Shown in pieces: positions 1 through 34,695 of a stretch of 34,695 nt of DNA. Source of the DNA: Syntrophorhabdales bacterium (GTDB lineage: Bacteria; Desulfobacterota; Syntrophorhabdia; Syntrophorhabdales; WCHB1-27); contig DATKNH010000078.1 of the NCBI GenBank assembly GCA_035541455.1, forward strand, positions 1 through 34,695, read 5' to 3'. How positions within the stretch are numbered: the first letter of the stretch is position 1; each line of letters opens with the position of its first letter. A model generated the notes under the pieces. That model worked only from the letters and a program-made list of their open reading frames with translations. It had not been told where the DNA came from and made no database searches. The position numbers were made by a program, and so were the translations under genes.

Positions 1-753
1 CTCGATAGTGAAGAAGAGCTGCTCCACATCTGTTTGCCTCTCGCAGATGAAGGCGGACAGTTCTCCGGCGATTGCGCAAATCCGCGCCAGGTCGGAGAGA
101 TTTGCCAGGTTTTCTCTGAAGGTGAAGGATTTCTGGCAGGCAACAATCCGTTCAGGGAAACGCCACGATCTGAGAAGGGCCTCGCCGATCTGTCGGTGGT
201 GCACGCCATAAAGTTCCTCTTCCTTCGCGAGCAGCGATGGCAGCGGGTAATCGAGAAACACCGTAGCGTCGTCAGCGCACGCCCTGACCAGGGCCAGGAG
301 TCCTACCTCGAGGGTGAGCCCTGCCGTGAAGGCCTCCTCAGGATCGCCTGTCTTCAGTGCGCCGGCGAGAGCCCTTGCGAGAAGCCCCTGATACAGGCAG
401 AGACGCCAGAACCGGCTGTAATCGAGAGGGCTTCCTCGCCTCAACGGAAAAGCATCCTTGAGGGAGACTGAAAGAGCGAAGAGGCGCGTCTGGTGCACGC
501 CTATTCTTGTTACAGCTTTCAGTACGGTTGCCGCCGGATAGCGGGACCGGAAGAAGGCGCTGTTAGCGAGCTTCAGAATGCGCGCGGTAAGCGCAGGATC
601 CTTCATGATCAGATCGGCCAGCTGTCCTATTGAGCTCTCGTCGTTTGCAGCCAGCTCAATAAGCGCCATGACCACGGGCGAGGGCGAGGGCAGGGCATGC
701 TTCTCGTCGAGTGCTTCGATGAAGGCAGTGCCGTCAAAATCTGCTTTTGCCAT
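1..753 (-). CDS. HDOD-domain signalling protein (3' end beyond window)
   Basis: I read this frame directly from the minus strand; it stays open to the left edge, so 251 codons are visible and the C-terminus is missing. Residues about 10-210 look like an HDOD domain (a catalytically dead HD-type helical domain found in bacterial signalling proteins). The hallmark is the stretch around residues 45-70, MKDPALTARILKLANSAFFR, followed by a helix with a conserved V-x-R-I-G turn. ATG at 753 is preceded by AGGGAG at good spacing. The gene is divergent from the sigma-54-type operon starting at 885, so it could take part in the same regulatory circuit, but nothing in the sequence proves that. HDOD proteins commonly act in chemotaxis, biofilm or c-di-GMP-linked control; the exact role here is unknown. 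Confidence 0.85.
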   Translation of the reverse strand, partial: MAKADFDGTAFIEALDEKHALPSPSPVVMALIELAANDESSIGQLADLIMKDPALTARILKLANSAFFRSRYPAATVLKAVTRIGVHQTRLFALSVSLKDAFPLRRGSPLDYSRFWRLCLYQGLLARALAGALKTGDPEEAFTAGLTLEVGLLALVRACADDATVFLDYPLPSLLAKEEELYGVHHRQIGEALLRSWRFPERIVACQKSFTFRENLANLSDLARICAIAGELSAFICERQTDVEQLFFTIE

Positions 754-832
754 AGTTCTACTCCCTGAAAATAGTTATCGGACGTACGGTAAAAAAGACA
801 AGGCTGTGACCGGTGTGGGATTCTCCCAAATT

Positions 833-848
833 TGGCAAGAAAGTTGCA
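833..848 (+). promoter_or_regulatory. Sigma-54 (-24/-12) promoter
   Basis: TGGCAAGAAAGTTGCA matches the RpoN consensus TGGCAC-N5-TTGCA, with the invariant GG and GC separated by exactly 10 bases. The predicted transcription start is near 859, giving a leader of about 26 nt before the ATG at 885, with AGAAGGAAG as ribosome binding site. It would drive the three overlapping genes 885-3090. No enhancer-binding-protein gene is visible in the window. Confidence 0.7.
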
Positions 849-884
849 GCCCTTCCACTACATTCTTCAGAAGAAGGAAGCTCT

Positions 885-1829
885 ATGCAGACTACACACC
901 CGGATGGCGCCTACAACCGCATAGACGTGCGGGAACATTATCGTCTGCAGCTCGCTGACGGCCAGGGGTGGGAAATTGTTGCCGCACAGGGCGCAGAGCC
1001 CTGGGTGGATAAACTGGCTTCGATCATGCGGCTTCCCTGCGCCGCGTCCGATGGCCATCCAAAGCTGGTCTTCACGCGCAAGAGTCTGGACAGAGACTGG
1101 TGGCGAGACCCGGTATCGAGGCTCGCCCCGGCCGTCGCAAAGAGTCTGCCGGAGAAGGGTTGGATCGCGCATGACCTCACCTCTCTTCACTTCTGGGCCC
1201 ATGATGAGGTACCCGACGTGGTCTGTGAGATGGGAGATGAGCAGGATCATGATCTGGATATCGTAAGGATGTGGCTCGCGCTTGCGCCCATCTACAACCG
1301 GACTCTGGAATTGGGAGGTCTTCCGCTGCATGCGGGACTGGTCGAGAAAAAGGGGAGAGCAGTGCTGTTAGCGGCTCCGGGCGGCACCGGAAAATCGACG
1401 TGCTGCGCCAGGATACCGGCTCCGTGGAGAGCTCTCTGTGACGATTTGACGCTCATGGTGTTGGATGCCACCGGTCAGCACCAGGTTCACCCGTTCCCGA
1501 CGTGGAGCAATTATCTTTGGAAGGTTTCCGAAAACACCTGGGATGTGCACCAGCATTTTCCTCTCTCCGCACTATTCTTTCTGGAACAGGGGGAATCGGA
1601 TCAGGCCACAAGCATCGGGCAGGGAAAAGCTTCTGTTCTTATCACCGAGTCGGCCGAGCAGGTATGCCAGACAGCCTGGAGAAATCTCATCCCCGAGGAG
1701 GAACGATATTTGAAAGAGAGGTTGTTTCAGAACGCGTGTGCCCTTGCCAAGGTTGTTCCCGCGTTCAAGCTCAGCGTTACTCTTCACGGCCGTTTCTGGG
1801 AAGAGATAGATAAGGCCCTCGAGCGATGA
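885..1829 (+). CDS. HPr-kinase-like P-loop protein (ScmC/HprK-related)
   Basis: Protein of 314 residues. ATG 885 was chosen over an upstream in-frame ATG because AGAAGGAAG lies just before it and the sigma-54 promoter lies between the two. The middle resembles the catalytic core of HPr(Ser) kinase: a short lead-in (PLHAGLV) and a Walker A loop GGTGKST at residues 166-172, then an acidic pair DD at 186-187 as in HprK-type nucleotide sites. The N-terminal half has no domain I recognise. Orphan HprK-like proteins are known in cassettes that make or process modified peptides, for example the SynChlorMet protein ScmC, which this resembles in size and layout. Its stop overlaps the next start (ATGA), so translation is coupled to a signal-peptidase-like gene. 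The substrate is unknown; kinase activity is inferred. Confidence 0.7.
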   Translation: MQTTHPDGAYNRIDVREHYRLQLADGQGWEIVAAQGAEPWVDKLASIMRLPCAASDGHPKLVFTRKSLDRDWWRDPVSRLAPAVAKSLPEKGWIAHDLTSLHFWAHDEVPDVVCEMGDEQDHDLDIVRMWLALAPIYNRTLELGGLPLHAGLVEKKGRAVLLAAPGGTGKSTCCARIPAPWRALCDDLTLMVLDATGQHQVHPFPTWSNYLWKVSENTWDVHQHFPLSALFFLEQGESDQATSIGQGKASVLITESAEQVCQTAWRNLIPEEERYLKERLFQNACALAKVVPAFKLSVTLHGRFWEEIDKALER

Positions 1830-2443
1830 AACAGAAATACATCAACTACGTCGGCCCAAGCATGAACCCGCTGTTTGTCGATGGCGACGGCCTGCATGTA
1901 GTTCCGTATGGGGAGTGCACGATCAGAAGGGGTGATGTCATTGTCTTTGTTCCACCAGGAGGGGAGACAAAAGTAGTGCACCGGGTGGTCTCCTGTGATG
2001 ACGAGGGCATCAGGACCAGAGGGGATAATTCCAAGTGCAACGATCCGTGGGTTCTGGCCCCGGATAACATTCTCGGGCAGGTGACGTATATACAGCGAAG
2101 GGACAGGAAGCGGAACATCAGGGGCGGTTTCGCGGGGCGGATCGAGGCGTATTCCTTTCGTTTCATGCATGCCGGCAACAGGGTGGTGTCTGTTGTGCTT
2201 CATCCCTTTTACCGGGGCTTGTGCCGCTCGAAGTTTCTGCGAAGAAGACTGCATCGGATGGTGAAACCGAGAGTCCTCGCATTCAGCCGAGGTGGAAACA
2301 CGGAACTGCAGCTGGTTGTGGGACGCAGGCTCATCGGAAGGAGACGGGCCGGAAAAAAGGATTGGGAAATCAGACGCCCTTTCAAGCTTTGCGTGGACGA
2401 AACGTTATTGCCAAACCTGGAGAAAAGTGAGGTGTATCCATGA
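1826..2443 (+). CDS. S24/S26-family signal-peptidase-like protein
   Basis: Protein of 205 residues with the signal peptidase I/LexA-type Ser-Lys dyad. Ser12 lies in GPSMNP (the SM-x-P box) and Lys49 in ETKVVHRVV; a GDN box follows at 67-69. Unlike LepB it has no N-terminal membrane helix, so it may be soluble or peripheral. After about residue 90 there is a very basic tail rich in Arg with no domain I can name. The gene overlaps both neighbours by 4 bases. Small peptidases of this type accompany HprK-like proteins in peptide-modification cassettes, so it could cut a peptide or the product of such a pathway; no precursor gene was found here. Family call is good, substrate unknown. Confidence 0.7.
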   Translation: MKQKYINYVGPSMNPLFVDGDGLHVVPYGECTIRRGDVIVFVPPGGETKVVHRVVSCDDEGIRTRGDNSKCNDPWVLAPDNILGQVTYIQRRDRKRNIRGGFAGRIEAYSFRFMHAGNRVVSVVLHPFYRGLCRSKFLRRRLHRMVKPRVLAFSRGGNTELQLVVGRRLIGRRRAGKKDWEIRRPFKLCVDETLLPNLEKSEVYP

Positions 2444-3090
2444 AAAAACCAAGATATGTGATTCTGTTACTCATGTTGTTGGGCGCCGGAGGCCTTGCTG
2501 CGTGCCACAAAACACCTGCACCGAAACCGGAAGCCCAGAGAGAGACCATAATTAAGGTGGGGCCTGTCCGCCTGAATCCACACCCCGCGTCCCTTGCGGG
2601 CAAGACTGTGGTGCTTCGGTGGAACGGCCAATGCAACGGCGACACCTTTCTCAATAGTCTGGCCGAGCTTCTCAAGAGCGAAATAAAACAGGTCAAGATC
2701 GTCAAGATGTGGGATGCCGATGCCAGTACGGCTGTGATATCGTCGGGCCTGCGGGAGAGCGAAACCATAGCCGGTGTTGTGGCGTCCCAGAAACCAGCCC
2801 TTGTTATCGCGGCCCAGGCTGACTCGGGGTGAGGCCACTGTATATCGCGGCTGGTAGTTGACCAGCTCAATCTTGAAAAGAGAGGCATCCCCACGGTCAC
2901 CATTGTCACCGCGCCCTTTGAAGACCAGTTCAAGGCTCTGGTAAAGGAACAGGGCATGAAAGAACTGGCGCATGTAGTAGTACCGCACCCGATCGGCGGA
3001 CTAAATTTTCAGGGTGTGCAGCAGAGGGCAACGATGGCTTTTACCGGAGTACTGGAAGCCGCCCGAGAGTGGCAACCGTCCGGAATGTAG
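2440..3090 (+). CDS. UGSC-family selenolipoprotein (in-frame UGA = Sec131)
   Basis: A conventional reading stops at the TGA at 2830-2832 and gives a 130-residue fragment. Read through as selenocysteine, the frame continues to TAG at 3088-3090 for 216 residues. The N-terminus is a lipoprotein signal (LAAC, Cys22). Features typical of the UGSC (seleno)protein family occur on both sides of the TGA: WNGQCNGD then a leucine-rich helix before it, and U-G-H-C (131-134), LEKRGIPTVTIVT and a PHPIGG turn after it. The family normally has U/C-G-S-C; here Ser is replaced by His. U-x-x-C suggests a thiol/selenol redox site, facing the periplasm if the signal works. ATG 2440 follows GAGGTG and overlaps the upstream stop. 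The alternative, a pseudogene with a nonsense mutation, is disfavoured by the intact downstream frame and the SECIS-like hairpin. Confidence 0.8.
2830..2869 (+). promoter_or_regulatory. Bacterial SECIS-like hairpin for Sec insertion
   Basis: Immediately after the in-frame TGA (2830-2832) lies a perfect 6-bp stem GCTGGT/ACCAGC (2850-2855 with 2861-2866) closing the 5-nt loop AGTTG. The loop GT is about 25 nt downstream of the TGA, within the distance usual for bacterial SECIS elements. The TGA itself can pair with TCA at 2867-2869, making a 40-nt hairpin with UGA at its base, much like the E. coli fdhF arrangement. Presumed to bind SelB; folding was done by eye. Confidence 0.65.
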
Positions 3091-3126
3091 GGTGATTTCC
3101 GGTCGTCCGGATCGATCCTCGCCGGT

Positions 3127-4674
3127 CTAACGCAAGCGCATCGCAATCAGGTGGGGACCGGGTTCTCCAAGCGCACTGCGCATGTGGCGAGCCAGTCCTT
3201 CAGTGGTATCGACGGAAACTGCCGGAACGCCCAGGGCCTGTGAGACCTTTATCCAGTCGATCGACGGACGTTCCAGGTCGATAACGCTCCTGGTGACAGG
3301 TCCGGGTGATGTCACGCCGTCGCGCAGAATCTGACTGCGCAGCGCATTGTAGCTGCTGTTATTAAAGATCAGCGTTGTTACATTCAGCCCTTCGCGAGCC
3401 TGGGTCCAAAGGGATTGTACGGTGAACATCGCGCTGCCATCAGCCTCGAGCGAAATGACGGGCCGATCAGGCGATGCCACCGCTGCCCCTGTGGCACAGG
3501 GCATTCCCCATCCGATCGTTGTGCCTCCAGGCATGAGAACAGAGTGCGGTGCCACTCGCGGCGCCATCACATAATACCCGCGCGTTGATGTGATCCCTTC
3601 ATCCACGACTATGGCACCTTCGGGCTGGAGAGCGGCGATTGTCTGACACGCTTTATCGGCGGTCAGTTCTCCTGCAGGAATCCCAGGCGGCTCGAACGAA
3701 GCCAGGATGCCAGAAGGCAGATTGGCAGCGCCCGGCGCACCAACAGCGTCGGCCAACCTCTCCAGCGCCTCAACCACGTCCTGCCCGGGCTCAACAAGCG
3801 ACACTTTTTCCTGTTCTTTCTTCAAAATTCTGCTATCAAACCCCTGCCAGCCGGAGAAGGTGACGGGCTCGTCCGTACCCGCAAGCACCACGCCATGGTA
3901 CATACCCATGTCCTGCTGGCCGGGGAGATGTGCCGTGCGCTGCACTACCGGCAGTCCCGCACCCCGTTCCCAGCACGCGGCAAAAATCCCGGTGAACAGA
4001 TCACATCCCGTTGCGGCCTTGATGCGGGCCACTGCAGCGAGACCCCGCTTGCCGAGACTCTTTCCTCCGAGAATAAGAGCCGACGGAGACTGCGTCCGCA
4101 GCAGCGCCCCGGCCCGGTCTATCCGTAGCTGTTCGACTGGTTCCGGGCGAGAGTTCGCGACATCAACTGTATCTGTTTTCGACTCTGTTGATTGATAGTC
4201 CTGCGGTATGATAAGCGTTGCTATTTCGCCTCGCAGGGCAGCGCGCACGCTTTCTGCGGTGTCCCGGGAGAGTGTCTCCACCGATCGGACTGTACGGCAC
4301 AATCCTGATACAGGGCGAGCCACAGACTCTATATCGAGATGAAAACCCGGATTCTCAGCGCGATGCCATGTGGCGTGGTCTCCGATTACGTTGAGGATGG
4401 GCGTGCGCGCCTGCTGAGCGTTGTGCAGGGCAGCAATACCGTTTGCAAGGCCCGGCCCCTGATGAAACAACGTCATCGCGGGCTTTCCCTTCAGGCGGCC
4501 GTAACCGTCCGCCGCACCGGCACAAACTCCCTCAAAGAGCCCGAGTACAGTTCTAATCCCAGGGAGAGCATCCAATGCGCGGACCAACAGCATTTCCGTG
4601 GTCCCGGGATTGACAAAACAGGCTTCAATGCCCGATGCGAGTGCAGTCCTGACAAAAAGTTCAGCGCCATTCAT
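3127..4674 (-). CDS. Thiamine-diphosphate enzyme, acetolactate synthase-like large subunit
   Basis: Protein of 515 residues with the three-domain layout of the ThDP decarboxylase/acetolactate synthase superfamily. N-terminal PYR domain: NPGTTE near residue 22 and the activating glutamate E48 in LFEGVCAGAADGYGR. C-terminal PP domain: the cofactor motif appears as EADGS...NN near residues 410-440, with Ala in place of the first Gly of GDG. It is nearer to the benzoylformate-decarboxylase/IlvB-like group than to true IlvB: no small regulatory subunit gene lies nearby and the length is short of a typical IlvB. Substrate (a 2-oxo acid) cannot be told from sequence. It converges on the selenoprotein gene. 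Start ATG 4674 follows GGAG. Confidence 0.85.
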   Translation of the reverse strand: MNGAELFVRTALASGIEACFVNPGTTEMLLVRALDALPGIRTVLGLFEGVCAGAADGYGRLKGKPAMTLFHQGPGLANGIAALHNAQQARTPILNVIGDHATWHRAENPGFHLDIESVARPVSGLCRTVRSVETLSRDTAESVRAALRGEIATLIIPQDYQSTESKTDTVDVANSRPEPVEQLRIDRAGALLRTQSPSALILGGKSLGKRGLAAVARIKAATGCDLFTGIFAACWERGAGLPVVQRTAHLPGQQDMGMYHGVVLAGTDEPVTFSGWQGFDSRILKKEQEKVSLVEPGQDVVEALERLADAVGAPGAANLPSGILASFEPPGIPAGELTADKACQTIAALQPEGAIVVDEGITSTRGYYVMAPRVAPHSVLMPGGTTIGWGMPCATGAAVASPDRPVISLEADGSAMFTVQSLWTQAREGLNVTTLIFNNSSYNALRSQILRDGVTSPGPVTRSVIDLERPSIDWIKVSQALGVPAVSVDTTEGLARHMRSALGEPGPHLIAMRLR

Positions 4675-4711
4675 GTAGTGTTCTCCAATTGCGGTTCGTT
4701 AACGTGACAGT

Positions 4712-4740
4712 AGTATAGTGAGTTTGGGAAGCGTGCGCAA
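4712..4740 (-). promoter_or_regulatory. Possible sigma-70 promoter for the ThDP enzyme gene
   Basis: Reading the minus strand: TTGCGC, 17-nt spacer, TATACT. The -10 hexamer is strong and the -35 weak (3 of 6). It sits about 40 bases upstream of the ATG at 4674, directly in the gap before the gene. Confidence 0.4.
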
Positions 4741-4813
4741 CAGAGAGCGTGGCGGAACCCATGGCGCGATTGGCTTGAGCGGCTTCGTGTCCCGGGTAGG
4801 AACTGCTGCTGTG

Positions 4814-5623
4814 TCATCCCTTGAAATCGTCTGGTATTGGCGCAAACCGGTGAGCATCAGGCCAGAATCTGTTCTCTGGCTCGCAGGGGATAATTCCCTT
4901 CCGGCAGAGCTCCGAATGCCACTCGTATTTCATTACGATCTTTTCCGACGCCGTGGGCTCGGGATCGAACTTCACGCAGCGCACGGGAGAATAGGCCGTC
5001 TCTCCGAACCCGGTGCCTGCTTCTTCATTCTTTTTTTCGAACGTGCGGGAGGGGCGGCTTTCGATGGGGGCAGGAGCTGCTGTGCCGGCGGCAGCCTGGT
5101 CCTTCTGTGAGGGCTTTTCCCGCATGCGAACGGGCTCCGGAAGTTTCTCCCTGTACACTGCGAGGGCAATAGTGCCCATTGCGGATGCGTCGGAGAAGAC
5201 CTTCTCCGCATAAGAATCGGGCTGCTCGGTGAAATAGAACCTGTTTGTCCTGTCTATGCCGGTTCGCCACCCCTCGAAGGTGTTTGTTTCATGAGGAGCG
5301 AGGATGTACATTTGTTCTCTCTTCTTAAGATCAGATCTAGCGCCGTCTATGATATTTCTTCCGTCCACTGCGATGACGATACCGATCCGGCTATTCGATC
5401 TGTTGGTAACCTGGACAGCGTACCTCTGGCCTTTTATGGCCTCCACATAGAAATAGGAGGCATCTTGACGCAGCTGTGGATAGGTCATGTACTTCGCGAA
5501 CTCTGCTCCGTTGTCCGAGAGGATGCGCACGTCCACGATGGTACGCCTCCCTGTGTGCGCACACGCCGTCGCAGCTACCACTGCCACCAGAAAGAAAAAC
5601 GTTACCAATGCCTTCCATACCAT
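4814..5623 (-). CDS. Secreted or lipoprotein of unknown function
   Basis: Protein of 269 residues I do not recognise. It starts with a clear export signal: Lys4, a hydrophobic stretch 5-18, then ATAC at 18-21, which could be a weak lipobox (Cys21) or a signal peptidase I site. Residues about 30-150 look like a beta-rich domain with the segment RYAVQVTNRSNSRIGI, a feature shared by surface or periplasmic adhesin-like folds. A Lys/Glu/Pro/Ala-rich linker follows (about 160-205), then a C-terminal domain with three cysteines. Start ATG 5623 has GAGAGGTG upstream. It is divergent from the stress protein gene; no neighbour suggests a function. Confidence 0.7.
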   Translation of the reverse strand: MVWKALVTFFFLVAVVAATACAHTGRRTIVDVRILSDNGAEFAKYMTYPQLRQDASYFYVEAIKGQRYAVQVTNRSNSRIGIVIAVDGRNIIDGARSDLKKREQMYILAPHETNTFEGWRTGIDRTNRFYFTEQPDSYAEKVFSDASAMGTIALAVYREKLPEPVRMREKPSQKDQAAAGTAAPAPIESRPSRTFEKKNEEAGTGFGETAYSPVRCVKFDPEPTASEKIVMKYEWHSELCRKGIIPCEPENRFWPDAHRFAPIPDDFKG

Positions 5624-5800
5624 GATAGCACCTCTCTATAGCTTTTTTGACTCACCACATTATCCGACAATCCGACCCTGAGAAAAGTTCCCGCAACTTG
5701 ACAGAGGAGTGCTTTGTGCTCAGTGTATAGTTGGAATGCTTCCGGGAGAAGGATTGTAGACGGCCGGGCTGCAGGCGCCGGTAATATTCAGGAGGGGATG

Positions 5801-6322
5801 ATGATACCGCAGATTAGAAAGATTCTTTATGCAACCGATCTTACCAAAAACTCTTCGTATGCATTCTATTTTGCCGCGGATATGGCGCGGAAACACGATG
5901 CAAAGATCATTATACTTCATTGTATCGGAGCAATTCCTCCCTCGGTGTATATGGAAGCGGGTTTTACGGACGCTGAGGCGCTCCTGCAGCGGTCAAAAGA
6001 AGCAGAAAAAAAAGAGAACGTGATCGAAATCAAAAGCCGCCTGGAGGAATTCTGCAAGAGGGTGGAATCACAGATCGGCCCGCCGTGTGCGAGCCTCGTC
6101 GCTGACGTTGTCGTTAAGGCCGGTTATCCCGTGGAAGAAATATTGAACACGGCAGACACCCAGGGTTGTGACGTCATCGTGATGGGGACACACGGCAAGG
6201 GGATATTGCGTCAGGCCTTTCTGGGCAGCGTGGCACGGTCGGTGCTGGAGAGAAGCCGAAAGCCTGTTTTTATTATTCCGCTACCTTCTGAAAAGAGCGG
6301 TGGGGAATGGGTGGGGGCTTAA
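5801..6322 (+). CDS. Universal stress protein (UspA family)
   Basis: About 173 residues, one Usp domain. N-terminal strand RKILYATDLTKNS is the usual opening, and the ATP-binding signature G-x2-G-x9-G-S is present in GTHGKGILRQAFLGS near the C-terminus, placing it in the nucleotide-binding subgroup. There are two adjacent ATG codons (5798 and 5801); 5801 is preferred because GGAGG at 5791-5795 is then 5 bases away rather than 2. It stands alone, divergent from an exported protein gene and convergent with the YchF-like gene. Such proteins aid survival under stress or growth arrest; the specific signal is not visible. Confidence 0.9.
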   Translation: MIPQIRKILYATDLTKNSSYAFYFAADMARKHDAKIIILHCIGAIPPSVYMEAGFTDAEALLQRSKEAEKKENVIEIKSRLEEFCKRVESQIGPPCASLVADVVVKAGYPVEEILNTADTQGCDVIVMGTHGKGILRQAFLGSVARSVLERSRKPVFIIPLPSEKSGGEWVGA

Positions 6323-6387
6323 GGCAGAGGGAAGACCGCTTCGCTTAGAAGAGGGGAGATGCCAGGGGACTGCGTGACCGTGGCTGC

Positions 6388-7443
6388 TTAATTACCTGTG
6401 CGGATACAGAGTATGTCGCCGTCTTTGACAGTATAGGCCTTTCCTTCGAGCCGCCACACGCCGGCTTTCTTGCAGCCCGCAAAGCCGCCAAGGCTGATGA
6501 AGTCATTGTAGGCTACTGTTTCGGCGCGGATAAACTTCTGGTAGAAATCGGTGTGAATAGTCCCGGCCGCGTCTTGAGCGGTCATGCCCTTCCTGATGGG
6601 CCACGCGCGGCACTCGTCATCTCCCACAGTGAGAAAGGAGATGAGTCCCATCGTATCGCGGGCGAGACGAATGATCCTGCCGCGGACCGCCTCTTTTATA
6701 CCGTACTCGGCCATGAACTGTACCCGTTCGCCCGGGCTCATGGAAGCGAGCTCTGCTTCGAGCTGCGCGCAGGCGCTAATGACTGCGACGTGCGCGGGAA
6801 CACGCTCCCTGAGGAGGCCCGCTACCGTGCTGTCCTCCGGCGTACCTTCGGCGCAATTGATGGCGATCATCATCGGTTTCCGGGAGAGAAATTGAAAGCC
6901 TCTTAATTTCTTCTCCTCCTCTTCGGCCAGCTGTAGGGTAGACAAAGGTTCTCCGGTTTCAAGGTGCGCCAGGCACTTTTCAAGGAGGGCTTTTTCCTGC
7001 TCCAGCGCTGGCTGAGTCTTGTTCCCGGCCTGCTTCCGGATGCGCTCCAGCCGCAATTCGATCTGGGTCATGTCGGAGAGGATGAACTCGTTGTGGACCG
7101 TCTGGAAATCAGCGACAGGGTCGGCGGGATGCCCGTTCTCAAAGTGACGCACCACGAGAAGGATGGCGTCACTACGGCGCATCTGCTGAAGCGACTTCGC
7201 ATCGAGCGTTTCGTTCTTGATCTCTCCCTCACGAATGGCGACCGTATCCGCGACCTCTATCCGGGAGTAGACCGTTTTTTTTGGGTTGAAGATCTTTGTC
7301 AGAGCGTCGAGCCGCTCGTCGGGCACCTCGATGATCGTCAGCGGCGAACCGTTACCCGTGGTGCTACCGTTACCGCCACTGGCGAGAGCCTTGAAAAGTG
7401 TTGTCTTGCCTGAGCCGGCAGTGCCGACTAATGAAATGTACAT
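6388..7443 (-). CDS. Divergent YchF-like P-loop NTPase with TGS domain
   Basis: Protein of 351 residues from ATG 7443, chosen over an upstream start because AAGGAG precedes it and the P-loop then begins at residue 7 as in YchF. Walker A is GTAGSGKT (7-14). YchF traits kept: VPDERLDALTKIFNPKK (40-56), a DPV-x-D segment near 108, the NxxE base-recognition motif as NCAE (196-199), which favours ATP over GTP in YchF, and a C-terminal TGS domain. It differs in G1 (canonical N-x-GKS) and in lacking the G3 D-x-x-G. So it is a paralog rather than the standard ribosome-associated YchF. It stands alone on the minus strand. Role unknown; family assignment fairly sure. Confidence 0.8.
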   Translation of the reverse strand: MYISLVGTAGSGKTTLFKALASGGNGSTTGNGSPLTIIEVPDERLDALTKIFNPKKTVYSRIEVADTVAIREGEIKNETLDAKSLQQMRRSDAILLVVRHFENGHPADPVADFQTVHNEFILSDMTQIELRLERIRKQAGNKTQPALEQEKALLEKCLAHLETGEPLSTLQLAEEEEKKLRGFQFLSRKPMMIAINCAEGTPEDSTVAGLLRERVPAHVAVISACAQLEAELASMSPGERVQFMAEYGIKEAVRGRIIRLARDTMGLISFLTVGDDECRAWPIRKGMTAQDAAGTIHTDFYQKFIRAETVAYNDFISLGGFAGCKKAGVWRLEGKAYTVKDGDILCIRTGN

Positions 7444-7648
7444 CTCTATGGCTCCTTGAGCCGGTTTGTCCAGCGAGCATATCTTCCGGTTGAACCAGTC
7501 TCCTGAGAGCCTCAAATTGGTCTAGGATTGGTGCGGGATCTGTCTCGGCTGCGTGCCAATAGAATACATGAATCAGCTGCGCAGCGCAAGTCGCTGAGTC
7601 TTCCCACTGTATAAATTTTATGGTATTGGTATGGGTAAAATCCAGAGA

Positions 7649-7826
7649 CGATGGACGGCCGCTCGCTGCGCTCGCTAGGACGATCGTTCCACACGTGGAG
7701 CCAGGACGTTCGAAGAGAAGGGTATGTTCTCTGGCTATAGGCTCACGCATTGTCCGAGCCGAAGTCTCATCGTCCCTCGTCCGAATCGCGAAGCGATGAT
7801 CGTCTCCGCGAAGCGGTCGTCCATCG
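7649..7826. repeat. Imperfect long inverted repeat in 400-bp spacer
   Basis: The gap 7444-7844 between two divergent genes holds no credible gene. Its right half contains arms CGATGGACGGCCGCT (7649-7663) and AGCGGTCGTCCATCG (7812-7826), complementary at 14 of 15 bases and 148 bases apart. The right side also has two small GAA-loop hairpins, ATCGCGAAGCGAT (7785-7797) and CCGCGAAGCGG (7806-7816). The left half (7444-7648) shows nothing I can name. Confidence 0.55.
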
Positions 7827-7844
7827 GAAACAAAGGAGGGCAGC

Positions 7845-8486
7845 ATGAATGAATATCAGGAATGGTATGAACAACTGCGAGTAGAGAGAACTATGAAGGC
7901 ATTGCGGAAGAATAATTTCGATGCGCAGTTTGTCGCAAAGGCTCCTGACGCCCTGTCTGCAATTTTTAAAATGATCCCTGACGGTGCAACGGTCGGCGTG
8001 GGCGGGTCAATGACGCTCATCCAGATCGGCTTTTTTGAAGAAGCGGCCAGGCATCCAATCACGCTTATGAATCCCTCGCCCCAGCAGCTTACGCCTGAGG
8101 AATTCATAGAGGCACGGCGGCAGATCCTTCTGGCCGACGTATTCCTCTGCAGCAGCAATGCGGTAACCGAGGACGGCAAGCTCTACAACATCGACGGCAC
8201 CGGGAATCGCGTGGCGTCAATGACCTTTGGCCCGAAAAAGGTGATTCTAGTATGCGGGGTGAATAAGATAGTCAAGGACATGGAAGAGGCCCACAAGAGG
8301 GCTCAGGAGTGGGCTGCGCCCATGAACGCGAAGCGGCTCGCCCTGAAGACTCCCTGCGCGGAGACCGGTGTGTGCGCTGATTGCGCGTCTCCCCAGAGAA
8401 TATGCAATGTATATGTTGCGATGGCCAAGAAACCCTCGCGAACCGACATGACTGTGCTTCTCGTGGGCGAACCGTTGGGGCTTTGA
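7845..8486 (+). CDS. LUD-domain protein (LutC/YkgG-like)
   Basis: Protein of 213 residues made of one LUD domain. Seen: the glycine-rich TVGVGGSMTL near residue 47, NAVTEDGKLYNIDGTGNR near 103-120, and the C-terminal cysteine cluster CAETGVCADCASPQRICN typical of stand-alone LUD proteins. LutC is part of the LutABC lactate-oxidising system with iron-sulfur partners; no lutA or lutB is nearby, so lactate use is not shown here. Start ATG 7845 has AGGAGG at 7835-7840. The gene is followed closely by the helicase gene, which has its own promoter. Confidence 0.85.
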   Translation: MNEYQEWYEQLRVERTMKALRKNNFDAQFVAKAPDALSAIFKMIPDGATVGVGGSMTLIQIGFFEEAARHPITLMNPSPQQLTPEEFIEARRQILLADVFLCSSNAVTEDGKLYNIDGTGNRVASMTFGPKKVILVCGVNKIVKDMEEAHKRAQEWAAPMNAKRLALKTPCAETGVCADCASPQRICNVYVAMAKKPSRTDMTVLLVGEPLGL

Positions 8487-8501
8487 GGGGTGTGCCGCCG
8501 C

Positions 8502-8530
8502 TTAACAAAGTAGTACGAATGTTCTATACT
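8502..8530 (+). promoter_or_regulatory. Sigma-70 promoter at the helicase start codon
   Basis: TTAACA (8502-8507), a 17-nt spacer and TATACT (8525-8530) match consensus at 5 of 6 positions each. The expected transcription start, near 8537, falls on the ATG at 8536, so the mRNA would be leaderless or would start translation at the GTG at 8551. Confidence 0.6.
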
Positions 8531-8535
8531 ATGTC

Positions 8536-10569
8536 ATGGATGTGAGGAACGTGGGTCAAAGTATTAGAGAGCAGCTTAACGAGAGACAGTATGAGGCGGC
8601 GACCAGCGCCACAGGCCCTGTTCTGGTTATCGCTGGGGCCGGAAGCGGCAAGACGAGAGTGATCGAATTCCGTGTCCGTCACCTGGTGGAGTCGGGTGTC
8701 AGCCCGGCTTCTATCCTGCTTTTGACCTTTACGAGGCGCGCTGCCCAGGAGATGATATCGCGGGCTGCCAAGAGTGACCCGCGGTGCCAGGGGGTGGAGG
8801 GAGGCACGTTCCATTCTTTTGCCAACAAAGTGCTGCGCACGTACAGCCATTACTTCGGCCTACCCAATACCTTTACCATCTACGATGAGGCAGATGCTGA
8901 GGAGGCCATACACCGCTGTGCAATGCAGCTTGGGTTTTACGCGAGAGAAAAGAGACGGCCCAGAAAGGAGATGCTCAGAAAGATCATCAGCATGGCGCTC
9001 AACAAGGAGATGCGCCTGGAAGATATACTCGCCAGGTACTATTCACCCTTTCTTCAGTATGCAGACGAGATCAAAGCTCTCCGCCAGAAGTACGTGGAGT
9101 ACAAAATTGCCTCACAATGCCTCGACTATGACGATCTGCTTCTCTATTTGAAGCTCCTTCTGGAGGACGCAAAGATCCGCCATCAGCTGTCGGATGTGTA
9201 TCAGTACATCATGGTGGATGAGTTCCAGGATACGAACGTTCTTCAGGCGGATATTGCCTATCGCCTGGCTGAGCGCCACGAACGCATCCTGGTGGTTGGA
9301 GACGATACCCAGAGTATCTACTCCTTCAGGGGCGCCAACCACGAGAACATCATGAAATTTCCCGAAAAGTTTCCGACCTGCAGGATCATCACTCTGGAGG
9401 AGAACTATAGGAGCACCCAGGCGATACTGGACGTAGGCAATGCCATCCTGCAGAACATGCAGCACAAATATGAGAAGACTCTCCGGGCGGTGAAGAAAGA
9501 GGATGGGGAAAAACCTTACCTTGTCTACTTCAAAGACGCGTACGAGGAAGCGGCGTGGGTTGCCGAGAAGATCAAAGCCTTCTATGACCAGGGAATGGAA
9601 TTATCGCATCAGTGTATTCTCTTCCGGTCCGCCTATATTACCATTCCTCTTCAGACAGAATTGAGCAGGAGGAATATACCGTTTGCCGTGTATGGTGGGC
9701 TCAAGTTTTACGAAACTGCTCACGTAAAGGACGTGATCGCCCACCTGAAACTTTTTGTCAATCCCAGGGACGAGCTGGCCTGGATGCGCGTGCTCCTGCT
9801 TGTTCCCGGTGTAGGCCCCAAAACGGCAGAGAAGCTCCTGGCAGAGATCGGCGCCTGCCGAACGCTTGGAGCCATGGTCAGTGACGTGATTGAAAGGCAT
9901 GCAAAGGGAGGCGGAGCTTACGCAGAAAGGCTCGGGCTCCTGCGAGAGTTTTTTGTATCGGCTCAGCGGGCGACGAGTCCCGGTCAGACTTGTCAGGCTG
10001 TGCTCGACTACTACGAACCGGTGATGAGAGAAAAATTTGATCTCGACTGGCACCTCCGCAAAAACGACCTGGAGGCCGTGGCGCAGATCGCCGAACGCTA
10101 CGCGTCGATGCGCGATCTTCTGGTCGACCTCGCGATTGAGCCTCCCGAACGAGGCGTCAGGGATTTTCACGACACGGTGTGGGAGCGGCCGCTCATTCTT
10201 TCGACGATCCATTCGGCAAAGGGGCTCGAGTGGCGCAATGTCTTTCTCATCGGTGCGATAGACGGTGTGCTGCCTTCAAGCTATACCACTCACGATGAGG
10301 AAGGACTGGAAGAGGAACACCGATTGCTGTATGTGGCTGTGACGAGGGCACGGGAAAGGCTTTACATTCTCGCCCATCACGAGGGGCGCAATAACGGCAT
10401 ACACACATTCAACAGGCTCTCCCGTTTCATCGATGCGGCCAATGTGCGCGCTGTGCTCGATCAGAAGCCTGCTTTTCCGAGCGCTGCCGCTCAGGAAGCG
10501 GATGTTCAGGTAACGCAGGCTTACGACAGGGGAGAACTCTTGTCGAAACTCCTCGGCTCCCTCAAGTGA
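8536..10569 (+). CDS. UvrD/PcrA/Rep-type ATP-dependent DNA helicase
   Basis: Protein of 677 residues with the superfamily 1A motifs in order: Q motif LNERQYEAA (14-22), Walker A AGAGSGKT (33-40), motif II VDEFQDTN, motif III DDTQSIYSFRGA, motif IV ENYRST, motif V TIHSAKGLEW and motif VI VAVTRARERLYI. The length and the motif set fit UvrD/PcrA/Rep, a 3'-5' helicase used in repair and replication restart; I cannot tell which subtype. ATG 8536 has no Shine-Dalgarno sequence, while the in-frame GTG 8551 has GAGG a few bases upstream, so the start is open. No partner gene is adjacent. Confidence 0.9.
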   Translation: MDVRNVGQSIREQLNERQYEAATSATGPVLVIAGAGSGKTRVIEFRVRHLVESGVSPASILLLTFTRRAAQEMISRAAKSDPRCQGVEGGTFHSFANKVLRTYSHYFGLPNTFTIYDEADAEEAIHRCAMQLGFYAREKRRPRKEMLRKIISMALNKEMRLEDILARYYSPFLQYADEIKALRQKYVEYKIASQCLDYDDLLLYLKLLLEDAKIRHQLSDVYQYIMVDEFQDTNVLQADIAYRLAERHERILVVGDDTQSIYSFRGANHENIMKFPEKFPTCRIITLEENYRSTQAILDVGNAILQNMQHKYEKTLRAVKKEDGEKPYLVYFKDAYEEAAWVAEKIKAFYDQGMELSHQCILFRSAYITIPLQTELSRRNIPFAVYGGLKFYETAHVKDVIAHLKLFVNPRDELAWMRVLLLVPGVGPKTAEKLLAEIGACRTLGAMVSDVIERHAKGGGAYAERLGLLREFFVSAQRATSPGQTCQAVLDYYEPVMREKFDLDWHLRKNDLEAVAQIAERYASMRDLLVDLAIEPPERGVRDFHDTVWERPLILSTIHSAKGLEWRNVFLIGAIDGVLPSSYTTHDEEGLEEEHRLLYVAVTRARERLYILAHHEGRNNGIHTFNRLSRFIDAANVRAVLDQKPAFPSAAAQEADVQVTQAYDRGELLSKLLGSLK

Positions 10570-10571
10570 CG

Positions 10572-10600
10572 TTGACATTTTTTTGCACTAGATATAGATT
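10572..10600 (+). promoter_or_regulatory. Possible sigma-70 promoter after the helicase gene
   Basis: A perfect -35 TTGACA (10572-10577) lies two bases after the helicase stop. At 17-nt spacing the -10 is TAGATT (4 of 6); TATAGA fits better but at 15 nt. If active, it would give the phospholipase-like gene a leader of about 230 nt. Confidence 0.4.
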
Positions 10601-10602
10601 TC

Positions 10603-10818
10603 CACGGGCAAGCCCGTGATACTGTGAGCGCTACGCGTGCCGCGGAAAGAAGACGCCTTCACCCACGCACAAGTGCGTGGTCCTCGGCTGCTCGCGTCGC
10701 CCGCTGAAATCTACCCAGCGAGCACGGCGACCGGGTACCCGCAGCCGCAGAGCGGCTGGAGGGTGGAGGGGAAGCTCTGACGGCTTTGCCGGTGGAGGGG
10801 GCGACGCGAGCCCCGGGA
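10603..10818 (+). repeat. Cluster of short GC-rich hairpins upstream of phospholipase gene
   Basis: No gene is credible in 10570-10839. The spacer is packed with perfect short inverted repeats: CACGGGCAAGCCCGTG (10603-10618), an 8-bp stem with AA centre CCACGCACAAGTGCGTGG (10663-10680), CAGCCGC/GCGGCTG with AGA loop (10742-10758), CGGC/GCCG with TTT loop from 10781, and GGGGC/GCCCC near 10797-10814. GTCGCC/GGCGAC around 10695-10731 gives a longer stem. Function unknown: a structured leader or an intergenic repeat family. Confidence 0.6.
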
Positions 10819-10839
10819 AGAGTAAAGGGAGGTGAGACC

Positions 10840-11769
10840 ATGGCGGGAACATTCACCCACTGGATGGTAGTTGAGGAGGCTCTAGACAAATATAACGGCT
10901 TGACTCGTAAGCACCCCTATTTTTCAACTATTCTCGGCCTCAATCACTTTGTTTGCCTCGGTGCTGTGGGCCCTGACTATCCATATCTCACAGAGCTTCT
11001 CGGCAATTATATCAAGATCCACAGCTGGGCGGACAGGATGCACTACGAGAACACAGGCGAATTTATTCGCCGCGGCATTCAAAACCTGGTCAGCCTCGGC
11101 GGAAGCGCGTTCGCTACGTGCCTTGCGTGGCTCTCCGGCTTTGCGACGCACGTAGTTACGGATTCGGTGATTCATCCTGTGGTGAACGCGATCGTGGGGC
11201 CCTATATCTTCAACAAGACAGAACATCGTCACTGTGAGCTTACACAGGATACGTACATATTTCACGAGATTAAAGGCATCGAGCTTAACTATGGTCAGTA
11301 TGTCGGTCTGTTCCGTATGTGTTCTGGCACGGGAAGCACGATCAACGGCGACCTCGGCCGCTTCTGGAGCGATACGCTCAAAGCGACTCACCCGGCAGCC
11401 GTCCAACATTTCGACAAGATAGATCCTGACGCCTGGCACAGGAACTTCCTCTCCAGGATCAGCTCTGCTGCTGATCCGGTACCTGCGTTTCGCCATTTCG
11501 AGGAGGAGACTAATCTGAGCTACAAGAAAACGGGCGAGATCACGCCGGAAGAGAGGACCCGTTTTGTAGACCAGGTGAAGCTTCCGGCCGGCAGATCAGG
11601 TTCATTCAGAACAGATGCATTCGATAAGGCAGTTGCCGCGGTCGTCGACGTGTGGGGCCGTCTCTTCGCCGACATCCAAAACCGTAACCCCGACGGATCT
11701 TCCGCATACATCAAGAACTGGAACCTGGATACCGGGGTCAATGAAGATAGACCCGATTATTGGTCTTGA
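10840..11769 (+). CDS. Zinc-dependent phospholipase C-like protein
   Basis: Protein of 309 residues resembling the zinc-dependent phospholipase C fold (PF00882 type). Metal-ligand-like positions: THW at 6-8, GAVGPDYPY near 42-50, HSWADRMHYENT near 64, and GFATHVVTDSVIHP near 100-115, with further HRH later. No signal peptide or membrane helix is obvious, so it may act in the cytoplasm despite the family name. ATG 10840 is preceded by GGGAGGTGA at ideal spacing; an earlier in-frame start lies in the hairpin-rich spacer and is rejected. It is followed after 11 bases by a small lipoprotein gene, probably co-transcribed. Substrate unknown. Confidence 0.8.
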   Translation: MAGTFTHWMVVEEALDKYNGLTRKHPYFSTILGLNHFVCLGAVGPDYPYLTELLGNYIKIHSWADRMHYENTGEFIRRGIQNLVSLGGSAFATCLAWLSGFATHVVTDSVIHPVVNAIVGPYIFNKTEHRHCELTQDTYIFHEIKGIELNYGQYVGLFRMCSGTGSTINGDLGRFWSDTLKATHPAAVQHFDKIDPDAWHRNFLSRISSAADPVPAFRHFEEETNLSYKKTGEITPEERTRFVDQVKLPAGRSGSFRTDAFDKAVAAVVDVWGRLFADIQNRNPDGSSAYIKNWNLDTGVNEDRPDYWS

Positions 11770-11780
11770 AGGAGAATATC

Positions 11781-12233
11781 ATGCGACGCTTTGTCCTGCA
11801 GATGGCCGCGTTCCTGCTTGTCGCCTTGATCGCAGGCTGTAACCACGGCGGTTCCTTGAAGTCCAGCGAGGAGCAGACACGGGAGTACTCTGCCACTGCT
11901 GTGTCGCTTTCTGATTTTTCGATGAAGGTCATTGCATACTTCCAGTCACAGGGTCAGTCTGTGCCGGAGACGTTTGATGCAGGCCAATTCTTCACGGTTC
12001 TCGAGAAGACGTATCCGGATCAGGATAGGGTGAACTCGATACGAGGTAGCTACAAGGTGTCTGCGCGGCCTCTGGAAGGGGGCTATTCAGTCATGCTCTG
12101 CGACATGCGGGAAGACAGAAAGATTATGGAAGACCTGAGCTGCCACCTGAATCGTGTTGAAATCAGGTCGTGGGAAGGAGACAAGCCGGCCCCTTGCGTA
12201 TTCGAGGATAACTGGAAGCAGTACTGTCAATGA
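11781..12233 (+). CDS. Small lipoprotein of unknown function
   Basis: Protein of 150 residues with a standard lipoprotein signal: Arg2-Arg3, hydrophobic core, then LIAGC with Cys20. The rest is mixed alpha/beta with four later cysteines, three of them in the last 50 residues, suggesting a disulfide-bonded periplasmic domain. ATG 11781 follows GAAGGAGA at good spacing. Close downstream of the phospholipase-like gene, so probably in the same transcript. I do not recognise the family. The 105-bp gap after it shows no gene. Confidence 0.7.
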   Translation: MRRFVLQMAAFLLVALIAGCNHGGSLKSSEEQTREYSATAVSLSDFSMKVIAYFQSQGQSVPETFDAGQFFTVLEKTYPDQDRVNSIRGSYKVSARPLEGGYSVMLCDMREDRKIMEDLSCHLNRVEIRSWEGDKPAPCVFEDNWKQYCQ

Positions 12234-12338
12234 ATCGGTAGAGATACCTCGCGCCAAGGCTCTCCCTGCCTCGTGTGCACAGTGATGAGAGCCGAGGCCG
12301 ATGCCTGTATCCCTTACCTTCTTTGTGCCGGGCCGTAC

Positions 12339-13328
12339 TTAGACTTTAGTTCTCAAAGCCCGGGTAATATCTTCAACCAATCCTTTTGAACCCACGTAGA
12401 GAGCCGTTCGTTGATGGTGTTTCTCCGGAACAATGTCCAGGATAGGGATCGCTTTTTCATTCACGGCCATTCCGCCGGCTTCCTGACACATGAAGGCGAC
12501 GACGGCCGCTTCATACATGAGGCGGAGTTTGCCTTCAGGACGGTTCTTTTTCGGGTTCGGGTGGTTGACGATGGCCGGGTACATGAACATGCCGCCGTTT
12601 GCAAGTATCCTGTGAAAATCGCCTGCCAGAGCTCCAAGGTACCTGAAGGCATACTTGGGCTCGTTCTCGTTGATCCATTGCTGCACAGGTTTTGCGTAGG
12701 TGGCCAGGTTGGCTGCGTTGAACGACAGTTCCCACGTCTTGGGATCTTCAGGGAGCATCATTCGGGTTGGCCTGACGAAATTCATCGTCTCGTCCATGTG
12801 AAAGCGCCACGTGCCGGCGTCTTTCAGACCGATCGTGAAGGTGCCCGTGGGAATCACGAACATTCCGGCAGCGATGTAATCTTTCCCGGCCCTCAAGTGG
12901 CTATCCTCGTCACCGTTGAGGTTACGTTTGGCGATGCCGAAAAGAAAGCCGACAGGAAGGCCGTGAGCGACATTCGATGAGCCGTCCAGGGGATCGAAAT
13001 AGACAAAGTAGCGCCCCCCCTTGGGATTGATCTGAACTATCTCTTCGGATTCTTCGCTGACCGCATGGATGACCCTTTCGGATGCCCTGAGATAGTGGAT
13101 GGTGATCTCGTGGGCTATCTGGTCCATGGCCATCTGGTCTTCGCCCTGTACGTTGACTGAACCAGCCAGACCGAGATTGCCTTTCAAGGCCCCTGTGAGA
13201 TAGTAGTACTGGATGTGCTTTGCTGCACTGATAAGTGCGTCCAGGAGGATTAAAAAGTGGTACGTGCGGTTATGTTTTTCTTGGTGCTGCAGAAGGAAGC
13301 TGTTAAACGTCTGCTCAAATCTCATCAT
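12339..13328 (-). CDS. fbp: Fructose-1,6-bisphosphatase, class I
   Basis: Protein of 329 residues. Hydrolyses fructose 1,6-bisphosphate to fructose 6-phosphate in gluconeogenesis. Diagnostic motif DPLDGSSN (metal and phosphate site) lies about a third of the way in, and the substrate-site segment GKLRLMYEAA with the Glu-containing QEAGG lies near the C-terminus; length is that of the class I family. Two ATG codons stand next to each other (13328 and 13325); 13328 is used because AAAGGAG is then 5 bases away. A strong minus-strand promoter lies about 100 bases upstream. It is divergent from the POT transporter. Confidence 0.95.
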   Translation of the reverse strand: MMRFEQTFNSFLLQHQEKHNRTYHFLILLDALISAAKHIQYYYLTGALKGNLGLAGSVNVQGEDQMAMDQIAHEITIHYLRASERVIHAVSEESEEIVQINPKGGRYFVYFDPLDGSSNVAHGLPVGFLFGIAKRNLNGDEDSHLRAGKDYIAAGMFVIPTGTFTIGLKDAGTWRFHMDETMNFVRPTRMMLPEDPKTWELSFNAANLATYAKPVQQWINENEPKYAFRYLGALAGDFHRILANGGMFMYPAIVNHPNPKKNRPEGKLRLMYEAAVVAFMCQEAGGMAVNEKAIPILDIVPEKHHQRTALYVGSKGLVEDITRALRTKV

Positions 13329-13433
13329 AGCGTCTCCTTTCACTATGTCGATAAGCCCTCGTTGTGCCGTACCCGGGGGCTGTGATTGAGGCCCGCGCTA
13401 AACGAAAGGATTTGTGTCCGCTGATCGTATACA

Positions 13434-13462
13434 ATTCTACTCCCTCGAAATGCTCTTTTCAA
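13434..13462 (-). promoter_or_regulatory. Sigma-70 promoter for fbp
   Basis: On the minus strand TTGAAA, a 17-nt spacer and TAGAAT match consensus at 5 of 6 positions in each box. Transcription should start near 13427, giving fbp a leader of about 100 nt. The promoter is divergent from the one at 13488-13516. Confidence 0.6.
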
Positions 13463-13487
13463 CTTCTTCTGACCCTACGCCGGGAAT

Positions 13488-13516
13488 TTGACTCGAAGGG
13501 TTTTTCCTCTTATCAT
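13488..13516 (+). promoter_or_regulatory. Sigma-70 promoter for the POT transporter
   Basis: TTGACT, 17-nt spacer, TATCAT: 5 of 6 matches in each box. Predicted transcription start near 13523. The inverted pair GACTCA/TGAGTC lies in the early leader at about 13550-13572 and could form a small hairpin. Confidence 0.55.
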
Positions 13517-13601
13517 GTGGGTCGGTAAGTATGACCGTACGGAGGCGCCTGACTCAGCGCGCGTCGTGAGTCCCGACCGATGGTGAAAGCATCTCGTATC
13601 C

Positions 13602-15023
13602 TTGCAATATCGGGAAGCGCTAAGCCGGTTTGCGGCGCGCGCGCAACCTGTGAATGTATCCCGCTCGGCCCTGGCTTTGGGGCGAGGAGGTTTCCTGGAC
13701 GCAGATAGCAGGAGCATTCCTCCGGGCTTCTTTTCCTCAAGTCTGACAGGCTCACATCCCAAGGGACTCTACTTTCTTTTTTTCACAGAAATGTGGGAGC
13801 GTTTCTCCTATTACGGGATGAAAGCGCTCCTTGTCTACTATATGATGAAGCACCTTCTTTTCAGCCAGGAGCAAGCTTCTCACATATACGGGCTTTATAC
13901 GGGCTTTGTTTATTTCACGCCTTTTTTCGGAGGACTGCTTGCAGACAGGGTTCTGGGGCAGCGCAGGACAGTCGTGCTCGGGGCAGTCCTCATGGCCATC
14001 GGTCACTTCCTTATGGCTCTTGACCGCTTGTTTTTCCCAGCCCTGATTTTTCTGATTCTCGGCAATGGCGCTTTCAAGCCGAATATTTCCACCCAGGTCG
14101 GCGCTCTCTATCGCCCCGGGGATCACAGGCGCGACCGGGCCTTCAGCATTTTCTATCTTGGCATCAATCTCGGGGCGTTGTTGTCACCTCTCGTGTGCGG
14201 AACTCTCGGCGAGCTGTACGGATGGCATTACGGGTTTGCTGCTGCCGGTGTGGGTATGCTCATCGGACTTGCGATCTACCTCGCAGGTCAGAAGCACCTC
14301 GCACCGGACTATCTCACGGAGCGAAAGGCAGGAGGCGCTTCCGGGAAAGAGCGCCTGAATAGTGATGAGCGAAGCAAAATAGCCGGCCTGCTCGTGCTGA
14401 TGGTATTTGCGATCGTTTTCTGGGGAGTCTATGAGCAGCAAGGTAATACGCTGGCACTGTGGGTAGACGTCAATACAGACCGCTATATTCTGGGATGGGA
14501 GATGCCCGCATCCTGGTTTCAGGCGTTCAACCCGGCCATGATCATTCTCTTCACGCCTGCCATCACCAGTGTCTGGTTGTGGCAATCCAGGCGGGGCAAA
14601 GAACCTTCGAGCGTATCCAAAATGGCAGCAGGATGCATGTTGCTGGGCGTTTCCTTTCTCGTCATGGTCATTGCCGCGCACCTCGGAACAGAGCAGAAAA
14701 AGGTGAGTATATGGTGGCTGACCACATGTACGGCTATCTTCACGGTCGGCGAACTTTTTCTGTCCCCCGTGGGCCTTTCATTGGTGACGAAGCTTGCGCC
14801 GGCGCGCATGGTTTCCATGCTGATGGGGATCTGGTTTCTCTCCAGTTTTGGGGGCAATTATCTGGCAGGCTATCTTGGTACGTTTTGGGAAAGAATGTCG
14901 AAGGAGAGTTTTTTCCTGATGCTCTCTGTTCTCGCGCTGGCAGCTGGTTTGGGCATGCTTGCAGTGCTGAGACCACTCAAGAAGGCCATAGGCCACGGCG
15001 TAACAAAGGGAGTCGATGTCTGA
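13602..15023 (+). CDS. POT/PTR2-family proton-coupled peptide transporter
   Basis: Up to 473 residues from a TTG at 13602; membrane-spanning almost throughout. Family hallmarks: the proton-coupling motif E-x-x-E-R-F in FFTEMWERFSYYG, PTR2 signature 1 around GGLLADRVLGQRRTV, and signature 2 FYLGINLGALLSP. Imports di- and tripeptides with protons. The start is uncertain: TTG 13602 and GTG 13650 have no ribosome binding site, whereas a CTG at 13695 follows GAGGAGG by 4 bases and would give the short N-terminus usual for the family. The end is followed after 30 bases by an acyl-CoA synthetase gene that may share its transcript. Confidence 0.85.
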   Translation: MQYREALSRFAARAQPVNVSRSALALGRGGFLDADSRSIPPGFFSSSLTGSHPKGLYFLFFTEMWERFSYYGMKALLVYYMMKHLLFSQEQASHIYGLYTGFVYFTPFFGGLLADRVLGQRRTVVLGAVLMAIGHFLMALDRLFFPALIFLILGNGAFKPNISTQVGALYRPGDHRRDRAFSIFYLGINLGALLSPLVCGTLGELYGWHYGFAAAGVGMLIGLAIYLAGQKHLAPDYLTERKAGGASGKERLNSDERSKIAGLLVLMVFAIVFWGVYEQQGNTLALWVDVNTDRYILGWEMPASWFQAFNPAMIILFTPAITSVWLWQSRRGKEPSSVSKMAAGCMLLGVSFLVMVIAAHLGTEQKKVSIWWLTTCTAIFTVGELFLSPVGLSLVTKLAPARMVSMLMGIWFLSSFGGNYLAGYLGTFWERMSKESFFLMLSVLALAAGLGMLAVLRPLKKAIGHGVTKGVDV

Positions 15024-15053
15024 CACCGGGATAAGAAGGGGGTAAGAGTAAGC

Positions 15054-16856
15054 ATGGCCGAGACGTTGTGCCGGATGTTTCAAGAAAGCGTAAAAAAATT
15101 CGCCGATTATCCGGCGATGCTCCGGAAAGTAGACGGCAGTTTTAGACCGATTACATACAGAGAAATGGGTGACCGGGTGCGAGGGCTGACAACGGCTCTC
15201 CTTTCGATCGGCGTAACCAGGGGAGACCGGGTAGCCCTTATGTCGGAGAACAGGCCTGAATGGGCAATCAGTGATTTTGCGATCCTCCATGCCGGCGCGG
15301 TCAACGTGGGTATCTTTCCAACCCTTCCCGTCGCACACGTTGAGTATATCATCTCGGATTCCGGCGCCCGGTGCCTCATCGTCTCAGATCAGGAGCAACT
15401 TGCCAAGGCACTTGCGGTCAGAGAAAAGTTCGGTGACCTTTGCATAATCAGCATGAACGCACCGCGTGATGGCGCTGAGTCTGTTCTCTCCTACGAAGCG
15501 CTTCTGAGGGATGGCGAAGCTTCTCCCCTTGCCGATCATAAATACGAGGAGTGCTGGTCATCCGTAAGACCAGAAGACTGGGCGAGCATTATCTACACCT
15601 CGGGCACCACCGCGGAGCCCAGGGGGGCGATACTCTCCCATCAGAACTTTGTTTCCAACTACAGCACCGCGCGGAAGGTTCTCACCTTCCAACAGGGTGA
15701 CACGCTCCTATCTTTCGTGCCTCTCAACCACGTGTTCGGGAGGATGGTGGATCACTACCTGCCGATAAGTCTCGGATCGACGATTGCATACGTGGAGAAT
15801 CTGCGCAGACTCCGGCAGAATATACAGGAGGTGAGGCCTCATTACATGGCGGTCGTGCCAAGACTGCTGGAGATGTTCGAAGAAGGTCTTAAGGCCGCAT
15901 TTACCAAAGAGCCTCGGGTCAGGCAGAAACTGATCGCTTGGGCCTTCTCCTCCGGCAGAGCAATGGTGGAGGTGCAGGCTGGTGGAAGCGTGGGACCTCT
16001 TCTTACGCGCAAGCGCTGGCTTGCTGACCGGCTTGTTTTCAGGCGTCTGAGAGATCGTCTGGGATTGGATCGGCTGCGGTTTTTCTTCGCGGGCGGCGCG
16101 CCGGTTTCCAGAGATACTCTTGAGTTCTTCTCGGCCATGGGGCTGCCGATCATGGAGGGGTACGGCCTGAGCGAAACATCACCGCTGGTGAGCGTGAATC
16201 CTCCCGGAAGGATCAGGTTAGGCACGGTTGGCAGGCCGTTCGAAGGAGTGGAGGTGAAACTCGCCGATGATGGGGAAATCCTGGTTCGAGGTCCCAATGT
16301 TATGCAGGGCTATTACAAAAGAGCTGAAGAGACGAAGGAAGCTATAGAGCCCGACGGCTGGCTCCATACCGGCGACATAGGAACAATCGAAGACGGCTAC
16401 CTGAGCATCACGGACCGCAAGAAGAACTTGATTGTGCTCGCCAACGGCAAAAAGGTGCTCCCTCAGCATCTGGAAACCCTCCTGCTTGGCAGTCCCTTCA
16501 TTTTTCAAGCGGTGTTGGTGGGCGACCGGCAAAACACTGTCGGAGCGCTCATCGTACCGGCATTTGACCGGGTCAGGGAGTGGGCCCGGGCGCACGGGGT
16601 CGAGGGCCATGTGGGGGATGAGACAGGATTTATCGAGGAGCCGGCGGTACGTCGGCTCATACGCATGGAGATTCAACGTCTCACAGAGGGCCTTGCCGAC
16701 TACGAGAAAATCCGTGCCTTTGCTTTAGTCGACAGGGAATTTACCTTGGAGGCGGGTGAACTCACTCCTACTCTGAAAATCAAAAGGCGTGTCGTGCTGG
16801 AGAGGTACGGCCACCTCATCGATTCCCTCTACAGCGATTCGAGTGAAAGCAACTGA
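15054..16856 (+). CDS. Long-chain acyl-CoA synthetase (AMP-forming)
   Basis: Protein of 600 residues of the ANL superfamily, close in form to long-chain fatty acid-CoA ligases. Seen: P-loop YTSGTTAEPRGAILSHQN near 182-200, GYGLSETSP near 370, the GWLHTGDIG motif with the ribose-binding Asp, and ITDRKKNLIVLANGKKVLP, the C-terminal hinge and catalytic-lysine region. It activates a carboxylic acid with ATP then transfers it to CoA; chain length cannot be read. The catalytic Gly of TSGTTG is Ala here (TTAEP). ATG 15054 follows a GGGGG stretch. Possibly co-transcribed with the transporter upstream; the next gene has its own promoter. Confidence 0.9.
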   Translation: MAETLCRMFQESVKKFADYPAMLRKVDGSFRPITYREMGDRVRGLTTALLSIGVTRGDRVALMSENRPEWAISDFAILHAGAVNVGIFPTLPVAHVEYIISDSGARCLIVSDQEQLAKALAVREKFGDLCIISMNAPRDGAESVLSYEALLRDGEASPLADHKYEECWSSVRPEDWASIIYTSGTTAEPRGAILSHQNFVSNYSTARKVLTFQQGDTLLSFVPLNHVFGRMVDHYLPISLGSTIAYVENLRRLRQNIQEVRPHYMAVVPRLLEMFEEGLKAAFTKEPRVRQKLIAWAFSSGRAMVEVQAGGSVGPLLTRKRWLADRLVFRRLRDRLGLDRLRFFFAGGAPVSRDTLEFFSAMGLPIMEGYGLSETSPLVSVNPPGRIRLGTVGRPFEGVEVKLADDGEILVRGPNVMQGYYKRAEETKEAIEPDGWLHTGDIGTIEDGYLSITDRKKNLIVLANGKKVLPQHLETLLLGSPFIFQAVLVGDRQNTVGALIVPAFDRVREWARAHGVEGHVGDETGFIEEPAVRRLIRMEIQRLTEGLADYEKIRAFALVDREFTLEAGELTPTLKIKRRVVLERYGHLIDSLYSDSSESN

Positions 16857-16896
16857 CCAGCCTGATCAATGAGGCTGCCACAGTCGCGCGTACTTC

Positions 16897-16925
16897 TTGA
16901 CACACCGCTCATCGGTGACTATAAT
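16897..16925 (+). promoter_or_regulatory. Perfect-consensus sigma-70 promoter of the zinc-uptake operon
   Basis: TTGACA (16897-16902), 17-nt spacer, TATAAT (16920-16925): both hexamers and the spacing match consensus exactly. A small inverted repeat CACCG/CGGTG sits within the spacer. The -10 box overlaps the Fur-type palindrome, so repressor binding would block polymerase. It drives the regulator and the downstream transporter genes. Confidence 0.8.
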
Positions 16926-16944
16926 TGAAAATCATTTTCAATTA
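16922..16944. promoter_or_regulatory. Fur/Zur-type operator
   Basis: A perfect 23-bp palindrome around the centre C at 16933. Its core is the 7-1-7 form TGAAAAT-C-ATTTTCA, like Fur and Zur boxes. It overlaps the -10 hexamer and the likely transcription start, so autoregulation of the operon by its own Fur-family gene is the natural reading. Confidence 0.75.
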
Positions 16945-16962
16945 GAAAAAATATGATGGACC

Positions 16963-17388
16963 ATGGCGGATCAGGACTTCGATAAACTCCTGCGGGCGCT
17001 CAAGTTAAAAGTTACGTCTCAGAGACTGGCAATCCTCAAAATACTCGCAGTGGAATCAATTTATCTGGCTCCCGAGGAGATCTGGAGGCGCATGAGGAGA
17101 ACGGCCGTAAGGGCAGGGCTCCCCACGGTATACCGGAACCTGGAAGAGCTCTCTGCGTGCGGCGTGCTGATAAAGATTCTTCATCCTGACCGGAGGCTCT
17201 ACTATTATTTTTGCCCGAAAAGCCACCACCATCATCATTTTGTCTGCATCTCCTGCAGGAAAGTGGAAGACCTCAGTTTCTGCGGAATGGAATTGATAAA
17301 CAAGGAAGTGAAAAAGGACCTCAAGGGTGCAGTGGTCTCACACCTCATGCAGGTGTACGGTCACTGCAAGGACTGTCTGGCGTGTTGA
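16963..17388 (+). CDS. Fur-family metal regulator, probably Zur-like
   Basis: Protein of 141 residues. N-terminal winged helix with recognition helix LPTVYRNLEEL (53-63). C-terminal metal and dimer domain: a HHHHH run at 88-92, Cys95-x2-Cys98, and Cys135-x2-Cys138 with a final Cys141, the two CxxC pairs forming the structural zinc site of the family. Because it heads an operon with ZnuA-, ZnuC- and ZnuB-like genes and lies behind its own palindrome, zinc-sensing is likelier than iron-sensing, but metal type is inferred. The start codon has only a weak ribosome binding site. The next gene begins 4 bases after its stop. Confidence 0.85.
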   Translation: MADQDFDKLLRALKLKVTSQRLAILKILAVESIYLAPEEIWRRMRRTAVRAGLPTVYRNLEELSACGVLIKILHPDRRLYYYFCPKSHHHHHFVCISCRKVEDLSFCGMELINKEVKKDLKGAVVSHLMQVYGHCKDCLAC

Positions 17389-17392
17389 TTTC

Positions 17393-18370
17393 GTGAATGC
17401 CTGTTTCTTCAATAGGAGAATTCTTTTTGTCACCGGAATGGTGCTGATCTTTTGTCTTTTAACGGCCTGCAGCAAGTCTCCAGAGAAAGCCCCGGCTGAG
17501 CGAAGGCTCATTGTGATCACGACTCTCTTTCCGCTTTACGATTTTGCAAAACAGATCGGAGGGGAACAGGCGGACGTCACGCTCCTGTTGCCGCCCGGTG
17601 TGGAGCCTCACAGCTTCGAACCAAAGCCGGGTGACCTTATGAAACTGGAGAGCGCGGATCTGTTTATATACACAGGAGGGCGGATGGAGCCATGGGCGGC
17701 AACCGTCCTGAGCAGCCTCAATGCTGAGCGGCTCATTGTGATCGATGCCAGTGCGGGCTTGCTTGCCGGGGACAACAAGGAGCCGTATATTCTCGATAAG
17801 AAGGGCGCCGGAGAGAAAGAGAATAAGCGCTATGACCGGGATATTGATCCTCATGTCTGGCTCGATTTCGGCAATGCACAGAAGATGGTACGCACTATCG
17901 TGAGAGGGTTTGCGATGAAAGACCCTGCGCATAAAGAGTACTACACGAGGAATGCACAAAACTACGTCGATGAGCTCGCCCGATTGGATGAAGAATATAA
18001 GCGGGTGCTTGCTGACTGCAAGCAACATGTAATTATTCATGGCGGCCACTTTGCCTTCAATTATCTTGCGAAACGCTATCATCTGCTCTACATGTCGGCG
18101 TACAGCGGATCGCCTGATGCGGAGCCAACAGCCGCCAAACTAATACAACTGAAGGAGCAAATAAAGAAATACGGCGTGCATTATATTTTCTACGAAGAGC
18201 TCATCACACCGCGGGTAGCAGAAATCATCGCCAATGAGACAGGCGTTTCCATGCTGAAGCTGAACGGTGCACACAATGTGACGAGGGAAGAAATGGCCAA
18301 AGGGGTAACGTTTCTTGGAATCATGGAGCAGAATCTTAACAATCTCAAAAAGGGACTGGAATGCCGATAG
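17393..18370 (+). CDS. znuA: Metal ABC transporter substrate-binding lipoprotein (ZnuA/TroA type)
   Basis: Protein of 325 residues. From the GTG at 17393, four bases past the regulator's stop, the signal has two Arg and lipobox LTAC (Cys26); upstream in-frame starts lie inside the regulator gene. Cluster A-I fold with metal ligands His73 (EPHSF), His154 (DPHVWLD), His219 (HGGHFAF) and an acidic residue near 268. The loop after residue 130 is charged but lacks the His-rich stretch of many ZnuA proteins. It captures zinc or manganese in the periplasm and passes it to the ZnuB/C pair. It overlaps the ATPase gene by 10 bases. Confidence 0.9.
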   Translation: MNACFFNRRILFVTGMVLIFCLLTACSKSPEKAPAERRLIVITTLFPLYDFAKQIGGEQADVTLLLPPGVEPHSFEPKPGDLMKLESADLFIYTGGRMEPWAATVLSSLNAERLIVIDASAGLLAGDNKEPYILDKKGAGEKENKRYDRDIDPHVWLDFGNAQKMVRTIVRGFAMKDPAHKEYYTRNAQNYVDELARLDEEYKRVLADCKQHVIIHGGHFAFNYLAKRYHLLYMSAYSGSPDAEPTAAKLIQLKEQIKKYGVHYIFYEELITPRVAEIIANETGVSMLKLNGAHNVTREEMAKGVTFLGIMEQNLNNLKKGLECR

Positions 18371-19113
18371 CTGTAGAGATGCGTGAGCTTTCCTTTGCCT
18401 ACAACTCCGTCGGAGTCCTCTCCGATGTGAGTTTCTCGTTGAATACAGGCGATTATTGCGGCCTCGTCGGGCCAAACGGTTCTGGAAAAACGACGCTCAT
18501 CCGCATCCTGCTGGGTTTTTCTGAGGCTGACAAGGGGTCAGTTTCGCTCTTCGGCGACAGCCCTTTGACATTCAGGAACTGGGACAAGATAGGGTATGTC
18601 CCTCAACGGCTTGTATCCTTTAATCCGAACTTTCCTGCAACGGTCAGAGAGATAGTAGGGCTGGGGCTTCTATCGAAACACGGATTCCCGAAGCATCCAG
18701 GCAAACATGAGGGAGAATTGATAGAGCACGCCATGAAGCTCATGGACATCGCGGACATCAGGAATAAGCTGATCGGCGAGCTTTCCGGGGGACAACAGCA
18801 GAGGGTGTTTATCGCCCGCGCCCTGGTGAATCAACCTGATTTTTTGATACTTGACGAACCCACCGCCGCGCTTGACCCTGAAATAAGGGAACATTTTTTC
18901 GATGTGCTGCGTGAGTTGAACGAGAAGAACAGCACAACGATTCTCATCGTTACACATGATATAGGGAGCATCGGCAAATACGCCTCCACTCTCTTATATC
19001 TCGACAAGAAAGTAATATTTCACGGCACCTTCGGCGAGTTCTGTGTTTCTGCAGACATGGGTGAGTATTTTGGAACTTTTTCGCAGCATGTTATCTGCCA
19101 TCGCCATGACTAA
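18361..19113 (+). CDS. znuC: Metal ABC transporter ATP-binding protein
   Basis: Protein of 250 residues, a single ABC ATPase domain: Walker A GPNGSGKT (37-44), signature LSGGQQQR (141-148) and Walker B LILDEPTAAL followed by THD (the H-loop). It supplies ATP energy to the metal importer. Start ATG 18361 lies inside the end of the binding-protein gene, which couples translation. Confidence 0.9.
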   Translation: MPIAVEMRELSFAYNSVGVLSDVSFSLNTGDYCGLVGPNGSGKTTLIRILLGFSEADKGSVSLFGDSPLTFRNWDKIGYVPQRLVSFNPNFPATVREIVGLGLLSKHGFPKHPGKHEGELIEHAMKLMDIADIRNKLIGELSGGQQQRVFIARALVNQPDFLILDEPTAALDPEIREHFFDVLRELNEKNSTTILIVTHDIGSIGKYASTLLYLDKKVIFHGTFGEFCVSADMGEYFGTFSQHVICHRHD

Positions 19114-19173
19114 TGCTGGCTCGCATTCCGGCGTATACGTTCGTTGAGCGTAACAGAGTAAAGGTGTAGAGCT

Positions 19174-19995
19174 TTGGAGATTTTTGATTTCTTAAGTCAT
19201 AGCTTCATACAGAGGGCGTTGTTGGCGGGATCGTTCATTGCTATTTCCTGCTCTACGCTGGGGGTTTTTCTTGTTCTGAGGCGTCTCTCCCTGATAGGCG
19301 ATGGTCTCGCTCATGTCACGTTCGGGGGTGTGGCGCTGGGCATGCTTCTCGGTATCTTTCCTCTGTACGCGGCAATACCGGTAGTAATGGCTAGTTCAAT
19401 TGCCATACTCAAACTGGTTCAAAGAGCGCGTCTGTTCGGGGATGCGGCTATCGGGATGGTCTCCTCCCTCGGGATAGCAGGAGGCATAATCCTGGCCAGT
19501 GTTGCGGGCGGGTTCAATATCGATCTCTTCAGCTACCTGTTTGGAAATATTCTGGCTATCCGGGAAGGTGAGGTTGTCACCTCGATGTGTCTTTCCCTTG
19601 GCGTCATTGCGACTGTCTTTCTTCTTTTTCACGAGCTCTTCTCCCTGACCTTTGATGAGGAATCAGCGCGCGCTTCCGGCATCAGGACGGGAAGGATCAG
19701 CACGATCCTCGTCCTTCTGAGCGCGCTGACGGTCGTCCTTGCCATGAAGGTCGTGGGTATCATGCTTATCTCTTCTCTTCTGATCGTGCCGCCTGCGGCT
19801 GCATTGCAGATTGCGAGAAGCTTCAAGGGAACCATAGCCATTGCTTCCGGCATCTCTGTGCTTTCTGTTGTTGTTGGTGTTTTTCTGTCAGTTATGCTCG
19901 ATCTTCCGACCGGCGCGACAATAGTCATACTCAATTTCATCTTTTTCATAGGGAGTCTTCTGTATAAGAAGGCAGGACAAGGCAGAAGAAAATAA
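19174..19995 (+). CDS. znuB: Metal ABC transporter permease
   Basis: Protein of 273 residues, almost wholly hydrophobic with about eight or nine helices, of the ZnuB/ABC-3 family; the segment RRLSLIGDGLAHVTFGGVALG is typical of its cytoplasmic loop. Starts at TTG 19174, preceded by AAGGTG at good spacing. It completes the regulator-A-C-B operon, which ends at the terminator just downstream. A 60-base gap separates it from the ATPase gene. Confidence 0.9.
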   Translation: MEIFDFLSHSFIQRALLAGSFIAISCSTLGVFLVLRRLSLIGDGLAHVTFGGVALGMLLGIFPLYAAIPVVMASSIAILKLVQRARLFGDAAIGMVSSLGIAGGIILASVAGGFNIDLFSYLFGNILAIREGEVVTSMCLSLGVIATVFLLFHELFSLTFDEESARASGIRTGRISTILVLLSALTVVLAMKVVGIMLISSLLIVPPAAALQIARSFKGTIAIASGISVLSVVVGVFLSVMLDLPTGATIVILNFIFFIGSLLYKKAGQGRRK

Positions 19996-20016
19996 ACGAG
20001 GGTAAGGAAAGAACAG

Positions 20017-20065
20017 AAAGAAGGTTGAGGAAGAAGTGCGTCCAGCCTTTTCCTCAACCTTCTTT
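20017..20065 (+). terminator. Rho-independent terminator after znuB
   Basis: A near-perfect stem of about 15 bp, with left arm AAGAAGGTTGAGGAA (20018-20032) and complementary right arm (20050-20064), encloses a 17-nt loop and is followed by a T run. It lies between convergent znuB and adenylate kinase and mainly serves the plus strand. Confidence 0.75.
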
Positions 20066-20073
20066 TTTATCGC

Positions 20074-20721
20074 CTATTTCTTGATTGCTCCGGTAATTTC
20101 CTTGACCGTCTGCTCGCTGCTCAGGGAGCTGATGTTCTTGAGCAGACCCTCCTTATCATAAAAGCCTATTAGGGGCGCAGTCTTCTCGTTGTAGGTCTCG
20201 AGACGGGTCGTGATTGCTTCTACCGTCTCATCCGCGCGCTGAACGACAGGAGAGCCGCACTTGAAGCATTTTCCGTCTGCTGACGGCGGCTTGCTCTTGA
20301 TGTTGTATATTTCCTGGCAATCCTGGTTGGAGCACGTGCGCCTTGTGGTGAGGCGGTCCAGTATCACGTCCTTGGGGACGTCGAGGTTGACGACCAAATC
20401 CAGCTTCAATTTTAGCTTGGCAAGTAGCTTTTTGAGGTCCTCTGCCTGAGGAATGGTGCGGGGGAACCCATCGAGTATAAACCCTTTAGCACAGTCAGGT
20501 TCCTGCAGTCTCACCTCCATGATCTCCATAATGAGTGAATCGGGTACCAGTTCGCCCCGTTCCATGTAGCCTTTTGCCTTCTTTCCCAGTTCCGAGTTGG
20601 CCTTGACCGCTGCCCGCAGAATATCGCCGGTCGATATCTGAATCGAGCCGTCATGAGCTGTCAACAGCTTTGCTACTGTACCCTTTCCTGCTCCTGGTGC
20701 TCCCAATAACACGATGCGCAT
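20074..20721 (-). CDS. adk: Adenylate kinase with zinc-binding LID
   Basis: Protein of 215 residues. Interconverts ATP+AMP and two ADP. P-loop GAPGAGKG (7-14), GFPRT AMP-binding motif, and a LID with two CysX-Cys pairs (CSNQDC and CFKCGS), so this is the zinc-binding long form. ATG 20721 is preceded by AAGGAGG. It is the last of three co-directional minus-strand genes (DASS carrier, cupin, adk), 52 bases after the cupin. Convergent with znuB. Confidence 0.95.
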   Translation of the reverse strand: MRIVLLGAPGAGKGTVAKLLTAHDGSIQISTGDILRAAVKANSELGKKAKGYMERGELVPDSLIMEIMEVRLQEPDCAKGFILDGFPRTIPQAEDLKKLLAKLKLKLDLVVNLDVPKDVILDRLTTRRTCSNQDCQEIYNIKSKPPSADGKCFKCGSPVVQRADETVEAITTRLETYNEKTAPLIGFYDKEGLLKNISSLSSEQTVKEITGAIKK

Positions 20722-20773
20722 TACTTGTTCCTCCTTTTGATGTGGTGAATCAACTGTTCGATTATTGAAATCG

Positions 20774-21169
20774 TCACTTCCCGACTTGAATGTTGAGGGT
20801 GAGGAGGATCAGCTCCGTATCCCCGTTGTTCTTGTAGGCGTGAACCTCTCCAGCCGGAACCTGTACGACCGTTTCCGGACGAATGGGGTAAACCTCCTCT
20901 CCGAGTCTCACCTCACCCGTTCCCTCAAAAACGTAAAAGACGTGATGATAGGGATCACGGTGAAGAGAAAACTCACCGCGCGGCTCGACTCTCGTCAGCG
21001 TGACATCGATGTCGCCGGCTCCCGTGGGTGAGAGGGCTTTTCCGAGGATGCCTCTGGTAAGCTCGGGACGGATCCTCTTCCAGTCAGCCTGTTGCAGGCG
21101 ATAGACTTTCTTGCTAAAGAGCGCTCCTGCGCCGGGCACAGCTTCAGTGCCCGCGGATCCTTCTGTCAC
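20774..21169 (-). CDS. Single-domain cupin protein
   Basis: Protein of 131 residues. The longer open frame continues upstream into the DASS gene in another frame; I set the start at GTG 21169 because GATGAGGGG lies 6 bases upstream and the overlap then vanishes. Cupin motif 1 begins with H70 and H75-H76 and ends at E82 (FYVFEGTGEV); motif 2 is PAGEVHAYKN with H110. These residues would bind one metal. Small cupins include isomerases, dioxygenases and sugar-binding regulators; the sequence does not choose among them. Lies between the carrier and adk on the same strand. Confidence 0.75.
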   Translation of the reverse strand: MTEGSAGTEAVPGAGALFSKKVYRLQQADWKRIRPELTRGILGKALSPTGAGDIDVTLTRVEPRGEFSLHRDPYHHVFYVFEGTGEVRLGEEVYPIRPETVVQVPAGEVHAYKNNGDTELILLTLNIQVGK

Positions 21170-21255
21170 CGGCAACCCCTCATCGCGACTACTACTATTA
21201 CATAATTCTCGACAAAGCACAAAGGCAATGTATGTCTGAGGATCCCCGAAACAGG

Positions 21256-22821
21256 TTACGCAAGACCCACCAGTGGCAGAAGGATGCGCAAGCCGATCCA
21301 TACTACCATTGCACCTGCTACATCGAAGAAAATGCCGGCCCTCATCATTTTGGTGATCGGGATCATACCCGACCCATACACAATGGCATTGGGAGGGGTG
21401 GAGACGGGCAGCATGAAGCCCCAGCTCGCGCCGAGGGTCGCGCCTATAGCCGGGGGTACGGGATTGACACCTGCGGCGATAGCCAGCGATATCATGACCG
21501 GCACGCACATGTTGGCTGCTGCTGTGTTCGATGTGGCTTCGCTCACGATGATGGCTATGACAATCGCGGCAAACGTGATTCCCCACATCGACGTGGCGCC
21601 GCTGGAGGCCAGAAGGCTCTTGCCGATCACCTCTGCAAGCTTTGTCTCAAACATCAGGTTGCCAAGGGTAAGACCGCCACCGAAGAGCAGCAGTGTACCC
21701 CAGTCGATCTTCGTTGCCTGTTTCCAGCTTATGGTAAACTCCCTCTCTTTCCAGTTGACCGGGAGAATGAAAAGGAGCGCAGCGGCAATGAGGGCGGCTA
21801 TTGCCTCAGGCACCTTGGTGTTATAGAGCTTTGATTCGGGCGAGGTGGTCCCGTAGATGACGGCCAGAAAGCCGGGTATAATCCAGAGAATTACCGCGAC
21901 AAGAAAAGCGATGAGCGCGTTGCGCTGACCGGTTGTCCACTTGCCCAGTTTCTTAAGTTCCGCACTGACGTATTCGTGACTTCCTTCTATCTGGCTCAAT
22001 TCCGGCTTGTGAAGCGCGTAAAGAAGTATGAAGAGGAGTGCATACATTATGACCAGGAGCGGGATCGCGAAGAGCATCCACTGGAAGAAAGGTATCTTCA
22101 CATGGGCAAACTTTTCGATCATTGCCATGCCGATGAGATTTGGGGGGGTTCCGACCGGGGTGCCGATGCCGCCTGCAGACGCGGAATAGGCGGCCATTAG
22201 CATGATGCCTGTTCCAAAGCGCAATCTTGTCGCATCTACCGGCTTACCTGTCTTTGCGCTTATAATATCCGCCATCGCATAGACCAATCCCAGGCCCACC
22301 GGGAACATCATGGCAGTCGTCGCGGTGTTGCTGATCCACATGGAAATAAAGGCGCAGATAACGCCGTACACGAAGAGCAATCTTCCGGCGCTGTTGCCGA
22401 CCCATTTGAGCGACATGATACCAAAGGCGAACCGTTTGTCCAGACCGTGAACCGCCATGGCTTCAGCCAGAATGAAGCTGCCGAGAAAAAGGAATATCGT
22501 CGGATCGGCAAAAGGGCCGAGGACTTTGGCGGCCGGCGCCACGCCGAACAAGACGCAGAGGATGGCACCCACAAGAGCGGTCATTGGTATGGGGATTGGC
22601 TCGCAGATCCACCAGACGACTATCCAGCCGATTATGGCCGCAAGGGCGTGGGCCTGGTAACTCAGGCTGACCATTGGCGTCATGAATAGTACAATTCCAA
22701 CGATTGGCCCGAGAAAGAGACCGACGGTATTACGCCAGAGTTCGAAACGTTCTTCTGCCGGAGAAAGTGTCTGCTTCACTTCTGCGAAACTCTTGTAGCT
22801 CATCCGCGTCTGCTCTGCCAT
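21256..22821 (-). CDS. DASS-family sodium:carboxylate symporter
   Basis: Protein of 521 residues from ATG 22821, preceded by a GGGGGGAG stretch (an earlier in-frame ATG at 22845 would add eight residues). Strongly hydrophobic with many helices. The two substrate/Na+ motifs of the divalent anion:Na+ symporter family are present: SNTATT in the first half and SNTAAA in the second, each next to proline-rich re-entrant loops such as GTPVGTPPN. Likely imports succinate, malate or a related dicarboxylate. A minus-strand promoter may lie at 22929-22957. Confidence 0.9.
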   Translation of the reverse strand: MAEQTRMSYKSFAEVKQTLSPAEERFELWRNTVGLFLGPIVGIVLFMTPMVSLSYQAHALAAIIGWIVVWWICEPIPIPMTALVGAILCVLFGVAPAAKVLGPFADPTIFLFLGSFILAEAMAVHGLDKRFAFGIMSLKWVGNSAGRLLFVYGVICAFISMWISNTATTAMMFPVGLGLVYAMADIISAKTGKPVDATRLRFGTGIMLMAAYSASAGGIGTPVGTPPNLIGMAMIEKFAHVKIPFFQWMLFAIPLLVIMYALLFILLYALHKPELSQIEGSHEYVSAELKKLGKWTTGQRNALIAFLVAVILWIIPGFLAVIYGTTSPESKLYNTKVPEAIAALIAAALLFILPVNWKEREFTISWKQATKIDWGTLLLFGGGLTLGNLMFETKLAEVIGKSLLASSGATSMWGITFAAIVIAIIVSEATSNTAAANMCVPVMISLAIAAGVNPVPPAIGATLGASWGFMLPVSTPPNAIVYGSGMIPITKMMRAGIFFDVAGAMVVWIGLRILLPLVGLA

Positions 22822-22928
22822 GACTCCCCCCTTGTGTGGTGGCACTGTAATGTTTAGCTGGCGAATGAAACAAGTCTGCTGAACGTGGAATCTGTAGATG
22901 TGGCACTGAACCCCTATCCCCTCTTACA

Positions 22929-22957
22929 TTCCTATTTCATGGGCTGATAATTGTCAA
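22929..22957 (-). promoter_or_regulatory. Possible promoter for DASS carrier
   Basis: On the minus strand: perfect TTGACA, 17-nt spacer, then TAGGAA, which matches the -10 consensus at only three positions. About 110 bases upstream of the ATG at 22821. Confidence 0.35.
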
Positions 22958-23023
22958 GAAAAAAGGGAGGGGGAGTGGAGACACACACGCAACGGGAAGT
23001 CCGCATCCAGCGTGATTGAGTGG

Positions 23024-24396
<1,373 letters not shown>

Positions 24397-24519
24397 TCCA
24401 CAGGGATGAGCCCTTTTTGAGACAGGGCAGAATTCTGTCATTTAAATACAAGTAATTTGAATATGTTATATAGAATAGTTCATCCTTTATCTGAAGCTGC
24501 AAAATAATAACTAAATCTG

Positions 24520-24549
24520 TTGACTTTGCTTAAAGAGTTAAGGTTAAAT
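24520..24549 (+). promoter_or_regulatory. Possible promoter of the macromolecular-synthesis operon
   Basis: TTGACT (5 of 6), then TTAAAT (24544-24549) at 18 nt. The spacer 24397-24592 is unusually A+T-rich and has no gene; this is the best promoter match in it. Confidence 0.45.
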
Positions 24550-24592
24550 TTATCCTTCCAATTTAATCGGTGACGAAGGGAGGCGAACGTGG

Positions 24593-24802
24593 ATGCCGGT
24601 AGTTATCGTAAAAGACGGGGAGTCCTTCGAGAGCGCCCTGAGAAGATTTAAGAAGCAGTGTGAAAGAACGGGTATTCTGTCCGAAGTCAAGAGAAGAGAG
24701 CATTACGAAAAACCGAGCGTCAAGAGAAAGAAAAAGATCCTGGCTGCAAAGAAAAGGGCCCTTAAGAAAATGAGACGGATGGTAGCAAAAGGCCTGTACT
24801 GA
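24593..24802 (+). CDS. rpsU: 30S ribosomal protein S21
   Basis: Protein of 69 residues, very basic, with the S21 opening [19 protein letters not shown] and a Lys/Arg-rich C-terminus. Start ATG follows AGGGAGG. It leads the operon, as rpsU does in the E. coli macromolecular-synthesis operon, and its stop is 2 bases before the next start. Confidence 0.95.
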
Positions 24803-24804
24803 TA

Positions 24805-25257
24805 ATGGGCTTTAAAGACCGCATTGAAGCGGATCTCAAGAAAGCACTGAAAGAGCGCGACGCGGTGAGGGTTTCTACGCTGCGTATGCTCCTCGGCGCC
24901 GTCAAGTATAAAGAAGTCGAAAAGGTCAGACCACTCGCCGAGGAGGAGTTCCACGGAGTGGTCAAGACTCTGATCAAGCAGCATTCTGAATCTATCGAAA
25001 GCTTCAAGAAGGGCCATAGACAAGACCTGGTTGAGAAGGAAGAGAAAGAACTTGTTGTTTTACAGGAATTTGTGCCTGCACAGTTGACACTTGAGGAGTT
25101 GTCCGGCGAAGTGGAAGAGGCCATTCGTCAGCTAGATGCTAAGACCCCGAAGGATATGGGAAAGGTGATGAAATTCCTGATGGAAAAACATGCTGCCAGG
25201 ATTGATGGAAAGGTTTTGAGTGACATGGTGCGTCAAAGGCTATCCACGCAAACGTAG
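24805..25257 (+). CDS. GatB/YqeY-domain protein
   Basis: Protein of 150 residues of the YqeY family, related to the tail domain of GatB, the amidotransferase that makes Gln-tRNA. Recognised by the opening KDRIEADLKKALKERDAVR, the pair of Leu/Ile-rich helices (LRMLLGAVKY) and the C-terminal KDMGKVMKFLMEKH segment. Role thought to be in tRNA-linked functions, not established. Its close packing after rpsU is common among bacteria. Confidence 0.9.
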   Translation: MGFKDRIEADLKKALKERDAVRVSTLRMLLGAVKYKEVEKVRPLAEEEFHGVVKTLIKQHSESIESFKKGHRQDLVEKEEKELVVLQEFVPAQLTLEELSGEVEEAIRQLDAKTPKDMGKVMKFLMEKHAARIDGKVLSDMVRQRLSTQT

Positions 25258-25271
25258 CCCTTAAGCGCGGC

Positions 25272-27563
25272 ATGATCGACAAGACGCTATCGTACATCGA
25301 TTACTTGAAGCTGCTCGATGTGATCAAAGAATACGCATCGACATCCCTCATCGACGATCGTGTTTCCTCTCTGAGACCGGTGTCATCTCGGGAGGATATC
25401 GGGCAGATACAAGCACGACAAGACAGGCTGGAAGCGTTACTGGAGCTGATAAAGTGGAACGGCCTCGTACCGCTGACTGAGATTCCGGACGTAAGGCGGA
25501 CCCTGTCGCAGCTCGCCATTGAAAACTTCGTTTTTGAACTTTCAGACTTCATAGCACTCCACGATTTCCTGACGCGATGCAAGGAGATAACAGGCTTCTT
25601 GAAAGGCGCCTTCGGTTTAAAGCAATATACGGAAGAGCTTCTGGAACGCATTGATCCCCTTGCGGCCGTCAGAGCGCGCATCCGAAAAGTGGTGAACACG
25701 GAAGGTTTTGTCGAAGACAGCGCGTCCTATGCTCTTTCGAAAATACGGTCAGATCTTTATCAGCTGAGGGAGCGGGCAAAGAGACATCTGGAAAAGATGA
25801 TGGAGTCGGAAGACGTGCGCCCGGCGCTTCAGGATACCTACGTGGCTGTGCGGAACGGCAGGTACGTGCTGCCCGTAAAGCCCAACTTCAACCAATTCTT
25901 TCAGGGGATAGTTCACGACTATTCCCATTCTCTCAAGACCTCGTTTGTCGAGCCGATGGCGATCGTCGAGTCCGACAACCAGATAAGCATGCTGGAGGAA
26001 GACGAAAGGGAAGAAGAGCAGAGAATACTGCGTGAACTCACTGCCTGGATGCGGGGCTACAGAGACCAACTGGAAGCAAATCTTGAAACCGTAATCGAAC
26101 TTGATTTCTATCATTGCCTCGCCCGTTTCTCCCTTGCATACGAGTCCGTTCGGCCTGATATGGCCACAGACGGGTCTATTGATATAAGGGAGGCGAGGAA
26201 TCCTTTCATCATCATGTCAAAAAAGGAGAAAGCGGTCCCTATAGACATAGTGATGGAAAGAGAGAAGAAGGCAATGATAATTTCAGGGCCTAACGCAGGC
26301 GGCAAGACAGTGGCTCTGAAAACAATCGGCCTGCTTGTGGCCATGGCAGCCTCCGGTCTCTTTGTCCCTGCGAGGGGAAATCCGCGGATAACGCTCTTCC
26401 CGGCGATATACGCAGTCATCGGTGATGAGCAGGATATCTCCATGGAGCTCTCCAGTTTCACCGCTCACGTCAGTGCCATAAAGAGCCTCTACGAAAAATC
26501 TCACGGTGGCGAGCTCATACTGATTGATGAAATCGGCGGAGGCACGGAACCGCAGGAAGCATCCGCGTTGGCGATGGGGATTATCGATGCGTTTGTTGAA
26601 AGAGGATGTAAGACGCTGGTGACCACCCATCTCAATGTGCTGAAGGCCTACGGGTACTCGAGAGCGTTCGCGCTCAACGCTGCAACCGACTTCGACAGCG
26701 ACACAATAAAGCCTTTGTACAGGCTTCTCTACGGTGTTGCAGGCGTGAGCAATGCAATTCACGTGGCTGAAAACTGCGATATGCCCCGCGACATCATCAG
26801 GAAGAGCTACGAGTATCTCGGAAAACAGGAACATATGCTCAATGATCTCGTAAAAGGCCTCGAGGAAGAAAGAGGCAAACTGAAGGAAGAACGCGCGCAT
26901 GTGTCAAAGCTGAGGGAAGAGGCAAAGGCGAGGCTCGCGCAGTTGAAGGAAAAGCGCGACGAGTACCTTAAGGCGGCTGAGGAACGGTGCCGGGTGCGAC
27001 TCCTGGAGACGGAGCGGGAGTTGGAGGAAATCCGCAAGGAGGCGCTCAAGAAAGAGAGAACTTCGGTGAGGCGGGCGCGCGATCGCCTTCGCCTGATCCA
27101 AGATAAGCATGCAGGTGGTGTGACAGCTGCCGAGATCATACGCGTGGGTGATCATGTAAGGGTCAAGTCGGTTGGCCGCGACGGCTATGTTATACGTATC
27201 GACGAAGAGAAGCACAACGCAGAGGTCGATCTCGGCGGCATGAAAATGAAGGTACACACCGAGTACCTGTTTAAGGTCCCGGGGCAGGTTAAAACGAATG
27301 CAAGACCGGTCGAGGTCCATGTTGCCCCCATCGAAGTCCCCGAGTTGAACGTGAGAGGCATGCGCGTTGAAGAGGCATTACGCGAGGTGGATCGGTTCAT
27401 CGACAGAGCTATAGTACACGGTACCACGACATTGCGCATCGTGCACGGGATAGGAACAGGAGCGCTCATGGATGCTATCAGGCACCGCCTCCTGGAAACT
27501 CCCCATATCGTGGTCAAAGGTGAGGAGCGGAATTCCGGTGTGACCATCGTGGAGTTGCAGTGA
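25272..27563 (+). CDS. mutS2: Endonuclease MutS2 with C-terminal Smr domain
   Basis: Protein of 763 residues. Order: helical lever and clamp region, ATPase domain with Walker A GPNAGGKT near 339-346 and the DEIGGGTEP motif, a long charged coiled coil (about 530-620), a small KOW-like segment near 640, and an Smr domain at about 690-763 with LNVRGMRVEEA and HGIGTGAL. The N-terminal mismatch-binding domain of MutS is absent, as expected. MutS2 is linked to ribosome-collision rescue or to recombination control. It ends in a GTGA overlap with dnaG. Confidence 0.9.
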   Translation: MIDKTLSYIDYLKLLDVIKEYASTSLIDDRVSSLRPVSSREDIGQIQARQDRLEALLELIKWNGLVPLTEIPDVRRTLSQLAIENFVFELSDFIALHDFLTRCKEITGFLKGAFGLKQYTEELLERIDPLAAVRARIRKVVNTEGFVEDSASYALSKIRSDLYQLRERAKRHLEKMMESEDVRPALQDTYVAVRNGRYVLPVKPNFNQFFQGIVHDYSHSLKTSFVEPMAIVESDNQISMLEEDEREEEQRILRELTAWMRGYRDQLEANLETVIELDFYHCLARFSLAYESVRPDMATDGSIDIREARNPFIIMSKKEKAVPIDIVMEREKKAMIISGPNAGGKTVALKTIGLLVAMAASGLFVPARGNPRITLFPAIYAVIGDEQDISMELSSFTAHVSAIKSLYEKSHGGELILIDEIGGGTEPQEASALAMGIIDAFVERGCKTLVTTHLNVLKAYGYSRAFALNAATDFDSDTIKPLYRLLYGVAGVSNAIHVAENCDMPRDIIRKSYEYLGKQEHMLNDLVKGLEEERGKLKEERAHVSKLREEAKARLAQLKEKRDEYLKAAEERCRVRLLETERELEEIRKEALKKERTSVRRARDRLRLIQDKHAGGVTAAEIIRVGDHVRVKSVGRDGYVIRIDEEKHNAEVDLGGMKMKVHTEYLFKVPGQVKTNARPVEVHVAPIEVPELNVRGMRVEEALREVDRFIDRAIVHGTTTLRIVHGIGTGALMDAIRHRLLETPHIVVKGEERNSGVTIVELQ

Positions 27564-29290
27564 ATAGCTTGCTTGAGGCAGTACTCGAACGAGTAAACAT
27601 CCTTGACGTTGTTTCTCAGTACGTTAAGCTGAGACGCGCCGGAAAGGATTACCTGGGACTCTGTCCATTTCACAAAGAGAAGACGCCCTCCTTTACTGTA
27701 AGCGTCGAGAAGCAGATATACTACTGCTTCGGCTGCCACGAAGGGGGTAATGCGGTCCATTTCCTCGCGAAGTATGATCATGTCAATTTCAGCGAAGCCC
27801 TGGAAAGCCTCGCCAATCAACTTGGTATAAAGATCACGAACCGGCCTGCGGGGAAAAGGATGCCCATCCTGGAAGCTCTCCTGAAGCTTGCCGACTATTA
27901 CCACGCGAATCTCAGGAAGTCCGGAGCGGCCAGAGCGTATCTGGAAAAGCGCGGCATCACGAGCGCAACAATGGAAGAGTTCAGGCTGGGATACAGCGAG
28001 CGGGCGCGATATACGCAAGAGTTTTCAAAAATGATCGGCGTCCCCTTCGATCTGCTGTTCAGCATCGGGCTATTCAAAATGAGGGGAAGCGATATCTACG
28101 ATATATTTCGCGGCCGGATTGTCATACCCATCCTCGACATCAATAGTAAGGTTATCGGCTTCGGGGGCAGGGCCCTTGAAAAGGAGGCACTTCCCAAGTA
28201 CCTCAACTCGCCGGAATCAGCTGTGTTCACAAAGCGGTCTGTGCTCTACGGGTTGGATAAAGCGAGAAAAGAGATTGCAGAAAAAGACGAAGCGATCGTC
28301 GTGGAGGGATACTTCGATCTTATTGCCCTGCACCAAGTGGGCGTGCGCAACGCCGTGGCAACGCTGGGCACGTCCGTTACAGAAGAGCAGATATCCCGCC
28401 TGAGGAATTATACGGAAAACATTACATTGATGCTCGATGGGGATGAAGCGGGCATGAAGAGCACGCTGAGGCTCATCGGCCTCCTCGGTGAGATGGGCAT
28501 CAACGGCAGGATGGTCGTTCTGCCTCCACAGCATGATCCCGACAGCTTCGTGAGGGAGAAGGGGCTGTCCGGCTTTCAGGAGTTGATGGAGTCCAGGAAG
28601 GCCATTCTCGACTACTCCTTTGACTTTCATATGAAACGGTGTGGTCTTTCCACGCTTGAGGGAAAACGGGCATTCATCAAGACCATTCTTCCTCAGCTGG
28701 AGGGAATGAAGGACGGCATAGTCAAGAGGCTTTACGTCCAGAGGCTTGCACAACTTACCGGTGTCGAGGAGTATTGCTTTTGGGACTCCATACACGAGAA
28801 GAGGATCGAAGGAGCGGATCGGGGAGAGAGACAAAACGCAACAGTGGAGAGAAAGATTATAGGTATTTGTCTGAACAGGCCCTCTCTCATGCAGTTGCTG
28901 AAAGGGAAGGGGGTGAAACGCTATATTGCAGACGGAGAATCGCAGCAAGTTCTGGATCGTATGATCGAGCAGTATGAACAGCAGGGTTGTCTGGAGGTGA
29001 GGCGGTTTGTCGCAATGCTGGAAGGAGACGAGTTGAAGAATTCCGTGCTGAGCTCGGCCCTGGAAGTGGCAGACTACGACGCGGAAGAGATGGAAAAGGT
29101 AATTCTTGATTATTGCCAGCATATCGAGAGGAAGAGGCTCAAAGAAGAAGCAAGGGAGATTACCGAGCGTTTGGCAGAAGCTGAACAGAAGGGTGATCAG
29201 GAGGCCCTGGCCCAGCTTCTGGAGCTGAAGCGACAGGTTGTGCAGGGAATGAGATCCAAATCCGCCAAGGGGGGACAGCATGTCAGATGA
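27560..29290 (+). CDS. dnaG: DNA primase
   Basis: Protein of 576 residues. N-terminal CHC2 zinc finger: Cys35, His38, Cys56, Cys59. Toprim domain: VVEGYFD near 248-254 and DGDEAG near 292-297, carrying the catalytic acidic residues. A C-terminal helicase-binding region is shorter and less clear. Starts with GTG overlapping the mutS2 stop (GTGA) after a GGAG. It makes RNA primers for the replication fork. Its end overlaps the rpoD start by 11 bases. Confidence 0.93.
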
Positions 29291-30863
29291 AAGAAGCGAC
29301 GGAATGAATGTGATTGGTCTGTCTGTCGGCAAGAAGTTTTTTGCTTACGAGGATCGGCAGGAGCGGAGAGATATCTACATCGCGGTGCCCGGTCCGGAGG
29401 AGAAGGGGGGTCTTTTCGAGGATGTTGACCTTTTTGATGTCGAACGGGAGGAGCAAGCTGCCTTCAACGATGCAGAGAATTATGGCGAGATGCTGGATGA
29501 TTCCCTGGATGACGTGTATGGGGACGAGTTAACCAATCCAATTAAGCATTACATACGAGAGATGGGAGCGGTGGCATTACTGACGAGAGAAGGGGAGAAA
29601 GAGATTGCCATGCGTATTGAGCAATCGCGGGCAGACATCAAGCGGATAATCCTTTCCGTGCCGCTGACCATCAGCGAGTTACTGCGGGCTCTCCCTGCCC
29701 TCAGCGCCGGGAAGATCGAAGTCAAAGAAATAACGTGTGAGGCTGATGACCTGGACGAGTCATTTGATGAGGAACTGCATAGAGACAGGGTCATCGGCCT
29801 TCTCGAACGTCTCAAGGTGAGATCACAGCGCATGCGTAAGGTGCGTAACAGAAAAGAAAGGGAGACCCTGCAGGCGGACATCGGGAAGGTTGTCTCTGAA
29901 ATAAATCTGAGCAGGCAGATGATCGAACGGATAGCGCTCAGGATGAGACGCCATATAGCGAAAGTCGAGAGGCTTGGCCACGAGATTAGCAGAATCGGCC
30001 ACCCGCGGGGGGAGACCGGAAGAAAGGAACTTGCGATGCTGCAAAGGAAGCTTGAGCGGGCAGATCGCGAGGCAGGAGTGTCAACCCGGGAGTTGAAGTT
30101 GTCACTGACACGTATTCAGGAAGCTGAGAAAGAGTGCCTTCGCGCGAAAAATGAGCTGATAAAGGCAAATCTGAGACTTGTGGTGAGCATTGCCAAGAAG
30201 TATATCAACCGCGGCCTTTCACTCCTTGATCTGGTGCAGGAAGGAAACATCGGCCTTATGAGGGCTGTTGAAAAATTCGAACACAGGAAGGGCTATAAGT
30301 TCAGCACGTATGCTACCTGGTGGATCAGGCAGGCCATAACACGGGCCATCGCGGATCAGGCCAGAACAATACGTATACCGGTCCACATGATCGAGACGAT
30401 CAACAAGATCATCCGGGTTTCCAGGGAGCTGGTTCAGGAGCTTGGTAGAGAACCCGTACCCGACGAGATTGCAGTGAGAATGGGCTTTGGCCCGGACAAG
30501 GTAAGAAAGATACTGAGGATAACCAAAGAGCCGATTTCCCTTGAAACGCCCGTGAGCGAAGACGAAGATACGCACCTCGCAGATCTTATCGAGGACAAAG
30601 CCACACCTATTCCGCAGAACTCGGTGATCTTCCGCGATCTGATCGATCAGCTTGACAAGACTCTGGCGACGCTGACACCGAAAGAAGAGAAGGTGATCCG
30701 CATGAGATTCGGTCTCGGGGAAAAGTATGATCACACTCTCGAAGAGGTCGGCCACGTCTTTGAACTGACGCGGGAAAGGATAAGACAGATAGAGGCTAAG
30801 GCGTTAAGAAAGCTGCGACACCCGATAAGGGCTGGGCGGCTCAAATCTTTCAACGAAGCATGA
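29280..30863 (+). CDS. rpoD: Primary sigma factor (sigma-70)
   Basis: Protein of 527 residues. Conserved regions: 1.2 (about 85-120, [11 protein letters not shown]), 2.1-2.4 (about 290-355, with [16 protein letters not shown] and [18 protein letters not shown]), 3, and 4.2 ([19 protein letters not shown]) at the end. The first about 84 residues are acidic and I see no clear region 1.1. It directs RNA polymerase to housekeeping promoters such as those listed in this window. It follows dnaG by overlap, the classic arrangement. The left arm of a repeat element includes its stop codon. Confidence 0.95.
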
Positions 30864-30987
30864 TGCCAGTTTGCCTTCATTCATATAGCTTCGTTGCCTG
30901 CGTCGGCGCGACTACGACGTACCAATGTACGCCTCCGTCGCTATTCGCCTGGTCGCCTCGCTCTATTTTTGAATGCAAACTGGCATC
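30851..30987. repeat. Inverted-repeat element overlapping the rpoD end
   Basis: A 126-bp core (30862-30987) has perfect 13-bp terminal inverted repeats GATGCCAGTTTGC / GCAAACTGGCATC. Inside are nested inverted pairs, among them CGTAC-CAAT-GTACG near 30918-30931. A separate pair CAACGAAGC (30851-30859) / GCTTCGTTG (30888-30896) crosses it, so the two stems cannot be nested. The left arm begins in the rpoD TGA. It encodes nothing; it resembles a MITE or an intergenic repeat unit. Confidence 0.65.
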
Positions 30988-31033
30988 AAACGATTTGTAG
31001 AGTTATTTGGGGCTTATTTCAGACTCGATTGAG

Positions 31034-31071
31034 AAAGAAAGCCGCTGGCGCGCTGGCCAGCGGCTTTCTTT
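31034..31071. terminator. Bidirectional terminator between rpoD and TRAP gene
   Basis: A perfect 16-bp stem AAAGAAAGCCGCTGGC / GCCAGCGGCTTTCTTT closes a 6-nt loop, with A-rich and T-rich flanks on both sides. It lies between convergent genes and can stop transcription from either side. Confidence 0.85.
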
Positions 31072-31080
31072 ATTGATGCG

Positions 31081-32103
31081 CTATTTCTGGTTGGCCTTGA
31101 TGTAGTCGAGACAGAACTTAAGGGCTTCGTCTCCAGGCAGCCCTTTGGCTTTTGCCTGGGCGACATATTCATCCAGTATTGGACGAACAGCCTTGACCCA
31201 TTTGGCGTCCTCCTCTTTGGAGAGTGCTGTAATCTTCTTGCCCTGCGCGCTCATGAGCTGTTTGCCTTCCTGGTCGATCTCGTCCCACACCTTACCCTGC
31301 TTTTCGATCCACTCCTCGTTGACCTTTTGGATGATCTGTTTGACGTCAGCGGGCAGGGAATTCCACTTCGCCTTGTTCATAACCACAAAAAAGTCAGTCG
31401 AGTAAGAAGCGCCGTAATCGAGCACGGTGAAGTTGCAGACTTCGCCCAGTTTCCACCCCTTCATTGCCTCAAAAGGCGCCAGAACGCCTTCTACGACGCC
31501 TTTTGAGATGGCGTCATACGTCTCGGTCATAGGCATGCCGACCGGGGCGCCGCCAAGGTGCTGGATGATCTTTGCGCTCAGGCCGGTGCCCCTTATCTTC
31601 ATGCCCTTTACGTCTTCCAGTTTTGTTACCTGTTTTTTGGCCGTATGGAGCAAACCAGGGCCATGGCCGCTCAGGAACATGACCTGTGTTCCGTCGAATT
31701 CTTTCGGTTTGAACTTCTGGTAGTACGCATTGTTCATTTTTGTGGCGAGCATACCGGTCTGAGACCCGAGTGGCAGATCTGTGACCTCAGTGAGGGGGAA
31801 CTTTCCCATAGTGTACCCGAGGACGCTCAAGCCCACGTCGGCGATGCCTTTCTCAACGCTGTCGTAGGTCTGCGCGGCTGGAGTGAGTGTCGCTCCAGGG
31901 AAATAGTTGAACTTCACCTTTCCGTTGGTCCTCTTTTCGATTTCCTTGCACCACTCCTCGGCGAGCATGCTGTTCTTGTGCGGTGCAGGGAAGAAGTTTG
32001 AGTAGCGGAGCGTAACCGTCTGCGCGTGTGCCTTCAATACAACAGTGCCCAATGAAAGAATGAAAGCAAATAGAACGACTGCCGTTACCACACCCTTTCT
32101 CAT
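31081..32103 (-). CDS. TRAP transporter solute-binding protein (DctP family)
   Basis: Protein of 340 residues with a signal peptide (Arg2-Lys3, hydrophobic core, AHA cleavage site near residue 27) and the TRAP solute-receptor fold; the conserved KIRGTG stretch carries the arginine that usually binds the substrate carboxylate. It would feed an organic acid to small and large membrane subunits, but neither dctQ nor dctM is in the window, so it is an orphan here. Start ATG 32103 has AAGGAGGGG upstream. Ligand unknown. Confidence 0.9.
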   Translation of the reverse strand: MRKGVVTAVVLFAFILSLGTVVLKAHAQTVTLRYSNFFPAPHKNSMLAEEWCKEIEKRTNGKVKFNYFPGATLTPAAQTYDSVEKGIADVGLSVLGYTMGKFPLTEVTDLPLGSQTGMLATKMNNAYYQKFKPKEFDGTQVMFLSGHGPGLLHTAKKQVTKLEDVKGMKIRGTGLSAKIIQHLGGAPVGMPMTETYDAISKGVVEGVLAPFEAMKGWKLGEVCNFTVLDYGASYSTDFFVVMNKAKWNSLPADVKQIIQKVNEEWIEKQGKVWDEIDQEGKQLMSAQGKKITALSKEEDAKWVKAVRPILDEYVAQAKAKGLPGDEALKFCLDYIKANQK

Positions 32104-32131
32104 AGAAACCCCTCCTTGATATATTTTTCAC

Positions 32132-32160
32132 GTTCTACCAGATGCGATTGCGTTTGTCAA
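32132..32160 (-). promoter_or_regulatory. Sigma-70 promoter for the TRAP receptor gene
   Basis: On the minus strand: perfect TTGACA, 17-nt spacer, TAGAAC (4 of 6), ending about 30 bases before the start codon. Confidence 0.5.
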
Positions 32161-32196
32161 AACAATTTATCCTGCAGATTGTCAACAAGAATTGTG

Positions 32197-33309
32197 TCAG
32201 AGGAGTTCGTCGAGGGACGTGTAGGGGAGGCCGAACGCGTCGGCGACGCCTCTGTGCGTGATCCGCCCGTTGACGAGGTTAACGCCTTTTGCCAGGGACG
32301 GATCGTCCGCGGTTGCCCTGTTCCACCCCTTATCGGCAATCGTCATCACATAAGGAAGCGTGTTTGCTGTGAGGGCGCGGGTCGCTGTGCGCGGAACCGC
32401 TCCCGGCATGTTTGTCACAGCGTAATGGACTATGCCTGATTCAATATACACAGGCTCGTGGTGCGTGGTAGGACGGGAACTTTCCACGCACCCGCCTTGA
32501 TCGATGGCAACATCAACAATAACAGCTCCGGGTTTCATCAGCTTGAGCATCTCTCTTGTGATAAGATTGGGTGCTTTTCTGCCAGGCACGAGTACAGCTC
32601 CCACGACGAGGTCCGCGTACGTAATCACCACCCGTACGTTGTAATTGTCTGCAACCATCGTGACCAGCCTGCCCTGAAAAGCCTCGTCTATGGCTCTGAG
32701 CTTGCGCGTGTTTATGTCGAGTACGGTGACGGACGCTCCCATGCCGAGAGCTATGCGGGCGGCGTTCTGTCCCACATTGCCAGCGCCCAGCACCACGACG
32801 TTCGCGGGCGGCACTCCGGGTATGCCTCCAAGGAGCACGCCTCTTCCTCCATATGTTTCCTCAAGGTACTTGGCGCCTTCCTGTGGGGCCATCCTGCCGG
32901 CGATTTCACTCATGGGCGCCAGCAGGGGCAGATAGCCGTCATCTGTCTGGACCGTCTCATATGCTATACCGATGATTCCCCTGTCAGCGAGGCTCCTGGT
33001 GAGCGATTCGGATGCCGCGAGATGAAGGTAGGTGAAAAGAATCTGCTGCTGCCGCAGCAAAGGGTACTCCACAGGCAGAGGCTCTTTCACTTTCAGCACA
33101 AGATCGGCTTCGGTAAACACCTGCTCGTGAGAGTAAACGATCGAGGCGCCCGAGCGCTCATAGTCCGAGTCGTTGAAGCCGCTCCCCGCGCCTGCATCCC
33201 GTTCAACGATGACCCTGTGACCTTTGGCGGCCAGCGTTTCAACGCCGCCGGGTACCACTGCCACCCTATTTTCCTCAGCTTTTATCTCTTTCGGAACTCC
33301 GATGACCAT
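32197..33309 (-). CDS. ald: Alanine dehydrogenase
   Basis: Protein of 370 residues. Oxidises L-alanine to pyruvate and ammonia with NAD. Start ATG 33309 gives the usual N-terminus MVIGVPKEIK; upstream in-frame starts are rejected. With this start, the pyruvate-binding Lys75 and catalytic His96 fall at their family-standard positions (VKEP, YLHLA). NAD-binding Rossmann motif VLGAGNVGQNAARIA follows near 170. A moderate promoter lies 30 to 60 bases upstream. Confidence 0.95.
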   Translation of the reverse strand: MVIGVPKEIKAEENRVAVVPGGVETLAAKGHRVIVERDAGAGSGFNDSDYERSGASIVYSHEQVFTEADLVLKVKEPLPVEYPLLRQQQILFTYLHLAASESLTRSLADRGIIGIAYETVQTDDGYLPLLAPMSEIAGRMAPQEGAKYLEETYGGRGVLLGGIPGVPPANVVVLGAGNVGQNAARIALGMGASVTVLDINTRKLRAIDEAFQGRLVTMVADNYNVRVVITYADLVVGAVLVPGRKAPNLITREMLKLMKPGAVIVDVAIDQGGCVESSRPTTHHEPVYIESGIVHYAVTNMPGAVPRTATRALTANTLPYVMTIADKGWNRATADDPSLAKGVNLVNGRITHRGVADAFGLPYTSLDELL

Positions 33310-33340
33310 GTAAATGTCCTGTGCTACTGTGATGATTGCG

Positions 33341-33369
33341 ATTGTATCATAGTGGTGCCGCACAGACAA
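33341..33369 (-). promoter_or_regulatory. Possible promoter for ald
   Basis: On the minus strand: TTGTCT (4 of 6), 17-nt spacer, TACAAT (5 of 6), about 35 bases upstream of the ATG. Confidence 0.4.
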
Positions 33370-33380
33370 TATAACAATTC

Positions 33381-33486
33381 GTTACAGGTTACGGGTGCCT
33401 AGTTACCAAAGACATGCTGCGCGTTACGGGTTAACAACAAGAACCGGTTTTTCAAACTCGTAACTCGCAACGCGCAACTCGGAACA
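33381..33486. repeat. Heptad-periodic repeat with inverted arms
   Basis: Left side: 7-base units GTTACAG, GTTACGG, GTGCCTA, GTTACCA (33381-33408). Right side: CGTAACT, CGCAACG, CGCAACT, CGGAACA (33459-33486), perfectly spaced and complementary in type to the left units. Arms GCGCGTTACGGGTT (33419-33432) and AACTCGCAACGCGC (33462-33475) pair at 12 of 14. The centre has ACCGGT followed by T5. Lies between the gsp genes and the ald promoter. Confidence 0.55.
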
Positions 33487-33494
33487 GTCGGTTG

Positions 33495-33872
33495 CTATCT
33501 TTTTGCAAAATAGCCGACAATGCTGACCGAGCGTCTCCTCTTGTCCCAAAGGACTTCAATGTCCACCTGGCGCACGTCAGCGATTAGAGCCTCGGTAACC
33601 ACAATTCTCTGATAGAAGCCGGAGGGATCACTTTCATCCACGAGCCCTTCCACCTGTGAGACCTCGGGGTAACCCGTCCGTTCGATTTCTTTCAGCTTGG
33701 CTTCTGCCACAAGGGTCGCACTCGTCATCTTTCGGGCATACTCCTCGATGTCGAGGTCTGAAATGACAAGGGTGATAAGCGAGACGAGCGCTATCGCTGC
33801 TACGGCCACCGCTATCATCACTTCAAGGAGTGTTGTTCCCTTATCGGAGCGTAACTTCTTCGACGTACCCAT
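33495..33872 (-). CDS. gspI: Type II secretion minor pseudopilin GspI
   Basis: Protein of 125 residues with a prepilin signal: short basic leader, cleavage after Gly12, then TTLLEV with Glu at +5 (Glu17) and a hydrophobic helix. The small domain after it suits GspI. It overlaps the gspH end by 32 bases, the usual packing of pseudopilin genes. It would help form the tip of the secretion pseudopilus. Confidence 0.75.
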   Translation of the reverse strand: MGTSKKLRSDKGTTLLEVMIAVAVAAIALVSLITLVISDLDIEEYARKMTSATLVAEAKLKEIERTGYPEVSQVEGLVDESDPSGFYQRIVVTEALIADVRQVDIEVLWDKRRRSVSIVGYFAKR

Positions 33873-34362
33873 TCTCGCCCGTCACTTTTGCAGTTACAGG
33901 ATTGAGCAGCACTGTGTAGAACTGGTCCTTCGCTGTTGTGAAGTGAAGGATTACCCTATCGACCATCCCACTGGAGAGAAAACGCACCATTGCTTTGCCG
34001 GACGGTATCTTTTCGCCATTTAGCACGATATCTTTCAGGACATAATTCTCCGGCACCTTCAATTCTCTGAGCTGCAAAAATCCTTTCAGGCGGTCAGGAG
34101 CTCCAACATCAATTCTGTTGGTTGATAGGTCGAACTGGATCGCTCGTTCCTCGTAATTGGCGATCGCCTCTTCGCGGAGCAGTGTGACTTCAATAGAAAA
34201 GGACTCAAGAAAACCTTCGGCGCCCTTACTGGAAAGGTTCTGCCATTTTACCGATACAAGGGTGAGAAAGATGGCAAAGAGGAGCGTGACGACCAGAAGC
34301 TCGACAAGCGTGAAACCAGACGCTCTAATCTTTGCTGAGGTCGGTGCTGGAAATATCCGCAT
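33841..34362 (-). CDS. gspH: Type II secretion minor pseudopilin GspH
   Basis: Protein of 173 residues. Prepilin motif: leader ending in Gly16, then FTLVELLVV with Glu at +5. The rest is beta-rich, as in GspH. ATG 34362 gives the usual short leader and overlaps gspG by 38 bases; an earlier in-frame start would add nine residues. No strong ribosome binding site is visible, so coupling to gspG translation is likely. Confidence 0.75.
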
Positions 34363-34695
34363 CTCTGCCCGTTCCACCAGGCTGCCCATCGCGGCCGTAG
34401 CTTGTTATCTCGTAGTCGCGGCCTCCACTCGCGGTGTTGCCGGAGATTGACGATGTGCCTGAAGAACTTGAAGCCGTGTAGTAGTAAGGATTGTCCCAGG
34501 GGTCCTTGGGCACGGCATTCCCTTCCAGATATCCTCCGTCTCTCCACTTCTTGGGCACCGGGGCCGTATCCGGTTTTCTGATAAGCGCCTCCAGACCCTG
34601 CTCGGTCGTGGGGTAGGTGCCGGTATCGATCTTATAAAGTTTCAGCGCGCTTTCGATGGTCTTTATGTCTGCCTTGGCCTTGATGCGGCGCGCCT
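34325..34695 (-). CDS. gspG: Type II secretion major pseudopilin GspG (5' end beyond window)
   Basis: I read 122 residues from the right edge to a TAG at 34325-34327; the prepilin leader lies outside the window. Diagnostic GspG segments: [25 protein letters not shown], and the calcium-loop tail [21 protein letters not shown] Ser/Gly-rich insertion ([11 protein letters not shown]) lies before the tail. GspG forms the body of the pseudopilus that pushes folded proteins through the outer membrane. The order G-H-I is standard. Confidence 0.9.

Follow-up and report, generated by a model that had tools for sequence, protein, structure and literature searches.

The UGSC selenoproteins, represented by the Pfam entry PF24696 and the NCBIfam entry NF041046, belong to the selenoprotein families that are most abundant in environmental sequence; a thioredoxin-like fold has been suggested for them, and UGSC/Unknown_1 fusions have been described (Zhang and Gladyshev 2008, PMC2398784; fusions in Fig. 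S1A). No assigned function for UGSC was found in the literature, and the papers searched offered nothing of use on SynChlorMet, on selenoproteins that are lipoproteins or on the partners of MauE/DoxX. GrdB and PrdB, the Sec-containing subunits of the glycine, sarcosine, betaine and D-proline reductases, act together with pyruvoyl-type partner subunits, and we know of no GrdB or PrdB that is secreted. The window analyzed here, i.e. the whole stretch of 34,695 nucleotides of contig DATKNH010000078.1 from a Syntrophorhabdales bacterium, contains a gene that resembles the UGSC selenoproteins in its domain, in the place of Sec, in a UxxC motif and in a downstream SECIS-like hairpin, but differs from them in encoding a predicted secreted lipoprotein with U-G-H-C instead of U-G-S-C and two extra residues before Sec. 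The features of this locus are listed in Table 1.

Table 1. Features of the UGHC selenoprotein locus (positions in the window)
Feature	Position	Strand	Remarks
ScmC (SynChlorMet cassette protein)	813..1829	+	TIGR04249, E 7e-91; overlaps the signal-peptidase-like gene
Signal-peptidase-I-like protein	1826..2443	+	Stop overlaps the selenoprotein ATG (ATGA); same order in G001
GAGGT Shine-Dalgarno-like site	2429..2433	+	6 nt 5' of the ATG; read from the sequence
UGSC-family selenoprotein gene	2440..3090	+	216 aa, U-G-H-C redox motif, lipoprotein signal
Signal peptide	2440-2502	+	
Lipobox L-A-A-C, residues 19-22	2494..2505	+	Cys22 is the predicted lipidated residue; sequence and homologues
SG insertion (residues 129-130), directly 5' of the Sec codon	2824..2829	+	Alignments; common only to the same-genus orthologue
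In-frame TGA, predicted selenocysteine U131	2830..2832	+	Pfam match, orthologue, selection
Cys134 of U-G-H-C, predicted resolving Cys	2839..2841	+	Alignment of 40 UGSC sequences
Bacterial SECIS-like hairpin	2849..2867	+	7-bp stem 2849-2855/2861-2867, loop AGUUG, -10.1 kcal/mol

As the original prediction, made from the letters alone, had proposed, a single frame runs from the ATG at 2440 through an in-frame TGA at codon 131 to the TAG at 3088-3090, and the standard-code list of open reading frames holds only the 130-residue product that ends at the TGA. The expected homology through this codon was also found, with a PF24696 match that extends over residues 37-206 (E 3.1e-28) and scores 99.5 bits, with the gathering cut-off at 25 bits. 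Taken alone, the sequence that precedes the TGA gives 28.1 bits, and the bulk of the score therefore stems from the sequence at or after the TGA. The NF041046 model, 'UGSC family (seleno)protein', matched residues 54-207 (E 4e-30) at 104.6 bits, which falls short of its equivalog threshold of 125 bits, as do the scores of the relatives P0003 and L085, and the protein is therefore not filed under this equivalog. An initial contig scan with a single protein as query gave no match. The redox motif reads U131-G-H-C134, the literal U-G-S-C being absent, and Cys134 is the sole invariant residue in the alignment of the 40 UGSC sequences. Two details had been overlooked in the original prediction, namely the SG insertion before U and an Arg at residue 137 in place of the Trp of most homologues. 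The insertion (D-SG-U-G-H-C) is genus-specific; because other members of the clade described below have an insertion-free U-G-H-C, the reverse reading, in which Ser129 occupies the ancestral Sec position, was rejected. The gene is a new variant within a known selenoprotein family, of a branch that is undescribed in the papers searched.

The orthologue P0002 in the same-genus genome G001 has the same length, TGA at codon 131, U-G-H-C, the SG insertion and the L-A-A-C lipobox, and the two proteins are 71% identical over the 194 residues that follow the signal peptide. When both genes were compared, dN and dS were 0.18 and 1.09 before the TGA and 0.21 and 1.50 after it (dN/dS about 0.14 in the downstream part), the latter values indicating that the part beyond the TGA is selected as a protein. 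Sequencing error, which had been named as a possible refutation, is no reasonable explanation given the same TGA at the same codon in the orthologue. The formal reading frame does end at the TGA, and a decayed gene or an erroneous base would leave a 130-residue product; nevertheless, this reading conflicts with the identical TGA of the orthologue, with the purifying selection downstream, with the UGSC domain that continues across the codon, with related UGSC genes, most of which carry one in-frame TGA at the same place within the domain, and with the Sec machinery of the genome. The orthologue and the downstream selection rule it out in practice, and we regard a real stop as extremely improbable. 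The genome was found to encode SelA and two SelB proteins above cut-off, one tRNA-Sec above the gathering score, and SelD, whose gene itself has one in-frame TGA, and a natural homologue in locus L103 has Cys at the Sec position (C-G-H-C); the machinery and a Cys homologue had both been named as checks. Taken together, the homology on both sides of the TGA, the Sec or Cys of the homologues and the machinery suggest that UGA 131 is almost certainly read through as selenocysteine.

The two SelB genes (L002 on contig C116 and L003 on C102) are 89% identical over 627 residues, and a strain mixture is possible for them since C102 is a 5-kb contig.

The SECIS-like hairpin, whose stem starts 16 nt past the UGA codon, agrees with the bSECIS model (PMC13188914), which describes a 4-16 bp stem, a 3-9 nt loop with G in its first two positions, a distance of 16-37 nt from UGA and an MFE <= -7.5: the observed values are 7 bp, a 5-nt loop with G second, 23 nt from the UGA to the loop, and -10.1. 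A 7-bp stem of this kind is missed by an inverted-repeat search at default length. All seven stem pairs are present in 9/9 secreted-clade genes compared, in which the stem codons CTG, GAC and CAG are invariant while other conserved residues differ in codon, and the hairpin is also formed in L102, L104 and L106. In non-secreted UGSC genes the hairpin mostly lies 5 nt closer to the UGA, and their stems differ with both sides changed (CGUGG/CCACG, CGUAC/GUACG, CUCUGG/CCAGAG). The Cys homologue retains 6/7 of the stem pairs. For a depletion of synonymous changes in the stem between the two same-genus genes, a Fisher test gives a p of 0.07 only, and 17% of synonymous recodings of the same peptide also form the stem, so the hairpin alone is not decisive. 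By this sequence comparison the hairpin speaks for Sec at the codon but is insufficient as sole evidence.

In a quick maximum-likelihood tree of 86 UGSC domains with SH-aLRT supports, the gene groups with its G001 orthologue (support 99) inside an eight-member clade (support 100) that consists of six U-G-H-C proteins, the C-G-H-C protein and one G-D-R-C paralogue, all of them standalone, from Syntrophaceae-type and Chloroflexota genomes. The G-D-R-C paralogue (L084 6936-7640), with Gly in place of Sec, adjoins its Sec-containing sister. Across the family the motif also occurs as UGSC, UGAC, UGGC, UGTC, UGIC, UDVC, USTC and USQC, so that its third position is variable and the His is specific to this clade. 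The original prediction was right about the replacement of Ser by His but not in treating it as a peculiarity of one protein, since it is shared by the six Sec members and the Cys member and is a signature of the UGHC clade. The lipoprotein signal, which was read by eye, likewise holds up, with lipobox-type sites in all U-G-H-C members (LAAC in the gene described here, G001 and L104, LTAC in L102, PAAC in L105 and PVAC in L106), whereas the C-G-H-C member has an ordinary signal peptide. The extracytoplasmic placement that had been deduced from this signal stands as well, although it is not special to the protein, because the UGHC clade nests in a larger group of UGSC proteins that have a signal peptide and a Sec-bearing UGSC domain with a C-terminal domain fused to it.

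The C-terminal domain of these fused proteins (L085 3725-5497 and similar frames of 580-600 aa) had no Pfam or NCBIfam match. They are probably the UGSC/Unknown_1 fusions of Zhang and Gladyshev (PMC2398784), with which they were matched by architecture only. The protein described here resembles such fusions, its nearest relatives in the tree, in the signal peptides of the secreted ones and in the register of the SECIS hairpin, and differs from them in having no C-terminal domain and in its lipobox and motif His. A second UGSC gene of the same genome (L050 on contig C144, 4032-5834) is of the fused type, with a signal peptide and U-D-V-C. After it lies a 5'-nucleotidase-like frame (5768-7120) with an in-frame TGA (CGUSE) and CxxCH motifs, which is probably another secreted selenoprotein (UshA-like). 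In genome G077 (L031, L040, L044, L079 and others) there are 23 matches to the UGSC family, the majority with a single TGA, and G028 has 10, a marked expansion.

The order ScmC, signal-peptidase-like protein and UGHC protein is the same in the window and in G001, and the three genes form a putative operon. The signal-peptidase-like protein has the serine motif GPSMNP. Apart from ScmC, no protein of the SynChlorMet cassette was recognized on this contig, which starts just upstream. Elsewhere in the clade other neighbors recur. A MauE/DoxX membrane protein is encoded downstream in 5/6 loci with readable downstream sequence, with 12 to 73 nt between the UGHC stop and the first MauE ATG; it follows the UGHC gene in G001 (L101), and outside the source genus a secreted rhodanese precedes the UGHC gene, giving the order rhodanese, UGHC or CGHC protein, MauE in L103, L104, L105 (which shares a contig with L084) and L106, and rhodanese followed by UGHC at the end of the locus in L102. 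A CGCFG motif is kept in MauE (7/7 sequences aligned), and YC-x-C is conserved in the four rhodaneses read in frame. Neither MauE nor rhodanese adjoins the gene in the window, where an acetolactate-synthase-like gene follows on the opposite strand, ending 36 bases on, and a search of its whole genome for MauE gave only one weak match, below cut-off.

The conserved neighbors of the clade suggest a thiol or persulfide redox relay, and we consider it about an even chance that the UGHC protein serves as a selenol/thiol redox carrier, anchored to the membrane, within a sulfur or thiol relay outside the cytoplasm. UGA 131 would be decoded as Sec by SelB and tRNA-Sec, both recognized by homology, with the help of the hairpin, and the product would be exported through its lipoprotein signal peptide and, according to the lipobox, anchored to the membrane via Cys22. 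On the extracytoplasmic side, Sec131, located at a helix N-terminus, would form with Cys134 a selenol/thiol pair that cycles via a selenenylsulfide, and electrons or sulfane sulfur may be moved between the secreted rhodanese and the MauE/DoxX-type membrane protein with its CGCFG motif. In the source genome, where no MauE adjoins the gene, the partner would be encoded elsewhere or replaced. Adjacency of genes is no proof of partnership. In mycobacteria, the rhodanese SseA and DoxX-family proteins have been mentioned side by side as membrane-associated oxidoreductases (PMC11614215), which offers a lead but does not test the relay.

The fold bears on a second reading, in which the protein is a PDI/Dsb-type disulfide oxidase or isomerase whose U-G-H-C mimics the C-G-H-C of PDI, with a His that makes the leading residue more reactive. 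In favor of it are the clade motif, which is precisely UGHC/CGHC, the predicted secretion of the protein and the MauE-type membrane partner next door in most members, and extracytoplasmic thiol chemistry is expected as in PDI. However, an AlphaFold2 model (pLDDT 89) has an alternating beta-alpha order, with U131 between strand 121-125 and helix 133-147, and its matches among PDB structures, whose TM-scores reach about 0.44, are to generic folds of the Rossmann or flavodoxin-like type; a PDB sequence search gave no match. The beta-alpha-beta-alpha-beta-beta-alpha topology of thioredoxin is not present in the model, and the thioredoxin fold suggested earlier for the family was rejected on this predicted topology in favor of a Rossmann-like one. 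The protein has no homology to PDI, and with a predicted fold unlike thioredoxin the motif match would be convergent. We therefore find a PDI/Dsb-type enzyme unlikely.

A kinship of a different sort was detected with GrdB, the selenoprotein B of glycine reductase. Its model matches 18/40 UGSC members (best E 6.6e-6), other members match GrdF, GrdH and PrdB, and in a profile-profile comparison UGSC and the GrdB Sec domain aligned with a probability of 95.4 and an E of 1.8e-8, with U and C aligned. The comparison gave nothing when the sequences were cut before the Sec codon, and the match appeared once the Sec part was included. The Sec domain shares the pattern UG[TS]CT...E..GIPTV...P.PLG with that of GrdB and PrdB but, apart from being secreted, the UGHC protein lies far under the family cut-offs (TIGR01917 and TIGR04483), and no reductase partner genes were seen nearby. 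By these profile comparisons, UGSC is a distant relative of the GrdB/PrdB Sec domain, a link that is absent from the papers searched. The genome also contains a GrdB-family gene with Sec (L095 on contig C152; UGTSTRCG).

This kinship raises the possibility of a GrdB/PrdB-type Sec enzyme, whose selenolate attacks a carbon of a small substrate in a reductive C-N or C-X cleavage; secreted UGSC proteins would then be substrate-specific reductases, and the standalone lipoprotein a form without the C-terminal domain. The GrdB matches and the aligned U and C are in agreement with such an enzyme, as is a DUF6282/amidohydrolase-type gene between fused UGSC genes in L105 and L106. On the other hand, pyruvoyl-type partner subunits were not seen beside the UGHC genes, and the UGHC form has no fused domain and has rhodanese and MauE as neighbors, so that we consider a reductase of this type doubtful, although less so than a PDI/Dsb-type enzyme.

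Returning to the redox carrier, a wider proposal, which we offer tentatively, is that a new sulfur/thiol module outside the cytoplasm may have the UGHC lipoproteins as its Sec-dependent core, and would be composed of a secreted rhodanese, a lipid-anchored selenol protein with a GrdB-like Sec domain and a MauE/DoxX membrane partner. The clade, the cassette and the GrdB kinship, none of which was part of the original prediction, are the parts worth following. Selenols held outside the cytoplasm are uncommon, and default gene callers cut such genes short. The UGHC clade gives a handle on the UGSC family through its location, its recurring partner genes and a natural UGHC/CGHC Sec/Cys pair in the same cassette, and the kinship with GrdB and PrdB suggests a reaction type for UGSC. 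If the proposed module were true, a GrdB-type selenolate domain would have been moved out of the cytoplasm and linked to the membrane.
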